A stretch of 64,000 nucleotides of DNA, from positions 62,001 through 126,000 of the forward strand of contig NZ_SZQL01000010.1 in NCBI RefSeq assembly GCF_005233845.1. Reading direction: 5' to 3'. The notes below the pieces were generated by a model, which was not told where the DNA came from, did no database searches, and was given only the letters and a program-made list of their open reading frames with translations. The position numbers and the translations under genes were made by a program. Below, in pieces: positions 1 to 64,000 of the stretch. This DNA comes from Ilyomonas limi. GTDB taxonomy: Bacteria > Bacteroidota > Bacteroidia > Chitinophagales > Chitinophagaceae. Each line of letters begins with the position of its first letter. Position 1 is the stretch's first letter.

Positions 1-924
1 GCGATAAGGATAAGAAGTAGGTACTGTATTCATATCGCCACAATAAATTACCGGGTAAGAACTGGTATCCAGCACGTTGCGGATAATGGTTGCCTCGCGC
101 TGATGCTCTACCTCGGTATTGCGCATTCTTTGCTGAACATTATCTTTATAAGAATATAACTTCTTCATCATGTGGCGCTCGCCACCGTCGTAGCCATAAT
201 CCGACTCTGGAAAAAGAAAAAAGGAGAATAAATGTGCCGTAGCTACGCGTACTCTTTTGCCTTGCAGCATCACATCGGCATACAACATACTCTCGTTGCG
301 GCCGTCGTATGTAAAATGTATTTGCCCTGAATCTACAAATGGTGTTTTGCTGCAAATCGCAACACCCTGGTACAGCGTTGCCCATGGAGTTTTGGTGATC
401 CGGTCGTTGGATTGAAGAATGTACTTATACCCGAGCGAATCCAGTTCTTTTCTTACACTGGCAAGTTTTGGATTGCCCACCAATGTATTGTATTCCTGCA
501 GGCACAATACATTGGGGTTGTAGCCTGTAATCATTTCCAGCATTTCTTTTCTGGTCTCGCCTTTATGAGAAGACAGGGGATGGGCATTTATAAAATCAGC
601 CACATTCCAGGTAAGGACACGCAAAGTATTCCTTTCTTTAGCAGCATTCCAATGGCTGCCCGGAGATACAGCTATTGTTTGGGATAAATTATATAATCCA
701 ATTACGAGCAATGTCAGTAAAACATAACCCAATTTTTTATGGATGAACAGGCTGATAACAGCCAAAATTATCATGGCTGCAAACAGGTAAGGAAAGGCAA
801 TAGCAAAAAATATGATATAGCTAAAAACGGCAGGCGGTATAAATCTGCTGCAGGCTGCAATAAGGAAGATTACTGAAAAAACAGAACAAAACAGTATCCA
901 GCAAACCTTTAAAAAATGCTTCAT
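1..924 (-). CDS. Endonuclease/exonuclease/phosphatase (EEP) family protein, 3' end cut by window
   Basis: An open frame of 308 codons runs from an ATG at 924 to the first base of the window with no stop, so the C-terminus is missing. The first ~80 residues hold hydrophobic segments (membrane anchor). After them comes an EEP-fold core with LRVLTWNVADF (strand plus metal-site Asn), NVLCLQEYN (catalytic Glu), VATAHLFS, and near the edge VIYCGDMNTVP (Asp/Asn of the GDxN motif). The family hydrolyses phosphodiesters or phosphomonoesters; the substrate cannot be told from sequence. It starts 12 bases after the pseudo-rhomboid stop, so it is very probably co-transcribed with the two rhomboid genes. 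Confident of the family, not of the substrate. Confidence 0.85.
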   Translation of the reverse strand, partial: MKHFLKVCWILFCSVFSVIFLIAACSRFIPPAVFSYIIFFAIAFPYLFAAMIILAVISLFIHKKLGYVLLTLLVIGLYNLSQTIAVSPGSHWNAAKERNTLRVLTWNVADFINAHPLSSHKGETRKEMLEMITGYNPNVLCLQEYNTLVGNPKLASVRKELDSLGYKYILQSNDRITKTPWATLYQGVAICSKTPFVDSGQIHFTYDGRNESMLYADVMLQGKRVRVATAHLFSFFLFPESDYGYDGGERHMMKKLYSYKDNVQQRMRNTEVEHQREATIIRNVLDTSSYPVIYCGDMNTVPTSYPYR

Positions 925-936
925 TATAAAGGTTTA

Positions 937-1863
937 TCAAAAATCTTCTTTGCTGGCTTTTTTCAAAAATTCTTTCTCGTCATTGCTCAGGGAGGAGTAA
1001 CCATCTTCGTTTATTTTATCCAGTATTTCATCCAGCCGCTGCTGTGAAAAACGGGACATTTTTTCAAACGGTTTTTTGGTTGTTTTATAAAATATCTGCT
1101 GTTTGATGGATGGTTTATTGTATTTTTTATCTGGATTGCACAGGTCGTTTACCCAGTTGGCGAGGCTTATCATCCATGCACCCGGGTCTCTGCCTTTTTG
1201 CAATTGTTTTACATACAAATAACCCACGCCTGCACCAGCTAAGTGTGCTACCGCTGTGCCTGCATTGCCACTTGCAACAGTAGCATAATCAAATGCAACA
1301 AAAATAAGCGTAAGCACCCACAGTGGTATGCCGCCGTTGAGCATGGGCAGCAGCCGGTAGTTGGGTGCAAAAGTAGTGGTAGCTACGGCAATAGTCATTA
1401 CAGCAGTGCCGCCGCCAATCATAGGGTGTACCGCGCCAATATTTGCACGTAAAGCGGGGAAAGCATAAAAAGTAAGTACAAAAAACAAGGCGCCTGCCAG
1501 TCCGCCGTAGATGTACAACGGAATAATTTTTTTGTTGCCGGTAAGGTCTTGCAGTATATAGCCAAATCCCCACAGCCATAGTAAGGTGCTGATAAGCCCC
1601 CATACACTATCGTGGGTAATCATATAGGTAAAAATGGTCCAAGGACGGGCAAACAGTTTGCCTGCCTGCGCGGGCAGCGTAATCCAATCGAGCACCTGTG
1701 TATAAAACTGAGGCAAGCCACCGGCATCGGCTAAAACATAAATGATTTTTATAAAACTAATCAGCACAAAAACAACCGCATTAATGACGATGAGCCACAC
1801 CAATGCATTATTGTCGGCGCCCAGCAAAATAGAATTCCGTCTGTTCTGTTGCATCACACCCAT
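937..1863 (-). CDS. Rhomboid-family membrane protein, catalytic residues degenerate (pseudo-rhomboid)
   Basis: 308 aa. Six or more hydrophobic segments with rhomboid topology, then a ~90-aa cytosolic tail ending in a DUF6576-like helix pair (RLDEILDKINEDGYSSLS). Aligned by eye with the neighbouring intact rhomboid, the first motif HGSLAHIFGNM is replaced by HDSVWGLISTLLW, which lacks the second His and the Asn. The catalytic GASGA is replaced by IGGGTAV, so the nucleophile Ser is absent. The C-terminal membrane His is kept (AVAHLAGA). By family knowledge such proteins (compare iRhoms and derlins) bind membrane clients without cleaving them; that role here is inference. It lies 54 bases downstream of the active rhomboid in one minus-strand operon. 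Confidence 0.85.
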   Translation of the reverse strand: MGVMQQNRRNSILLGADNNALVWLIVINAVVFVLISFIKIIYVLADAGGLPQFYTQVLDWITLPAQAGKLFARPWTIFTYMITHDSVWGLISTLLWLWGFGYILQDLTGNKKIIPLYIYGGLAGALFFVLTFYAFPALRANIGAVHPMIGGGTAVMTIAVATTTFAPNYRLLPMLNGGIPLWVLTLIFVAFDYATVASGNAGTAVAHLAGAGVGYLYVKQLQKGRDPGAWMISLANWVNDLCNPDKKYNKPSIKQQIFYKTTKKPFEKMSRFSQQRLDEILDKINEDGYSSLSNDEKEFLKKASKEDF

Positions 1864-1917
1864 AAATATATAAAGTTTTCAAAATTGCTTATTAAATGTC
1901 GGAAATCCTGTTAAGTT

Positions 1918-2622
1918 TTAATAAAAATTCCGGCGGTTATTTTTATTCCAGAAATATACTAAAATAAATCCAACCAATGCACCGCCAAGATGCGCCACGT
2001 GTGCTACATTATCGCCCGCACTGTTTTGAATAGCGGTTAGCAATTCAAAAGCCGCATACATAATGACGAACCATTTGGCTTTTATTGGAAACAAAAAGTA
2101 CAAATAGATATATGTATTCGGAAATAAATATCCAAATGCCGCAAGGCAGCCAAACACTGCACCTGATGCACCTAAAGTAGGCTCGTCAATAATTGCAAAG
2201 ACCCTGTCTCTGTACGCCTGTTGTTCAGCATAACCCAATGCATTATACTGCTGTAGCAAGTTATGGGTTTCAACATACAACACAATCATGTGGCACAAGG
2301 CAGCGCCCAAACCACACACTATGTAAAAAATCAAAAAACGTTTTGGTCCCCACAAATTTTCCAGTACGGCACCAAACATCCACAATGCAAGCATATTGCC
2401 GAAAATGTGCGCAAGGCTGCCGTGCATAAACATGTGCGTGATAAACTGCCAGGGTTTAAATAAGGGACTTTGAAAGGTATGCAGGGCAAACACATCGTTG
2501 AGCGAAAAGCCAAGTCTGTCGCCAAATACATTCTGTGCCAGAAATACCAGCCCATTAATGATCAATAAATTTTTAATAACCGTAGGTAAAATCTGAAAAC
2601 GTCCGGGTCTAAATTCAGTCAT
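1918..2622 (-). CDS. Rhomboid family intramembrane serine protease
   Basis: 234 aa from the ATG at 2622 (MTEFRPGRFQ). Upstream in-frame codons encode a non-conserved Cys/Arg-rich stretch, so the internal start is preferred. The motifs are complete: HGSLAHIFGNM (first catalytic loop and oxyanion residues), GASGAVFG (nucleophile Ser) and HVAHLGGALVG (catalytic His). Six to seven membrane segments are visible. Rhomboids cleave transmembrane helices of client proteins within the inner membrane. There is an unusually long polar loop between the third and fourth helices (about residues 115-140). The gene is followed by a pseudo-rhomboid and an EEP hydrolase in the same direction. Substrate unknown. 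Confidence 0.93.
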   Translation of the reverse strand: MTEFRPGRFQILPTVIKNLLIINGLVFLAQNVFGDRLGFSLNDVFALHTFQSPLFKPWQFITHMFMHGSLAHIFGNMLALWMFGAVLENLWGPKRFLIFYIVCGLGAALCHMIVLYVETHNLLQQYNALGYAEQQAYRDRVFAIIDEPTLGASGAVFGCLAAFGYLFPNTYIYLYFLFPIKAKWFVIMYAAFELLTAIQNSAGDNVAHVAHLGGALVGFILVYFWNKNNRRNFY

Positions 2623-2723
2623 GTGTGTGCTGGTATTTTTCTTTGTATCTAAATATACGAGACAAGCGCGCCGAATACATAGTTGCACCGGCAAGTATTT
2701 TTGCAAAAATTATGCACATTGTT

Positions 2724-4145
2724 TTACCGCAACTTCAATTGCACCACATTCTCAATGTGTAATGTATGCGGAAACATATCCACCGGCTGCACGCGCGTTA
2801 CTGCATATTTTGCATCCAGCAGTGCCAGGTCGCGCGCCTGGGTAGCCGGGTTGCAGCTTACATACACAACAAGCGGTGCCGCAATATCGAGCAGTTTATT
2901 TACCAGTTTTTCGTGCATACCGGCGCGCGGCGGATCGGTAATAATCACATCAGGACGGCCATGCTCCGCAAAAAAGTCATCGTTGCATATCGTTACTACA
3001 TCGCCGGTAAAAAACTGCGCATGGTTGATATTGTTGAGTGCTGCATTTTCGCGTGCATCTGCTATGGCTTCTTCTACCATTTCTACCCCAATAATTTTTT
3101 TTGCCAAAGCACTTACAAAAATACCAATACTGCCAGTGCCGCAATATAAGTCATACACCGTTTGCGTGCCATCCAATTCTGCAAACTGGCGTGTAATAGC
3201 GTACAGTACTTCGCCCTGCAAACTATTGGTTTGAAAAAAAGATTTCGGACTAATCTTGAAATAATAGTCTTCTAACTTTTCTGTTATAAAACCCTTGCCA
3301 TGCACCACTTGCGGCTCCAGGTCGTACAAACTATCATTTTTTTTGGTATTAATGGTAAATAATAAAGTAGTGATTTGAGGAAATTGTTGTAGCAATAGTG
3401 TTTGCAATGCCTGCTGATGTTGGTTGTCTTCGTAGCCAACCACCACATTTACCATGAGTTCGCCGGTTGTTGTTGTGCGTACCTGCATTGTGCGCAGCCA
3501 GCCGTGATGCCCTTTGATGTCGTAAAAAGGCAACTGGTTATCTTTTGCATATTGTGCAATGGTTTTACGCAACGCATTGGTTGGCTCCTCCTGCAAGTGG
3601 CAAATATCAATTTCCACTACTTTATCAAACACACCTTTTGCATGGTAGCCCGCTACATCTTTGTAATGCGCACTGGCGGCTTCTTCGCGGCTCAGTTGTT
3701 TAAATTCCTCATCGGGAATATAGCGCTTGTTAGAAAAGGTATATTCCAGCTTGTTGCGATAGCGAATGGTGTGCTGGCAACCGGCAATAGACTGTATTTG
3801 GGGCAGTTGTATTTTACCAATGCGGGTAAGATTATCTACCACTTGTTGCTGCTTGTATTGCAACTGTTTTTCATAAGGCAAATGCTGCCACTGGCAGCCA
3901 CCGCATACACCAAAATGCCTGCAAAAAGGCTGTACTCTTTCGGTTGAATATTTTTTAAAATGCAGCGGAAAACCCTCAGCCCAGTCCTTTTTGTTTTTAT
4001 ACAACTGCACATCCACTACATCGCCGGGCACTACATTCTCTATAAACACAGCTTTGCCTTCCACACGGCTGATGCACTTGCCTTCTGCAGCATAATTTTC
4101 TACTAAAACGTTTGATAAAATAACAGGTTTTTGCTTATGTCTCAC
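2724..4145 (-). CDS. rlmD: 23S rRNA (uracil-C5)-methyltransferase RlmD/RumA type
   Basis: 473 aa from a GTG start at 4145; no in-frame ATG lies near the N-terminus. Order of domains: TRAM RNA-binding domain (about residues 8-65), 4Fe-4S cysteines in CRHFGVCGGC plus a later Cys in DICHLQ, then a SAM methyltransferase core with DLYCGTGSIGIF and DVIITDPPRAGM, and the catalytic Cys in VSCNPATQARDL. The enzyme makes m5U in 23S rRNA (U1939 in E. coli numbering) or is a close RumA/TrmA-type paralogue. A good promoter -10 (TACATTTG) ends 6 bases before the GTG, which implies a very short or absent leader. No partner genes are needed. Confidence 0.92.
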   Translation of the reverse strand: MRHKQKPVILSNVLVENYAAEGKCISRVEGKAVFIENVVPGDVVDVQLYKNKKDWAEGFPLHFKKYSTERVQPFCRHFGVCGGCQWQHLPYEKQLQYKQQQVVDNLTRIGKIQLPQIQSIAGCQHTIRYRNKLEYTFSNKRYIPDEEFKQLSREEAASAHYKDVAGYHAKGVFDKVVEIDICHLQEEPTNALRKTIAQYAKDNQLPFYDIKGHHGWLRTMQVRTTTTGELMVNVVVGYEDNQHQQALQTLLLQQFPQITTLLFTINTKKNDSLYDLEPQVVHGKGFITEKLEDYYFKISPKSFFQTNSLQGEVLYAITRQFAELDGTQTVYDLYCGTGSIGIFVSALAKKIIGVEMVEEAIADARENAALNNINHAQFFTGDVVTICNDDFFAEHGRPDVIITDPPRAGMHEKLVNKLLDIAAPLVVYVSCNPATQARDLALLDAKYAVTRVQPVDMFPHTLHIENVVQLKLR

Positions 4146-4150
4146 GGGTG

Positions 4151-4181
4151 CAAATGTAAGGTGCAGCCCCCAGCCCCTAAA
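4151..4181 (-). promoter_or_regulatory. Candidate promoter of rlmD
   Basis: On the minus strand the -10 box TACATTTG (4158 to 4151) is an exact match to the Bacteroidota TAnnTTTG consensus. A TTTA at 4181 to 4178, 19 bases upstream, can serve as the -33 element and lies inside the 4165-4371 repeat. The expected transcription start (about 4144-4146) coincides with the GTG start codon, suggesting a leaderless mRNA. Based on pattern only. Confidence 0.4.
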
Positions 4182-4371
4182 GGGGAGTTTGGATGCTGCG
4201 TAGATATTTGTAGATTGATTTTTAAAATCATCTTTACAAAATAAATTTGTATGGTAAGGTACATTGCTGCACCCGTGGTGTAATAAAAATCTTTTTGGAA
4301 TAATTTTAAATTAGAAATCACATTCCGACAAACCAGGCTATATCCAAGCTCCTCTTTAGGGGTTGGGGGCT
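4165..4371. repeat. 207-bp element with 29-bp terminal inverted repeats
   Basis: The left arm (4165-4193, core AGCCCCTAAAGGGG) and right arm (4343-4371, core CCTCTTTAGGGG) are inverted copies matching at 26 of 29 positions. The interior is AT-rich and non-coding. This CCCCTAAAGGGG-type palindrome is familiar to me as a dispersed intergenic repeat in Bacteroidota (recollection, not searched). The right arm reads into the neighbouring YkgJ-type gene and supplies its final codons; the left arm abuts the rlmD promoter. No transposase is encoded, so it would be a non-autonomous element. No clear target duplication is visible. Confidence 0.7.
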
Positions 4372-4844
4372 TTGCTTAGTTTCTCCAACACAAAAACTAC
4401 AATAGGACAGAATGTGGAATTTTTTAATGTAATATTCGGACGTTTCAATAACACATCCTCATCGGTGTAAGGAAAACGCTCGCAGTCGGAAGGACGTACA
4501 TCATAAATAGTGCAATAATTGTCGGCGCCAAGAAAAGAACAAGGCGTGCTTTTTACTACATAATCGCCTTCTTCATCCAGCTTCAAATACGTATCTATAA
4601 AAACACTTTCTTTCAGCTTTAAATGCTTGCTGATGCGCTTGATGTCGGGTGTTTTAAAACGCGGCGAATAGTTTTTGCAGCAGGCAGCACAATTTAGACA
4701 GTTGACATTTTCAAAAGCTGCTTCGTGTGCATCGGGCAATTGCTTCAACACTTTATTTTTATCAGCACGTTGCAGCCATTGCTTGTATTGCTTTTGATGG
4801 TCTGCCGAGCGCTTTTGCCAGTTACTGTTTAAAAAATCTGCCAT
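4356..4844 (-). CDS. YkgJ-family cysteine-cluster (zinc/iron-chelating) protein
   Basis: 162 aa from ATG 4844. The Cys signature of UPF0153/YkgJ is clear: NCLNCAACCKNY at about residues 48-59, then PCSFLGADNYCTIYDVRPSDCERFPY about 55 residues later. These cysteines are predicted to bind a metal or Fe-S cluster; the biochemical role of the family is not settled. The protein is soluble with a basic helical N-terminus. Its last residues (KAPNP) and stop codon are encoded by the right arm of the 4165-4371 repeat, so the native C-terminus was probably replaced. Stand-alone gene on the minus strand. Confidence 0.88.
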   Translation of the reverse strand: MADFLNSNWQKRSADHQKQYKQWLQRADKNKVLKQLPDAHEAAFENVNCLNCAACCKNYSPRFKTPDIKRISKHLKLKESVFIDTYLKLDEEGDYVVKSTPCSFLGADNYCTIYDVRPSDCERFPYTDEDVLLKRPNITLKNSTFCPIVVFVLEKLSKAPNP

Positions 4845-4959
4845 TGCGCTGCAAAGCTATTCCGTTTTGTGTAAAAACTTCGTTGTGTAAATGCTAAACC
4901 GAAAATGTATTCAGGATAATATTTTGATAAAAATTCCTTTTCTTTAGTGTAATTATTTT

Positions 4960-6825
4960 CTACCGTAAAAGCACCAACATGCCTTTACTTATTTTTTGTA
5001 CACCGTTGTACTCATAAGATGCTACGTAAATATAAGTGCCTGTTGTTGTAGCATTTTTATACATACCGCTCCATTTTTGTGCTGGCGCTTTACTGGTGAA
5101 GATAAGTGCACCCAAACGGTTGTAAATGCGTAATGTATATTTCTTGAGTAAAGTAATATTTCCAGCAGGTCCAAAAACATCATTTAGCCCATCGCCATTG
5201 GGTGTAAATGCAGATGGAAAATAAACATCCCCACAATCATTGGTTATCTTTATGGTATCAGCAACAATACAGCCGTCGGCGGTTGTTACTGTTACATAAT
5301 ATACCCCGGCTTTATCAATTTTTCGCTGTGACTTATTACTTAAATCATCCCATATATAGGTGTTGAAATCTCCGGCACTTAAAGTAAGTAGTTCGCCATA
5401 GCAGGTGGTGGTATCGTTGCCTAAGTTGAGCCGTGCCATAGCGGCAGGCTGCAATGTAGCATTAACCGTTGCTGAGCATAAATTTTTATCTGTAACGGTT
5501 ATAGTATAGCCGCCTTCCGGGAGGTTATCAGCCTCAGCAGTATTGCTTATCCCCGGCTGCCAGTTATACCTGTATGGCGCTGTACCACCGGACACATTTA
5601 CCAGGATACTGCCATTGTTTTTATTACAATCAGGCTGCACAACAGCCGTTCCGGTAAGCAGTGGCGTTGGCTCAGCAATGGTAACGGGCACCTGAACCGG
5701 GCAGGTGTTTTCACCACTTACTTCCAGCATAAAATTGCCGGCAGGTAAAGCAGCATCAGGCGTTGTAATGTAGGGCGATGTATTCCAGTTATATTGGTAA
5801 GTACTGGCATCACCTTGTACAACGGCCTGCACATGGGCAGTATCGCCTGCACATGTAATGGGTGTTACGATTTTTACAGATGCAGCAATAATGTGTATGC
5901 TATTGGTTTGGGTTAAAACAATTCCATTGTTGTCGGTGGCAGTAAGATTTACGAGGTAGTTGCCGGGTGCGGAAAAAGTATGTGTTGCCATTTCGCCGTT
6001 CCACTGATTGGCGCTGCCGGAAACTACATCACCAAAATCCCATTGTAAATTGGTAAGACAAGGAGATGCATCGGCTGTAAAGCTAATCGTTGATTCACTT
6101 ACACAACTATAATTGAAAGATATATTAGCCCCATCAGGTGTTTCACCCATAAAAAAATCATCTATACCAAAGCCGTCGTAGTTGTTGTTTTTGTCGCCCG
6201 CACCAAAATAAAACCGGAACATAACCGTCTTGTTGGTGCCGCCGGTAAACGGTAATTTTATTTGTGCTGTTGTCCATTTTCCGCCGGTAGTATCTCCGCC
6301 GCTCCAGCCATCCTGCTCACTTACAAAGTAAATGTCTTTGCAATTGTACCAGCCACTGTTAATGCAATCTTTGGGCTGACCAAAATAGCCAATCTTTATC
6401 CATGTTCTTGCATTATCGGGCGAGTATTGCAGGTTGGCACCATCCCAGTCCCGTTCGGTATCGCAAAAGACTTTGAAGCGGATATAAGGATAATTTAGAG
6501 CAGTCAAATCAAAGCAGGGACTTTGCAGGTAAGAGCGTTCATTATTGTTGTATGCATCTTTGGTAAGTCCGCCGGTAATCCAGCACTTAATACCACTGGC
6601 TGCACTTTTAATAATGTGCTTTTGTGGTGTGCCCCAAGCCCAATCTGCACTCCTGCCATCAGTTGTCCAGCCGGCACTGAGATTTTCAAAATCTTCCTCG
6701 TATGGATAAGTGGTTATTGTGCCATTGCATTGCGCAACAACCGGGTGGCGGCATAGCAAAAAGCAAAGAAATAATGCAACAGCCGTGCAGCTTTTGCGGG
6801 AAGAAAATGATATATGCCAGTTCAT
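4960..6825 (-). CDS. Secreted multidomain protein with PKD, SprB-like repeat and T9SS type B C-terminal domain
   Basis: 621 aa from ATG 6825 (MNWHISF), chosen because a good signal peptide ends at VVAQ (residue 32), and because upstream codons overlap a terminator hairpin. After the signal come a jelly-roll/MAM-like region (about 40-225, motifs FDLTALNYPYIRFK and DGFGIDDF), a PKD-like domain (WDFGD near residue 263), a SprB-like repeat (GGTAPYRYNW), and a gliding-motility-associated CTD from about 534 to the end (FPSAFTPNGDGLNDVF, RIYNRLG, KISKGMLVLLR). The CTD marks it as type IX secretion cargo exported to the surface or medium. Adhesion or substrate binding is likely; no catalytic motif is seen. 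Confidence 0.9.
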   Translation of the reverse strand: MNWHISFSSRKSCTAVALFLCFLLCRHPVVAQCNGTITTYPYEEDFENLSAGWTTDGRSADWAWGTPQKHIIKSAASGIKCWITGGLTKDAYNNNERSYLQSPCFDLTALNYPYIRFKVFCDTERDWDGANLQYSPDNARTWIKIGYFGQPKDCINSGWYNCKDIYFVSEQDGWSGGDTTGGKWTTAQIKLPFTGGTNKTVMFRFYFGAGDKNNNYDGFGIDDFFMGETPDGANISFNYSCVSESTISFTADASPCLTNLQWDFGDVVSGSANQWNGEMATHTFSAPGNYLVNLTATDNNGIVLTQTNSIHIIAASVKIVTPITCAGDTAHVQAVVQGDASTYQYNWNTSPYITTPDAALPAGNFMLEVSGENTCPVQVPVTIAEPTPLLTGTAVVQPDCNKNNGSILVNVSGGTAPYRYNWQPGISNTAEADNLPEGGYTITVTDKNLCSATVNATLQPAAMARLNLGNDTTTCYGELLTLSAGDFNTYIWDDLSNKSQRKIDKAGVYYVTVTTADGCIVADTIKITNDCGDVYFPSAFTPNGDGLNDVFGPAGNITLLKKYTLRIYNRLGALIFTSKAPAQKWSGMYKNATTTGTYIYVASYEYNGVQKISKGMLVLLR

Positions 6826-6904
6826 AAACCGGAGTAATGCTTTACTGAAAATAGTAAAAATTCGTAGTACGCAGCAGTGAATGTTTTGCAACAACCTATC
6901 ACCA

Positions 6905-6938
6905 AATTCAAAAGCCATCCGGCTGTACCAGATGGCTT
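6905..6938 (-). terminator. Terminator of the ABC-2 exporter operon
   Basis: Inverted arms AAGCCATC (6912-6919) and GATGGCTT (6931-6938) form an 8-bp stem with an 11-base loop. On the minus strand the hairpin is followed by TTTTGAATTT. It lies 42 bases after the permease stop and just upstream of the preferred start of the T9SS cargo gene. Confidence 0.55.
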
Positions 6939-6979
6939 ACGTTTTTGTACTTTTATAAATGAACAGTTCGGAAAATATT

Positions 6980-7771
6980 TTACAAATCAGCCGTTTCCAT
7001 TTTTCTTTTACATACAAAAAAATAAATGGCTAAATAAACGGCTGCCGCAATAAGCATGTATGTAACGTTTGCCGGCTCTATAATCTGCTCTTTCGCATTT
7101 TTGAACAAGGGAAACGGAATCAGATTATCATTGCTTTCGAGCGGAAAATATTGGCCTGCATTGTTGAGGTAATGGCTGGCAGCAAGCGACAACAACTGGT
7201 CAAGTATTTCGGCATATAAAAAATAAATACCTATGGCTATGCCCGAGCGCCTGAACAAAGTAGCAATTACCAAGGCAACCGCAGTATAGCTAAGCGTTTG
7301 GATGAAAAACATGCCTATATATTGTACATTTTGAAAGCTGAAGGCAGCAGCATTTTCATACATACCGAAAAAGAATGCAACCAGGCCAACAATGATTGTG
7401 GAGACCAGTGCAATGAGTACGCACAACATCATTTTTACATAAATAAATTGGGTGCGGCTAAGCCCGTCAATGATATTTTGCCGGTGTGTTTTATACGAGA
7501 ATTCATTGGTCATTAAAATGATAATAATCAGTCCCGGAAAGAACAGCAAATAGCTGCTTACATAACTTATGGTATGCCATACTTCGGGAAACTGAAATGG
7601 CGGTGTGCCAATAAGCATCTGTGCCTGTGGTGCACTGGCAAAAGCATTGTGCTGTGCCGTATAAACAATCTCATTTACACCATAAAGGCTTAAGGCAAAT
7701 AAGGCGCTCAATATCCAAAAGGTACGGTAGTATTTTATTTTCAGCCATTCTATTTTTAAGAGATGCAACAT
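6980..7771 (-). CDS. ABC-2 type transporter permease
   Basis: 263 aa with six hydrophobic segments: about residues 18-38, 70-86, 108-130, 140-162, 163-185 and 235-253. The short N-terminus EWLKIKYYRTFW and TNEFSYKTHRQNIIDGLSR are typical of ABC-2 (NatB/YfiM-like) exporter subunits. It should form the membrane channel for the ATPase encoded 5 bases upstream. The transported substrate is not evident. The pair is terminated by a hairpin just downstream. No accessory protein is adjacent. Confidence 0.87.
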   Translation of the reverse strand: MLHLLKIEWLKIKYYRTFWILSALFALSLYGVNEIVYTAQHNAFASAPQAQMLIGTPPFQFPEVWHTISYVSSYLLFFPGLIIIILMTNEFSYKTHRQNIIDGLSRTQFIYVKMMLCVLIALVSTIIVGLVAFFFGMYENAAAFSFQNVQYIGMFFIQTLSYTAVALVIATLFRRSGIAIGIYFLYAEILDQLLSLAASHYLNNAGQYFPLESNDNLIPFPLFKNAKEQIIEPANVTYMLIAAAVYLAIYFFVCKRKMETADL

Positions 7772-7776
7772 AGCAG

Positions 7777-8667
7777 TTATTGATTAGTGAGTTCGAGAAA
7801 TTTGGTTTCGAGGCTTTTCTTTTTTAGTTGCAAATGGTTCAATACAATACCCTTATTAAAGCAATACTGATTAATTGCTTCGAGATTGGCAGTACCGGCA
7901 GGGTATTTCAACTGAATAACCGTTTCATTTTTACTCATCGAAGTATAACTATTCATTGTTTGCAGTGTGTTGGCCAAAGCTTGCATATTGGTAGCTGCTA
8001 CTTCGGCAATATCTTCGGTTTGCAGCACTTCATCTACTGCGCCGGCAGTAAGTAAGGTGCCTTTTTTAAGAATAGCTACATGCGTACACACTTTTTCCAC
8101 TTCATCCAGCAGGTGGCTTGCCATAATGATGGTTTTGCCGGTAGCCGCCAACCTTTTTATCAAATCTCTTATCTCGGCAATACCCACCGGATCAAGTCCG
8201 TTGGTTGGTTCATCAAAAATTAATACATCGGGGTTGCCGAGCAATGCGGAGGCAATTGCAAGGCGTTGTTTCATACCCAGAGAATAGGTGTTGAAACGGC
8301 TTTTCTTACGCTCATATAAATTTACCTGTTGCAACACTGCATCTATATTTTCTTTACCTTTTTCTTTTATTTCGGCTGCAATGGCGAGGTTTCTTTCGGC
8401 AGATAAATAATGGTAAAAGTTGGGTGTTTCGAGCAAGGTGCCAATATTTTTACGTATGTCGTTTGTTAATGGCTGGTCGTAAAATAACACTGTGCCCGAA
8501 GAGGCTTTCAGTATATTTAATACAATGCCCAGCAGCGTTGTTTTGCCACTGCCATTAGGGCCTAAAATGCCAAATACACTGCCTTCCGGTACTTCAAAAG
8601 ATACATTTCGGAGCGCCTGAATGGCGCCGTATTGTTTACTTAAGTTTTGGATGCTTAGTACATTCAC
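7777..8667 (-). CDS. ABC transporter ATP-binding protein (ABC-2 exporter partner)
   Basis: 296 aa from a GTG start at 8667 (MNVLSIQNLSKQYG). Walker A GPNGSGKTT (about residue 36), Q-loop near LLETPNF, signature YSLGMKQRL, Walker B VLIFDEPTNGLDP, D-loop and switch His in IIMASHLLDEVEK are all present. The ~80-residue C-terminal extension is typical of ABC-2 drug or antibiotic-type exporter ATPases. It is followed directly by the permease gene. No regulator is adjacent; downstream of it the genes run in the same direction but after a separate terminator. Confidence 0.92.
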   Translation of the reverse strand: MNVLSIQNLSKQYGAIQALRNVSFEVPEGSVFGILGPNGSGKTTLLGIVLNILKASSGTVLFYDQPLTNDIRKNIGTLLETPNFYHYLSAERNLAIAAEIKEKGKENIDAVLQQVNLYERKKSRFNTYSLGMKQRLAIASALLGNPDVLIFDEPTNGLDPVGIAEIRDLIKRLAATGKTIIMASHLLDEVEKVCTHVAILKKGTLLTAGAVDEVLQTEDIAEVAATNMQALANTLQTMNSYTSMSKNETVIQLKYPAGTANLEAINQYCFNKGIVLNHLQLKKKSLETKFLELTNQ

Positions 8668-8805
8668 TTAGTATAATTTTTTATGGAAAGATAAGATAAA
8701 GCAGTACAGTGAAAAAGATATTATAAAAGCGGCAAAACACATGTGCTAAACGGTGAATGCACATGGAACAGATTTTAAAAAGTATGAGCTGTTTGCACCG
8801 TTTTT

Positions 8806-8894
8806 GAACCGCAAAGGCAAAAGGAACAGTAAATAATAAGCAATCGTTTTGTTGCCGTAAGAATTTTTAGTAGTTCTTTGTGTCTTTGTGGCTC
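8806..8894. repeat. Inverted-repeat element with ACCACAAAGACACAAAG-type arms
   Basis: The left arm GAACCGCAAAGGCAAAAGGA (8806-8825) is an imperfect inverted copy of the right arm at 8872-8894, which reads GAGCCACAAAGACACAAAG on the minus strand. Similar arms occur at 20328-20349 and 60246-60275. The element sits between the ABC operon and dprA in non-coding DNA. Confidence 0.5.
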
Positions 8895-8903
8895 ACATAA
8901 AAC

Positions 8904-10025
8904 TCAGGACAATTTATATATTTTTCCCGGAAGGCTGAGCACAATGTTTTGTAGCTCGAGGTTTAGAATAGCTGCTGCAACTGCGCTGCTGCTTAGCCCG
9001 CTTTGCAGGTACAGCTCATCAATGTGTACATTATCTTTTTCTTTTAGAATATCTACAATTGTTTGTTCATCGTCTGTTAACTGAATAAATAATTCTCTTT
9101 GTGTTTTCTTTTTTACTACAGGCATTTGCCAGCCCAGCTCTTCTGCCAGTTGCTTTGCATCGGTAAGCAAAATGGCTTTGTTGTTTTGTATCAGATAATT
9201 GCAGCCGGCACTTTTAGTATCAGTTATTCTGCCGGGTACAGCAAATACATCCCTGTTATAACTATTCGCCAATTCTGCCGTTATCATACTTCCGCCGCGG
9301 ATAGCTGTTTCAATAACAATCGTTGCATCAGCAATAGCGGCCACAATGCGGTTGCGCCGCGGAAAGTTGTGCTTGTCGGGTTTTGTAGAAGAAGTAAATT
9401 CTGTAAGAACGCCGCCGTGTAGTGTCATTTCTTTTGCCAGGCTTTTGTGTTGTGCCGGATAAATCGTTTGCAACCCATGTGCAAGCACTGCAACGGTACC
9501 GAGGTTGTTTTGCATAGCTGCTTTATGTGCAATGGCATCTATACCAAATGCAAGTCCGCTTATAATAAGTGGTGAAAATGCTTTTAAATCGGTTACTAAT
9601 TTTTCGCTTATTATTTTTCCATACTCGGTATTGCTCCTGGTACCAATAATGCTGATGATGCGTTGCGCATTTAAATCGGCATTGCCACGATAGTATAATA
9701 ATACAGGTGCGTCATAGCTGTTCAGCAGCCGTTTAGGATAATTACCGTTCGTCATAAACAGTGGCTGAATATTGTACTTTTCTATGAAATCAATTTCTGT
9801 TTCGGCAGCAGCAAAATCATTGAAATTTTTAATGCTTCTTGCTTTTATTTCACCAATATTTTCAACGGCGCTCAGTTGCTTTATGGAGGCTTTAAAGATG
9901 CTTGCTGCATCGCCGAAATGTTCTGTCAAAACCTTTGCCTGTACAGGTCCTATGTTGGGTACAAGTGTGAGTGCTATCTGGTATAATAAATCGTTATTCT
10001 TGTTGGTTTGGCTTGCAGCAATCAT
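8904..10025 (-). CDS. dprA: DNA-processing protein DprA
   Basis: 373 aa from ATG 10025 (MIAASQTNKNNDLLYQ); a further ATG at 10052 adds nine non-conserved residues. An N-terminal helix-hairpin-helix/SAM-like region (LVPNIGPVQAKVLTEHFG) precedes the Rossmann-like DprA core with IIGTRSNTEYG, SGLAFGIDAIAHKAAM, GLQTIYPAQH and ITAELANSYNRDVFAVPG. The C-terminus is a winged-helix (DEQTIVDILKEKDNVHIDELYLQSGL). DprA binds incoming single-stranded DNA and loads RecA in natural transformation. comF and radA, both competence-associated, lie about 22 kb away in the same window. Confidence 0.95.
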   Translation of the reverse strand: MIAASQTNKNNDLLYQIALTLVPNIGPVQAKVLTEHFGDAASIFKASIKQLSAVENIGEIKARSIKNFNDFAAAETEIDFIEKYNIQPLFMTNGNYPKRLLNSYDAPVLLYYRGNADLNAQRIISIIGTRSNTEYGKIISEKLVTDLKAFSPLIISGLAFGIDAIAHKAAMQNNLGTVAVLAHGLQTIYPAQHKSLAKEMTLHGGVLTEFTSSTKPDKHNFPRRNRIVAAIADATIVIETAIRGGSMITAELANSYNRDVFAVPGRITDTKSAGCNYLIQNNKAILLTDAKQLAEELGWQMPVVKKKTQRELFIQLTDDEQTIVDILKEKDNVHIDELYLQSGLSSSAVAAAILNLELQNIVLSLPGKIYKLS

Positions 10026-10171
10026 ATATGTATGCGTATTATCGGCAGGCAATATACATTACATTTTTAGTTGTGGTTATACAACCGTTCATCACTAAAA
10101 TACTTGTCTTAGGCATCCTGCCACCTTTTCTTTGCATCACTTTTAAAAAACACATAAAAACCCTAAACGTT

Positions 10172-10705
10172 ATGAAAAAAATCTTCTTAGCAATCGTATT
10201 AATTGCAGCAGTTACCGTTGGAGCAAACGCACAAAAAGGTACTAAACAAATAAGTGCAGGTGTTGAACTTGGACTGCCAGCCGGCGCCTTTGGCGATGCT
10301 GCCAAAGTAGGTTTTGGCGTAAATGGAAAAGCAATATTTGGCATTACCGACAATGGTGCTATTACCGCCACTACCGGCTTTTCTAATTTTGGCTATAAAT
10401 ACTACAGCAGTTCCAATGTAAGTATTATCCCTATTCTTGGCGGCTACCGTCACGACTTTGGTGGCAGCGTAAAAGGCTTGTATGCCGAACCACAAATTGG
10501 CGCTGGTATTTACATGTCAAAGTTTGGAACCGGCAGTTACAAATCCAAAGATTCAGAAGTTAATTTTACATGGGCACTCGGTGGCGGCTATGTGTACGAC
10601 AACTTTGATTTTGGCTTACGTTACCAAAGAGCGCAAGGTGAAGGCGGCGGCGCCGGTTTCTTTGCCCTCAAAGTTGCTTATAACTTTCCGCTTGCAGGCA
10701 AATAA
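10172..10705 (+). CDS. Small outer-membrane beta-barrel protein, copy 1
   Basis: 177 aa from ATG 10172 (MKKIFLAIVL), with a signal peptide ending at GANAQ. The rest is Gly/aromatic-rich alternating strands (ITATTGFSNFGYKYY, LGGYRHDFGG, LYAEPQIGAGIYM, NFDFGLRYQR, FFALKVAYNF), consistent with an eight-strand barrel of the PF13568/OmpA-like membrane domain type. The final Phe-rich strand and the length match its neighbour at 10841, which is also 177 aa, so the two are tandem duplicates. A terminator follows the stop. Function unknown. Confidence 0.85.
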   Translation: MKKIFLAIVLIAAVTVGANAQKGTKQISAGVELGLPAGAFGDAAKVGFGVNGKAIFGITDNGAITATTGFSNFGYKYYSSSNVSIIPILGGYRHDFGGSVKGLYAEPQIGAGIYMSKFGTGSYKSKDSEVNFTWALGGGYVYDNFDFGLRYQRAQGEGGGAGFFALKVAYNFPLAGK

Positions 10706-10717
10706 GTTTTTTATATT

Positions 10718-10757
10718 AAAAGGTTGGATTAGGAGGAGTGATTCAACCTTTTATTTT
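10718..10757 (+). terminator. Terminator after beta-barrel copy 1
   Basis: AAAGGTTG (10718-10725) pairs with CAACCTTT (10744-10751), followed by TTATTTT. It starts 12 bases after the stop codon, so copy 1 is a monocistronic unit. Confidence 0.7.
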
Positions 10758-10840
10758 AGTGTAACTCACTTTAAAAGTTCACTTTCCCATTAATCTATTA
10801 TCAATCCTTTTTCAACATTCTAAACTAAACTTAAACAAAA

Positions 10841-11374
10841 ATGAGAAAAGCATTTCTTGCCTTAGCTGTGGGTATTGTTGTATCGTTAGCAGCAAGTGCA
10901 CAAAGTGGATCAAATCAAATTGGTATTGGTGCAGAAGCCGGCATCCCTACCGGTAAAGATGCTTCCGAAACTACTAAAATAGGTTTGGGAGGCTCTCTTA
11001 AAGGCTTATTCGGTATTGGCAATGCTGGTCAAATTACGCTCACTACCGGCTATATGTCGTTTGGCAGTAAGAATTTGCCGGATGGCTTCAAATCAACCTT
11101 AAACATCATTCCGGCAATGGCTGGTTACCGGCAAAATTTTAGTGGTTTTTATGTAGAGCCACAAGCAGGTGTTGGTTTTATAAGTGAGAAAGACAAATTT
11201 CAGGGAGAAAGCGAGACTGTTTCAGTTACTAAATTTACCTGGGCAGCAGGCATTGGTTACGTTATCAGTAATGTAGATATAGGTGCCCGTTATCAAAGAT
11301 CGGAGTTTAAAGGCGGGAGCATCAGTCTTATAGGGATTAAAATAGCTTATAACATTCCTGTTGGCGGTAAGTAA
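10841..11374 (+). CDS. Small outer-membrane beta-barrel protein, copy 2
   Basis: 177 aa with a signal peptide (MRKAFLALAVGIVVSLAASAQ). Motifs are shared position by position with copy 1: QIGIGAEAGIPTG, GNAGQITLTTGYMSFGSK, IIPAMAGYRQNFSG, YVEPQAGVGF, FTWAAGIGYVISNVDIGARYQR, IGIKIAYNIPVGGK. It is probably an eight-strand outer-membrane barrel. It has its own terminator. The two copies differ at many positions, so the duplication is not recent. Function unknown. Confidence 0.85.
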   Translation: MRKAFLALAVGIVVSLAASAQSGSNQIGIGAEAGIPTGKDASETTKIGLGGSLKGLFGIGNAGQITLTTGYMSFGSKNLPDGFKSTLNIIPAMAGYRQNFSGFYVEPQAGVGFISEKDKFQGESETVSVTKFTWAAGIGYVISNVDIGARYQRSEFKGGSISLIGIKIAYNIPVGGK

Positions 11375-11388
11375 ATTTTCTTGTATAA

Positions 11389-11432
11389 AAAGAAAGGAGC
11401 AAGCCGTTATTGGCTAACTCCTTTCTTTTATT
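11389..11432 (+). terminator. Strong terminator after beta-barrel copy 2
   Basis: AAAGAAAGGAG pairs with CTCCTTTCTTT around an inner AGCC/GGCT helix, followed by TATTTTAT. Placed 15 bases after the stop; the T-rich 3' side indicates plus-strand termination. Confidence 0.8.
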
Positions 11433-11531
11433 TTATATAAAGGTTTAAAGCCTTGGTATAAAGTCTTATTCACCCCATTGCAGAAAATAACATTAGTTTT
11501 TACTGCTATTCAAGCAATGCTTATTGTTTTA

Positions 11532-12191
11532 TTATTGCAATAACTGCAAATGCAGTGCATTAAAGTTTTGCAGGGAAGATAGTTTTAAGTCGGCAGCACC
11601 CCATTTTTCTTCTTTATAGCGCTTATGTTCCGGTACTACCACGCATTTCATACGAGCCGCTTTGGCAGCAATCATCCCATAAAAAGAATCTTCAAAAGCT
11701 ACGCAAGTGGCTGGTAGAGAGCCTAAGCTTTCGGCACAATTTAAATATACCTGTGGGTGCGGCTTGCCATATTGCAAATGTTCGGCAGAAGCAGTAGCTT
11801 TTACATATTTTTTTATTCCGCATAAATCCATTACCACTTCTATCATTTGCAGCGGCGAAGAAGAGGCAATACCAATTTTGAATTTCAGGGAATGAAAGAA
11901 ATCAAATACATGCTGCACGCCACTCATCACTTTGCAGTTGGTGCTTACCAGTTCCAGCACGCGCTGTAATATTTTTTCTTCTGCAGCCGGCTCATTGATC
12001 TCGGGTATCTGAAAGTAAGTAAACCACCAGTGTACAAATTCCCGTGTACGCAAACCGGTAGTAGTAATATGCTGCTCCGGCGAAAGGCGGAAGCCATATT
12101 CTTCAAATATTTCGTTTGATGCAATAGCCCACAAAGGTTCACTGTCTACCAACAATCCATCCATATCAAATATAACCGTATCCAACTGCAT
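11532..12191 (-). CDS. HAD-superfamily sugar-phosphate phosphatase (HxpB/YniC-like)
   Basis: 219 aa from ATG 12191 (MQLDTVIFDMDG). HAD motif I is DMDGLLVDSEPLW with both Asp residues, motif II IASSSP, motif III Lys in GKPHPQVY, and motif IV FEDSFYGMIAAKAA. The cap domain between residues 15 and 85 is the four-helix type of beta-phosphoglucomutase-like enzymes. The spacing and DSEPLW signature resemble 2-deoxyglucose-6-phosphate/hexitol phosphatases, but substrate assignment is tentative. It is preceded by a very long hairpin that terminates the upstream SIMPL gene, so it probably has its own promoter. Confidence 0.85.
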   Translation of the reverse strand: MQLDTVIFDMDGLLVDSEPLWAIASNEIFEEYGFRLSPEQHITTTGLRTREFVHWWFTYFQIPEINEPAAEEKILQRVLELVSTNCKVMSGVQHVFDFFHSLKFKIGIASSSPLQMIEVVMDLCGIKKYVKATASAEHLQYGKPHPQVYLNCAESLGSLPATCVAFEDSFYGMIAAKAARMKCVVVPEHKRYKEEKWGAADLKLSSLQNFNALHLQLLQ

Positions 12192-12258
12192 ATGTGCACT
12201 TTTTAAAAAGCGCAAAGATAAGCGGGTAAACTTCGTTATTTTTTATCAAAAGTAAAAG

Positions 12259-12319
12259 ATAGATGCAGCGTAAGCATTCCGACACTTTCAAGAGTCCGGA
12301 ATGCTTACGCTGCATCTAT
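12259..12319 (-). terminator. Exceptionally long perfect-stem hairpin (23 bp) after the SIMPL gene
   Basis: Bases 12259-12281 and 12297-12319 are exact reverse complements (core GATGCAGCGTAAGCATTCC), with a 15-base loop. On the minus strand the hairpin is followed by CTTTTACTTTT. It starts 12 bases after the SIMPL stop. It works as a plausible terminator, but the stem is far longer than usual. Confidence 0.75.
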
Positions 12320-12330
12320 ATATCAAGCTT

Positions 12331-13092
12331 CTATTTCAGTGCAAACACCACATTCACATCAAACTGCACTTTCATTTTCTTAAAATCCACATTCATGGGC
12401 GGTGCTGCATTATCTGCAACGGCTGCTTCTTTTAGCATCATATTGCTGTACATTGGTCTTGGATAATTGTCCACCTCGTTAGGCTCATTAATAGCAATCG
12501 CTCCTCCAACTTGTTCATTGATAGCGGCTGCCAGATAGGCGGCTTTTTCTTTAGCTGCTTGTATTGCTTCTATTTTTAACTGCTTTCTCAGTTCTTCCAT
12601 CTTGCTGTAATCTGTTTTGGCAATGCCGAAACTTTGTGTGGCTTCATCATCCATTTTGTTTACCAGCTCATCCATTTTACTGGTACTGGCAACTTTTACC
12701 CAATACGTAATGCCTGCCTTCAGATCGGGGTTTTCTTTCTTCTTTTTCTTGTACCACCACCAGTTACCATCCCAGCCGTTGTAGCTTTGTACTACTACAT
12801 CAGTGTCATTCAAGCCAATGCTTTTGCATGCAGCTAAAAAATTATTTTTAATAGTTTCAATGTCCACTTTTCCGCCGCCTTTTCTATCATATTCACGCAA
12901 TGAAACCTGTACATATATCTCATCGGGTGTTACTTCTTTTTGAGCGCTGCCATTAACGGAAATTGTTTTTTGCGGAGGTATAACTGCTATTTGCTGTGCC
13001 GACAATTTTGTACATAAAAATACTGCTAAACACATAAAAGTCAATACCTTAAGCGTTTTGATGATTGTAAGACTGTGCTTCAGTTGCTTCAT
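12331..13092 (-). CDS. SIMPL (DUF541) domain periplasmic protein
   Basis: 253 aa from ATG 13092 (MKQLKHSLTIIKTLK), which gives a signal peptide ending at KLSAQ. The mature protein opens with the SIMPL signature ISVNGSAQKEVTPDEIYVQVSL, followed by a long central helix region (IEAIQAAKEKAAYLAAAIN) and a C-terminal VQFDVNVVFALK strand. A Lys/Trp-rich loop (WWWYKKKKKE) is an unusual insertion near the middle. DUF541 proteins are periplasmic or surface beta-alpha proteins of uncertain role (BP26/OMP28, YggE). Single-gene unit followed by the long hairpin. Confidence 0.85.
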   Translation of the reverse strand: MKQLKHSLTIIKTLKVLTFMCLAVFLCTKLSAQQIAVIPPQKTISVNGSAQKEVTPDEIYVQVSLREYDRKGGGKVDIETIKNNFLAACKSIGLNDTDVVVQSYNGWDGNWWWYKKKKKENPDLKAGITYWVKVASTSKMDELVNKMDDEATQSFGIAKTDYSKMEELRKQLKIEAIQAAKEKAAYLAAAINEQVGGAIAINEPNEVDNYPRPMYSNMMLKEAAVADNAAPPMNVDFKKMKVQFDVNVVFALK

Positions 13093-13251
13093 AAATAATG
13101 GTTTTAGTAATAAAGATGATACTAAGATGCGCATTACATAAAGCTGTTGTATGCAGCTTTGCACATTAACAGATTATTTGCAATGCGCCAAAGCAAAGCT
13201 GCAAAAGAGTAACAAAGGTTATTAAGACTTTTTTAAGTGCCAACACTTAGT

Positions 13252-13288
13252 TTTGCCTTGAAATAATCAGTAAAATTTGCTAATTTTG
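13252..13288 (+). promoter_or_regulatory. Candidate promoter of parE
   Basis: TTTG at 13252-13255 and TTG at 13258-13260 precede TAATTTTG (13281-13288), an exact TAnnTTTG -10 box; the TTG spacing is 20 bases. The start codon follows 21 bases later. Consensus match by eye. Confidence 0.55.
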
Positions 13289-13309
13289 TTAGCATTTGAG
13301 ATATAAATT

Positions 13310-15205
13310 ATGGCTGAAACAAAACAAATATTAGACTATACCGAGGATAGTATAAGAAGTCTCGACTGGCGCGAGCATATACGTCTGCGCCCAGGTATGT
13401 ATATAGGAAAATTAGGCGATGGCTCTGCACCGGACGATGGTATTTATGTATTGATTAAAGAGGTGGTTGATAACTGTATTGACGAGCACATGATGGGCCA
13501 CGGCAAGCAGATAGAAATAACCATTGAAGACAAAACCGTAACCGTGCGAGATTATGGTCGCGGTATTCCGCTGGGCAAAGTAGTGGATGTAGTAAGTAAA
13601 ATAAACACTGGTGCGAAATATGATAGCAAAGCATTTCAGAAGAGTGTGGGCCTGAATGGCGTGGGTACAAAAGCGGTGAATGCGCTAAGTGAATATTTTA
13701 AAGTAGAAAGCTATCGCGGTGGCAGAACGAAAGTGGCTGAGTTTAACAAAGGTGTGCTGATAAAAGAGCATCGCGAAAAAGCGACAGAAGAGCTGAATGG
13801 CACTTTTGTGACTTTTATTCCGGATGATAGCGTTTTTAAAAACTACCGTTTTATTCATGAATATTTAGATAACCTGTTGTGGAATTATTGTTATCTGAAT
13901 GCAGGGTTAACGATTACCTTCAATGGAAAAAGATATGTAAGCAAAAATGGCTTGCTGGATCTGCTGAAACGCAAGACCAATGAAGATGAAATCCGTTATC
14001 CTATTATTCATTTAAAAGGAGAAGATATTGAAGTAGCCATTACGCACAACAACGATTATGGCGAAGACATTTTTTCATTTGTAAACGGTCAATATACTAC
14101 GCAGGGCGGTACACACCAGCAAGCTTTCCGGGAAGCATTTGTAAAAACGATCCGCGAGTTTTTCAAGAAAGATTATGAAGCTGCAGATGTGCGGCAAGGT
14201 ATTGCATCTGCTATTGCTGTTCGCGTGCAGGAGCCGGTGTTTGAAAGCCAGACTAAGACAAAACTGGGTTCGCTCACCACATATGAAGGTGGACCTACCA
14301 TGCGCAATTTTGTAATAGACTTCTTCTCTAAAGAGCTGGACAATTACCTGCACCGCAATGCTCCAATAGCAGATGCCATTAAGAAAAAAATTGAGCAGAG
14401 TGAGCGTGAAAGGAAAGAGTTGGCGGGCATTAAAAAGCTGGCGAACGAGCGTGCTAAAAAAGCTAACCTGCATAATAAAAAACTGCGCGATTGCCGGGTG
14501 CATTATAATGATGAGCCGCCCGTAAAAAACAAAGCAGAGTTTAATTCCCTAATTAATAAAACCACCATTTTTATTACAGAAGGGGACAGTGCCAGCGGAA
14601 GCATTACCAAGAGTCGTAACGTGGATACACAAGCTGTTTTCAGCCTGCGTGGTAAGCCGCTCAACTGCTTTGGCTTAACTAAAAAAGTGGTGTATGAAAA
14701 TGAAGAATTTAACCTGCTGCAACATGCGTTGAATATTGAAGAAGGACTGGAGGATTTACGTTATAAAAACATTGTTATTGCAACCGATGCCGATGTAGAT
14801 GGTATGCACATTCGATTGCTGCTGATGACTTTTTTCTTGCAGTTCTTCCCCGATTTGGTAAAGCAGCAGCATGTATATATTTTGGAAACGCCATTGTTCC
14901 GCGTACGCAATAAACAGCAAACTATTTATTGCTACGATGAGCAGGAAAAGCAGGCTGCTATTAAAAAATTGGGCAACAAGCCGGAGATTACAAGGTTTAA
15001 AGGTTTAGGTGAAATATCACCCGAGGAGTTTGGGAAATTTATTGGTGATGATATGCGCGTACAGCCGGTAATTGTAGAACAGGGCGAACATATACAGCAG
15101 TTGCTGGAATATTTTATGGGTAAAAACACGATGGAAAGGCAAGAGTTTATTATTAACAACCTGAAGGTAGAACTGGATTTGGTGGAAGAGATAGCAAGTG
15201 TGTAA
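13310..15205 (+). CDS. parE: DNA topoisomerase IV subunit B
   Basis: 631 aa, normal length. GHKL ATPase motifs: [16 protein letters not shown] (Mg/ATP Asn), DYGRGIP and [17 protein letters not shown]. The TOPRIM domain has TEGDSASGS and [10 protein letters not shown]. The C-terminus has [13 protein letters not shown]. With ParC it forms the heterotetramer that unlinks daughter chromosomes. In many Bacteroidota parE and parC are adjacent; here 1.6 kb with three genes separates them on the same strand. A consensus promoter lies just upstream. It could in principle be annotated gyrB-like, but the short length and the ParC partner favour ParE. Confidence 0.93.
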
Positions 15206-15240
15206 GAGGGAAGTTGTAAATTTGGGGGAAATGAAGTTGT

Positions 15241-15480
15241 ATGGAAACACTTGAATTTATAAAAAAGGTGGAAGATGGCAAGATTGTGATAGAGTTACCT
15301 GCAGAAATGGAAGGTAAAAATTTAAAGATAAAAGTAGAGGAAAATATTACAACAGAACCGCCACCGGAAACATGGGCAACTTTACCTGCTGCAGAAAGGT
15401 TGAAGATTTTACAAAGGTTTGCAGGCACAGCGAAGTATCCGGATGTGAAAATAGATAAGACAGAATGGTATGAACAATAA
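15241..15480 (+). CDS. Probable antitoxin of a PIN-domain toxin-antitoxin pair
   Basis: 79 aa. The N-terminal half (FIKKVEDGKIVIELPAEMEGKNLKIKV) reads as a short beta-rich DNA-binding or dimerisation domain resembling other small Bacteroidota antitoxins. The C-terminal part (TWATLPAAERLKILQRFAG, ending DKTEWYEQ) is a likely toxin-binding tail. Its last 11 bases overlap the start of the PIN gene, the usual antitoxin-first arrangement. Family assignment comes mainly from this context; I do not recognise a named antitoxin family with certainty. Autoregulation is expected but no operator was identified in the 35-base gap after parE. Confidence 0.65.
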   Translation: METLEFIKKVEDGKIVIELPAEMEGKNLKIKVEENITTEPPPETWATLPAAERLKILQRFAGTAKYPDVKIDKTEWYEQ

Positions 15481-15913
15481 GGTAATGATTGATAGTTCAA
15501 TGTTGATTGAATATATCAAGAAATCAAAAATAGCCTTACTTGATTCATTACTTGGAGATAGTACTTTGACCTGTTGTATTTGCGAAGTGGTGGTTAGTGA
15601 ATTTTTGTTTTATTACTTGAAAATAAACGCAACCGCATCGCCGCTTTCTGTACAGTCTTCTAAACGAATAAAGCCGGTATTAGAAAATTCTTTAGATTAT
15701 CTATTGATTCAGCTGTTTCACTTTCTTCCAACAAATAACAGTTTATACAATACTGTTCCACGCCTCATGTCCAAATATAACCTTTTACCCAACGATGCTA
15801 TTATTTTAGCAACCTGCAAAATGCACAACATCACTAAGTTGGCAAGCCACGATACCGATTTTATTTTTTCCTGCCAGGAAGAAGGAATTGAATTATTGAT
15901 AGAAAAAGATTAG
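15470..15913 (+). CDS. PIN-domain ribonuclease toxin (VapC-like)
   Basis: 147 aa. PIN acidic residues are in place: Asp8 in MIDSSMLIEY, Glu44 in VVVSEFLF, Asp109 in LLPNDAIILATCKMHN and Asp128/Asp130 in ASHDTDF. PIN toxins cleave tRNA or rRNA when freed from their antitoxin. The start codon lies inside the upstream small gene (11-base overlap), suggesting translational coupling. Found between the essential topoisomerase genes parE and parC, an odd place for a mobile stability module. Length and motifs look intact. Confidence 0.82.
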   Translation: MNNKVMIDSSMLIEYIKKSKIALLDSLLGDSTLTCCICEVVVSEFLFYYLKINATASPLSVQSSKRIKPVLENSLDYLLIQLFHFLPTNNSLYNTVPRLMSKYNLLPNDAIILATCKMHNITKLASHDTDFIFSCQEEGIELLIEKD

Positions 15914-15921
15914 ATAATTAC

Positions 15922-16758
15922 ATGTTGCACATTGTTTTTCAGGAAGCAGATGTTTCCACTTTGCAAAAAGCTATAGAACTGGATGAAAAATTAAACGGCG
16001 AAGTATGGCAGATAAAAGATGAATTTGCCGTTGGTCCCATTGCTGATATATATGAAACGGAAGGTTATCAGAACCGGCGAGATTGGTGGAAAGAAGTGCT
16101 GGAAAATTCACCATATACAGATGCTATAAACATAGTGGATGATAAACTCACTGTGCATCATTTAACCCAAAGAATACAAGATGAAAATGAAGTATGCTGG
16201 ATATGGATGGGGCAAAATACACATGATGTTTGCGGCTATTACTGGCTGATGAGCCAGTTGAAAGAGCACCAGGGAAAAATATTTGTTTTATACTTAAATA
16301 ATTTGCCTTTCATCAACGAAAAAGGACAACTATTTTATCCAAATAACTTATTTGAAATTCAACCTAAAGAATTTTTAAAAGCAAAGAAATTAGCACGGCC
16401 AATCAGTTTAAGTGAGTTTGAAGTAGATCCGGATGAATGGAAAAAGTTGTGCAACGAAAATGCAATTATACGAACGCTGGAAGGTGGAAAGAAAATAGTG
16501 GGCAGAAGTGAAGATTATTATGATGCTGCTTTATTAAATCTGCTGAATACAGAGTCGCAAAAGTTGAGTAAACTTTTACATTCTTTTTTTACTAAAACAA
16601 AAATTCAAACAGGTGATGTGTTCCTTGTATGGCGAATAAAAAAGCTGATTGAGCAAAACAAAATAGTGATGCAGGGTGATTGGAGCAAAGGCTGGAAGGA
16701 CATTACACTTTCCCTGGCTAATTACAAACAATCAGAATTCTACACAACCGAAATGTAA
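15922..16758 (+). CDS. DUF1835/DUF3658 domain protein
   Basis: 278 aa. The N-terminal ~120 residues (MLHIVFQEADVSTLQKAIE, KDEFAVGPI, CWIWMGQNTHDVCGYYWLM) match the DUF1835 pattern, and the C-terminal half (DAALLNLL, VFLVWRIKKLIEQNKI, VMQGDW) the DUF3658 pattern. No signal peptide or membrane segment. The biochemical function of these families is unknown to me. It starts 9 bases after the PIN toxin stop and 60 bases before parC, so it may share a transcript with them. Confidence 0.8.
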   Translation: MLHIVFQEADVSTLQKAIELDEKLNGEVWQIKDEFAVGPIADIYETEGYQNRRDWWKEVLENSPYTDAINIVDDKLTVHHLTQRIQDENEVCWIWMGQNTHDVCGYYWLMSQLKEHQGKIFVLYLNNLPFINEKGQLFYPNNLFEIQPKEFLKAKKLARPISLSEFEVDPDEWKKLCNENAIIRTLEGGKKIVGRSEDYYDAALLNLLNTESQKLSKLLHSFFTKTKIQTGDVFLVWRIKKLIEQNKIVMQGDWSKGWKDITLSLANYKQSEFYTTEM

Positions 16759-16817
16759 ATGTTGTAAAACTTTACACAAAAACATTAATTCGTAATCAGA
16801 TACTTTTTATAGATAAC

Positions 16818-19337
16818 ATGGCGAAAGATTTTGAAAAAATACTAAATCCGGACAACGATAAAGGCGTGCAGGGGCAGTATAGGACATGGTTTTTAGATTA
16901 TGCATCTTATGTAATACTCGAGCGTGCGGTACCAGCTGTTGAAGATGGGCTCAAGCCTGTACAGCGCCGCATCTTACATGCAATGAAAGAAATGGATGAT
17001 GGCCGCTTCAACAAGGTTGCCAACATTATTGGGCAAAGCATGCAATATCACCCTCACGGCGATGCCTCTATCGGCGATGCATTGGTGAATATGGGGCAAA
17101 AAGATTTATTAATAGACACGCAAGGCAATTGGGGCGATGTGCGCACCGGCGATGATGCGGCGGCGGCGCGTTATATAGAAGCACGCTTATCTAAGTTTGC
17201 ACTGGATGTAGCTTTCAATGCAAAAACAACCGAATGGCAGTTGAGCTACGATGGTCGTAAAGAAGAGCCGGTAACGTTGCCTATGAAGTTTCCATTGCTC
17301 TTAGCGCAAGGTGCCGAGGGTATTGCAGTGGGATTATCTACCAAAATATTGCCGCACAACTTTATTGAATTGTGCGAAGCTTCTATCAAGTATTTAAAGG
17401 GTAGAAAATTTGAATTGGTCCCCGATTTTTTGACCGGTGGACAAATGGATGCAAGTAATTATAACGAAGGCAAGCGGGGTGGCAAAATTCGCGTACGTGC
17501 AGTGATTGAAGAGCTGGATAAAAAAACATTGGTGATTAGAAATGTGCCTTATGGTGTTACTACTACATCTTTGATGGAGTCTATTGTAAAAGCGAATGAC
17601 CAGGGCAAGCTGAAGATTAAAAAAGTAACTGATGCCACAGCTAAGGATGTGGAGATATTGATAGAACTGGCACAAGGTATTTCGCCCGATATTACCATAG
17701 ATGCACTCTATGCTTTTACCGACTGCGAAATAAGTATTTCACCAAATGCATGCGTAATTATAGACCAGCGTCCGCACTTTGTGACTGTGTATGATTTGCT
17801 TAGGGTTTCTACAGACAACACCAGGAATTTACTGCAAAAAGAGCTGCAGATAAAGTTGAGTGAACTGGAAGACAAATGGCATTATACTTCTCTGGAAAAA
17901 ATATTCTTTGAAGAAAAAATCTATAAAGAATTAGAGAAAAATCATGAAACCTGGGATAAGGTAATTGCCGCAATAGATAAGGCGTTTGCGCCATTTGCTA
18001 AAAAGCTAAAAAGAGCAATTGTAAAGGAAGATATTCTAAGGCTTACCGAAAAACCGGTAAGAAGGATTTACAAGCTGGATATTAATGAACTGAACGAGCA
18101 GATAAAAGCCATTGATGCAGACATCCAGAAAGTAAAATACGATTTGGAGCACCTCACCGAGTTTACCATTGCTTACTTTGAAGGCTTGGTAAAGAAATAC
18201 GGTAAAGGCAGAGAGCGTAAAACAGAAATTAAACTCTTTGACACCATAACGGCAAAGCAAGTTGCCATTGCTAACACCAAGTTGTACATCAACCGTGGGG
18301 AAGGCTTTATTGGAACAGGTCTTAAGAAAGATGAATTGCTGTGCGAATGTTCCGACCTGGATGATATTATCGCATTTACAAAACGCGGTGTTATGAAAGT
18401 AGTACGCGTGGCTGATAAGACATTTATTGGTAAAGACATTTTACATGCAGCCGTCTTTCAAAAAAATGACGAACGCACAACGTACAATATGATTTATGTA
18501 GATGGGGAAACGCAAATAAGCTATGCCAAGCGCTTTAATGTAACCGGCGTTACGCGCGATAAAGAATACGATCTTACCAAAGGCAGCGATAAAAGCAAGG
18601 TGCTGTACTTTAGCGCCAATCCAAATGGCGAAGCAGAAACAGTAAAAGTATTGCTAAGTCCCAACACCAATGCCCGCATTAAAGAATTTGATTTTTCCTT
18701 TGAAACCATAGATATTAAAGGGCGTAGCAGCATGGGCAACCAGGTGAGTAAACATGCCTTACGTTCGGTAAAATTCAAAGAAAAAGGCCGACCTACATTG
18801 GCTGGCCGCAAGCTGTGGTTTGATGAGGTGTATGGCAGGTTGAATGTGGATGGTAAAGGCAGATATGTTGGCTCATTTGAAGGTGATGAACGTATATTGG
18901 TGATGTATGCCGGTGGTTATTATGAATTGACTGATACCGAAATTACGCAACGTTTTGAAGCAGATAAAGTGTTGCTTATTGAAAAATTTGATCCGGAAAA
19001 AATCATTAGCGCGGTGTATCTCGATAATGAAAAACAACAGTATAATGTAAAGCGTTTCCGCATTGAAACTACCTCGTTGCACAATCATTTTTACTTTGTA
19101 AAGGAAGGTGCCGGCAATGTGGTAGAAGCCGCTACTTCGCAAAAAGCACCGGTGCTGCTGGTGCAAACAGGCAGAGGTCAGCAGGTGCGCAAAGCCAAGT
19201 TTAAAATAGACCGGCTGGTGGATGTAATGGGCTGGAAAGCGGTTGGTGCCAAGCTGATGGACTTCAACAAAACGGTAGCTATGGAGTGGGAGCAACCCGC
19301 AGCAGACAGTAACGGCGCACCAGAATTGTTTGAGTGA
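16818..19337 (+). CDS. parC: DNA topoisomerase IV subunit A
   Basis: 839 aa. The breakage-reunion domain starts with YASYVILERAVPAVEDGLKPVQRRI, with the HPHGDASIGDALV helix region and the active-site Tyr119 in AAARYIEARLSKFA. The coiled-coil tower (about 360-470) is rich in Lys/Glu. A C-terminal beta-pinwheel follows from about residue 500. It cuts and rejoins DNA in partnership with ParE. It lies downstream of parE, a toxin-antitoxin pair and a DUF1835 gene on the same strand, and ends in a strong terminator. Confidence 0.93.
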   Translation: MAKDFEKILNPDNDKGVQGQYRTWFLDYASYVILERAVPAVEDGLKPVQRRILHAMKEMDDGRFNKVANIIGQSMQYHPHGDASIGDALVNMGQKDLLIDTQGNWGDVRTGDDAAAARYIEARLSKFALDVAFNAKTTEWQLSYDGRKEEPVTLPMKFPLLLAQGAEGIAVGLSTKILPHNFIELCEASIKYLKGRKFELVPDFLTGGQMDASNYNEGKRGGKIRVRAVIEELDKKTLVIRNVPYGVTTTSLMESIVKANDQGKLKIKKVTDATAKDVEILIELAQGISPDITIDALYAFTDCEISISPNACVIIDQRPHFVTVYDLLRVSTDNTRNLLQKELQIKLSELEDKWHYTSLEKIFFEEKIYKELEKNHETWDKVIAAIDKAFAPFAKKLKRAIVKEDILRLTEKPVRRIYKLDINELNEQIKAIDADIQKVKYDLEHLTEFTIAYFEGLVKKYGKGRERKTEIKLFDTITAKQVAIANTKLYINRGEGFIGTGLKKDELLCECSDLDDIIAFTKRGVMKVVRVADKTFIGKDILHAAVFQKNDERTTYNMIYVDGETQISYAKRFNVTGVTRDKEYDLTKGSDKSKVLYFSANPNGEAETVKVLLSPNTNARIKEFDFSFETIDIKGRSSMGNQVSKHALRSVKFKEKGRPTLAGRKLWFDEVYGRLNVDGKGRYVGSFEGDERILVMYAGGYYELTDTEITQRFEADKVLLIEKFDPEKIISAVYLDNEKQQYNVKRFRIETTSLHNHFYFVKEGAGNVVEAATSQKAPVLLVQTGRGQQVRKAKFKIDRLVDVMGWKAVGAKLMDFNKTVAMEWEQPAADSNGAPELFE

Positions 19338-19377
19338 AAGGCTTTCAGTTAAGTTCTGATTTCGTTGTTCATTTTTT

Positions 19378-19416
19378 AACGCTGATAGGGATTCTAAACT
19401 CTATCAGCGTTTTTAT
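19378..19416 (+). terminator. Terminator after parC
   Basis: AACGCTGATAG (19378-19388) pairs exactly with CTATCAGCGTT (19401-19411), followed by TTTATT. It lies 40 bases after the parC stop. Confidence 0.8.
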
Positions 19417-19571
19417 TAGTGTATGCAGGAGTGTTTTGCTGAAGGGAATTGCTAAACATTGGAGGGTATGTTCTATAAAAGTTCTTACCTCTTCCATCTT
19501 CATTCATCAATTAAACATTACCCATTAACAATTAACAACCTCAAAGGCATTATTCTTGATATTTTAGTAGT

Positions 19572-20318
19572 ATGAAGCTATCTATCAATTATTTAATTAT
19601 TATACTCATAGGCATTGGATTTGTACAGCAGGCACAGGCGCAACGGGTAATCAGGCGCAAGATTATGGGGTATGTCCTCGACAGCATTACCGGCACACCA
19701 ATAGTGAATGCTATTATCAGCAACGAAACCACGCATAAAATAACTACGCCAGATCAAAAGGGCTTTTTTAGTATTACTGCGGCGCCTGATGATGTGATTT
19801 TTATCAATGCTTTTAACTACAACTACGATACTTTAATTGCTACCAGCCATTTGCCGGATACGCTACAGGTTGCGTTGGTGAGAGAGCCGGAATATTTGCC
19901 GGGCGTAACCGTAACCACTACTACACAAGGCTATTCGAGGTACCAGTTGGATAGCATACGTCGCCGGGAAGCTTTTGTAGAGGAAATGGGCGCGCCTAAA
20001 ATGAAGACCGTTTCCAAAGCCAGCAATATGCCCGCGGGCTTTGCCATTAATTTGGATAAATTTTTCAGTAAAAAGGATAAAAACAGAACCAAAGCTTATA
20101 ATACTTTCGATTTTCTGGAGAAACAAACTTATATAGATTACCGTTTTTCGCCGCAGTTGGTGGCGCAATACACTGGTTTGAAAGGTGATTCGCTGGTAAC
20201 TTTTATGCGGCAATACACACCAGGCTACGATTGGTTACGTGCCCATCCAACCGATGAGGATATAGTATATTACATTAATGATAAACTGAAAGTATTTGCT
20301 GATAGACCTAAGCAATAA
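19572..20318 (+). CDS. Secreted carboxypeptidase-like regulatory-domain protein
   Basis: 248 aa with a signal peptide (ends at AQAQ, residue 24). Residues about 30-110 form a CarboxypepD_reg-like/CNA-B beta-sandwich (GYVLDSITGTPIVNAIISNE, TPDQKGFFSITAAPDDVIFINAFNYN). This is the plug-proximal domain often found at the N-terminus of TonB-dependent receptors, but no receptor follows. The C-terminal part (YIDYRFSPQLVAQYTGLKGDS) is conserved-looking but unrecognised. Probably periplasmic or outer-membrane associated; function unknown. Confidence 0.75.
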   Translation: MKLSINYLIIILIGIGFVQQAQAQRVIRRKIMGYVLDSITGTPIVNAIISNETTHKITTPDQKGFFSITAAPDDVIFINAFNYNYDTLIATSHLPDTLQVALVREPEYLPGVTVTTTTQGYSRYQLDSIRRREAFVEEMGAPKMKTVSKASNMPAGFAINLDKFFSKKDKNRTKAYNTFDFLEKQTYIDYRFSPQLVAQYTGLKGDSLVTFMRQYTPGYDWLRAHPTDEDIVYYINDKLKVFADRPKQ

Positions 20319-20327
20319 TTGTTTATT

Positions 20328-20485
20328 GAACCACAAAGACACGAAGAAGAGAAGTTACACAAAGGCTGTTTTTATTCTTTATAATTTATTACATACCGTA
20401 ATTCTTTTGAGTCTTGCAATTAATAGAACCGTCTTTTTCAAATTGTTGTATGCTGTTCTTTAAGAAATTCCGTGTCTTGCAGTTT
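20328..20485. repeat. Second copy of the CCACAAAGACACGAAG-arm inverted repeat
   Basis: The left arm GAACCACAAAGACACGAAGA (20328-20347) and the right arm at 20467-20485, which reads AAACTGCAAGACACGGAAT on the minus strand, are imperfect inverted copies. They flank about 120 bases of AT-rich non-coding DNA between two convergent genes. Related arms occur at 8806-8894 and 60246-60275. Confidence 0.4.
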
Positions 20486-20490
20486 AATCA

Positions 20491-21450
20491 TCAATGAATA
20501 TGGAATGCATTTTCGCTTTCAGAATCCTGCGCAGCTATAGCTGGTACTACATTCATACATTCTCTTTTATAAAAAACAAACAACGCGAAGATAGCAATAA
20601 TAGCGAGTATGCCTACATATACCGGATAGGTTTCATCTCTCATGCTTTCAGCGGTCAGTTTTCCTTCGCGACTTAGCATATAAATGCTCGTTACAACTAC
20701 TGCATTGTTTAAAAAATGGGCAAGTATATTCAACCAGATATTTTTGCCATAATAAAAAATATACCCGAGCATCATACCTAAAAAAAGCCTGGTGAGAAAA
20801 CCTTCAAATGAAAAGTGGGCTATGCTAAAGATAAGGCTCGTGAGCAGTATGCCGGCAAACGCATTGCGAAACAGTTTAACGAACATTTGCTGCATGGCAC
20901 CGCGAAAAAACATTTCTTCAAAAATAGCGGGCAACAGTGCCAGCATTAGCAGCGACAAAATATAATCCGTTGCATTGTTCATCCGCGCCATTGCCATTAC
21001 CTGTTGCGTATATTGTTCATCCAAATGCTTAAAAGTATTGCGCAAATTATCGGGCAAGGGTATCATCTGGTTCAGCTCGGAGAAAGTGCTTTGCGCATAC
21101 AAGGCCGCAAACACCAGCAATAATACGATAAACAATTGCCTCAAATTGAGATGATTATTGAACCCAATATACCGCAAAGGACGGCGATTGACTATCCTTG
21201 CAAATACAAATGCCGGCAGGGCAAACATGCAAAAAGTGCCGGCAAACTGCAGCCAGCGCAAGAGCGCAAGATTATCAGATTTATTGAGTGCATCGCCCAG
21301 TTGCAGCAGCGGCAGGTGCAATACGGCTTGTGCAATCAGTAATGTAGCAATGCCACCCAGCAAAAAACCGGCGCCAAAAAGTGCCAATAAAATACCAAAC
21401 TGCGAGAGCGGACTAATAGTTAAGGAAGTGTAAGGATAATCTCTGTTCAT
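20491..21450 (-). CDS. CPBP family intramembrane glutamic endopeptidase
   Basis: 319 aa, about eight membrane segments. The Abi/CPBP signature is complete: motif 1 FEEMFFRGAMQQM (EExxxR), motif 2 HFSFEGFLTRLFLG (His) and motif 3 LAHFLNNAVV (HxxxN). Such proteins are intramembrane proteases of the Rce1 type. Residues 90-150 contain an extra-membrane loop between helices. The C-terminal tail after VFYKRECMN is short and polar. It converges on the 19572 gene across a repeat; no partner is adjacent. Confidence 0.9.
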   Translation of the reverse strand: MNRDYPYTSLTISPLSQFGILLALFGAGFLLGGIATLLIAQAVLHLPLLQLGDALNKSDNLALLRWLQFAGTFCMFALPAFVFARIVNRRPLRYIGFNNHLNLRQLFIVLLLVFAALYAQSTFSELNQMIPLPDNLRNTFKHLDEQYTQQVMAMARMNNATDYILSLLMLALLPAIFEEMFFRGAMQQMFVKLFRNAFAGILLTSLIFSIAHFSFEGFLTRLFLGMMLGYIFYYGKNIWLNILAHFLNNAVVVTSIYMLSREGKLTAESMRDETYPVYVGILAIIAIFALFVFYKRECMNVVPAIAAQDSESENAFHIH

Positions 21451-21652
21451 GTATAAGCTTGTACATTTGCGAAAATAAAAGTATAAAGATTACAAGATAC
21501 AAGAATCAAGGCACAAGAGCGCAATAAAACAAGATGAAAGGAGTAAGCGTAAGGAACGAGCTATAAAAGATAATTTTTGGAATCTAAAGCGTGTCTCTTA
21601 AAGCTTTTAAACTTGAATTTTGCTTTCATGTTCCTTGTCTCTTTATAATGTT

Positions 21653-22693
21653 ATGGTTAAAATAGGAAACATACAATTGCCCGGTTTTCCACTGTTGCTG
21701 GCGCCTATGGAAGATGTGAGCGATCCGCCTTTTCGTGCCGTGTGTAAGGCTAATGGTGCCGATTTGCTCTATACCGAGTTTATCAGCAGCGAAGGTTTGA
21801 TACGTGATGCAATAAAAAGCCGGCAAAAGCTGGACATTTTTGACGCAGAACGCCCTGTGGGCATTCAAATATTTGGCGGCGATGAAGAAGCCATGGCTAT
21901 GAGTGCCCGCATTGTAGAAACCGTAAATCCCGATCTTGTAGATATAAACTTTGGCTGCCCGGTAAAAAAAGTAGTGAGTAAAGGTGCAGGCGCTGCCGTG
22001 TTGAAAGATATTGATTTAATGACGCGGCTCACCAAAGCAGTAGTAAATTCAACTAATAAGCCGGTAACGGTAAAAACCCGGCTTGGCTGGGATGAGCAAA
22101 GCATTAATATAGAAGAAGTTGCCCTCCGGTTGCAGGATTGCGGTATTCAGGCACTTTCCATACATGGGCGCACAAGGGCGCAGTTGTACAAAGGTACTGC
22201 CGACTGGCGCCTGATTGCAGCCATAAAAAACAATCCCCGCATTCACATACCTATTTTTGGTAACGGTGATATAGACAGTCCGCAAAAAGCATTGGAATAT
22301 AAGAACCGCTACGGCGTAGATGGCATTATGATTGGTCGTGCAGCTATTGGTTATCCCTGGGTTTTTAATGAAATAAAACACTACCTGCAAACCGGCGAAT
22401 TATTGCCACTACCAACCATACAGCAGCGGGTTGCGGTTATACGCAAGCATCTCCATAAATCAGTAGAATGGAAAGGAGAGGTGTTGGGCATTTTAGAAAT
22501 GCGCCGGCATTATACCAATTATTTAAAAGGTTATCCTAACATCAAAGAATACCGGACTAAACTGGTAACACTGCAATCGCTGCCGGCTATTGACGAGGTA
22601 TTGCAGGAAATAGAAAGGGTGTATGCCAATGTACCTGCATTAGCTACAAAACCAGTGGTAAATAATGAATATGCGGAGTGTTGCGGAGGATAA
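21653..22693 (+). CDS. dusB: tRNA-dihydrouridine synthase B type
   Basis: 346 aa from ATG 21653 (MVKIGNIQLP); in-frame upstream codons could start at a TTG but are not conserved-looking. FMN-binding TIM barrel with LAPMEDVSDPPFR, VGIQIFGGD, catalytic Cys in INFGCPVKKVVSKGAGAAVL, SIHGRTRAQLYKG, IPIFGNGDI and IMIGRAAIGYPW. The C-terminal helical tRNA-binding domain contains EMRRHYTNYLKGYPN. It reduces uridine to dihydrouridine in the tRNA D-loop. Monocistronic with its own terminator. Confidence 0.95.
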   Translation: MVKIGNIQLPGFPLLLAPMEDVSDPPFRAVCKANGADLLYTEFISSEGLIRDAIKSRQKLDIFDAERPVGIQIFGGDEEAMAMSARIVETVNPDLVDINFGCPVKKVVSKGAGAAVLKDIDLMTRLTKAVVNSTNKPVTVKTRLGWDEQSINIEEVALRLQDCGIQALSIHGRTRAQLYKGTADWRLIAAIKNNPRIHIPIFGNGDIDSPQKALEYKNRYGVDGIMIGRAAIGYPWVFNEIKHYLQTGELLPLPTIQQRVAVIRKHLHKSVEWKGEVLGILEMRRHYTNYLKGYPNIKEYRTKLVTLQSLPAIDEVLQEIERVYANVPALATKPVVNNEYAECCGG

Positions 22694-22718
22694 ACAAAAA
22701 GGCTTTAAGAATTTAAAT

Positions 22719-22745
22719 GGGCGCTTGCAGGCGCCCGTTTGTTTT
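22719..22745 (+). terminator. Terminator after dusB
   Basis: GGGCGC (22719-22724) pairs with GCGCCC (22731-22736), extended by flanking AAAT/GTTT, followed by TTTGTTTT. It lies 26 bases after the dusB stop. Confidence 0.8.
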
Positions 22746-22889
22746 AATCCTTTATTACCATATTTGATTTATGGAAAAATATTGCCGGAGTGCAGGAAAT
22801 AGAATTCCAGCAGTATTTTGACCATACACTTATTAGTGGTTTTTTAATGGTTTTAGTGCTTGCGCTCTTGAATTTAATTTCCCTGCTCT

Positions 22890-23288
22890 TTAGTAAAGCT
22901 TTAGCTTACGGAATATGTCAGGCATTGTTTCCACATCTATCGCCTCCATATCTATAAGTTTCAACGATTTGACCATTTTAAGCGTTGTGGTTTTATATGT
23001 CTGAAAATGCGGTGTTTTTAAATGCAATTCATACGCTTCCCTGTTAGCATATATCTCCAGGATTCTTACCTGCGTTGGATTTTCCTTCTGATACATCGGA
23101 TAAATGGCAATGACACCCGGTTCTAATTTCACAGATGCCCCGGATTCCTCCTTTAGAATTGCTTTGTACTCTTCAAGATAATTTGAATCAATCTCTATTT
23201 CTGATATACGAATCATCATATTATTCTTTTGAGCATGAACACTACCGGATGATAAGAGAATCAGAACTGCAATCAGAAAATACTTCAT
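22890..23288 (-). CDS. Exported antibiotic-biosynthesis-monooxygenase (ABM) domain protein
   Basis: 132 aa with a signal peptide ending at SVHAQ. The mature part is a single ferredoxin-like ABM domain (MIRISEIEIDSNYLEEYKAILKEE, GVIAIYPMYQKENP, RILEIYANREAYELHLKTPHFQTYK). Cytosolic relatives are quinol monooxygenases or heme-degrading enzymes; the exported form is common in Bacteroidota and its substrate is unknown. The His in LHLKTPHFQTY is conserved in the family. Single gene. Confidence 0.8.
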   Translation of the reverse strand: MKYFLIAVLILLSSGSVHAQKNNMMIRISEIEIDSNYLEEYKAILKEESGASVKLEPGVIAIYPMYQKENPTQVRILEIYANREAYELHLKTPHFQTYKTTTLKMVKSLKLIDMEAIDVETMPDIFRKLKLY

Positions 23289-23375
23289 ATTATTTGATTG
23301 TAATTTTATTGCCTTAAAGATTTTTGCGCTTCATCCATAAAACGATCCACAAATCTTTGCAGCTTACGTTCGAGT

Positions 23376-23425
23376 ATTTGCGATGGCAGGGCGTTCTGCG
23401 TTCCGTCGCCCCTGCTATTGCAAAT
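23376..23425. repeat. REP-like palindrome
   Basis: The left arm 23376-23393 (ATTTGCGATGGCAGGGCG) and right arm 23407-23425 (core CGCCCCTGCTATTGCAAAT) are inverted copies with three differences, around a 13-base loop. GC content is well above the surroundings. The sequence type (GCAGGGCG...CGCCCCTGC) looks like a dispersed REP hairpin; no second copy is in the window. It lies 28 bases past the stop of the CPBP protease gene at 23453. Confidence 0.5.
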
Positions 23426-23452
23426 AGTTTTGTTGTGTGCTTGTGCTTGCCC

Positions 23453-24232
23453 TTATGCTGGAATTGCTACTTTAGTTTTTGGTCTATAAAAATAGATTAT
23501 AGCTATAGCAATTGCCATGATTAATAAGTAACTAATCCATGAATTTCTTTCTACAACGTTTTCATAACCCTTGTCAGCAATGCCATGAAAAATGCCTGAC
23601 TCTTTTTTAAAACCAAAACACCATTGTCCAAAATTCCATGCTGCATGTAATCCAAATGGCAAAGCTATTCCTTTCGCTTTTAACGCCGCAAATCCAAATA
23701 ATAATGCGCCTGTTCCTGCTCCTAAAAATGCTTGTACCCATGTCATTCCGCCCACGATGTGTTCCAATGAAAATATTACAAGAATTATAAATTGGGAAGC
23801 CCACAATCCAAAAGAATAATTTAAGCTAAACAAAGGATAACCACGAAATGCTAATTCTTCACGGATTGCTACTAAAAAATAAAGCGTGAAATAAAAGAAA
23901 ATTGGATAAGCAGAAATAGCAGGATTGAAGGACATGTTGTAATGTCCTAATAATAAAACAATAACTGGCTGAAGCAATGTCATTAATAATCCAAGTCCAA
24001 AACCAACAGCTACTTTCTTAGGAGTTCTTTTATTGGCAACTACTCCCACTTTTTTTAAAGGAAGTTTCTCCCACCTCGCAAACAATATTGTTAAACCATA
24101 CGTAATAACTATTGTGATGATAAGTAATAAATGCTGACTCCACTCCGAAAGAAAATTTTTAATCAACCCTGAAACTGTAGCAAGGACTATAGCACAAAGC
24201 AAACAAAAAAGTATAGGTTTAATAATTTTCAA
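23453..24232 (-). CDS. CPBP family intramembrane glutamic endopeptidase
   Basis: 259 aa starting with a TTG at 24232; no in-frame ATG is nearby. About eight membrane segments. Motif 1 REELAFRGYPLFSL, motif 2 His in SLEHIVGGMTW and motif 3 HAAWNFGQW are present, as in Rce1-like proteases. A basic cytosolic stretch (NKRTPKKV) separates helices 3 and 4. Unrelated in detail to the other CPBP protein at 20491 (different length and loops). No partner gene. Confidence 0.88.
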   Translation of the reverse strand: MKIIKPILFCLLCAIVLATVSGLIKNFLSEWSQHLLLIITIVITYGLTILFARWEKLPLKKVGVVANKRTPKKVAVGFGLGLLMTLLQPVIVLLLGHYNMSFNPAISAYPIFFYFTLYFLVAIREELAFRGYPLFSLNYSFGLWASQFIILVIFSLEHIVGGMTWVQAFLGAGTGALLFGFAALKAKGIALPFGLHAAWNFGQWCFGFKKESGIFHGIADKGYENVVERNSWISYLLIMAIAIAIIYFYRPKTKVAIPA

Positions 24233-24433
24233 TATTGGATTTTCAATTTTATAAAGTTCTCACGAAGTCTGTCAGCATAGCACACAATAGTATTATTTTC
24301 CGCTGCCAGCAAATTCCTCATTGTCTAAAATCTGTTGTTTACTTTATACTTATTTATTAAACAATGTATTCAGCAGATAGCTGCAAAAAGGTTACTGTAT
24401 CCAACTTCTCCTTTAAGATTTTTCACAAAACAT

Positions 24434-24655
24434 TCAAACAATATCATACGTTTCTTCAAATATGTCCTTGGCACATGGATACATTTCGCCTTTAATCCCA
24501 ACCATTAAATAATCGCCGGCTTTACCTTCCAGTGTTCCTTCGAGGGTTTCTACTTTAAAAGGTTCATTTATTTGTACGCACCGGACAGGAATAGGTTTCT
24601 TAACAGCTTGCTTAAACTCAAACTCCGGGATCTCACCACTCTTAAAAATTTTCAT
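24434..24655 (-). CDS. PGDYG-domain small protein
   Basis: 73 aa, soluble. The C-terminal half (EGKAGDYLMVGIKGEMYPCAKDIFEETYDI) fits the PGDYG domain, a short beta-rich module found in bacteria and phages, and the N-terminal FEFKQAVKKPIPVRCVQI is its usual lead-in strand. Function of the domain is unknown. Isolated small gene between the CPBP protease and the LytTR regulator. Confidence 0.7.
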   Translation of the reverse strand: MKIFKSGEIPEFEFKQAVKKPIPVRCVQINEPFKVETLEGTLEGKAGDYLMVGIKGEMYPCAKDIFEETYDIV

Positions 24656-24721
24656 TCTTATTTATTTAATTACTTACTTCTTGCCTGATGATGTGCTTTC
24701 TATATAAACATCTAATTCTAT

Positions 24722-25429
24722 CTACCCTGCACTAATCACAGATGTTCTTTTTTGCAAAATATCCTGTACCTGCTTTTGGTAAGTATAGCTTACGGGGATG
24801 GTCTTATCATCGAGTGTAATGGAGTTTTTATTCCAACTGGTAATACGGTCAAGTGGTACAATATACGAGCGGTGCACACGGATAAACATAGGTGAAGGCA
24901 GCTTTTCCGAAACTACTTTCATACTCATGTGTATGAGATAGGATTTGCCGGGTGTTACAATTTTTATATAATCGTCCAATGCTTCTACCAGTTCTATTTC
25001 TTTAAAGAAAACCTTGCACCACTGATAATTGTATTTTACAAATAAATACCCGTCGTTTACCTCTTTACTCTGCCGGTATTCAATGAGTTCTTTTGCCTTC
25101 ATAACGGCTCTGGCAAACCGCTCATAGTCATAAGGTTTTACCAAATAATCCACTGCATCCAGGTCAAAACCCTGGGCAGCGTAGTTGCTGTAAGCCGTGG
25201 TAAAAACAACCGGCGGTTTATTGGCCAAATTGGTATAAAACTGCATACCGTTTATATCCGGCATTTGTATGTCGAGAAACAGCAGATCCACTCCATTGTT
25301 GTTGATGTATTCTTCGGCACTCACAGGGTCGGTAAAAGTGTTTACCAGCTCCATTCCTTCGGTTTGTTGTATATAATTTTCAAGCAACTGCAAGGCAAGT
25401 GGCTCATCGTCTAAGGCAATACATTTCAT
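24722..25429 (-). CDS. LytTR-family response regulator
   Basis: 235 aa. Receiver domain (1-120) with acidic pair DDE (7-9), phospho-acceptor Asp53 in LLFLDIQMPD, Thr in VFTTAYS and Lys in YLVKPYDYERF. A LytTR DNA-binding domain follows (about 135-228: FFKEIELVEALDDYIKIV, FIRVHRSYIVPLDRI). It begins 2 bases after the histidine-kinase stop, so the two are translated from one mRNA. LytTR regulators bind paired direct repeats; candidate repeats lie upstream of the kinase. Confidence 0.93.
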   Translation of the reverse strand: MKCIALDDEPLALQLLENYIQQTEGMELVNTFTDPVSAEEYINNNGVDLLFLDIQMPDINGMQFYTNLANKPPVVFTTAYSNYAAQGFDLDAVDYLVKPYDYERFARAVMKAKELIEYRQSKEVNDGYLFVKYNYQWCKVFFKEIELVEALDDYIKIVTPGKSYLIHMSMKVVSEKLPSPMFIRVHRSYIVPLDRITSWNKNSITLDDKTIPVSYTYQKQVQDILQKRTSVISAG

Positions 25430-25431
25430 AC

Positions 25432-26493
25432 TTAATTAAGATTGATGGTTAGCGATACTTTGTACAGGTGTTCTTCGGTTGTGATCTTTAGTTCGTGCTT
25501 TTTGTAATAGAGCAATTCCAGCCGCCGCTTCGTATTGTTTATACCGGTGCCGGTACCTTCTGCCTTGCTTTTTCCATTTGCCTGCAAATGATTTTCGCAC
25601 GTAAAGGTGATTGCCTGTGGGCTCACATCCACCATTGCTTTAATGGAAGAAGGGCGGTGGGTACTGGTGCCGTATTTAAAAGCGTTTTCAATAAACGGAA
25701 TAAACACAAAAGGCGCTATGCGTGCACTGCTGATATTGCCCGTAATAGTAAAACAAACCGCATTATTATTGGTTATCCGCAACTTTTGCAGCTCGATGTA
25801 GCTGTTGATAAAATCAATCTCCTGTTGCAGGGCTACATCATTTCCCTGGCAGTCTTCAAGCGTGTAGCGCATAATGCGCGAGAGCTTCATCACCGCATCC
25901 GCTGTTTTTTGATTATTGGCAATGGCCAGTGAATAAATGCTATTGAGGGTATTGAACAAAAAGTGCGGATTCACCTGCGTTTTTAAGAGGCTCAATTCGG
26001 TTTGCAACTGCTGCTTCGATATTTCTTCTTTTATTTCCTCGGCGGTAAACCATTGTGTTATGACTTTAATGCCGGTACTTACCAAAAAAGCAATTAAAAA
26101 TAGGGTAACGGCTCCGCCCGAAAAAAAGTAAGGTCCTTTATAATTAATACTTCTGCCTGCAACAGATTGTGCAAACGTCTTTGTCTCCTCCGAGGTAACC
26201 ATGATGGCATACATTACCGAGAGGTAAAGGAAAAAGCAAAGGAATATACTTGCAATGTATTGCGCTATTTTTTTTACCGCCAGCAATTTGGGTATAAATA
26301 CTTTGCTGTTGAGATAATAAAAACAAACAAGCAGCAGATTAGAAGCGATAAACATGGTTATGAATCGCTGGCTTGCAAATGGCGACCTTGTTTTGTCGTA
26401 ATAGAAAAACTGAAACGGAAGCATGAAAAAGCACAGCCATGCGGCAACTACAATGCTTACCTGTAAAACGATATTTTTTTCTTTTGGTGGCAC
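25432..26493 (-). CDS. LytS/YehU-type sensor histidine kinase
   Basis: 353 aa from GTG 26493 (VPPKEKNIVLQ); the frame stays open upstream to 26544 but only from a TTG, and the first ATG falls inside helix 1. Four membrane segments occupy residues about 10-170, without a large extracellular domain. The His_kinase domain has LKTQVNPHFLFNTLNSIYSLA (phospho-His), and the ATPase part has FIENAFKYG (N box) and GTGTGINNTKRRLELLY (G box). It phosphorylates the LytTR regulator encoded downstream. The signal is unknown. Confidence 0.9.
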   Translation of the reverse strand: MPPKEKNIVLQVSIVVAAWLCFFMLPFQFFYYDKTRSPFASQRFITMFIASNLLLVCFYYLNSKVFIPKLLAVKKIAQYIASIFLCFFLYLSVMYAIMVTSEETKTFAQSVAGRSINYKGPYFFSGGAVTLFLIAFLVSTGIKVITQWFTAEEIKEEISKQQLQTELSLLKTQVNPHFLFNTLNSIYSLAIANNQKTADAVMKLSRIMRYTLEDCQGNDVALQQEIDFINSYIELQKLRITNNNAVCFTITGNISSARIAPFVFIPFIENAFKYGTSTHRPSSIKAMVDVSPQAITFTCENHLQANGKSKAEGTGTGINNTKRRLELLYYKKHELKITTEEHLYKVSLTINLN

Positions 26494-26511
26494 AACTAAC
26501 GAATAAGGTAA

Positions 26512-26562
26512 GAAATATAGTACAACTTTATTTTGAAGGTACAATTTTTAGACAATTTGTAC
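26512..26562 (-). promoter_or_regulatory. Candidate promoter and LytTR-type operator of the two-component operon
   Basis: On the minus strand, TTGTAC ends two near-identical decamers (AAAATTGTAC and ATAAAGTTGTAC region) 19 bases apart (26544-26539 and 26525-26520), and a third copy lies inverted at 26562-26557. TATATTTC (26519-26512), 7 of 8 with TAnnTTTG, follows directly as a -10. Paired repeats fit LytTR regulator binding (family knowledge). No experiment supports it. Confidence 0.35.
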
Positions 26563-26573
26563 TATTTCATCGG

Positions 26574-27389
26574 TTAATACGATTCCTGTTCGTTAGGGAA
26601 ATCTTCGTGTTTTATATCAATAATATATTGCTGCACGGCATTGGTTATTTGTTCCTGCAGGTTAAGGTATTGCCGTAAAAAACGCGGTCTGAATTCGGTG
26701 TTGATGCCCAGCATATCGTGCATTACCAGCACTTGCCCGTCGCAATATTTGCCGGCACCAATGCCTATGGTTGGGATGTGCAGGCTTGCAGTTACTTCTT
26801 TTGCAAGTGTAGCCGGAATTTTCTCCAGTACTACTGCAAAGCAGCCTGCTTCCTGTATCAACAGTGCATCCCGCTTTAGTTTGTTAGCTTCGGCTTCGTG
26901 CTTTGCACGCACATTGTAGGTGCCAAATTTATAAATACTTTGTGGCGTCAGTCCCAGGTGCGCCATTACCGGTATGCCTGCCGATACAATGTTTTTAATG
27001 CTTTCCAGCACTTCTTCGCCACCTTCGAGCTTTATTGCATGAGCACCCGTTTCTTTCATAATGCGGATGGAGGAAGCCAGCGCAATCTGCGGGTTACTTT
27101 GATAAGATCCAAACGGCAAATCCACTACAACCAGCGAACGTTTAACAGCACGTATTACCGATGACGCATGGTAAATCATTTGGTCGAGCGTAATAGGCAA
27201 TGTGGTTTCATGGCCTGCCATCACATTTGAGGCGCTGTCGCCCACGAGTATCACATCTATGCCTGCATTATCAAACAGTTGGGCAAAAGAAAAATCGTAA
27301 GCCGTAAGCATCGAAATTTTTTCGCCATTATCCTTCATTTTTTGCAGCGTGTGCGTAGTAATCTTGCGTATTTCTTTTGATACAGACAT
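26574..27389 (-). CDS. panB: 3-methyl-2-oxobutanoate hydroxymethyltransferase
   Basis: 271 aa from ATG 27389 ([12 protein letters not shown]), the usual length. KetoPantoate synthase motifs: [26 protein letters not shown] (Mg/substrate Asp), [28 protein letters not shown] and catalytic Glu in VVLEKIP, then [21 protein letters not shown]. It transfers a hydroxymethyl group from methylene-THF to 2-oxoisovalerate in pantothenate and CoA synthesis. No other pan gene is nearby. It lies just upstream of the two-component operon on the same strand but that operon appears to have its own promoter. Confidence 0.96.
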
Positions 27390-27653
27390 AGTGTAGTTTA
27401 AATAAAAGCACAAAACTATATAAGAAATCTTTCAATAACAGCTTTAAAACTTTCAATAACAGATCAGGTTGAAAACTATCAATAGCATATTGTACTGATA
27501 AAATACAAACTTTCATGTTCATAAAGCAAACTGATGTGAACTGATGTTTAAAAATTGCACCGGTTGTTTTTTTAAGAATATTTCGGCAGCATACGTTGCG
27601 TTAGTATCGTTTTTAAAAAGAAGGCATTTTTGAAAAGTAGAAATTAATGAAAA

Positions 27654-27689
27654 GAAAAAAATCCTCTCAGCATGGAGAGGATTTTTTTC
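27654..27689 (-). terminator. Terminator of the 52-aa basic protein gene
   Basis: GAAAAAAATCCTCTC (27654-27668) and GAGAGGATTTTTTTC (27675-27689) are exact reverse complements with a 6-base loop. The hairpin starts 7 bases after the TGA of the small gene on the minus strand and is followed by TTTTCATT. It is symmetric and could act in both directions. Confidence 0.8.
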
Positions 27690-27695
27690 TTGCAA

Positions 27696-27854
27696 TCAAC
27701 TGCCTCTGCTGCCGCCGGTTTTTACCGGCTTCTTTGCAGCACCGGCCGATTTACTTGCCGGTTTGGTAATAAACTTAGAGCTGCCGCCAGCACCATTTTT
27801 AGGCGCTTTGCCACCTTTGCTGTTACTGTTTTTGTTGTTGGTAGGTAAAGACAT
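27696..27854 (-). CDS. 52-aa basic Gly/Ser/Lys-rich small protein
   Basis: ATG at 27854 to TGA at 27696, 52 residues: MSLPTNNKNSNSKGGKAPKN then a GAGGSSKFITKPASKSAGAA stretch and a PVKTGGSRGS end. It has 11 Lys/Arg, no acidic residue and no hydrophobic core, so it is probably disordered and nucleic-acid or ribosome binding (inference). The GC content is markedly higher than the flanking DNA, the stop is followed within 7 bases by a textbook terminator, and codon positions look coding. I recall similar short proteins in Chitinophagaceae but cannot name a family. Confidence 0.65.
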   Translation of the reverse strand: MSLPTNNKNSNSKGGKAPKNGAGGSSKFITKPASKSAGAAKKPVKTGGSRGS

Positions 27855-28292
27855 AATGCGTTGGTTTTAAGAAAAATGAAGTTAGTGTTTTACGGCATTG
27901 CAGTAAAAAGATAATTGTTAATGCTTGTTATAAACAAGGGCAAATTTCATTGGGAGTAAGCAACCAATTGTTTATTCATACGTATATTCTGTTAATAATG
28001 TTTAAAATTAAATATTGGGAAAAATTATAACCTTAATAATTAAGATTGGGTAGTTTTTGTGAAGAGTGAGAAACAAAGCGCGTATGCAATTTTGTAAAAT
28101 TTTCGAAAGTCAGGTTGTAAAAATCTGACACAGGCTAAGGGGAAAGTAGGTTTCAAAACAACCTATCAGGCAGCTTAATTCTTTAAGCTGCCTTTTTAGT
28201 GTAAGAGATTAACGATTGTTTCATTTATTGTTTTTGCAAATAAAATGTTTTTATTTTTAACCTCTATTTTTCTGCATACAAAACTGCTTTTT
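27855..28292. other. 438-base intergenic region without a protein gene
   Basis: AT-rich. The first ~200 bases must hold the divergent promoter of the 52-aa gene and show nothing else clear. The last ~100 bases contain three hairpins ending in a plus-strand terminator (see the ncRNA entry). The longest plus-strand reading frames here are under 15 codons. Confidence 0.6.
28105..28198 (+). ncRNA. Candidate small RNA with 3' intrinsic terminator
   Basis: Three successive hairpins can form: GTCAG/CTGAC (28109-28113 with 28125-28129), AGGTTT/AACCT (28148-28153 with 28160-28164) and AGGCAGCTTAA (28168-28178) with TTAAGCTGCCT (28183-28193), the last followed by TTTTTAG. The terminator only has a T tract on the plus strand. 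No plus-strand gene lies within 1.7 kb upstream, so it most likely ends a non-coding transcript. The 5' end is uncertain and may lie further left. It matches no RNA family I can name. Confidence 0.35.
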
Positions 28293-28982
28293 ATGAATCG
28301 TATAGACCGGCTTTTTGGTATTCTCCTTTTTTTACAAAGTAAAAAGTACGTCTCTGCCGAGAAGATTGCCGATAAATTCAATATCAGTATTCGCACGGTG
28401 TACCGCGATATTAAAGCGCTTTGCGAGCAGGGGGTGCCGGTAAATTTTGAGCAGCATAAAGGGTATTGTATAATGCAGGGGTATTTTTTATCACCTGTTT
28501 CTTTTAGTTCCGAAGAAGCAAATGCTTTATTGCTGATGGAACGGCTCGTAGCAGGCTTTGCCGACCAGTCTATACAAACACATTATTCCAATGCATTGAA
28601 TAAAATAAAAGCGATACTACGCCATCAGCAAAAAGAAAAGCTGGAATGGCTGGAATCCAACATCAGGATGCAACTGCCTTCATGTATCAATAATAATTAC
28701 CAATATCTTTCCCTTCTGCAACAGGCTATAACCCTCCAAAAAATAGTGCACATAGAATATGAGAACAGCAATAAAGTGGTGAGCAGCCGGCGAATAGAAC
28801 CTATAGGTTTAATATTTTATGCATTTAGCTGGCACGTGATAGCCTGGTGTCATTTGCGCGAGGCGTACCGCGATTTTAAACTCTCGCGTATTGTAAAAAT
28901 GCATTGCTTAGAAATTGCTTTTACGAAGCCTGCACATATTTCCCTGGATGAATACATGCAGTTGTTGCCGGTAGATTATTAA
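28293..28982 (+). CDS. HTH/WYL-domain transcriptional regulator (YafY-like)
   Basis: 229 aa from ATG 28293 (MNRIDRLFGILLFLQS); upstream in-frame codons are AT-rich and unlike the family. N-terminal HTH_11 (KYVSAEKIADKFNISIRTVYRDIKALCEQGVPV), then a WYL sensory domain (residues about 130-210, IVHIEYENSNKVVSSRRIEPIGLIFYAFSWHVIAWCHLREAYRDFKLSRI). WYL regulators bind small ligands or nucleic acid. The DinB gene 90 bases downstream on the same strand is the common partner of such YafY-type regulators and may be its target. Confidence 0.9.
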   Translation: MNRIDRLFGILLFLQSKKYVSAEKIADKFNISIRTVYRDIKALCEQGVPVNFEQHKGYCIMQGYFLSPVSFSSEEANALLLMERLVAGFADQSIQTHYSNALNKIKAILRHQQKEKLEWLESNIRMQLPSCINNNYQYLSLLQQAITLQKIVHIEYENSNKVVSSRRIEPIGLIFYAFSWHVIAWCHLREAYRDFKLSRIVKMHCLEIAFTKPAHISLDEYMQLLPVDY

Positions 28983-29072
28983 GCACAAAAATATTTTCGA
29001 TAAGATAAGGTACACTGCCATACTGTTGTCAGTATGCGCTATTTTCTTTGCTATTCTAAAAACGAAAACACT

Positions 29073-29570
29073 ATGCAAATTATTCCCTTGCTTTTGAAAG
29101 AATTGGACTCAGAAGCTGCTATTACCCGCAAAATGCTTTCCCGCATTCCCGATGACAAATACGATTGGAAACCGCACGAAAAAAGTATGAGCATTCGCCA
29201 GTTAGCAGCACATATTGCTGAGATACCGGGATGGATAACACTGGCATTAAACACTAACGAACTGGACTTTGCCAAAGGTGATTACAAACCTGCGAACGTT
29301 AACAACACACAGGAACTGCTGGGTGTTTTGGATCAATCGGTGGCCAGTGCCAAAAGCGCATTGGAAAATGCCAAAGAAGAAGACCTGCTTCCCGATTGGA
29401 CTATGCGCAACGGCGATCAGGTGTATATGGTACTTTCTAAATACGAAGTAATACGCCATGCTTTTGCACAGCTTATTCATCACCGTGCGCAAATGGGTGT
29501 ATTCCTGCGCCTGCTGAATGTACCCATACCCGGCACTTACGGGCCAAGTGCCGATGAAATGGCCTTTTGA
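29073..29570 (+). CDS. DinB-family (YfiT-like) metal-binding protein
   Basis: 165 aa from ATG 29073 (MQIIPLLLKELDSEA). Four-helix bundle with the three metal-ligand histidines of DinB proteins: SIRQLAAHIAEIPGW (first His), and RHAFAQLIHHRAQMGVFLRLL (second and third). The family is damage-inducible in Bacillus and includes thiol-dependent transferases; the substrate here is unknown. It follows a WYL regulator, so control by that protein is plausible. It ends just before a bidirectional terminator. Confidence 0.88.
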   Translation: MQIIPLLLKELDSEAAITRKMLSRIPDDKYDWKPHEKSMSIRQLAAHIAEIPGWITLALNTNELDFAKGDYKPANVNNTQELLGVLDQSVASAKSALENAKEEDLLPDWTMRNGDQVYMVLSKYEVIRHAFAQLIHHRAQMGVFLRLLNVPIPGTYGPSADEMAF

Positions 29571-29657
29571 GAAGTGAAAAATAAATGCTGACAAGGTTCA
29601 AAACTCTGTTAGCGTAATACTTAAAAAAGTTACCCAGAATTGTTAGCTTCTATTATA

Positions 29658-29693
29658 GCAAAAAGCCTGTAGCAACAACTACAGGCTTTTTGC
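29658..29693. terminator. Bidirectional terminator between DinB and glutathione peroxidase genes
   Basis: GCAAAAAGCCTGTAG (29658-29672) and CTACAGGCTTTTTGC (29679-29693) are exact reverse complements with a 6-base loop. A/T tracts on both sides suit the two convergent genes. Confidence 0.85.
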
Positions 29694-29711
29694 ATTTATA
29701 AATACTTTTTT

Positions 29712-30266
29712 CTATCTTAAATACTTTGTAATTTCTTCACTTTCCGGTGTCACCTTACTATCAAAGTGAGCTAAGAGGTTGCCTTTTTCATCAATCAAAA
29801 ACTTGTTGAAATTCCAGCTTATCGTGGCATCCAACACACCGTTTTTGCTTTTGTTGGTGAGATATTCATATACAGGTGTAATATTATTACCTTTTACATC
29901 TACACGCGTAGTGAGTGGAAAAGTAACACCGTAGTTTTTTTCACAAAAACTATGGATAGCAGTATCATCCTGAAATTCTTGTCCGCCAAAGTTGTCCGAT
30001 GGGAAACCTACAATCACCAGCTTGTCTTTATTATCTTCGTACAGCTTTTCCAACCCCTTGTATTGTGGCGTAAAGCCGCATTTGGAAGCGGTATTCACAA
30101 TTAAAATTTTCTTGCCTTTGTACTGCGAAAAATCAATAGTGCCGCCGGTAAGCGATTTTACTTTAAAGTCGTAAATGCTTTTTTGTGGAGTATGTAAGGA
30201 AGCGCTTTGTGCAACAGCTATGCTGCATACAACAATGGTAGTGAGCAGCAATAAAAAGTGTTTCAT
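29712..30266 (-). CDS. Exported glutathione peroxidase-family thiol peroxidase
   Basis: 184 aa with a signal peptide ending at IAVAQ, so probably periplasmic. Motifs: peroxidatic Cys63 in NTASKCGFTPQYKGLE, FPSDNFGGQE (Gln of the catalytic tetrad), WNFNKFLID (Trp/Asn). A second Cys in HSFCEKNYG is placed as the resolving Cys, which fits the thioredoxin-dependent subtype (inference). It reduces peroxides. It starts 14 bases after the beta-helix lipoprotein stop, so the two may be co-transcribed. Confidence 0.92.
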   Translation of the reverse strand: MKHFLLLLTTIVVCSIAVAQSASLHTPQKSIYDFKVKSLTGGTIDFSQYKGKKILIVNTASKCGFTPQYKGLEKLYEDNKDKLVIVGFPSDNFGGQEFQDDTAIHSFCEKNYGVTFPLTTRVDVKGNNITPVYEYLTNKSKNGVLDATISWNFNKFLIDEKGNLLAHFDSKVTPESEEITKYLR

Positions 30267-30280
30267 GGTAAATAAATTTT

Positions 30281-31663
30281 TTACGGTTTTGCTTCATAGC
30301 AACCTATATCCGGCTGTGCATCGCGTGGGTTGCCATCAAGGTCAATGTTGATGCCTGACGGTGCACCGGCGTTAACACACGGCGAGGAAGGCTGTAAATG
30401 AAAATCAAAGTTATCTTTTTCTGTATCAATTGTTTTAAAGAAGGGATCATTCAAAGTTAAACAATTGATATAAGTTGCCGATGGATTTTCTGCCGGACTG
30501 CTGTACAGTGTATGTTCAAATACAACATCGAAAGCGCTGTTGCCCTGGCGGTCAACCGCTATTTCCCCGGCAACTGCATTATTGCTTTCGCCGTAAATGA
30601 TACAATTACGGAATACTGCTCTTAATGGATTGATGTCAGTCCCACTGCTGCCCGCGCTGCTTAGCGAAAGCACCGGATATTGATGATAAAAGTATTGCGT
30701 ATTATACGAAGCAATAGTACATTGAGCAAATGCATAATTGCCACCGCCAATGATATATACATTGCTGCTGCAATTGCTTATCAGGCAATTGGCTGCTTTT
30801 AAAGTGCTGTTGTATGCAATAATACCTGCCGCCGGACAATTATCTATAATACATTGGTTGAGCGAGACGCGTGAGGCGTTATCGGCAGCAATACCTTGTT
30901 TTGCATTTTTGATGAGGGTGTAATTGAGCACATTATCACTGCTGCCCGCACCAAAGTATAAGCCTTCCCAGGTGCCGGGCTGGTCTTTGTAGGGTGCATC
31001 CAGCCGGTCGCTGGCAAATACTACGCGGTCTGCCGTATCCTTATCACCATTTACCCGCAAGCTGCCATCAACATAAAATGGTGTGTTGGCATGACAAAAT
31101 ATGCGCACTCCTTTTTCAATGGTAAGTGTAGCATCTGCCGCTACCGAAAAACTATCCAGCAATACATAAGGCAAATCATTGGTCCAGGTAGTATCGTGGG
31201 TAATGGATACATTTCGTAAAAAATGCGCATTTTGCCCGTACGCGTCCAATTGTACATATTGCGTGTTGCCGTTGAAAGCAATTCGGATACTGTCTTGTAT
31301 TAAAAAAGGCAATTGCTGATTGTTGGCGGGCGCATTCACCGTCACAAACACATACAGGCTATCTCCGGCAGCCAGGTCAATATCATTAAACATCGTACCT
31401 GCCGAGCCGCTGACATTTATTTTAAAAAAGGAGTTATTACCACCCATCAGTTCGAGATTACTGATGCGGAGTTTTTGATCATTAATATTGAAAATTTTGA
31501 GCTGTTTGGTAACGGAGCCAGCAGCCGAAAATACTGTATCGAAATGCAAGGCCGTATCTGAGGTAACAATGAAAGCATTCTTATCAGTAATAAATTTATC
31601 TTTTGTGCATGAAGAAATAAAAAACAGCAGAGTAGTAATAGTAAGTAAAAACAGCCGGTTCAT
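30281..31663 (-). CDS. Right-handed beta-helix lipoprotein
   Basis: 460 aa. Lipobox at LFFISSC (Cys about residue 19). The first ~150 residues are beta-sandwich (HFDTVFSAAGSVTKQLKIFNIND, DIDLAAGDSLYVFVTV), then a parallel beta-helix region (LTIEKGVRIFCHANTPFYVDGSLRVNG, NYTLIKNAKQGIAADNAS, NCLISNCSSNVY). The C-terminus PSSPCVNAGAP...LDGNPRDAQPDIGCYE is the choice-of-anchor Q motif. No catalytic residues are recognised; it could bind or process polysaccharide. It is the first gene of a unit with glutathione peroxidase. Confidence 0.82.
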   Translation of the reverse strand: MNRLFLLTITTLLFFISSCTKDKFITDKNAFIVTSDTALHFDTVFSAAGSVTKQLKIFNINDQKLRISNLELMGGNNSFFKINVSGSAGTMFNDIDLAAGDSLYVFVTVNAPANNQQLPFLIQDSIRIAFNGNTQYVQLDAYGQNAHFLRNVSITHDTTWTNDLPYVLLDSFSVAADATLTIEKGVRIFCHANTPFYVDGSLRVNGDKDTADRVVFASDRLDAPYKDQPGTWEGLYFGAGSSDNVLNYTLIKNAKQGIAADNASRVSLNQCIIDNCPAAGIIAYNSTLKAANCLISNCSSNVYIIGGGNYAFAQCTIASYNTQYFYHQYPVLSLSSAGSSGTDINPLRAVFRNCIIYGESNNAVAGEIAVDRQGNSAFDVVFEHTLYSSPAENPSATYINCLTLNDPFFKTIDTEKDNFDFHLQPSSPCVNAGAPSGINIDLDGNPRDAQPDIGCYEAKP

Positions 31664-31700
31664 ACAATAAAAATACAGGTATTCAATTGCAAAGTGGTTT

Positions 31701-32366
31701 TTAAATTGTGCAGGCAGCCGTTGCGATACTCAACCTTGTACCGGGCAAAGCCGCAATATGCTGACCGCAGGCTTCCAGCGTGGCGCCGGTAGTAATAATA
31801 TCGTCTACCAGCAGCACGTGCTTGTTGTGCAAGGCTTCGGCATTATTCACCATAAAAACATACTGCATACTCTGCCAGCGGCTGATGCGGTCTTTATGCG
31901 TTTGCGTTTCGGTATATATTTTTCGCATGGCTACATTATCCATTACCGGTTTGTGTATTACATCGCTTATTCCATTGGCAACCAGCGAGGCCTGGTTGTA
32001 GCCACGCTGCTGCAACCTGCGCTTATTTAGCGGTAGCGGAACAATCACATCAATTTCTTTATGCCATTCGGTTTGTAATAATGCTTTGCCGGTTTGCTTA
32101 CCCAAAAAAATACCCGCTTCTTTATTGCCACGGTACTTCATGGCAAACACTATATTTTGCAGGATAGATTTGGTAGTAAAATGAAAAGTGCTGCCTGCAT
32201 GTTGTACAGCCAGTCTGCCGGCAAAGCGCTGCTGCACCGGATTGTCTTCGTATCCAAAATAGCCTGTAACGGGTAAGTTTGCAAAACATTCGCTGCATAT
32301 CAATTGCTCTGTATCCAGCACATCACTGCCACAGCCGATGCACACATGCGGATAAATAAGGTGCAA
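31701..32366 (-). CDS. comF: ComF-family amidophosphoribosyltransferase-like protein
   Basis: 221 aa. Zinc-finger cysteines CIGCG and CSEC at the N-terminus, then IVFAMKYRGNKEAG, VPLPLNKRRLQQRGYNQA and the PRPP loop VLLVDDIITTGATLEACG. ComF takes part in DNA uptake during transformation. The start is uncertain: the first usable codon is a TTG at 32366, but residues encoded just upstream in frame (ITNDFL) resemble the usual ComF N-terminus and no ATG precedes them before a stop. dprA and radA are in the same window. No ComFA helicase is adjacent. Confidence 0.88.
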   Translation of the reverse strand: MHLIYPHVCIGCGSDVLDTEQLICSECFANLPVTGYFGYEDNPVQQRFAGRLAVQHAGSTFHFTTKSILQNIVFAMKYRGNKEAGIFLGKQTGKALLQTEWHKEIDVIVPLPLNKRRLQQRGYNQASLVANGISDVIHKPVMDNVAMRKIYTETQTHKDRISRWQSMQYVFMVNNAEALHNKHVLLVDDIITTGATLEACGQHIAALPGTRLSIATAACTI

Positions 32367-32617
32367 AAAATCGTTGGTTATATTTTTTACAAGGTGTAGG
32401 ATAAAACAAATATTTTAGATGCTGAAAGTAATGCTTTTGGCTTTACATTCGTACGTATGCAACTTTATTTAATAATTATTCTTAATATCTTATCGCAGCC
32501 CGCTTATTTCCTGAACACCGAAAGTAAAGAGAATTAAAAACCAGACCTAATGCAGCAAGCCAGATTAATCAGGCAAGAATAGTTTTGTTTCTAAATGGCC
32601 TTCCTGCAATTTCAAAA

Positions 32618-33991
32618 CTAAAACAAATATTGATACACCTCATCCACGCGGCTCAGCGATACTACTTCAATATCAAATTTCTTATTATCAAAGCCTTTCT
32701 TGTTGTATCTGGAAACGATAATTTTCTCAAAGCCCAACTTTTCTGCCTCGGCAATGCGTTGCTCAATGCGGTTCACAGCGCGAATTTCTCCGTTCAAGCC
32801 CACTTCACCTGCAAAACATATTTGCTGGCTCAGCGGCACATCTTCATACGAAGAAAGCAACGCACAAATCACTGCCAGGTCAATCGAAGGATCTTCTACT
32901 TTCAATCCACCCGCTATATTTATAAATACATCTTTTACTCCAAAATGAAGGCCGCCACGCTTTTCCAGCACAGCCAATAACAACTGCAAACGGCGCAAAT
33001 CAAAACCACTTACCGTGCGTTGTGGCGTGCCATAAACACTTTGCGTTACCAGCGCCTGTACTTCTATCAGGAGCGGGCGCAAACCTTCCATGCTGGCGGC
33101 AATAGCGCTGCCGCTTAATTGTTCTTCTTTTTGGGTAATGAGAATTTCGGATGGATTGGTAACGCCGCGCATGCCTTCGCCGGTCATTTCGTAAATACCG
33201 AGTTCAGCAGTGCTGCCAAAGCGGTTTTTAAGCGTGCGTAAAATGCGATAAGTATAATGCCGATCGCCTTCAAACTGCAGCACGGTATCCACCATGTGTT
33301 CCAAAATTTTTGGGCCGGCAATACTGCCTTCTTTGGTTATGTGACCAATCAAAAAAACAGGCGTGTTGGTTTCTTTGGCAAAGCGCTGAAATTCGGCGGC
33401 ACACTCACGTATCTGCGAGATGCTGCCGGGTGAAGACTCGATTAGATTGGTTTGCAGCGTTTGTACCGAATCCACAATTACCAACTGCGGTTTTAATTTT
33501 TTTATCTCCTGAAAGATGGTTTGTGTTGAACTTTCTGTAAGCAAATAAAACTGCTCGTTATTGATCTTTAGCCGGTCAGCGCGCATTTTTATCTGCTGCT
33601 CGCTTTCTTCGCCGCTTACATATAGTATGATTATATCTTTCATCTGCAAGGCATTCTGCAAAAACAAGGTGCTTTTGCCAATGCCCGGCTCGCCGGCAAC
33701 CAGCACAATGCTGCCTTTTACAATGCCACCGCCCAGCACGCGGTTGAGTTCGGTATCGTTGCTCAGCAGCCGCTTTTGCTCCGTAGCACTTACTTCCGAC
33801 AGGGAAACAGCTTTGCTAAACAGGGGCTCGCTGTTGTAAGATTTCCAGCCTATGGTATCTTTTTTGTCTTGCTTGGCGATTATTTCCTCTACAAAAGTAT
33901 TCCACTCGTTACAGGCAGGGCATTTGCCAAGCCATTTGGCACTTTCGTAGCCACAATTGCTGCAAAAAAATGCAGTCTTTACTTTACTCAT
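32618..33991 (-). CDS. radA: DNA repair protein RadA (branch-migration helicase)
   Basis: 457 aa, usual length. N-terminal zinc finger CSNCGYESAKWLGKCPAC, RecA-like ATPase with Walker A GEPGIGKST and Walker B LVIVDSVQTL, the RadA-specific KNRFGSTAELGIYEM, and a Lon-like C-terminal domain (GGLKVEDPSIDLAVICALLSS). It processes recombination intermediates and extends RecA-mediated strand exchange, also in transformation. It has a region free of genes (about 250 bases) after it and an intergenic region upstream. No operon partner. Confidence 0.96.
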   Translation of the reverse strand: MSKVKTAFFCSNCGYESAKWLGKCPACNEWNTFVEEIIAKQDKKDTIGWKSYNSEPLFSKAVSLSEVSATEQKRLLSNDTELNRVLGGGIVKGSIVLVAGEPGIGKSTLFLQNALQMKDIIILYVSGEESEQQIKMRADRLKINNEQFYLLTESSTQTIFQEIKKLKPQLVIVDSVQTLQTNLIESSPGSISQIRECAAEFQRFAKETNTPVFLIGHITKEGSIAGPKILEHMVDTVLQFEGDRHYTYRILRTLKNRFGSTAELGIYEMTGEGMRGVTNPSEILITQKEEQLSGSAIAASMEGLRPLLIEVQALVTQSVYGTPQRTVSGFDLRRLQLLLAVLEKRGGLHFGVKDVFINIAGGLKVEDPSIDLAVICALLSSYEDVPLSQQICFAGEVGLNGEIRAVNRIEQRIAEAEKLGFEKIIVSRYNKKGFDNKKFDIEVVSLSRVDEVYQYLF

Positions 33992-34141
33992 CGTATAAAG
34001 ATAAGAAGTGCAAATAACACCTTTATTTTAATAATAGTTAAGATGAACTACCTGCCTTTATTTAGTTATTTGCTTTTATAAAGGTTGTAATATGAGCAGT
34101 TACCATCTTTATAAAACGGCTAAAAGGCACCCAAATAAAAA

Positions 34142-34160
34142 GCCGGCTATGAAAGCCGGC
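34142..34160 (-). terminator. Minus-strand terminator GCCGGCT/AGCCGGC
   Basis: GCCGGCT (34142-34148) pairs with AGCCGGC (34154-34160) with a 5-base loop. On the minus strand the stem is followed by TTTTTATTTG. It could end the hydrolase transcript (460 bases upstream) or a separate short transcript. Confidence 0.65.
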
Positions 34161-34222
34161 CATTTACTTACTAACCCATTAAATTCTGCCACTAAATTAC
34201 AAAAACAGCCCACACCGCAAAA

Positions 34223-34279
34223 TTATTTTTTCCTGTTTTTTCGTAGTTTATTCATTATCAATGATTCTTTTTGTGACAT
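34223..34279 (-). CDS. Possible 18-aa basic peptide
   Basis: ATG at 34279 to TAA at 34223 encodes MSQKESLIMNKLRKNRKK, seven of whose 18 residues are basic. It is followed 62 bases later by a clear terminator on the same strand, which suggests a short independent transcript. Frames of this length occur by chance, and no family is recognised. Confidence 0.2.
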   Translation of the reverse strand: MSQKESLIMNKLRKNRKK

Positions 34280-34622
34280 AGATTAAAATTTTAATATATC
34301 TGATTTTGGTAATATTTTAAAATAAAGCTGCTTACAGAGGCGAAAGAGATAAAAAAGATAAAGACATGGTGGCAGTATAATTTTTTATGCCTGATAGCAG
34401 CAATAAAACTTAAAACCTGTCTGCCGGGGAATAAAGACTATTACAAATAATCTATTCATTTGCTTCCGTTCTGCTAATCTACCTGTATCTATGGTAATAT
34501 CTCTGTTTGAAATTTAAATTGAAAAGTCAAAAATTCAGATAAAAACAGCTTAACCGGACATCTTTACTGTTTCCTGTATTGTTTTAAAAGCGACAGTACA
34601 TGAATAAGGAAAGTGATGTTAA

Positions 34623-35753
34623 TTACTCCCCTTTACTAAGTTTCTGAATAAAACGCGTGGCTGCCTCATTTACTTCTTTATGTCTTTCCAGCAAAGCCTG
34701 GTGATTACCCGGTGACAGCATTACCAGTTCGGCATTCGGAATGTGCTCTTGCATATACGTGCTCGCATCCGGCCTTGTAAGCCGGTCTTTATTGGCGCCA
34801 ATAATAAGGGTAGGCACTCTGATATCCGATAACTTATCTGTTACATCATAGCGAAACATGCCCAAACATCCCCTTGCCATTACCGCAGGAGGAGTAAGCG
34901 TGGAAAGAAGGGTGCTAAAGTCTAATTGTTTGGCGGTTTGTGTTCCGGCAAAGGTGAGCCAGCGAGTCATAATGTGTGCATTACCGTTAAGATAACTCAT
35001 CCAGCGACAGATCCAAATTACTGGTGAGAGGAATATAATCAGGTAGCAAAGTGGTGTAAGAACAGGTTTCTGAATAGCAGTCATTAGTCCTCTAAAAAGA
35101 ATGGTGCGAACAGGGTTGGTATAAGTCGTATGCTCCAGAATCACTCCTTTGATAGCAGGAAAGCCGACATCTCTATTTTTTGCCAGTAAAGTAAGGACAG
35201 TCATGCCGCCCATGCTGTGACCCCAAAGAATAGGGTTCTTTGCACCTGTATGTTCAATGACTGCCTGGAGGTCAGCGGCCAATTTGGTAAGGGATAAGTC
35301 TTTATTTGCCGGACGTGTGGACTTACCCATTCCCGGCAGGTCCATCATGATAAGCCGATAATCCTTTTCAAAATACTTTCGTTGGTAATACCAGTTCTTA
35401 ATATTCGCGTTCAAGCCATGCACAAAGATGATGGACTGCCCATCTTCCCGTCCATAATATTCAACATTAATGGTACTGCCATCGGGACGTCTGACAGTTT
35501 CCTGCTTATTAGTATCAAACATATGAGGCTCGTCTTCTCCTTTTCTGTTTTTACTAAGCAGGACTTTGATCAGAAACTTGCCCAGCACAATAAACAGCAG
35601 CAACACGATTGCTCCGTAGAGACATCGCTGTGCATAGTCATCATTTACGGTATCCTGGTATTTATCCCACTCCCGGTACAAATAGTATGCAATGAACGGG
35701 TAAGCCAACGATAACAGGTCGGCAATAAAAAAGGCGAGGAAAAGTAAAGGCAT
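34623..35753 (-). CDS. Membrane-anchored alpha/beta hydrolase
   Basis: 376 aa from ATG 35753 (MPLLFLAFFIADLLSLAYPF); upstream codons are not needed. Two N-terminal membrane segments (about 1-25 and 45-65) lead to an alpha/beta hydrolase core: IIFVHGLNANIKNW (oxyanion), nucleophile Ser in LWGHSMGGMTVL, Asp in IGANKDRLTRPDAS, and His in SPGNHQALLE. A cap with hydrophobic segments lies between. Likely an esterase or lipase acting at the membrane; the substrate is unknown. Monocistronic, divergent from the HAD phosphatase. Confidence 0.88.
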   Translation of the reverse strand: MPLLFLAFFIADLLSLAYPFIAYYLYREWDKYQDTVNDDYAQRCLYGAIVLLLFIVLGKFLIKVLLSKNRKGEDEPHMFDTNKQETVRRPDGSTINVEYYGREDGQSIIFVHGLNANIKNWYYQRKYFEKDYRLIMMDLPGMGKSTRPANKDLSLTKLAADLQAVIEHTGAKNPILWGHSMGGMTVLTLLAKNRDVGFPAIKGVILEHTTYTNPVRTILFRGLMTAIQKPVLTPLCYLIIFLSPVIWICRWMSYLNGNAHIMTRWLTFAGTQTAKQLDFSTLLSTLTPPAVMARGCLGMFRYDVTDKLSDIRVPTLIIGANKDRLTRPDASTYMQEHIPNAELVMLSPGNHQALLERHKEVNEAATRFIQKLSKGE

Positions 35754-35929
35754 TCTGATTAATTTAAATGATAAATGGATGCGAAAAACTATGCCATGAA
35801 AAAACACAGAAGTTGAGCCAATGAGGCAATTTATTATTACTACCGGTTTAGCTATCGTTGAACAGCTAAACTTCTCCATCTCCCCAAGTCCCTATACAAA
35901 TCTCCGTTATGCGTACCTTCGCCGGCACT

Positions 35930-36595
35930 ATGAAAAATGCATTTATTTTTGACCTTAACGGAACTATGGTGAACGATATGGGCTTTCATGCCGAAGCATG
36001 GGGCACCATTATCAACGGTGAACTGAACGGCAATCTTACTCCCGAACAAGTAAAGCGCGAGATGTATGGCAAAAATGAAGAAGTGCTGGAGCGCGTATTT
36101 GGAAAGGGAAAATTTACGCCGGAAGAGATGGGGAAATTGTCTATAAGAAAAGAAGAAATGTACCAGGAAGCATTTCGTCCTCATCTGCAATTAATAGATG
36201 GTTTGCACCAGTTTTTGCAAAAAGCTTATGACTATCGAATTCCTATGGCAATTGGCTCTGCTGCCATTACATTCAACATCAATTTTGTGCTGGATAATTT
36301 GAATATACGCCGTTATTTTTCTGCTATTGTAAGTGCCGATGATGTAGTAAAAAGCAAGCCGCACCCCCAAACCTTTTTAGACGCTGCCGGAAAGTTAGGC
36401 GTTAATCCTGCTGATTGTATTGTGTTTGAAGACGCGCCAAAAGGGGTGGAGACCGCACAAAATGCCGGTATGCAAACGGTTGTTATCACTACCATGCACG
36501 AGCCAGAAGAATTTAAACAGTACCAGAATATTTTGTTGTTTATAAAAGATTATACCGATGAGCGTTTAGAAAAATTCTTCTTTACATACCAGTAA
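35930..36595 (+). CDS. HAD-superfamily phosphatase/beta-phosphoglucomutase-like
   Basis: 221 aa from ATG 35930 (MKNAFIFDLNGTMV). HAD motif I DLNGTMVND has the first Asp but Asn replaces the usual Asp at +1 and Asn is at +8, motif II is IGSAA, motif III Lys in KSKPHPQTF and motif IV FEDAPKGVETAQNAGM. Its cap is helical as in beta-PGM enzymes. The second Asp of motif I (DxD) is in the form DLNG, as in several HAD-IA members, so activity may differ from classical phosphatases. It converges on the esterase gene with a 14-base overlap. Confidence 0.83.
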   Translation: MKNAFIFDLNGTMVNDMGFHAEAWGTIINGELNGNLTPEQVKREMYGKNEEVLERVFGKGKFTPEEMGKLSIRKEEMYQEAFRPHLQLIDGLHQFLQKAYDYRIPMAIGSAAITFNINFVLDNLNIRRYFSAIVSADDVVKSKPHPQTFLDAAGKLGVNPADCIVFEDAPKGVETAQNAGMQTVVITTMHEPEEFKQYQNILLFIKDYTDERLEKFFFTYQ

Positions 36596-37523
36596 TAGAT
36601 TTCATCACGCCGGATGATTTGAGCCAGCCATTGGCAGCCATCCAGTTTTTGCAACGGTCGAGCCACAGGTCTTTGTTTTTGGGCAGGTGCATGCCAAAGC
36701 CATGTCCGCCATTTTGATAAATGTGCATTTCTGCCGGTACATGATGATGGATAAGCGCTAAGTAAAAAGCAATGCTGTTTTCTACTTTTACCACATCGTC
36801 ATCACTGGCGTGTACCAGAAAAGCAGGCGGTGTGCTATCAGTTACCTGCATTTCGTTGGAATAGTAATCCTTCTTTTCCTGTGCCGGATTTTTGCCCAGC
36901 AGGTTATCGCGCGAGCCAATATGTCCCAAACTATCCTGAAAGGAGATAACCGGGTAAACGAGTATCATAAAGTCGGGACGGAGGCTGGTATTGCTCCCAT
37001 TTTCTATCAATGATTTGGCGTAATGTGTGCCTTCGGTAGAGGCTAAATGCCCGCCTGCCGAAAAGCCCATAATGCCAATGCGGTTGGGGTTGATGTTCCA
37101 TTTGGCTGCGCCGTCACGTACCATTTTAATGGCCTGTTGCGCATCCTGCAAGGGACCAATTTCTTTATTCTTCATCGCGGCATCATTGGGCAGGCGATAT
37201 TTTAATACAAAAGCGGCAATCCCTGCTTTAGTTAATTCTTTTGCCACATCGGCGCCTTCATGCCCGGCTGCCTCTACGGCATAGCCACCGCCCGGACAAA
37301 TAACTACAGCCGCGCCGGTTGCTTTTTCTTTGGGCGGCAAATAGGCAGTAAGCATTGGGCGCGTTATTTTACTAATAATCAGCACGCCATTATTGGTGGT
37401 AGTTTCTTCATCCTGGGTAAAAATAAAATTAGGTATGCTGTCTTTATACAAAGGCATTACCTGTTGACCAAAAGCAATAGTATTCACGAGTAAAAAAATA
37501 GTAGCGATGAGGAGATTTTTCAT
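36582..37523 (-). CDS. Exported BD-FAE/acetylesterase-like alpha/beta hydrolase
   Basis: 313 aa with a signal peptide ending at IAFGQ. Core motifs: VICPGGGYAVEAAGHEGADVAKEL (HGGG-like oxyanion region), nucleophile Ser in IGIMGFSAGGHLAST, Asp in HASDDDVVKVE, His in NGGHGFGM. This matches periplasmic xylan/acetyl esterases and related carbohydrate esterases. The C-terminal WMAANGWLKSS is typical of these lipase-like esterases. It probably removes acyl groups from oligosaccharides. Its 3' end overlaps that of the HAD gene. Confidence 0.87.
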   Translation of the reverse strand: MKNLLIATIFLLVNTIAFGQQVMPLYKDSIPNFIFTQDEETTTNNGVLIISKITRPMLTAYLPPKEKATGAAVVICPGGGYAVEAAGHEGADVAKELTKAGIAAFVLKYRLPNDAAMKNKEIGPLQDAQQAIKMVRDGAAKWNINPNRIGIMGFSAGGHLASTEGTHYAKSLIENGSNTSLRPDFMILVYPVISFQDSLGHIGSRDNLLGKNPAQEKKDYYSNEMQVTDSTPPAFLVHASDDDVVKVENSIAFYLALIHHHVPAEMHIYQNGGHGFGMHLPKNKDLWLDRCKNWMAANGWLKSSGVMKSITGM

Positions 37524-37877
37524 AATGGAAGCTTGGTAAATATAATGGCAAAATAAGTATTAAATGAATAAATGTGTTGTTTAATTAAACGTTGGAGTTC
37601 AACATTATTTAGCTAAAAACGTAATTATTCAAACATTATAACGTCACTCCTTCGGGGCTGAACTATTTAATTGACTATTTATTATTTTTTCTATAATCTT
37701 GTCAGCCTTTCCAGCTTCTGAATCCCGAAGGAATGAACATTATAGAATTGCAATAAATGAGTAAACCTTAACCCCAAATGGGCGAAATCATTACCTAAAT
37801 GAGTTGAGAGTGAAATCCTGGAGATTGTTTTACATCTCCCATTCATTCACCAATGACTACCCACAAAATCACATCCA
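37524..37877. other. 354-base gene-free region
   Basis: Contains an imperfect inverted-repeat element (37634-37745, listed separately) and weak short dyads such as GGAGAT/ATCTCC at 37820-37839 near the permease stop. No reading frame over 30 codons with a plausible start. The remainder shows nothing. Confidence 0.55.
37634..37745. repeat. Imperfect inverted repeat, 112 bp (CTCCTTCGGGG arms)
   Basis: Left arm 37634-37657 (core TATAACGTCACTCCTTCGGG) and right arm 37723-37745 (core CCCGAAGGAATGAACATTATA) are inverted copies at about 18 of 23 positions. The 65-base spacer is AT-rich. No transposase; it is MITE-like or REP-like. Confidence 0.45.
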
Positions 37878-38960
37878 TCATTCCCACCTAAATACCTTTA
37901 CCGCCACCACATAAATCAGCACGCCCCATAGCAGCAATATGCTTACATCTTTCCACGTACTCCATATACTGGCACCTTCGTAAGAAACGACACGCATGGC
38001 ATTGTTGAAACAGGTAAGCGGCAGGTATTTGCAAATTTGCTGCAACCAAACCGGAAAAACAGAAATGGAAAAGAAGGTGCCCGATAACAAAAACTGTGGA
38101 AAAACAAAAATGTTGGAATACACCGGAATAACATTATCGGTACGGGCAATGCTGCTAACAATAAATCCGGCGCCCATAAATACGATGCAGGCTAAAAAAC
38201 AAATTAACATCATATCTATAAACGTAACTACCCCATTTACAAAACTGAACTGGAAAAAAAGGTAACCAAATACAATAATAATAATAACCGAAAGCAACTG
38301 AAACAAAATACGGCTTAAACCTTCCCCCAAAATAATAGCGCTCCTGGAAACCGGCGTTGCAAAAAAGCGCTTTAATACAAGCTGATTACGAAGATTAAAA
38401 AACAGAAAAGCTACACTAAAAACGCCGGTTCCCAGCAGCGAAAAGCCAAGCATGCCGGGCAATATGCGATCAATTTCTCTAAACTCGCGCGCCTGTACAA
38501 TAGCTACATCCGGGTTGAGTTTGGCAATGTGATAGCTGGTATCACTTTGAATAATAATAGCATTAAGAATAGATTTCAGCACCTGTAAATCCTGCGGACG
38601 TACCACATCGGAACTTTTTAGTTTGATGTCGTAAGGCGCATTATCGCTTTTATGTATATCTATAATGGCAGTGATAGCCGCACTTTTAAGATCGGCATTT
38701 AAAGCACTATCGCTAAGGTGATAAATAGTAATTCCTTTCATGCTTTTCAAACCATTATACACCGGGTTCAGCGTATCGCTTGCCGGGCTTACGCCTACAT
38801 TCATCGAAAAACCATTCTCGCCAATAGAGCCAAATACCAGGATAAAAATGATAGGGAAGCCAAGGCTGAAAACAACCGTGGACGGGCTGCGAAGAATAGC
38901 CCGCAGGCTGGCTATTGTAATAGCTAACATAGCTTTTAGCTGGCTATATTGTTTTTTCAT
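37878..38960 (-). CDS. ABC-2 type permease, no adjacent ATPase
   Basis: 360 aa from ATG 38960 (MKKQYSQLKAMLAITIASLRAI). One N-terminal helix (VVFSLGFPIIFILVFGSI), a ~150-aa extracytoplasmic region, then five membrane segments in the C-terminal half, the NatB/YhgE-like ABC-2 layout. The conserved FATPVSRSAIILGEGLSRILFQ marks the ABC-2 core. The partner ATPase is not encoded next to it, so a separately encoded ATPase or a lost partner must be invoked. It is divergent from the FtsX-type permease across 250 bases. Confidence 0.85.
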   Translation of the reverse strand: MKKQYSQLKAMLAITIASLRAILRSPSTVVFSLGFPIIFILVFGSIGENGFSMNVGVSPASDTLNPVYNGLKSMKGITIYHLSDSALNADLKSAAITAIIDIHKSDNAPYDIKLKSSDVVRPQDLQVLKSILNAIIIQSDTSYHIAKLNPDVAIVQAREFREIDRILPGMLGFSLLGTGVFSVAFLFFNLRNQLVLKRFFATPVSRSAIILGEGLSRILFQLLSVIIIIVFGYLFFQFSFVNGVVTFIDMMLICFLACIVFMGAGFIVSSIARTDNVIPVYSNIFVFPQFLLSGTFFSISVFPVWLQQICKYLPLTCFNNAMRVVSYEGASIWSTWKDVSILLLWGVLIYVVAVKVFRWE

Positions 38961-39213
38961 ATCAACCAATAAGGAAATAATTGGCGGCAAAACTATCTTA
39001 TAAAATCCATTGTTGCGGGCTTCATTACCGTACTGTTAGTGTACGCTTTCGTACACCTTTTTTAAAGTATTTGCTTGAAATCCTTGCTGCATAAGGCTTT
39101 CAAGCATTGGCACAACCGTTGAAAAAAGCTTATTACTCAATAAAACACAAAGCACATTAAACATTTAAACCGGTTATTTAACATTATCATTCATCAATCA
39201 ACCTGTAACAACC

Positions 39214-41562
39214 ATGTTTAAAAACCATTTGAAAATAGCCTGGAGAAATTTGACGCGTAACAAGGCATTTTCGATTACCAACCTGCTTGGACTTACCATT
39301 GGCATTACGTGTACCATACTCATCTTGTTATGGGTGCAAAACGAATTGTCGTGGAATACCTTCCAACCCAATTACAACACTACATATCAGGTTTTGGCAA
39401 ACCGCAATTTCAACGGGCAAATCAATACCGATGGTGCGCTGATGTTGCCATTGGCAAAAAACATTGAAACCCGGTTTCCGCAAGTAAAGAATGCTGTTTT
39501 TACTTCTTATGGCAGCGAAGGCCATGTGCTCATGTATGGTGATAAAAAACTAAAGCAAAATGCTTTGCGCGTGAGCGAGCATTATTTCAACATTTTCCCA
39601 TGGCATTTTGTAAAGGGCAATGCTGCCAATGCAATGAGTACGCCCGATGCGCTGGTATTGACGCAATCGGCAGCCAAAGCATTGTTTGGCAATGAAGAAG
39701 CGATGGGTAAGATGGTAAAGCTGGATAATAATTTTGATGTAAAAGTAACCGGCGTGATAGAAGATGTGCCTGAAGCATCTTCTATGCAATTTGATTTTAT
39801 CACCCCTTTCAACTACGATCCGAAAGCTGCGGAAGACTGGGTAAATTGCTATACGCAATTGTTTATACAAACACAGGGCAACATCAACGAAGCCGCTTTA
39901 GGTAAAGGTTTTACAAATCTTGTAAAAGAACATGATCCAAATGCAAATGGTCAATTCTTTTTGCACCCGATGAGCAAGTGGCGCCTGTACAGCAACTTTA
40001 AGGATGGCAGAAATATAGGTGGTTTGATTGAGTATGTAAAATTGTTTACCATTATTGCTGTTATTATCCTGCTCATTGCCTGTGTAAACTTTATGAATTT
40101 AAGCACGGCGCGCAGCGAAAAACGTGCAAAAGAAGTAGGTATCCGCAAAACATTAGGCTCTGCAAAAACACAGTTGATGCTGCAGTTTTTTACCGAATCC
40201 ATGATACTCACTTTTGCGGCATTCGTTATATCTATCGGGTTAGTGTATGTACTATTACCTGCCTTTAATAGCATGGTAGATAAGCATTTGGCGTTGCACT
40301 TAAATGAAGCTTCGTTCTGGATTACGGCAGTTGGTATTTTACTTTTTACAGGTATTCTGGCTGGCAGCTATCCCGCTTTTTATTTATCTTCTTTCAATCC
40401 CGTAAAGGTATTAAAAGGTACTTTTTTACCGGGCAAAAAAGCTGCGATGCCACGAAGAGTGTTGGTGGTATTGCAGTTCATTACATCTATCCTGCTTATA
40501 TCAGCTACCATTGTTATTTACCAGCAAATACAACACGTAAAGAGCAGGAATATTGGTTACCATCCGGACAACTTACTTATGATTCCTGCATCATCGCCCG
40601 ATGTAGATAAAAACTATAACGTGATTAAACAGGAACTGTTGAAAACGGGTTTGATAAAAGGCGTTACCGCCAGCACAGCTCCGGTTACGGCTATTTATAA
40701 TTATTCACCCGCACCCGACTATGCCGGTAAACCCACTAACAGCAACCTGATTGTAGCTGCGTTAGGCGTTACTGAAGATTTTGCAAATACTATAGGTATG
40801 AAAATGGTGCAGGGCAGCGATTTCAAAGGTTTGCCTGCCGATTCTGCTTACATGATTTTGAATGAAGCGGCGGTGCAAACAATGGGATTAAAAGATCCGA
40901 TTGGTATGAAGATGAATTTCTTTGGTAAAGATTATACATTGAGTGGCGTTGCGGCTAACGTAGTAATGGCAAATCCATTCAAACCTGTAGAACCATTAAT
41001 GATATTGTACCGCCCTTTTGGTAACAACTTTGTAAACATTCGCCTTAACGATGGCGTGCAACCGCAACAAGCTTTAAAAGCCATTGAAAATGTTTTCAAA
41101 ACGTACAATCCTGCATTTCCATTTGAATACCAGTTTGCCGACCAGGAGTTTGGTAAAAAGTTTTTGACCGAAGATTTAATTGGTAAAATCAGTTTTGTCT
41201 TTGCTGCTTTAGCCATTTTTATCTGTTGCTTAGGACTGGCAGGTCTGGCATCTTTCACCATTGAAAAACGTTTTCGCGAAATTGGTGTGCGCAAGGTATT
41301 GGGTGCTTCGGTGCAGCAATTATTACTACTTATTTCCAAAGAATTTTTGAAGCTGGTGGGTATTGCATTTCTTATCGCCGTTCCTATTACCTGGTGGGCA
41401 ATGACCAACTGGTTGCAGCATTACGAATATCGCATTACTCTTAGCTTATGGTTGTTTGCAATTGTTGGTGTGTTGGTGTTGTTGCTTACACTCATCATCG
41501 TTAGCTTAAATACCATCAAAGCGGCAGTTGCCAATCCGGTGAAGAGTTTGAGAACAGAATAG
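39214..41562 (+). CDS. MacB/FtsX-like ABC transporter permease
   Basis: 782 aa, two repeated FtsX halves: N-terminal helix (TNLLGLTIGITCTILILLWV), MacB_PCD periplasmic core, three-helix FtsX block (SLSTAR...EVGIRKTLGSAKTQLMLQFFTESM), second periplasmic core, and a second FtsX block (FTIEKRFREIGVRKVLGASVQQLLLLISKEF). Single-chain pseudo-dimer layout is common in Bacteroidota. These permeases usually work with a small ATPase; none is adjacent. The role (lipoprotein, peptide or drug efflux) cannot be assigned. Start ATG 39214 is directly preceded by AACAACC. Confidence 0.9.
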   Translation: MFKNHLKIAWRNLTRNKAFSITNLLGLTIGITCTILILLWVQNELSWNTFQPNYNTTYQVLANRNFNGQINTDGALMLPLAKNIETRFPQVKNAVFTSYGSEGHVLMYGDKKLKQNALRVSEHYFNIFPWHFVKGNAANAMSTPDALVLTQSAAKALFGNEEAMGKMVKLDNNFDVKVTGVIEDVPEASSMQFDFITPFNYDPKAAEDWVNCYTQLFIQTQGNINEAALGKGFTNLVKEHDPNANGQFFLHPMSKWRLYSNFKDGRNIGGLIEYVKLFTIIAVIILLIACVNFMNLSTARSEKRAKEVGIRKTLGSAKTQLMLQFFTESMILTFAAFVISIGLVYVLLPAFNSMVDKHLALHLNEASFWITAVGILLFTGILAGSYPAFYLSSFNPVKVLKGTFLPGKKAAMPRRVLVVLQFITSILLISATIVIYQQIQHVKSRNIGYHPDNLLMIPASSPDVDKNYNVIKQELLKTGLIKGVTASTAPVTAIYNYSPAPDYAGKPTNSNLIVAALGVTEDFANTIGMKMVQGSDFKGLPADSAYMILNEAAVQTMGLKDPIGMKMNFFGKDYTLSGVAANVVMANPFKPVEPLMILYRPFGNNFVNIRLNDGVQPQQALKAIENVFKTYNPAFPFEYQFADQEFGKKFLTEDLIGKISFVFAALAIFICCLGLAGLASFTIEKRFREIGVRKVLGASVQQLLLLISKEFLKLVGIAFLIAVPITWWAMTNWLQHYEYRITLSLWLFAIVGVLVLLLTLIIVSLNTIKAAVANPVKSLRTE

Positions 41563-41748
41563 TACGATGTAAAAAGGAGTGTTAAGATACAATTTTATAT
41601 GCTCCTATTCAATCATTCACAAACTCACAAAACTCTCCACTTATTTTTCTTCGTCCCTTCACAAACTGTAGAGAGGATGCAGGAGCGGGGTTGTAACATT
41701 ATTCCATCATCTACGTTTAATTACATTCCATCATAAAAATAAACCAAC

Positions 41749-42789
41749 ATGAAAAAGTACTTGTTTTTGCTGTTAGCTGCTTCAGCATCCTATTTTACTA
41801 TAAAAGCACAAACCTATAATTCGCAAGAACCTTATCTCACAAAATCATTTGCCAATGCTGCTGTTAAAAATGTGGAAGTAAGCACTTCGGGCGGCAGTAT
41901 ATCGGTGGCAGGTGGTAGTCCAGCCGAAACACGCGTGGAAGTATATATTAATGGCAATAATAACCGCCAGCTTACCAAAGATGAAATTCAGCAACTCTTG
42001 AATGAAAGCTATGAGCTAACGGTAGCGCTGGACGGCGATAAAATAGTTGCAAAAGCAAAGCAGAAAGAACGCAATATGAACTGGAAAAAAAGTATCAGCA
42101 TTTCTTTTCGTGTATATGTACCGCAGGCAGTATCAACCGATCTGGCTACCAGCGGCGGCAGTATAAAATTGACCAATCTTACCGGCAATCAAAGATTTAC
42201 TACTAGTGGCGGCAGCCTGAAAGTAGATAATATAAGTGGTAAAATAGACGGCGCTACCAGTGGCGGTAGTATTAATGTATCCAACTCTAAGAGCGATATT
42301 AACCTAACCACCAGCGGCGGCAGCATTGAAGCTACTAACTGCGATGGCAAAATTAAACTGGCTACTTCCGGCGGCTCACTGCGGCTCGAAGAATTAAACG
42401 GAAACATAGAAGCCAATACAAGTGGTGGCAGCATCAGGGCAAATAATATACAAGGCGCACTTTCTACGCATACCAGCGGCGGCAGCGTACGGCTGGAAAA
42501 TTTGGCGTGCAGCATAGATGCTTCTACCAGCGGCGGTAGCATGAGTGTGGAAGTAACAAAACTGGGTGAATATGTGCGCCTAGGTAATTCGGGTGGTAAT
42601 ATAGATTTGACCTTACCCAAAGGTTCTGGCCTTAATCTTCGCCTCAGCGGTAATAAAGTAAATACAGTTGCCTTATCCAACTTCAACGGCAGTGTTGAAG
42701 ATGATAATGTAAACGGCACCATGAACGGTGGTGGTACAGAAGTAGTAGTAAGAGCAGGCAGCGGCAAAATCAATCTTTCTTTACAATAA
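41749..42789 (+). CDS. DUF4097-type secreted beta-solenoid protein with TSGGS repeats
   Basis: 346 aa with a signal peptide ending at TIKAQ. From about residue 43 to 290 it carries nine TSGGS[I/L/V/M] units plus one degenerate NSGGNI, spaced about 18-25 residues apart, each followed by a short strand and D/N turn (for example TSGGSLKVDNISGKIDGA). This is the DUF4097/DUF2807-like beta-helix seen in putative surface adhesins. Each unit would be a rung of the solenoid. It follows the FtsX permease by 186 bases, so it could be one of its exported clients (inference). A strong terminator follows. Confidence 0.85.
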   Translation: MKKYLFLLLAASASYFTIKAQTYNSQEPYLTKSFANAAVKNVEVSTSGGSISVAGGSPAETRVEVYINGNNNRQLTKDEIQQLLNESYELTVALDGDKIVAKAKQKERNMNWKKSISISFRVYVPQAVSTDLATSGGSIKLTNLTGNQRFTTSGGSLKVDNISGKIDGATSGGSINVSNSKSDINLTTSGGSIEATNCDGKIKLATSGGSLRLEELNGNIEANTSGGSIRANNIQGALSTHTSGGSVRLENLACSIDASTSGGSMSVEVTKLGEYVRLGNSGGNIDLTLPKGSGLNLRLSGNKVNTVALSNFNGSVEDDNVNGTMNGGGTEVVVRAGSGKINLSLQ

Positions 42790-42807
42790 ATCCTTACTCC
42801 AACACAT

Positions 42808-42855
42808 ACTACAAGCCTGTATGATTAAATAGTCATACAGGCTTGTAGTTTTAGT
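42808..42855 (+). terminator. Terminator after the TSGGS-repeat gene
   Basis: ACTACAAGCCTGTATGA (42808-42824) and TCATACAGGCTTGTAGT (42833-42849) are exact reverse complements with an 8-base loop, followed by TTTAG. It lies 19 bases after the stop. Confidence 0.85.
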
Positions 42856-42879
42856 CCTATTCTTGCACGGTAAAACAAT

Positions 42880-43512
42880 ATGAAACGCAGCTACGATGCC
42901 ATTGCGGGTGTATATGACCGCTTAGCTAACATTTTTATTGGCAAGGCATTGCGCAATGCACAAATTTATCTGGTGCAATATATTCCGGCACGAGCAAAGG
43001 TATTGATTGCTGGTGGTGGCACAGGTTGGATATTGGAAGAAATAACCAAACTGCACAACACCGGCTTGCAAATAGATTATGTGGATATTTCGGCAGGCAT
43101 GATTGCTAAAGCAAAACGCAGGGATACAAAACAAAATGATATTCGTTTTTTACACCAATCTGCAGGAGAAAATTTTGAAGGAAAAGATTATGATGTAATA
43201 CTAACACCTTTTTTCTTCGATAATTTTAGTGAGGCTACCATGCAAGCTGTTTTTGAAAAACTGCATCAAAAACTTAATCAGAACGGACTTTGGCTGTATG
43301 CCGATTTTCAGGTGGCGGGAAAACACCGTTTTTTTAAAGAAGCAATGCTGTTTATTATGTACATTTTTTTTCGTGCCGCCTGCAATATAGAAGCGAACCA
43401 TTTACCGGATGTTACGGGTCAGTTTGCAAAAAATAGTTACCAATTAATCAGTAGCAAAACTTTTAAACAAGAGTTTATTAGGAGTGCTGTTTACAGGAAA
43501 AGGCATAATTAA
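42880..43512 (+). CDS. Class I SAM-dependent methyltransferase
   Basis: 210 aa. Motif I is unusual (VLIAGGGTGWILEEI), with IDYVDISAGMIAKAKR as the motif-II strand and Asp, and FEGKDYDVILTPFFFDNF as the motif-IV region. The opening SYDAIAGVYDRLANIFIGKALRNAQ resembles UbiE/Methyltransf_25-type proteins. Substrate unknown; a hydrophobic segment (LFIMYIFFRAACNI) near the C-terminus is unusual for a soluble methyltransferase. It sits between a terminator and a long inverted-repeat element. Confidence 0.8.
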   Translation: MKRSYDAIAGVYDRLANIFIGKALRNAQIYLVQYIPARAKVLIAGGGTGWILEEITKLHNTGLQIDYVDISAGMIAKAKRRDTKQNDIRFLHQSAGENFEGKDYDVILTPFFFDNFSEATMQAVFEKLHQKLNQNGLWLYADFQVAGKHRFFKEAMLFIMYIFFRAACNIEANHLPDVTGQFAKNSYQLISSKTFKQEFIRSAVYRKRHN

Positions 43513-43581
43513 GATTTAAATGATGATACTCGAAGCCGTCTTTGCACAAGCCTGTGGCGTCTTTAGCGTCATGCCGCCAAC

Positions 43582-43748
43582 CGGGACTAATTAATACCAA
43601 CAATTGGCGGCGGCTTTGTACGGAATCTGTGAGTTGTAATAAAATCAAAATAAATGCTAACAAGTACATTATCACAATTATGTTTGATTAACTTTCATTC
43701 ACAGATTTTGTACAAAGCGCCTATAAGTTGTTAGTAATTGTGGTCCCG
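43582..43748. repeat. 167-bp element with ~50-bp imperfect terminal inverted repeats
   Basis: The left arm 43582-43632 and right arm 43699-43748 are inverted copies at roughly 70% identity (shared blocks TCACAGATT, GTACAAAGC and GTCCCG at the same offsets), with a 66-base AT-rich spacer. Inside the left arm a further GCCGCCAA/TTGGCGGC dyad can form. This is MITE-like: arms too long and divergent for a terminator, and no coding capacity. Element history is inferred. Confidence 0.5.
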
Positions 43749-43820
43749 TTTTGATGCAATGGCGGGCTTAAAACACCTCATAAAAATATTCTCCTAAAAT
43801 ACCAAAAAATATTTTGTACA

Positions 43821-43850
43821 ACTAAAATTTTTAGTAGCTTGCGTACTAAA
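43821..43850. promoter_or_regulatory. Operator with three ACTAAA half-sites before the S24 regulator
   Basis: Two overlapping palindromes: ACTAAAATTTTTAGT (43821-43835) and TTTAGTA-N7-TACTAAA (43830-43850). TTTG at 43813-43816 and TAGCTTGC (43835-43842), a partial TAnnTTTG, lie around them, so a bound protein would block the promoter. The nearest start codon is 11 bases downstream. Confidence 0.55.
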
Positions 43851-43860
43851 TAAGTTGGTT

Positions 43861-44619
43861 ATGTCATTTGCCGGAAAAAATCTTCGTTACCTGCGCAGGC
43901 TGCGCGGCTGGACACAGGAAGAATTTGCTAATAAACTCAAAATTAAGCGTTCGCTGGTAGGCGCCTATGAAGAAGAAAGGGCCGAGCCTCGTCTCGAAGT
44001 ATTGCAAAACATTTGCAGCATTTTCAAGCTGAGCCTCGACGACCTTTTCTTAAAAGACCTGACAGATGAAAAAGCAGGTACTTATTTGGATAAACGTCGC
44101 CTGATGAAAATGAGTACCGATGCAGAACAACGGCAGATACAGTTTGTGCCGGTAAAAGCGGCCGCCGGTTATTTAGCCGGTTATGCCGACCCCGAGTTTC
44201 TGGATGAACTGAATACTTTTACATTGCCCATGCTGGCACCCGGTCAGTACCGTGCTTTTGAGATAATAGGAGACAGTATGTTGCCTACACCCAGCGGCAG
44301 TGTGATTGTAGGTGAAAAAGTAGAGAACCTGGAAGATGTAAAAAGCAGCAATGCCTACATTGTAGTATCAAAAAACAATGGCATTGTATATAAAAGAATC
44401 AACCGGAGCAACCGTGTAAGAAATAAAGTAATGCTGGTGAGTGATAATCCGCAATACGAGCCTTACCCCATTAATACCGAAGAAATTATTGAACTGTGGA
44501 AAGCGCAGATGATCATCACCAAAGCCACTACGCAGCAGCGGTGGGATGTAGGGCAGATTGCCGGTATGGTCAATACCTTGCAGGAGCAGGTCTCCAGTTT
44601 GAAGAAAAAAATGAATTAG
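43861..44619 (+). CDS. HTH-S24 (LexA/phage-repressor-like) transcriptional regulator
   Basis: 252 aa from ATG 43861 (MSFAGKNLRYLRRLRG). N-terminal HTH_3/XRE domain (RGWTQEEFANKLKIKRSLVGAYEEERAEP), then a S24 peptidase-like domain with FEIIGDSMLPTPSGSVIVGEKVENL and SNAYIVVSKNNGIVYKRI: Ser in GDSM and Lys in VYKR are at the places of the LexA/UmuD Ser-Lys dyad. The C-terminal coiled coil (QIAGMVNTLQEQVSSLKKKMN) may oligomerise it. A triple half-site operator upstream suggests autorepression. Whether it self-cleaves is untested; no AG/CG cleavage site is obvious. Confidence 0.9.
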   Translation: MSFAGKNLRYLRRLRGWTQEEFANKLKIKRSLVGAYEEERAEPRLEVLQNICSIFKLSLDDLFLKDLTDEKAGTYLDKRRLMKMSTDAEQRQIQFVPVKAAAGYLAGYADPEFLDELNTFTLPMLAPGQYRAFEIIGDSMLPTPSGSVIVGEKVENLEDVKSSNAYIVVSKNNGIVYKRINRSNRVRNKVMLVSDNPQYEPYPINTEEIIELWKAQMIITKATTQQRWDVGQIAGMVNTLQEQVSSLKKKMN

Positions 44620-44623
44620 CTTT

Positions 44624-44657
44624 ATACGCTGTCTCCAAAAAGGCAGCGTATTTTATT
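44624..44657 (+). terminator. Terminator directly before the DUF1223 start codon
   Basis: ATACGCTG (44624-44631) pairs with CAGCGTAT (44644-44651), then TTTATT. The T tract ends 1 base before the next ATG at 44658, so the terminator overlaps the next gene's leader. Confidence 0.7.
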
Positions 44658-45416
44658 ATGCTGCGTTTCCTATTTTTACCAGTTATCCTTCTTGCTTGCT
44701 GGTCTTGTACCAATTCGCCGGGGAAAGCTGTTGCGGCTAATAGTGATACAACTTTGCGTAGTTCTGCTCCTTCAAGGGTCTTAATTGAACTGTTTACTTC
44801 CCAAGGTTGCTCCAGTTGCCTGGCCGCAGACAAATTGATTGGTAATATTATTACCACAGATACAAATGTAATAGCCTTATCTTTTCATGTAGATTATTGG
44901 GATAGACTGGGCTGGAAAGATGTGTTCAGCAATCACGATTATACATTGCGGCAGCAGCAATATGCACATGTATTACATGCCGAACAGCTCTACACGCCAC
45001 AGGCAGTAGTGCAGGGTAAGAACGAAATGGTAGGTAGCAATCGTACGCGTGTTTTGGAGGCAATAAATAAAGCTAAAGCCCCAATAGCCAGTCAAATAAT
45101 TACGGCTAATGCAGTTGTAAATGGAAGCAATATAAAACTCAACTATTCTTTATCTGCAACATCACCTAAACAGCAAGTAGTGATTGTGCTTGTACAAAAC
45201 AATGCAACAACGCCGGTTGCACGTGGCGAAAATGCAGGCGCTCAATTAACCGGTTACAATGTAGTTCGCAATTTTATTGTTCAGCCTTTGCAGGACAATG
45301 GCAGTCAGGAATTGACCTTGCCCGATGATTTGAAAAAAGAGAATGCTTCAATCGTTTTGTTTACACAGGATGAACAAACAAAAGAGGTGCACGCCATTAC
45401 GCAGCTTCATTTATAA
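44658..45416 (+). CDS. DUF1223 (thioredoxin-fold) lipoprotein
   Basis: 252 aa from ATG 44658 (MLRFLFLPVILLACWSC); the lipobox LLACWSC marks it as a lipoprotein, although the Cys is followed by TN. The mature part is DUF1223: VLIELFTSQGCSSCLAADKL (CxxC of a thioredoxin-like fold), VIALSFHVDYWDRLGWKDVF, RQQQYAHVLHAEQLYTPQAVVQG. The CxxC suggests a disulfide or redox role, but the enzyme activity of the family is not established. It must be expressed from a promoter inside or before the upstream regulator, since a terminator sits in its leader. It converges on the YkuD-like gene with a 6-base overlap. Confidence 0.86.
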   Translation: MLRFLFLPVILLACWSCTNSPGKAVAANSDTTLRSSAPSRVLIELFTSQGCSSCLAADKLIGNIITTDTNVIALSFHVDYWDRLGWKDVFSNHDYTLRQQQYAHVLHAEQLYTPQAVVQGKNEMVGSNRTRVLEAINKAKAPIASQIITANAVVNGSNIKLNYSLSATSPKQQVVIVLVQNNATTPVARGENAGAQLTGYNVVRNFIVQPLQDNGSQELTLPDDLKKENASIVLFTQDEQTKEVHAITQLHL

Positions 45417-46700
45417 ATGGCTGTTGAGTTCAAATTCATTCACCATCTTTTCTACCTCCTCCTTAGTAACCGGCTTTTGTTGATTATCCAAATTTATCAC
45501 AAACAAAAAACCGGTTTCTTCTATATTCTCTTTAATAAAAGTGTTTACCAGGTTTAGCTGGTCACTTTCTACAATTTTTCCGGTGTACATGTTCCAGCTT
45601 TCCTTTGCACAAAGACAACCCAGTGTGGGCGATATAGGATAATAAGGTTTGCCTTTAAAATAAGACGGATCAATGGTAGTGCCGTGCGCAATAATAGCGT
45701 TTCTGCCCGCTTTGCCTGCATCAAAAGCTTCGAGCATGGGCAAATAATTTCGCCATTCCATTGGCAATAAATCAATATAATTTCTTAAGGCATCTTTTGA
45801 GGAATCGTATTGACTGCCCCAATACAACGGATCGTCTTCAAAAGGCAATACCGTTTGCAGGTTAGGCGATGGACCGATAATTTTATTAATACTTTTAGCG
45901 GTGCTCCAAATGCTGTAAATGCCTTGCGGCGTGCTGCCGCTACTAATGAAATAAGGCATGTTAGAAGCCGAGCGCGCCAACTGTTCAAATAGCAATAAAC
46001 GACCGGCGCTGTCGCGCGCAAAACAGCCATCAGGATTTTGAACAACCGCTATTCCCGGATAATCCCTGTTCCATCGCTGAAAGGAATAAACAGTAGCGCT
46101 GCCAGCCGCTTTTCGGTAAGCAAAAAGCTTATTAATATTGGGTAGTTCTTTTTGCTTGTATGTTTGCTCATTATTCAAATACGACTTCAATAACTGCAAT
46201 AAAAAAATGGTATCATTTGCTCCAAAGTTCTTTTTTATTTGCCGCTCTAACTGTTGAATGTTTTGCCTGGACGAATCATTTTTATACAAATAAACCGCCT
46301 GCATACAAAATAGTTTCGGTTCTGTTTCGCCAGCAATCAATTGCTTAAACCAAGCCGTATAATTGTGCGGATAAACGCTGTACACTGCTTCAATAAAAGC
46401 TCTTTTGGTGGCGTATTGCAAACTATCATAATGCTGGTAAAGCGAATCGAAACCAGCCTTCACTACATCATTTGTAATCATGAATTGCGAAATGGCGAGG
46501 CAGGCTGACTCATAATAGTCTTCTGAATTACTATCTAACGGCTCCTGAAAAGTTTTGTCAATGACCGTTTCACGCAGATACTTATCAAACGATTGCCGTT
46601 TGGCATATAACACTACATCCGATTGTATTACATCAGGATTGTATTGTGCGAATGTATGTGTACCGAAGATCAGTAAAAAGAAAAGGATAAAAAACTTCAT
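45411..46700 (-). CDS. Exported protein with L,D-transpeptidase (YkuD)-like motifs
   Basis: 429 aa from ATG 46700 (MKFFILFFLLIFGTHTFAQ), signal peptide. The first ~220 residues are helical and unrecognised. The C-terminal part shows the YkuD order of motifs: STPQGIYSIWST (compare the TPxGxF strand), a His in NAIIAHGTTIDPSYF, and a Cys in SPTLGCLCAKESW placed like the catalytic Cys of SxGC. I therefore suggest a divergent L,D-transpeptidase that crosslinks peptidoglycan or attaches proteins to it. The spacing between motifs is larger than usual. It could equally be an inactive fold relative. Confidence 0.6.
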   Translation of the reverse strand: MKFFILFFLLIFGTHTFAQYNPDVIQSDVVLYAKRQSFDKYLRETVIDKTFQEPLDSNSEDYYESACLAISQFMITNDVVKAGFDSLYQHYDSLQYATKRAFIEAVYSVYPHNYTAWFKQLIAGETEPKLFCMQAVYLYKNDSSRQNIQQLERQIKKNFGANDTIFLLQLLKSYLNNEQTYKQKELPNINKLFAYRKAAGSATVYSFQRWNRDYPGIAVVQNPDGCFARDSAGRLLLFEQLARSASNMPYFISSGSTPQGIYSIWSTAKSINKIIGPSPNLQTVLPFEDDPLYWGSQYDSSKDALRNYIDLLPMEWRNYLPMLEAFDAGKAGRNAIIAHGTTIDPSYFKGKPYYPISPTLGCLCAKESWNMYTGKIVESDQLNLVNTFIKENIEETGFLFVINLDNQQKPVTKEEVEKMVNEFELNSHL

Positions 46701-46838
46701 CTTTATATTTAAACAACAAGTTGCCGTGCAATGTGCAACATTCAACTGAATAATAGGGCTTCGTTATTATTCATTAATGTTAATAATCATTTATAAACAG
46801 GCAAACAGATTCCGTTGCGATACCATTACCTTGCACCG

Positions 46839-47915
46839 ATGGACATTGTATTTTCTTATCAACAACTCTATCATTTTACTTATTCTGTTTTTAAAAGCAT
46901 AGGTTGCAGCGACGAAGATGCGGCAACAGCTACCACCGTTTTGCTGTCTGCCGACGTTCGCGGCGTAGATAGTCACGGCGTAGCAAGGTTGAGTGGTTAT
47001 GTACGGTTGTGGCAGGCAAAGCGCATCAATGCAACGCCAGGTATTCAGGTAGTGCATGAAACGCCTTCGACTGCCGTTGTAGATGGCGATGCAGGCCTGG
47101 GATTGGTGGTAGCGCCTTTTGCCATGCAAGTGGCTATTGATAAAGCAAAGAACGCTGGCACTGGCTGGGTAAGCGTGCGTAACAGCAATCATTTTGGCAT
47201 TGCCGGTTATCATGCCATGATGGCTTTACAACATGATATGATTGGTATGGCAATGACGAACGCAAGTGCGTTGGTTGCACCTACTTTTAGTATAGAAAGA
47301 ATGCTGGGCACCAACCCTATTGCGGTGGCTATTCCTGCTGGCAAAGAGTCGCCGTTTGTAGCCGATTTGGCTACCACTACGGCAGCAAATGGCAAGCTGG
47401 AAATATTGCAACGCAAAGGCGAAGATGCACCGCTTGGCTGGGTGCAGGATGTTGCCGGAAATCTTGCTACCGACGCCAGCATATTGAAAAAAGGTGGCGC
47501 GATGTTGCCCCTGGGAAGCGATAGAGAACATGGCAGCCATAAAGGGTATGCACTGGGCAGTATTGTAGATATTTTTTCGGCTGTACTGAGTGGTGCGAGC
47601 TATGGGCCGTGGGCGCCGCCGTTTCCCGCGTATGTGCCGGTGCCGGAGAATATGCCCGGCAAAGGATTGGGACATTTTTTTGGCGCGATGCGTGTAGATG
47701 CGTTTCGCCCGGCGGAGAAATTTAAAGCGCACATGGACAACTGGATACAACGCTTTAGAAATGCAAAGCCGGCAAGTGGTTATGAAAAAGTATTAATACC
47801 CGGCGATCCGGAAAGGGAGATGGAAACAATAAGAATGAAAGAAGGAATACCGGTGGTAGAAAGTGTAGTAAATGAGTTGAAGAAAGTAGGGGAGATGATG
47901 GGAGTGGGATTGTGA
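46839..47915 (+). CDS. Ldh/malate dehydrogenase-family NAD(P)-dependent oxidoreductase
   Basis: 358 aa from ATG 46839 (MDIVFSYQQLYHFT); the in-frame ATG at 46815 adds eight residues. Typical Ldh2/YlbC-family motifs: DVRGVDSHGVARLSGY, VRNSNHFGIAGYHAM (catalytic His), MAMTNASALVAPTFSIERMLGTNPIAVAIPA and GSDREHGSHKGYALG. These enzymes reduce or oxidise 2-oxo/2-hydroxy acids (malate, ureidoglycolate, sulfolactate). Substrate not assigned; no operon partner. It ends before the 50-bp palindrome. Confidence 0.9.
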   Translation: MDIVFSYQQLYHFTYSVFKSIGCSDEDAATATTVLLSADVRGVDSHGVARLSGYVRLWQAKRINATPGIQVVHETPSTAVVDGDAGLGLVVAPFAMQVAIDKAKNAGTGWVSVRNSNHFGIAGYHAMMALQHDMIGMAMTNASALVAPTFSIERMLGTNPIAVAIPAGKESPFVADLATTTAANGKLEILQRKGEDAPLGWVQDVAGNLATDASILKKGGAMLPLGSDREHGSHKGYALGSIVDIFSAVLSGASYGPWAPPFPAYVPVPENMPGKGLGHFFGAMRVDAFRPAEKFKAHMDNWIQRFRNAKPASGYEKVLIPGDPEREMETIRMKEGIPVVESVVNELKKVGEMMGVGL

Positions 47916-47931
47916 AAACAGCATTAAATGA

Positions 47932-47981
47932 AAAAGTAAAAGGGGCTTGGCAGTACGTACTGCCAAGCCCCTTTTACTTTT
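47932..47981. terminator. 50-bp perfect palindrome acting as bidirectional terminator
   Basis: The stretch 47932-47981 is an uninterrupted perfect palindrome with no loop (centre GTAC|GTAC, arms AAAAGGGGCTTGGCAGTAC). Both ends carry A/T tracts, suiting the convergent Ldh and lipoprotein genes. The symmetry is unusually long. Confidence 0.8.
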
Positions 47982-47989
47982 ATCAAACA

Positions 47990-49021
47990 TTATCGCATTA
48001 GCCCCTTTTTTCCAGGCATTAGTATCCATGGATAGGCTTGTTTTGTCATGTATTTGGGCAGGCTTAAAGTATTTTTAGGTGCAATTACCGGCGACCTTAA
48101 ATCTGGGCGCAGCACGTCGCAGGTGGACAAATTATAAAGATTGATTACATATGTAGATGTATCACTAATATAGTAATAATAAGAGCTGTCGAATTGATGA
48201 CTTGCAAATCCTTTATCATTATATTCATATTTGTACCATTCATGAAATCCCTGATCTGGTCCGGAATAAACACCTTTATCTTCCCGTATGTTATTTCTGC
48301 TTTGCAGATCATCATAGGAGGGAATTGGCTGTGTCATAAATAGAAATTTAAACCAGAAATTTCCTCCCCAAATGTTAGGTTTACGATCATAATCTATTTT
48401 GTCTACTGTTAGCGTATAAAGATCCTGATAATCGCGCGTTACTTTAGCGAGGTTATCCTGTCCATCATATTCATAACTCACTTTATAGCGAGCAACAGGA
48501 ACCCAGAACAAATTCACAAAATCTATGGTTGTAACATTCCCTCTAAGGTTATATTTAAATCTCCATATGGCATTAACCGAGTCTGTAAACCCCGCTTCTT
48601 TATAATCCGCTGCGATATATTTTAACTGGTTTGGTAATATCCCTTTTGCATACGTCAGCAACTGATAATCCTTTTCTATAGGTCCATCAAAATTAGCCCA
48701 GTGAATTTCTCTCAATCTGTCAAATTCATCATATTTGGCATATACGCGTAGCCAGGGAGACCCTGGAAGACCAAAATACACTGAATCGGCATTCTTATGA
48801 TCATTATAAAAAATGGTAATTCCAGAGCCGTCTTCGTAAAGATTTTGGGTAAGCAAACACCTGTTTTTATTAAACGGATAAATGCCGATTCCAGCTTCAT
48901 CCGTTTGCTGTTGAGTACCAGTGTTGAGTGTTGTGCTCGTTACATCCACTGTTTTGCGGCAAGCGGTAGTTATACATATAAGTGCAATGACCAGCAAGAG
49001 AATGAATTGGGTCGTTTTCAT
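47990..49021 (-). CDS. Lipoprotein with YD-like beta-strand repeats, copy A
   Basis: 343 aa. Lipobox ICITTAC with mature Cys. From residue 55 the sequence is a series of short hairpins ending in Y-D/N-G (YDEFDRLREIHWAN, RFKYNLRGNVTTIDFVN, YEYDGQDNLAKVTRD), typical of DUF4595/YD-like surface proteins that form open beta-spirals. The first ~40 residues of the mature protein (CRKTVDVTSTTLNTGTQQQT, DEAGIGIYPFNKNRCL) are nearly identical to copy B, the rest is divergent. No catalytic motif. The gene lies downstream of copy B, each with its own similar 5' region. Confidence 0.75.
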   Translation of the reverse strand: MKTTQFILLLVIALICITTACRKTVDVTSTTLNTGTQQQTDEAGIGIYPFNKNRCLLTQNLYEDGSGITIFYNDHKNADSVYFGLPGSPWLRVYAKYDEFDRLREIHWANFDGPIEKDYQLLTYAKGILPNQLKYIAADYKEAGFTDSVNAIWRFKYNLRGNVTTIDFVNLFWVPVARYKVSYEYDGQDNLAKVTRDYQDLYTLTVDKIDYDRKPNIWGGNFWFKFLFMTQPIPSYDDLQSRNNIREDKGVYSGPDQGFHEWYKYEYNDKGFASHQFDSSYYYYISDTSTYVINLYNLSTCDVLRPDLRSPVIAPKNTLSLPKYMTKQAYPWILMPGKKGLMR

Positions 49022-49152
49022 GTTGGAAGTTTTTTATTGATAGATGGAGGAAGAGATTTTTTTTCTAAGCGTAGCGGTGTTTTTGTCAAATAAAAGTAAA
49101 TGACGCAGGAAAGGTGTCAGATACTTTTTACCTTTCTTTTCTATTATACAAC

Positions 49153-50184
49153 TTATTTTTTCTTAAAGCTATTGCGGTTATACCTATTCAGTTTCAGCAT
49201 CCAGAATGGATCGCGAAGTTGCTGTGTTCTGTCGGGAATTATAAGCGTAGATGTTGGTGCTTTGATTGTAGTTCGTAAATCGGGTCTTAGCATATCGCAG
49301 GTAGAACTATTAGTTTGTGTAGCAGTGTAAACCACATTTCCATCAGTATCCAAATTCTGAATATCTTTCCTTATTGCAAATCCATTATCATCGTATTGAT
49401 ACATGTATTGCTCAACATATCCATCTTCTGTTATCATTTTTCCGGAGTTGTTTTTGCTAAACATGTAAAGAATATCAGGATAAGCCCAGGTAACGTGTGG
49501 TAAAATATATTTAAACCAGAAATTACATCCTAAGTAATTTGGCTGATGGTCATAGTCCGAGAATTTGTAGATAACAGGATCAGGAGCATCGCTGTAAGTA
49601 AAAGTCATAGAAGTGGTATTCCCTTTGTTGTCATACTCCAAATTCAGATAGTAATAATTACCGGGATAATATAGGTTGTTTCCAAAGATTTGTGTTAACT
49701 CTCCTTTGAGGTTATAAGTAAAGTATTCTACATAATTAACGGAGTCCGAAAAGCCATCTTCTTTATAAGTGGCATCGATATATTTTAGCTGGGCAGGCCA
49801 AATTCCTTTACCATACGACAAAATTCTGTAATCAGCATCCCAGGGCTGGTCTTCAAATGCCCAGTGAATTTCTTTTAATCTGTCGAATTGGTCATACTTA
49901 ACAAAATAATGAAGACCGTTCCAACCATCGTGAAGGGAGTCTACATTATTGTGACTGTTGTAAAAGTAAGTAGTGATGACATCAAAAAATCCATTGCCAT
50001 AATCTGAATAATCCACCAGGCACCTGTTTTTATTAAACGGATAAATGCCGATTCCGGCTTCATCCGTTTGCTGTTGAGTACCAGTGTTGAGTTCCGTACT
50101 TGTTACATCCACCGTTTTGCGACAGGCAGTGGTTAGACAAAAAAAGAGGATAATCAGCAGGAGAATGGGTTGGTTCTTTTTCAT
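49153..50184 (-). CDS. Lipoprotein with YD-like beta-strand repeats, copy B
   Basis: 343 aa, same length as copy A. Lipobox FCLTTAC. The N-terminal mature region (CRKTVDVTSTELNTGTQQQT through YPFNKNRCL) matches copy A almost exactly. The repeat region has YDQFDRLKEIHWAF, FTYNLKGELTQIF, LEYDNKGNTTSMTFTY, YQYDDNGFAIRK, again YD-like hairpins. Probably a surface-exposed lipoprotein. It is divergent from the LuxR-type regulator at 50259, which shares the 74-base intergenic region and may control it (inference). Confidence 0.75.
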   Translation of the reverse strand: MKKNQPILLLIILFFCLTTACRKTVDVTSTELNTGTQQQTDEAGIGIYPFNKNRCLVDYSDYGNGFFDVITTYFYNSHNNVDSLHDGWNGLHYFVKYDQFDRLKEIHWAFEDQPWDADYRILSYGKGIWPAQLKYIDATYKEDGFSDSVNYVEYFTYNLKGELTQIFGNNLYYPGNYYYLNLEYDNKGNTTSMTFTYSDAPDPVIYKFSDYDHQPNYLGCNFWFKYILPHVTWAYPDILYMFSKNNSGKMITEDGYVEQYMYQYDDNGFAIRKDIQNLDTDGNVVYTATQTNSSTCDMLRPDLRTTIKAPTSTLIIPDRTQQLRDPFWMLKLNRYNRNSFKKK

Positions 50185-50210
50185 GTTGATAGGTTTAGTT
50201 TAGTGGTGAT

Positions 50211-50242
50211 TTTGTTAAATAAATGTAAATAGCATACCTTTC
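50211..50242 (+). promoter_or_regulatory. Candidate promoter of the LuxR-type gene
   Basis: TTTG (50211-50214), 20-base spacer, TACCTTTC (50235-50242), 7 of 8 to TAnnTTTG. The predicted start is about 50249, leaving 10 bases before ATG 50259. Confidence 0.5.
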
Positions 50243-50258
50243 TGATACAATACTCACG

Positions 50259-51080
50259 ATGAGTATTTTTTTATATAGCCCAAAAACTCCCACTATGCCT
50301 TTTGAAAACTTTCCCTATAGCTTTTATAATATTGCATTACACACTTATAAACCGAAAACCGCTTTAAAATCCGGCAACACACAAACCGAAAAATGGAAAG
50401 CCTGGATACCATTGCTGGAACAGGTATCACTTCAAAGCTGTGTACAGGTGTTATTGTGGGATGTGGCTGCTAATAAGTTTATTTATCAGGTGGATAAAAG
50501 AAATATAATTGGTCATCATGCCGGTTTATACCTTGCACACGATGGGGCAGCATTTTGCGTGTCCAACTTTCATCCGCATTTTTTTACAGCTATCAGGCAA
50601 TGCCGTACCACAGGAGGTGAATACCTCTTACAAATTCAACAAGATGCGTGCAATGCCATTCTAAATGTTGATTTCTTATACAGGAGAAGCACCGGCTCCT
50701 ATATGCACTGTCTGTTGCAGGGAAAGTGCATAGCAGCAGACGAGGATGGCGACCCGGTTTTAATACTCTATTATCAACGCGATATTACCCATCTTAAAAA
50801 AGAAAAAACGCTAAATCTGGTTATTACTACACCTACCCGTATGCAATGGTGGAATTATGACTTCAACGGCAATTACTTAGAACGGGTACAGCCGCTTTCA
50901 AAGCAGGAAAGGAAAATCCTCACCTGCCTGGCTGACGGACAAAGTAGTGCCTGCATTGCAAAAAAATTATTTATCAGCTTACATACTGTTAATACACATC
51001 GCAGGCATTTGCTGCACAAAACCAATTGTACCGATACTACCGGCATGATTACCTATGCTAAGCTGGTAGGATTGCTGTAG
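50259..51080 (+). CDS. LuxR-family helix-turn-helix transcriptional regulator
   Basis: 273 aa from ATG 50259; ATG 50295 (MPFENFPYSF) is an alternative. The middle 150 residues look PAS-like (QVLLWDVAANKFIYQVDKRNIIG, GSYMHCLLQGKCIAADEDGDPVLILYYQRDIT). The C-terminal HTH is the LuxR/GerE type: PLSKQERKILTCLADGQSSACIAKKLFISLHTVNTHRRHLLHKT. Ligand unknown. It lies back-to-back with lipoprotein copy B and has a good own promoter, so it may be a local regulator. Confidence 0.85.
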   Translation: MSIFLYSPKTPTMPFENFPYSFYNIALHTYKPKTALKSGNTQTEKWKAWIPLLEQVSLQSCVQVLLWDVAANKFIYQVDKRNIIGHHAGLYLAHDGAAFCVSNFHPHFFTAIRQCRTTGGEYLLQIQQDACNAILNVDFLYRRSTGSYMHCLLQGKCIAADEDGDPVLILYYQRDITHLKKEKTLNLVITTPTRMQWWNYDFNGNYLERVQPLSKQERKILTCLADGQSSACIAKKLFISLHTVNTHRRHLLHKTNCTDTTGMITYAKLVGLL

Positions 51081-51170
51081 TTGTTTACCCTGCGTCTTAT
51101 TTACACCGCTATTCTCCAGTAATTGTTGTACATCTTCTCTTTCTTACTTTTATTGCTTTAAATAATTCAG

Positions 51171-52595
51171 ATGATGCGCTTCTTACAATTATTCATTCCT
51201 ATAGTTCTTTTTTTTGCATGCAGCAGCCATCAGTCATCGCAAAATGAAACAGCCACGACTAGCGTAAAAAACACCAGTACGGTACAACCTATAAAAGATA
51301 GTTTGCTAACAGGTAAGATCATCAAAAAGGTAATTTGTAATAACGATGCAGCCCAATCTTATGCTTTATACATTCCCCCTACGCAAAACAATGCACCCAT
51401 GCCGGTTATCTATTGTTTTGATCCGCATGGAGACGGCTCTTTGCCTTTGGAAAATTATCAGGCTTTAGCAGATGCTTATCATTTTATATTGATAGGTAGC
51501 AACAACTCAAAAAATGGTAATGATTGGAATATTACTCAAAACATTTGGAATACGCTGTTTAATGACACGCAAAATCGTTTACCAATAAACAACAACCGCA
51601 TATATACCTGTGGTTTTTCAGGTGGCGCAAAAGTAGCGGGCTTTATCGCGCTGCATCAAGGCAATATTAAAGGTGTGATTGCTGCCGGTGCAGGTTTGCC
51701 CGAAGATCAACCTATCGGTAATCTTGCTTTTTCTTTTACAGGCATGGCTGGCAGAGGCGATATGAACATGACCGATTTGATTGCCTTGAACAACGAACTG
51801 GATAAAAGCGGAACCACTCACCGCATCATTTTGTTTAATGGCAAACATGCATGGCCGCCTGCTAATGCCATGCGTATTGCTTTTACCGGCTTGCAGTTGG
51901 ATGCCATGCGTAATAAAATCACTGATAAAAATGACTCACTTATTCAGTCTTTCACTGCTGAAATGAATAAGCAAATTGAGCAGGATATTGCTGCAAAAAA
52001 ATTAATAGAAGCACATCAGACTTATACGCTTGCCATCAATATGCTTAATGGCTTAACACATACTACTAATGCTTTTGCAAACAAAGAAAAAGTAATCACC
52101 AACAATCCACTTTACAGTCAACAATTACAGGAAGCACAGCAATTATTTGCTACGGCGCAAAGGCAAAAGCAGATATTTCAGCAGCAGTTTCAGCAAGGAG
52201 ATATACAATACTGGATTTCAACCATTAATGACCTTAATGCAAAAGCCAAAGCATCAACAGCAACAGGTGCGATGTATCAACGCCTGCTGGCTTATTTGTC
52301 GCTGGCTTTTTACTCTATCAGCAATCAGCTTATCCATAATAATCAAAACGAACCGGCGCAGTATTTTGTAACGCTTTATAAAATGGCGGATGTAACCAAC
52401 CCTGAAGCCTGGTATTTTTCTGCCTTGCTTAATGCCCGCAGCAACAATGCAAAAGAAGCCGAAGCAGACCTGCTGAAAGCCGCCGGTTATGGCTTTGCCG
52501 ATACCGCACGAATGCTGCAACAACCCGAATTTCAAACACTTTCACAACAACTAAACTTTATACTGATTGAAAGCAGGATGAAGAAGACAGAGTAA
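51171..52595 (+). CDS. Esterase-like alpha/beta hydrolase lipoprotein
   Basis: 474 aa starting MMRFLQLFIPIVLFFACSS, a lipoprotein lipobox (LFFACSS). The core has PMPVIYCFDPHGDGSLPLENY, nucleophile Ser in RIYTCGFSGGAKVAGF, and His in ILFNGKHAWPPA, as in predicted acetylxylan/feruloyl-type esterases. From about residue 260 a helical, Gln-rich region of TPR type follows (YQRLLAYLSLAFYSIS, DVTNPEAWYFSALLNARSNNAKEAEADLLKAAGY). Probably surface-exposed. It is the first of three plus-strand genes; spacing suggests separate transcription. Confidence 0.8.
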   Translation: MMRFLQLFIPIVLFFACSSHQSSQNETATTSVKNTSTVQPIKDSLLTGKIIKKVICNNDAAQSYALYIPPTQNNAPMPVIYCFDPHGDGSLPLENYQALADAYHFILIGSNNSKNGNDWNITQNIWNTLFNDTQNRLPINNNRIYTCGFSGGAKVAGFIALHQGNIKGVIAAGAGLPEDQPIGNLAFSFTGMAGRGDMNMTDLIALNNELDKSGTTHRIILFNGKHAWPPANAMRIAFTGLQLDAMRNKITDKNDSLIQSFTAEMNKQIEQDIAAKKLIEAHQTYTLAINMLNGLTHTTNAFANKEKVITNNPLYSQQLQEAQQLFATAQRQKQIFQQQFQQGDIQYWISTINDLNAKAKASTATGAMYQRLLAYLSLAFYSISNQLIHNNQNEPAQYFVTLYKMADVTNPEAWYFSALLNARSNNAKEAEADLLKAAGYGFADTARMLQQPEFQTLSQQLNFILIESRMKKTE

Positions 52596-52817
52596 AATTA
52601 GCTATGCCTTTCGGAGAAATTTACTAATAATGAAAGTGTAATAAAAACCTGCAATTTATATTTATCGTATTGGTCGAAGTATTTGTTTAACACACTCCGC
52701 ATCACAGGATACATTGATCTTACACAACAAACAACCTATAAGCATTACATTTACAAAGTAAAAATGATTTCCAATATTTATATCATTTACACAATACTAT
52801 TACTAACAAACAATATT

Positions 52818-54371
52818 ATGCAAGCAAAGACCATTGTATGTGGCATCGCCTCAGTCATTATATTGAATTTTACAGCTTATGCACAGGTACAAAAGGAAAG
52901 CACTTCTATAAAAGTGGATATTAAAAAAGATACCCTTATTAATTACAAAAAGCCGCAACGTTCCATTACGCACGGAACAGTTACCGTTGAAGGTAATAAG
53001 ATGAACTATGAGGCAATAGCCGGAACACTTATTCTTAAGAACAATTTGGATACGCCTACGCTCAGCATGTCGTATGTTGCTTATTTTAAAGAAAGTGCTG
53101 ACGCTAACCAACGTCCGCTTACTTTTATTTACAATGGTGGTCCGGGCAGTTCCACTATCTGGTTGCACATGGGCGCGTGGGGACCACAACGCGTATATCT
53201 CAATGATACTTCGCGCACCAAAGCACCTTATAAAACGGTGAACAACGATTACAGTTTGCTGGATGTAAGTGATCTTGTTTTTATTGATGCGCCCGGCACT
53301 GGCTTTGGCGAAGTAATTACGAAAGAAAAAGGGGGCGCCGGCGAAGCCAAAGATTTTTTTGGCATTGATCAGGATGCACATGCGTTCGCCCATTTTATCA
53401 CCCAATTCCTTTCTGATTATAACCGTTGGAATTCACCCAAATATTTATTTGGAGAAAGTTATGGCACCTTTCGATCGGCTGTTGTATCTAATATTTTGCA
53501 AAGCGAAGACAATGTGGGTTTGAATGGAATTATTTTATTGTCTCAGTTATTAACCTATGGCAATATGACTGAGGGCGGTAAAAGCAATCCAGGTGATGAT
53601 CAGTCTTATCAGCTTGCATTGCCATCGTATGCTGCTACGGCATGGTATCATCACAAGCTGCCCAATCAACCCGAAAAATTAGAACCCTTTCTTAAAGAAG
53701 TAGAGCATTTTGCATTGAACGATTATGCGCTTGCACTCAACCAGGGCTCACAGCTCGATTCTACTGCATTCAATCAGATGGCAGAAAAGCTGCATAGCTA
53801 TACGGGGCTGCCTGTTGCTTATATAAAGAAGGCTAATCTGCGGGTAAATGGGCCACAATTTGAACAAACCTTACTGGGAGATGAAAATAAAGTAACCGGT
53901 CGGTTAGATTCGCGCTTTAGCGGCGCAGCCATAAATCCGTTGAGTGAATATCCCGATTACGACCCGATGGATTCTTATATTGATGCAGCTTTTACTGCCA
54001 CTTTCAACAATTATGTACGCACCGAGCTTCGCTTTGGAAAAGGTATGAAATATAAAGTGTATGGCAATGTGCATCCCTGGGATTTTAAGCGGCAAACTGG
54101 TTTTGGTATTTTTCCAAATGTGATGAATGATCTTGCCCAGGCAATGATTTACAATCCGGATTTGAAAGTGATGCTCAACATGGGATATTTTGATTTAGGC
54201 ACACCTTATTTTGAAGGAATATACGAGATGCATCATTTACCTATGCCCAACTCCTTTCAAAAAAACATTGAGTTTGACACCTACTTTTCCGGGCACATGG
54301 TTTATCTCCATCCCGAATCATTAAAGCTTTTGCACGATAACGTAGCAAGGTTTATTGAAAGTACGCATTAA
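52818..54371 (+). CDS. S10 serine carboxypeptidase-like exported peptidase
   Basis: 517 aa from ATG 52818 (MQAKTIVCGIASVIILN), chosen because it opens a signal peptide ending at TAYAQ. The S10 order is clear: FIYNGGPGSSTIWLHMGAWGPQRV, FIDAPGTGFGEV, catalytic Ser in KYLFGESYGTFRS, Asp in MLNMGYFDLGTPYFEG, His in DTYFSGHMVYLH. These enzymes remove C-terminal residues from peptides; the exported Bacteroidota branch is used for peptide scavenging. No partner gene. Near the start the gap to the preceding gene is only ~80 bases. Confidence 0.9.
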   Translation: MQAKTIVCGIASVIILNFTAYAQVQKESTSIKVDIKKDTLINYKKPQRSITHGTVTVEGNKMNYEAIAGTLILKNNLDTPTLSMSYVAYFKESADANQRPLTFIYNGGPGSSTIWLHMGAWGPQRVYLNDTSRTKAPYKTVNNDYSLLDVSDLVFIDAPGTGFGEVITKEKGGAGEAKDFFGIDQDAHAFAHFITQFLSDYNRWNSPKYLFGESYGTFRSAVVSNILQSEDNVGLNGIILLSQLLTYGNMTEGGKSNPGDDQSYQLALPSYAATAWYHHKLPNQPEKLEPFLKEVEHFALNDYALALNQGSQLDSTAFNQMAEKLHSYTGLPVAYIKKANLRVNGPQFEQTLLGDENKVTGRLDSRFSGAAINPLSEYPDYDPMDSYIDAAFTATFNNYVRTELRFGKGMKYKVYGNVHPWDFKRQTGFGIFPNVMNDLAQAMIYNPDLKVMLNMGYFDLGTPYFEGIYEMHHLPMPNSFQKNIEFDTYFSGHMVYLHPESLKLLHDNVARFIESTH

Positions 54372-54657
54372 TATTAGTGCGTAGAAAAACCGGATAATTC
54401 ACCTGCTAAAAAGTATAAAATATGCGCATTGCGGCGCTTGCAACTGCAACCAAAAGACTTGCAAAGTGAGTTGGTATTTAAGTAAGAAACGGAATGGTTT
54501 GCTAATAAGTGCGTACAGGAGTTTATTAATGTATGTGGTCCTTATGGCTGCTATCTTTTTCCAACACATGTATATCCATTAATTTTGCCTGCATACTAAT
54601 TTTATTTTTAAAAGCATAGCATTGCTATATCATGCAACCGCATAAAAATTACCACCT

Positions 54658-55164
54658 ATGCAAAACAACTCAGTAGAATACTGGCTTCGCGGACCGGTTG
54701 AAGGCGTGCCGTCTTTGCTTCAGCCCGTGGCACATGCACTGCTGCAAGCCAATAAAGAAATTCAGGATATTGTAAAAGACTTTCCAAAAGAAAAACTATG
54801 GCAAAAGCCAGCCGGTGTTGCTTCTGTTGGTTTTCACCTTCAGCATATTGTGGGTGTGCTCGATAGATTATTTACATACAGCAAAGGCAACAGCCTTACA
54901 GAAACCCAATTGGATTATTTGCATAAGGAAGGAAAGGAAGGAGATACGCTTACGTCCGGCGATTTAGCCGCTGCATTACAACAGCAAATCCATACTTCCG
55001 TTGCGTATTTAAAAACAATTGACGAAAATACACTTACGCAGGCAAGACCTGTAGGTCGTAAACAACTCCCCTCTACTATAATGGGCCTGCTGTTTCATGC
55101 TGCCGAACATACCATGCGACACACCGGGCAGTTGCTGGTAACAGCGCGTGTGCTAATGCAATAG
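54658..55164 (+). CDS. DinB-family (YfiT-like) metal-binding protein
   Basis: 168 aa. Metal-ligand histidines in SVGFHLQHIVGVLDRL and HAAEHTMRHTGQLLVTARVL show the DinB helix-bundle fold. N-terminal VEYWLRGPVEGVPSLLQPVAHALLQA fits this subfamily. It differs from the DinB protein at 29073 in length and motifs, so it is a separate paralogue. Its stop codon abuts, without a gap, the stop of the convergent MFS gene. Confidence 0.87.
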   Translation: MQNNSVEYWLRGPVEGVPSLLQPVAHALLQANKEIQDIVKDFPKEKLWQKPAGVASVGFHLQHIVGVLDRLFTYSKGNSLTETQLDYLHKEGKEGDTLTSGDLAAALQQQIHTSVAYLKTIDENTLTQARPVGRKQLPSTIMGLLFHAAEHTMRHTGQLLVTARVLMQ

Positions 55165-56394
55165 TTACAAAGGCTGGCTCACCGGCACGGCAGGTTGTAA
55201 ACTTTTCTTTGCTAAAACGGTACTGACAACAAGCAATATAGCAGCCAATATAAACGGTGCTCCTGCAAACTGCACGGGCGCACTTTTATTGGTAAAAAAA
55301 TAAAACAAATTAGTCATAATCAGTGGGCCGATAATGGAAGTGGCGCTTGCAAGGCTGGTTAATGCACCTTGCAATTCGCCCTGCTCGCTCGGTAATACCT
55401 GGCCGGAAATAATGGACTGCAAAGCTGGCCCTGCAATGCCGCCCAAACAATAAGGTACACAAAAAGCAAACATCATCCACGATTGTGTGGCAAAGCCAAA
55501 CAGCAACATGCCAAAAGCATATAAGCCCAGTCCAACATATACGCTTTTTTCATTGCCCAGCTTGGGGTTGATATATCGTATCAGCCAGCCTTGCACCAGC
55601 GCCACCAGCACGCCGATAACACCGAGTGAAATACCAACCAGTTTTTCGCTCCAGCCAAATTTGTACATGGTATAATAGTTCCAGTTGCTTTGTACCGCAT
55701 GGGCAGCTATATATACCAGCGTTAAAGCAATCACCAGCGGGCCAAGTGAGCTGTATCGTTCAAACAATTTAAAAGAACCAATTGGGTTAGCACGCTTCCA
55801 GTCAAAAGGGCGGCGGTGTTTTTGATCCAGCGATTCTGGCAAAATAAAATAGCCATATAACCAGTTGAGCAGGCAAAGCACTGCCGCTGCATAAAACGGT
55901 ACTCTTGCACCATATTGCCCCAACAATCCACCCACCACCGGGCCAATAATAAAACCCATACCAAAAGCCGCACCGATAAGTCCGAAGTTTTTTGCACGGT
56001 TTTCTTCGTTGCTGATGTCTGCAATGTATGCCGAGGCAGTTGTAAAGCTTGCACCTGTGATGCCCGCAATTACGCGACCAATAAACAACCAGACAATAGA
56101 GGTAGAGAGTGCCTGGAAAATGTAATCTATTCCAAAGCCAAACAGGGAGAATAACAATACCGGTCTGCGCCCGTATTTGTCACTTAGATTACCGAGTACC
56201 GGTGCAAACAACAATTGCATCACGGCGTACGAAGCATTGAGCCAGCCGCCGTAGGTAGCCGCCTCGCTTACATTGCCATGAATAAGTTCTTCAATTAGTT
56301 TGGGCATTACGGGAATAATAATGCCCCAGCCGGTAACGTCGAGTAAAAGGGTAATAAAGATAAAGCCGAGTGCAGCTTGTTTCTTGTCGCGCAT
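55165..56394 (-). CDS. MFS transporter, TetA/multidrug-type (TCR family)
   Basis: 409 aa, 12 membrane segments. Motif A is [14 protein letters not shown], and an Asp in helix 1 ([20 protein letters not shown]) and a [21 protein letters not shown] motif C are of the drug:H+ antiporter-1 (TetA-like) type. Resistance cannot be inferred from this: many chromosomal relatives export other compounds. No repressor is adjacent. The start ATG 56394 is the only good candidate. Confidence 0.9.
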
Positions 56395-56562
56395 AGAAGA
56401 GTAGTCAATTACTGCAAAGTAAAGGGTTTAAATGAGTGTTTAAAGATATAATTGATAACAATAGTAGCTTCTAAATTCATATCCACACCTGCTGAAAACC
56501 AATACATGAGCGGCTTGCGGCATAATTTAGTATTTTCGCGGCTCAATTAAATTTAAAATGTG

Positions 56563-59500
56563 ATGGCCAGTAAAAAAGACAAAGCCCCGTTGCAACCTTC
56601 GAAAGGCAATGATGCGAATGAACCGAAGGCAAAGAAGGGTGCAAAAAGCAAAGCTGCTGCAGAGAATGAAACACCTAAACCTGCACAGCCCGAAGAGCCA
56701 AAAGCTACCAAAAAAGCAGCCACTAAAAAAGCAAAGGCAACCACTGCTACCAAAGAAACACCAGCCGCTGCCGACCTTAATACACCTGTAGAAAGTGCTG
56801 CGCCGGCAGAAGAACCTATAAAAAAAGCTACTAAAAAAGCAGCTACTAAGAAAGCTGCCATAAAAGAAAATCAACCCGGTACTGAAGCTGCAACTGCCAA
56901 GCCATCGCCTGAAAGTGATAAGGCTGCGCAGCCTGCTCCGGAAAAAACAGCCGAACCAGCAAAGCCGAAAAGAGCTAAAGCCGCAAAGTCAAAAACGCCA
57001 CAAATAACTGTACCATTTGACGTGGTAAATGAGAAGCAGGTTTCCGAGCCTTTACTTCCTACATCCACTACTACAGGGCAGGAAGCATTACCGCCTACAA
57101 CTACCCAGGAGCCTGAAGCTTTGCTTCCTGCAACTGAGCAACAGTCCGAAGCTGCACCTGCACAGGCAAATGAAGCATTAATACAACCTACTATAGAAAG
57201 CGCTGCAGCAACCGAAAGTGGTATGCTTACAGAGGATACGCTGACGAGTGCCGGAAATAAGGAAACGCCTGCGGATGATGCAACTGTAGAAGCAGTATCG
57301 GCATTGGCGGAAGTATCTATGGAAGCGGCAGAAGTGGAAAAGCCAGCGGAAACTGCACAAGCAGCAATTCCTGCCGAAGCTGCACCTGAAGAACATCATG
57401 CTGTTGCAGAGGAAAAGAATGAGGCAGTTGCACACAAGCTCGCTGCAACTCAAACGCATAAACACACAAAGCTGCAAACTATCCGGTTTTATCTCCGGTT
57501 TCGTTCCAATCCCGGACAAAACCTGTTTATTACGGCACAGCATTCATTATTCAGAAATGGCAATCCTGAAGAGGCTTTGCCCATGCAATACCTGAATGAA
57601 GAAACCTGGACAGCCACGCTGCCAGTGGTGGATAGTTTTATTACAGAACCGATAGTTTATAATTATCTGTTGAAAGAAGCCGACGGCACTTTTGTATATG
57701 ATGCCGGCAGCGATAAAACAATTGATTTAAAAAGCTACGCAGCGGAAGAGGTAAGTATTGTGGACTCGTGGAATGTACCGGGATACTACGAAAATGCCTT
57801 TTATACCGAACCATTTAAAGCCGTTTTATTAAAGAATAATTACACTCAAACAGCATATACAGCGCCTGTTATTTATACGCATACCTTCAAAATAAAAGCA
57901 CCTTTACTGGCACAGGGGCAAGTGCCTTTTATTGCCGGCGGCATTGATGCTTTAGGTAATTGGAATGCAGATGAAACCTTGCTGCTGCACAAAGGGGAAA
58001 ACGAAGATTTCTGGTCAATAGCTATTGACCTTACCAACGCCAATTTTCCTATCGAATACAAGTATGGTGTGTACGATGTGAAGGAAGGCAAAGCTGTGCA
58101 GTATGAAAACGGTGAGAACCGTACCTTTTTTGATACCATTGCACCCAACAAAAAAACAATCGTCAACGATGGTTTTATTCGCCTGCCTGCCAACACGTGG
58201 AAAGGCGCCGGTGTTGCCATTCCGGTGTTTAGCCTTAAAACACATCAGAGTTTTGGTACAGGTGAATTTACCGATATAAAAAAGCTGGCAGACTGGGCTA
58301 AAAGTGTGGGTATAAAAATGGTGCAAATACTGCCTGTAAATGATACCACTGCTACTAAAACATGGCAGGATTCTTATCCGTACGCAGCTATTTCGGCTTT
58401 TGCCTTACATGCCATGTATCTCAATTTGAGTGAAGTAGTAAGCGAAGAAAATAAGCATTTCTTAAAGGAACACGAAGAAGAATGTCGGCAACTCAACACT
58501 TTGCCAGTGATGGACTACGAAAAAGTAAATGACATTAAGTGGAAAATCATTCACCAGATTTATCCTTTACAAAAAGATGCCGTTTTCAACAGCGCCGATT
58601 ATCAGGAATTCTTTGATAACAATAAACATTGGCTCGTGCCGTATGCTGCTTTTTGTTATCTGCGGGATAAAAATCACACCGCCGATTATAGCCGCTGGCC
58701 AGAGTATAAAACGTATGATGAAAGAGCCATCAACAAATTGTTGCAGGGCGAGGAAGCTAAGTTTTGTACCGGCATGTATTGTTTTGTACAATACTATTTG
58801 CACTTGCAATTAAAAGACGCAACCGATTATGCACACAGCCAGGGCATTATTGTAAAAGGCGATATTGCTATTGGCGTTGCCCGCTACGGTGCGGATACAT
58901 GGCAGGATCCTCAGCTTTTTCATCTTGATATGCAAGCCGGCGCACCACCGGATGATTTTGCAGTAAAAGGGCAAAACTGGGGTTTCCCAACGTACGACTG
59001 GCAAAAAATGCAGGAAGATGGCTTTGCCTGGTGGAAGCGCCGTTTTGAGCAAATGAGCCGTTATTTCGATGCTTTCCGCATTGACCATATTCTTGGTTTC
59101 TTCCGTATCTGGAGCATACCTATCAGTGCTATTCAAGGTATTTTAGGCCGCTTTGTACCTGCTTTGCCGGTGCACGTAAGTGAGTTTCATCAGCGCGGTA
59201 TTTACTTTGATTATAATCGCTATGTAAAGCCGTTTATAAATGACCAGATATTGAATGATTTGACTGGTGATCAGCAGTGGTGGATAAAAGATACTTTGCT
59301 AAATGCAGATGGTAATGGCACGTATTCACTAAAAGAGGAAGTAAGCACCCAGCGGCGTGTAGAGACATACTTTGCTATTCGCGAGGATAATCCGCATAAC
59401 CAATGGCTGAAGAATGTTTTGTTCGATCTGATAGCAAATGTGATTTTATTGGAACAGAAAGGTAGTAACGGACAAGAGTTTCATTTCCGTTTTGGCATAG

Positions 59501-60174
59501 AAGACACGCTCTCTTACAAGCTGCTGGATGAGCATACACAATGGCAGTTGAAAGAGTTGTATGTCAACTATTTTTACGAACGTCAAAATGAGTTTTGGTA
59601 TCACGAAGCCATGAAGAAATTGCCAGCTTTGAAAAGGGCAACCAACATGCTCATTTGCGGCGAAGACCTCGGTATGGTGCCCGCTACGGTGCCAAGAGTA
59701 ATGAACGAGCTGGGCTTACTGAGCCTCGAAGTGCAGCGTATGCCTAAAGACCAGCGCCACCGGTTTACACACATCACCAATGCGCCTTACCTTAGTGTAG
59801 TTACACCTTCTACCCACGATATGAGCACCATCCGCGGCTGGTGGGAAGAAGATACGGAAGTAACACAAGCTTTTTATAACGAAGAGTTGGGACAGCAAGG
59901 CGAAGCGCCGCAATATTGCGAGCCGTGGATTAATAAATTGGTTGTTGAACAACACCTGCAATCGCCTGCCATGTGGAGCATTTTTCAACTGCAGGATTTA
60001 CTGGGCAGTGATGAAAGCCTGCGCCGTCCAAACCCGCACGAAGAACGCATCAATCAGCCGGCAATACCAAAATATTACTGGCAATACCGTATGCACTTGT
60101 ATCTTGAAGATTTAACAGGTGCAAACGACTTTAATAATGAACTAAAACAAAGTATTGTAAACAGCGGAAGATAG
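56563..60174 (+). CDS. malQ: 4-alpha-glucanotransferase (MalQ/GH77) with CBM20 pair and a ~300-aa Lys/Ala/Pro-rich N-terminal extension
   Basis: 1203 aa from ATG 56563. Residues 1 to about 300 are low complexity, very rich in Ala, Lys, Glu, Pro and Thr (ATKKAATKKAKATTATKE, KRAKAAKSKTPQI), like histone H1 or AlgP-type tails. Two CBM20 starch-binding domains follow (about 302-400 and 430-540; FYLRFRSNPGQNLF, IAGGIDALGNWN). The GH77 catalytic domain begins near 546 with FSLKTHQSFGTGEF and has FRIDHILGFFRIW (~839), catalytic GEDLGMVPATV (~1032) and STHDMSTIRGWWEED (~1083). It transfers alpha-1,4-glucan segments in maltodextrin and glycogen metabolism. The extension is not typical; no signal peptide is present. 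Confidence 0.9.
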   Translation: MASKKDKAPLQPSKGNDANEPKAKKGAKSKAAAENETPKPAQPEEPKATKKAATKKAKATTATKETPAAADLNTPVESAAPAEEPIKKATKKAATKKAAIKENQPGTEAATAKPSPESDKAAQPAPEKTAEPAKPKRAKAAKSKTPQITVPFDVVNEKQVSEPLLPTSTTTGQEALPPTTTQEPEALLPATEQQSEAAPAQANEALIQPTIESAAATESGMLTEDTLTSAGNKETPADDATVEAVSALAEVSMEAAEVEKPAETAQAAIPAEAAPEEHHAVAEEKNEAVAHKLAATQTHKHTKLQTIRFYLRFRSNPGQNLFITAQHSLFRNGNPEEALPMQYLNEETWTATLPVVDSFITEPIVYNYLLKEADGTFVYDAGSDKTIDLKSYAAEEVSIVDSWNVPGYYENAFYTEPFKAVLLKNNYTQTAYTAPVIYTHTFKIKAPLLAQGQVPFIAGGIDALGNWNADETLLLHKGENEDFWSIAIDLTNANFPIEYKYGVYDVKEGKAVQYENGENRTFFDTIAPNKKTIVNDGFIRLPANTWKGAGVAIPVFSLKTHQSFGTGEFTDIKKLADWAKSVGIKMVQILPVNDTTATKTWQDSYPYAAISAFALHAMYLNLSEVVSEENKHFLKEHEEECRQLNTLPVMDYEKVNDIKWKIIHQIYPLQKDAVFNSADYQEFFDNNKHWLVPYAAFCYLRDKNHTADYSRWPEYKTYDERAINKLLQGEEAKFCTGMYCFVQYYLHLQLKDATDYAHSQGIIVKGDIAIGVARYGADTWQDPQLFHLDMQAGAPPDDFAVKGQNWGFPTYDWQKMQEDGFAWWKRRFEQMSRYFDAFRIDHILGFFRIWSIPISAIQGILGRFVPALPVHVSEFHQRGIYFDYNRYVKPFINDQILNDLTGDQQWWIKDTLLNADGNGTYSLKEEVSTQRRVETYFAIREDNPHNQWLKNVLFDLIANVILLEQKGSNGQEFHFRFGIEDTLSYKLLDEHTQWQLKELYVNYFYERQNEFWYHEAMKKLPALKRATNMLICGEDLGMVPATVPRVMNELGLLSLEVQRMPKDQRHRFTHITNAPYLSVVTPSTHDMSTIRGWWEEDTEVTQAFYNEELGQQGEAPQYCEPWINKLVVEQHLQSPAMWSIFQLQDLLGSDESLRRPNPHEERINQPAIPKYYWQYRMHLYLEDLTGANDFNNELKQSIVNSGR

Positions 60175-60196
60175 TTTTGGTTTGACTGTTTGTTTT

Positions 60197-60230
60197 AAAC
60201 CGGCTGTGTGGAGCAGCCGGTTTTTTATTT
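60197..60230 (+). terminator. Terminator after malQ
   Basis: AAACCGGCTG (60197-60206) pairs with CAGCCGGTTT (60214-60223), followed by TTTATTT. It lies 22 bases after the stop. Confidence 0.85.
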
Positions 60231-60558
60231 AAAATAGAATAAAGAATTACACCGCTAAGGCACAAAGACGCTAAGTAATGCAAAGTGATTAACGCCTTTC
60301 CCGGTGTTCTTCACTATAGCTGTTTGGAAGATTTTTTAGCTGATTATTGAATGAGTAGAGTGCATAAACTGATTGCATACATATAGTACTTATCTTTCTT
60401 TTTCCCTTGAAAGAAAAAGTAACCAAAAAGATCAAGGACGGCATGATCGCTCCGCGCATCCGTCCGTGCCTCCGCACTACTTAGCCTAAGAGAGATTTTA
60501 GTTTTAGGTTGTTTAATTTGGCTCATAAAATCCCCGTTCAGACTTATCTTGCACATAC
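60231..60558. repeat. Repeat-like non-coding stretch
   Basis: At 60246-60275 a single arm of the CACAAAGACGCTAAG type appears, related to 8806-8894 and 20328-20485. At 60392-60442 there is a stretch with CTTGAAAGAAAAAGTAACC and GATCAAGGACGGC that resembles a dispersed Bacteroidota intergenic repeat as I recall it, with an imperfect CTTTTTCCCTTGAAAGAAAAAG dyad. No reading frame is supported. Confidence 0.4.
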
Positions 60559-60984
60559 ATGTTTAAAAAAGATTCTTCCATAGATGTGATTGATAAAATA
60601 CTGGATGCTTGTTACAGGCACAACCCTGATGCGCTGTTTATTATGAGTCTGATGCATCAATATGAGGAGCGGGGCAGCCTGAGTAAAAAACAGTTGCAGG
60701 GTTTATATCTAAAAGCACAAAACGTAAAAGATATGCCTGCCAATTGGCTCGCTACACTGGAAGCGGTAATTGCAAAAATGCCTAATCGCTTTAAATCTGA
60801 AAAAGCGGAAAGCACACCATTATACCAAAAAGATGAAGAAGCGGGTAATATAATTTCAGCCATCCTAAACAAATATCCGCAGCATAAACGCGTGCTGTAT
60901 TTGCAGGCGAAGTATAACAATAATGATCCTTTAACTGCTGCTGAAATTGCGGAATTGGAAAAATTTAAAAAGCTGTTACTATAA
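60559..60984 (+). CDS. Conserved hypothetical helical protein
   Basis: 141 aa, soluble, mainly helical: DSSIDVIDKILDACYRHNPDALFIMSLMHQYEERGSLSKKQLQGLYLKAQN, then a Lys-rich linker and AAEIAELEKFKKLL. No signal peptide or known motif. Its organisation (helix pairs with RGSLSKKQ) looks like the small zinc-ribbon-free C-terminal modules that accompany DNA-processing proteins, but I do not recognise the family. It ends 5 bases before the GH43 gene, so the two are probably translated from one mRNA. Confidence 0.6.
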   Translation: MFKKDSSIDVIDKILDACYRHNPDALFIMSLMHQYEERGSLSKKQLQGLYLKAQNVKDMPANWLATLEAVIAKMPNRFKSEKAESTPLYQKDEEAGNIISAILNKYPQHKRVLYLQAKYNNNDPLTAAEIAELEKFKKLLL

Positions 60985-60989
60985 TATCT

Positions 60990-61994
60990 ATGAAAATATC
61001 TATAAAGTATTTGTTTATTTTCCCTTTCTTACTATGCAGTTTATTTGTAGTGTTAAGTTGTTCTTCAATACGTAAGAATACCACAGCTTTACAAAAGCAA
61101 AGTGCAGGCAATCTTCTTTATCAGGCAGACCCAACTATATTTTACGATAAAGGACAGTATTATTTATATGGAACAAATGGCGGCAATGCCGATTCGGGTT
61201 TTAAAGTATTTATTTCAAAAGATTTAAAAAGCTGGCAACTATCAAATAAAAATAATGGCTGGGCATTGGTAAAGGGTAATGCGTTTGGTACCAAAGGCTT
61301 TTGGGCGCCACAGGTATTTTTGTATCGTGGTAAATATTACATGGCATACACGGCTAACGAGCAAATTGCAATAGCGCAAAGCAATAATCCGGAAGGCCCG
61401 TTTACACAAAAAATAATACGACCAATTGATACTACTATAAAAGAAATAGATCCGTTCGTTTTTATAGATACTGATGGCAAAATCTATCTCTATCATGTGC
61501 GCCTGCAAAACGGCAACCGCATATTTGTAGCACAATTGAATGATAGTTTATCTGCTATCATTCCAAACACAGTGCAGGAGTGTATAAGTGCCGTTAACAA
61601 TCCACAGCCCTGGGAAAATACAAAAAGCGTTTCCTGGACAGTTACGGAAGGACCTTGCGTGATAAAAAGAAAGGATGATTACTGTATGTTTTATTCGGCG
61701 AACGACTTTCGTAATCCTGATTATGCAGTAGGCTATGCAACAGCAAATAGCCCTATTGGCCCGTGGACAAAATATAGCGGCAATCCTATTATCAGCCGGC
61801 AATTATCAGGTATAAAAGGTACTGGTCATGGCGATATATTAAAAGATGAAAAGGATGATTGGTGGTATGTTCTTCATACGCATTATTCAGATAGCGTTGT
61901 TGGTCCGAGAAAGACAGCTATCGTACAATTCCGCTTCAATTCTACAAATAATGTAGTGATAGATACCAGCAGTTTCCGGTACTTAAAAATGTAG
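60990..61994 (+). CDS. Glycoside hydrolase family 43 lipoprotein
   Basis: 334 aa; lipobox VVLSCSS (Cys about residue 24). Five-bladed beta-propeller with the three catalytic acids of GH43: Asp in YQADPTIFYDKGQYYLYGT, Asp in IDPFVFIDTDGKIYLYH and Glu in TVTEGPCVIKRKDDYCMFYSAN; GTGHGDILKDEKDDWWYVLHTH closes the fold. Members act on arabinan or xylan oligosaccharides as beta-xylosidase or arabinofuranosidase. It lies directly downstream of the 60559 gene and converges on the HNH gene at 5 bases. Confidence 0.88.
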   Translation: MKISIKYLFIFPFLLCSLFVVLSCSSIRKNTTALQKQSAGNLLYQADPTIFYDKGQYYLYGTNGGNADSGFKVFISKDLKSWQLSNKNNGWALVKGNAFGTKGFWAPQVFLYRGKYYMAYTANEQIAIAQSNNPEGPFTQKIIRPIDTTIKEIDPFVFIDTDGKIYLYHVRLQNGNRIFVAQLNDSLSAIIPNTVQECISAVNNPQPWENTKSVSWTVTEGPCVIKRKDDYCMFYSANDFRNPDYAVGYATANSPIGPWTKYSGNPIISRQLSGIKGTGHGDILKDEKDDWWYVLHTHYSDSVVGPRKTAIVQFRFNSTNNVVIDTSSFRYLKM

Positions 61995-61999
61995 GGCAA

Positions 62000-62392
62000 T
62001 CAGGCTTCACTTTTGTATTGTTCAAAATAAAAAATAACCGGCTTTTCTATCTCCTGCAGCAAGCCATAACGCCTGGCGATTCTGTACTGCACAGAATCTC
62101 TGTTTAACGAAGTAATAAAGCCGCTTACCAGCTTTCTAAAGTCTTCAATAGATAGGCTGTGTTTATTTATATTGCAGCTTGCACATGCCGGAAAATAATT
62201 ATCCGCACATTCCCTTTTCGGATGACGACATTCGCCGTTGTGCACCAATTTTTGCTTGCTTTTATCGTACTTAAATTTTCTCCTGATAGGTTTTACATGG
62301 TCGGCATGCCAGCCTTTTTGCAACACGCAACCGCAATACGCACAATGCCCGCCAAACTTATCAAAAATGGCTTGTCTTTCTTTTTTAGTCAT
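62000..62392 (-). CDS. HNH endonuclease-domain protein
   Basis: 130 aa. HNH signature with zinc cysteines CAYCG and CASCN around HADHVKPIRRK (catalytic His) and NYFPACASCNINKHS (N and final H). The N-terminus KKERQAIFDKFGGHCAYCG is typical of stand-alone HNH proteins in bacterial chromosomes and phages. Whether it is a restriction-type or homing-type nuclease is not evident; no methylase or intron features are adjacent. Confidence 0.88.
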   Translation of the reverse strand: MTKKERQAIFDKFGGHCAYCGCVLQKGWHADHVKPIRRKFKYDKSKQKLVHNGECRHPKRECADNYFPACASCNINKHSLSIEDFRKLVSGFITSLNRDSVQYRIARRYGLLQEIEKPVIFYFEQYKSEA

Positions 62393-62558
62393 ATTTTACC
62401 CGGCTCAAAGCACGCAAATATGATATAAAAAGGTGCAATTGCGAAATGGTGAAGGTAGCTCGCAGTACCATACTCAAAGATGATGCATGATGAAAGACAG
62501 CTTCTACGCTTCATCCACTCATAATGCACTACGTTTGCAGCTAAAAATTTGGTAACGT

Positions 62559-63590
62559 ATGCAACTGCAGCAAAACGTATCATTATATCCTTACAACACT
62601 TTTCATATACATGCAACGGCAAAATATTTTGCTGCATTTACTACATTGGATGAACTGCAGGAAGCACTTGATTTTTTTTATAAGCAACAATCAACCAGCA
62701 CACCACAAGACCTGCTCGTGCTCGGTGGCGGAAGCAATATTTTATTTACCAAAGATATAGATGGATTGGTTTTGAAAAACGAAATGCACGGCATTGAAGT
62801 CGTGGATGAAAGCGAAGAGTTTTATTATGTACAATCTGCTGCCGGCGAAAACTGGCATCAACTGGTAATGTACTGTGTAGCACACAACTATGCAGGCATG
62901 GAAAATTTAAGCTTAATTCCCGGCAGCGTTGGTGCCAGTCCTATGCAAAATATTGGTGCGTATGGAGTAGAAATAAAAGACATTTTTCACCAGCTGCAAG
63001 CATACGATTTATTGGAAAAAACTATCGTAAACTTTGACTCAGGTGAATGTCATTTCGGCTATCGCGAAAGTGTTTTTAAGCATCAATATAAAGGGCGTTT
63101 TGTAATACTCAATGTTACGTTTAAACTGCGTAAAACGCCTGTATTCAATATTGCTTATGGTGCCATAAAAGAGGAGCTGGAAAAAACAGGAGTGCAGGAA
63201 TTATCTATTCGTGCTATTTCACAAGCGGTCATCAACATCCGCAAAAGCAAATTGCCCGATCCGGCAGTCATAGGCAATGCCGGCTCCTTCTTCAAAAACC
63301 CGGTGATTGACAATGCACATTTTTACCGGTTAAAAGAAACATTTCCAACTATTGCAGGTTATGCAGCCGGCAGGCAACAAACAAAGGTAGCTGCAGGCTG
63401 GCTGATAGAGCAATGTGGCTGGAAAGGATACCGAAACGGGGATGCAGGCTGTTATAATAAACAAGCTTTGGTGCTGGTCAATTATGGCAATGCAACCGGC
63501 GGAGACATTTACAATTTATCAACTGCGATCATTCGCAGCGTGCAGGATAAATTTGGAATTACATTAGAGCGGGAAGTAAATATATTATAA
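62559..63590 (+). CDS. murB: UDP-N-acetylmuramate dehydrogenase
   Basis: 343 aa, the long (type I) form. FAD-binding motifs VLGGGSNILFT and SLIPGSVGASPMQNIGAYGVEI, Arg/Tyr in FGYRESVFK, catalytic Ser in NAGSFFKNP, and C-terminal LEREVNIL with the final Glu. It reduces UDP-GlcNAc-enolpyruvate to UDP-MurNAc in peptidoglycan synthesis. It is divergent from the HNH gene and is not in a mur cluster here. After it follow ~270 non-coding bases before the TolC gene. Confidence 0.96.
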   Translation: MQLQQNVSLYPYNTFHIHATAKYFAAFTTLDELQEALDFFYKQQSTSTPQDLLVLGGGSNILFTKDIDGLVLKNEMHGIEVVDESEEFYYVQSAAGENWHQLVMYCVAHNYAGMENLSLIPGSVGASPMQNIGAYGVEIKDIFHQLQAYDLLEKTIVNFDSGECHFGYRESVFKHQYKGRFVILNVTFKLRKTPVFNIAYGAIKEELEKTGVQELSIRAISQAVINIRKSKLPDPAVIGNAGSFFKNPVIDNAHFYRLKETFPTIAGYAAGRQQTKVAAGWLIEQCGWKGYRNGDAGCYNKQALVLVNYGNATGGDIYNLSTAIIRSVQDKFGITLEREVNIL

Positions 63591-63677
63591 TTATTCTCAT
63601 ACCCTTTACCTCACAATTACTAATACTAACTGTATTCACAAGCACGTATTTCGGGAAGAAATTATTTTGATAAAAAA

Positions 63678-63719
63678 TTAAACAAGTGTTTAATTAATTC
63701 AAACAATTGTTTAATTTTG
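63678..63719. promoter_or_regulatory. Double-palindrome operator with promoter before the TolC gene
   Basis: TTAAACAAGTGTTTAA (63678-63693) and CAAACAATTGTTTAA (63700-63714) are near-identical palindromes 21 bases apart, and TAATTTTG (63712-63719), an exact TAnnTTTG -10, overlaps the second. This is the layout of a TetR-type repressor operator (family knowledge); no tetR gene lies in the window. The start codon is 137 bases further. Confidence 0.55.
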
Positions 63720-63856
63720 CGCCCGGAATTCGCCTGCATATTGTACTGTTTAAAAAACATATTCACCTCTTTTCAAGGCAATCAAGGCTTGAATATTGTA
63801 TGGAAAATATCGCAACCGGCGGTTGTTCCAAAAGTCAATATCGGTTTCAAATTTTG

Positions 63857-64000
63857 ATGTTTATGAATGTAACCTTATTTAAAAAAATTACCCTTTCCCT
63901 CCTTTTTCTGGCGGCAGGTACGGCGCTTTTTGCCCAGAACACACAGGTGCTTTCTTTGGATAGTGCCATTACGCTAAGCCTGCAAAACAGCAATCAATTA
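63857..64000 (+). CDS. TolC-family outer-membrane efflux protein, N-terminal fragment
   Basis: ATG at 63857 and 48 codons to the window edge, open. A signal peptide (about MFMNVTLFKKITLSLLFLAA up to FAQ) is followed by NTQVLSLDSAITLSLQNSNQL, the usual TolC-type amphipathic opening helix. It would be the outer-membrane channel of an RND or ABC tripartite pump; HlyD and AcrB-type genes are expected next, outside the window. A second in-frame ATG lies two codons on. Confidence 0.75.
   Translation, partial: MFMNVTLFKKITLSLLFLAAGTALFAQNTQVLSLDSAITLSLQNSNQL

Follow-up and report, generated by a model that had tools for sequence, protein, structure and literature searches.

A plus-strand terminator assignable to no protein gene suggests a lineage-restricted small RNA candidate in Ilyomonas limi

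The window, the whole 64,000-nt stretch of Ilyomonas limi DNA that was analyzed, contains a 438-bp divergent gap (27855-28292) between a block of minus-strand genes and a plus-strand gene for a WYL-domain regulator (Table 1). A preliminary description of this DNA had named a divergent small gene and the WYL regulator as the flanks of the gap, with no plus-strand gene close upstream. Both statements hold: all plausible genes from 22890 to 27854 are on the minus strand, and the closest plausible plus-strand gene upstream, which ends at 22693, is followed by a terminator of its own (22714-22741). We could also confirm that the gap carries a strong terminator oriented for plus-strand transcription only, and that two further hairpins lie 5' of it. 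The terminator reads AGGCAGCTTAA TTCT TTAAGCTGCCT, then TTTTTAG; 5 of its 11 pairs are G-C and the loop is 4 nt long. In the minus-strand reading, GATAGGTTG comes after the stem, and there is no T-run. About 100 nt separate the end of the terminator from the start codon of the WYL gene.

Table 1. Features in and beside the divergent gap, with positions in the window
Feature	Position	Strand	Description
Small gene	27696-27854	minus	52 aa (52 codons), basic, divergent from the WYL gene
Possible -7 elements	28041-28059	plus	TAAGATTG at 28041 and TAGTTTTT at 28051; each differs from TAnnTTTG at one position; weak
14-codon ATG frame	28084-28128	plus	MQFCKIFESQVVKI; overlaps H1; putative, read by eye
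Hairpin H1	28109-28129	plus	GTCAGGTT-GTAAA-AATCTGAC; 8 bp, loop 5; moderately unusual
Purine-rich linker	28130-28145	plus	ACAGGCTAAGGGGAAA; unpaired in the predicted fold; possible pairing role
Hairpin H2	28146-28166	plus	GTAGGTT-TCAAAAC-AACCTAT; 7 bp, loop 7
Intrinsic terminator	28168-28197	plus	perfect 11-bp hairpin (28168-28193) and T-run
HTH and WYL-domain regulator	28293-28982	plus	229 aa; PF13280 (WYL) 2.5e-18, PF08279 (HTH_11) 7.7e-16

On the minus-strand side, panB (PF02548, 2.6e-116) lies beyond the 52-aa gene, and a bidirectional terminator (AAAAAATCCTCTC...GAGAGGATTTTTT, 27656-27687) stands behind this 52-aa gene. The 52-aa gene is present in 32 of 147 family genomes, I. limi included, and its product has no Pfam match. 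The protein is of low complexity and ends in K(P/I)(V/I)KTGG(S/T)RGS (homologues at loci L013-L042). At another locus, L010, a frame that by eye resembles this gene immediately precedes the WYL gene and shares its strand. We asked whether the plus-strand terminator is tied to the 52-aa gene, using the 21 of 30 loci, our own included, that carry the exact motif and dropping the 9 that do not; a divergent-strand terminator call within 500 nt was found at 2 of the 20 other loci (L018 and L021) and at none of the remaining 18, and this link was rejected. No tRNA or tmRNA was found anywhere in the window.

How unusual is a terminator in such a position? In 324,628 bases of the I. limi genome there were 72 strong terminator calls (61 + 11), which we sorted with a crude ORF-based gene set with an 80-aa cut-off, on which the classes therefore rest: 33 (29 + 4) come immediately after a gene on the same strand, 26 (19 + 7) fall within ORFs of that set, 3 follow a same-strand gene at a distance, 6 have, upstream and on the tail side, a gene of the opposite strand, and 4 are in divergent gaps that offer no upstream gene on their own strand. 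The two strands of 27656-27687 account for two of these 4; they are explained by the 52-aa gene, itself below the cut-off. That leaves the 28168-28193 site and one at position 169559 of contig C2. The latter (C2:169559-169581, plus strand; 3559-3581 of locus L084) is the sole other unexplained divergent-gap terminator in these bases. The terminator under study can be assigned to no protein gene, one of the features expected of a free-standing sRNA.

RNAfold gave three local hairpins for 28080-28198 (-33.7 kcal/mol, z -3.71) and -46.9 kcal/mol (z -4.03) for 28030-28198, and in neither case did any of 200 shuffles fold as well. When the terminator was left out (28060-28167), z was -1.79 and 7 of 200 shuffles did as well; much of the predicted fold strength of the whole unit is due to the terminator. 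Of 1000 shuffles of the 65 nt comprising H1, linker and H2, 3 folded as well, as did 300 of 3238 65-mers taken from real intergenic DNA of the same genome, a set drawn from both strands and including some that will contain terminators. H1 and H2, which on this modeling are only moderately unusual, are suggestive rather than decisive.

The promoter evidence is neutral. In the part of PMC7366714 considered here, the Bacteroidota consensus is given as TAnnTTTG near -7 and TTTG near -33. One-mismatch -7 elements occur twice on the plus strand of 27855-28105, against about 1.5 expected per 250 nt of one strand (an expectation derived from the 746 such elements on both strands of the window), so this motif is at its background rate. 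Further promoter-like elements, at 28252 and 28265, lie 3' of the terminator and, judged by their sequence, could drive the WYL gene by themselves.

We then looked for relatives of the candidate. The preliminary description had asked for a comparison with known RNA families. Run against Rfam 15, this yielded no family at the gathering cut-off in the whole window, and the five matches from a permissive scan (27850-28300, with E as high as 10) all scored far under the cut-offs, none being credible. The region of the C2:169559 terminator (L083, L084) also had no Rfam match. A search for 6S-Flavo found no match in the I. limi genome and was uninformative, since the control genomes were equally without one. 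By blastn, 28000-28230 matched only itself at E<=0.001 among 99 relatives, a set that held no second genome of the genus. With 28050-28200, 95 of 394 family genomes, I. limi included, had matches at E<=0.1; the non-self matches listed were fragments of 17-43 nt spread across the query, with the terminator accounting for a good share.

The best of these fragments (34 nt, 88%, E 1.9e-5) falls in what looks like a transposase gene of the IS200 type, and we considered whether the stretch might be a transposase relic. This idea was rejected. Only 1 of 35 reading frames overlapping matches (L113 and further loci fetched) was related to an IS200-type transposase, namely that gene itself; the five Y1_Tnp loci of the I. 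limi genome had no match to the 34-nt stretch; and a 17-nt, 88% match that two Y1_Tnp loci share with H2 (E 0.72) is at chance level. As to a mobile origin more generally, neither plasmids nor phages gave a match, and viral contigs contained no exact 22-mer match.

Covariance models extended the search. Model R1, with all three hairpins, matched 35 of 244 family genomes at E<=1, I. limi included, scoring 125.3 bits on itself and at best 38.5 bits elsewhere. Inspection covered 15 of its 29 non-self loci, leaving out L059-L072: in a scripted check, all 14 loci examined come after a reading frame on the same strand whose end is no more than 250 nt away, as a gene terminator would, and the fifteenth, L047, consists of terminator hairpins repeated in tandem. 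In this array (1-960 of L047; genome G114, contig C2) the units have a spacing of about 131 bp, and every unit contains a hairpin closely resembling CAGACAGCGTAATTCTTTACGCTGTCTTTAAA. Model R2, without the terminator, matched 104 of 394 genomes at E<=1, with 101.4 bits for itself and 32.3 bits for the best non-self locus (L093), whose protein we take to be RodA/FtsW-like. Six of the 8 R2 loci inspected lie inside reading frames of at least 80 aa; the other two (L094 and L096) differ from each other and from the window outside the model match. Each model was built on one sequence, the large scans used stricter filters and inspection took in part of the weak matches, so a diverged homologue could be missed. 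These searches found no convincing homologue: the non-self matches inspected are coding-gene terminators, in-frame stretches or unrelated intergenic DNA.

Taken together, these data lead us to favor, with a probability of roughly 55%, an independently transcribed intergenic sRNA of about 95-140 nt. Transcription would start at a weak house-keeping-type promoter, somewhere from about 28050 to 28105, and would end near 28195, where the intrinsic terminator lies. Such an RNA would combine three local hairpins with a linker that is purine-rich and single-stranded (ACAGGCUAAGGGGAAA); the linker may base-pair with target mRNAs, and the terminator hairpin and U-tail would shield the 3' end. In favor of this sRNA are a strong, plus-only terminator in a divergent gap, which is rare in the genome (4 of 72 calls, 2 of them otherwise explained); the three local hairpins, with their z scores; and the precedent of terminator-bearing intergenic sRNAs, many of them strain-specific, that the sections of PMC7366714 used here describe in B. 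thetaiotaomicron. Against it count the background rate of the promoter motif, the only moderately unusual H1 and H2, a linker with no target beyond shuffles, and the lack of any homologue found, and hence of any sign of selection. The preliminary description had implied an unannotated non-coding transcript at this place; its anatomical basis (one-way terminator, hairpins, gene layout) is sound, and the transcript itself is a plausible reading of that anatomy. As for targets, 25 of 200 shuffled linkers reached the best duplex energy obtained against 264 start regions (from crude ORF calls, about 5.5% of the genome), and none stood out beyond the shuffles.

The serious, main rival is that there is no dedicated small RNA, and that the terminator makes no stable RNA of its own. 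It might be an insulator, stopping stray plus-strand transcription, such as that running antisense to the minus-strand genes, before it reaches the WYL gene, or a relic of a lost gene. The background-level promoter signal and the absence of anything conserved by blastn, R1 or R2 fit this explanation, as does the fact that H1 and H2 are within the range of real intergenic DNA and that coding genes in the family are commonly followed by terminator hairpins of a similar kind. It accounts less well for three adjacent hairpins that fold better than shuffles; moreover, no coding-gene remnant was recognised, the sole transposase-like match having been traced to chance. On balance we consider the insulator or relic unlikely, though a good deal less so than the explanations that follow.

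Transcription attenuators and riboswitch leaders also place hairpins and then a terminator ahead of a same-strand gene, and the candidate shares this layout, its terminator lying about 100 nt ahead of the WYL gene. The element might be the 5' leader of the WYL regulator, ending transcription early under some condition, and the putative 14-codon frame overlapping H1 would suit such a leader. However, no competing (antiterminator) pairing appears in the predicted folds (28080-28198, 28030-28198 and 28060-28167), Rfam offers no riboswitch, and the promoter-like elements for the WYL gene stand after the terminator. Nor is the arrangement conserved: none of 11 WYL homologues (49-66% identical; 6 labeled Chitinophagaceae) has a comparable leader in the upstream DNA scanned, which extended to 500 nt at most and to 311 nt at L005, and no R1 counterpart was found at these loci. 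Terminator calls did occur upstream of 2 of the 11, in neither case comparably; at L010 a 13-bp hairpin lies at -258, separated from WYL by another small gene, and at L012 a 7-bp stem lies at -274 from WYL. With no equivalent before the homologues and no antiterminator in the predicted folds, this leader is improbable and ranks third, and the same 11 homologues speak for the sRNA over it. Least probable of all, in our judgment, is a recently born, lineage-restricted sRNA that is either dual-function, with the 14-codon peptide encoded over H1, or a conditional leader controlling WYL through early termination.

The independently transcribed sRNA that we prefer has ample company. According to the portions of PMC7366714 used here, B. 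thetaiotaomicron has 49 high-confidence intergenic sRNAs with terminators, 22 conserved in at least 2 genera and 27 strain-specific; Northern blots validated 9 of 11 tested candidates, 8 of those 9 having both a start site and a terminator. Like these RNAs (GibS, for example), as far as they are described there, the candidate is free-standing between genes, ends at an intrinsic terminator, combines local hairpins with a single-stranded stretch and is narrowly distributed; it differs in being known from sequence alone, and was compared with them by sequence through Rfam only. Most likely, then, the candidate is an ordinary, lineage-restricted intergenic sRNA, found in one bacterium so far, and a species-restricted sRNA of this type is an ordinary member of a common, known kind. 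If transcribed, it would add one more lineage-restricted candidate in a part of the Bacteroidota where, among the matches listed in the literature searched, we found no sRNA study of Chitinophagaceae. It would leave the general picture unchanged; an orphan terminator in a divergent gap is nevertheless a cheap means of nominating sRNA genes.

Finally, a palindrome at C12:379056-379146 of the I. limi genome (G000) shares GTCAGGTTG...CTGACA with the candidate (26.5 bits). Only 2 such palindromes exist genome-wide, so this is not a repeat family; we judged the resemblance to be chance. It is long and perfect (AACCTGTCAGGTTG-AAA-CAACCTGACAGGTT; 1557-1590 of locus L073, near 379060) and lies between two minus-strand reading frames.
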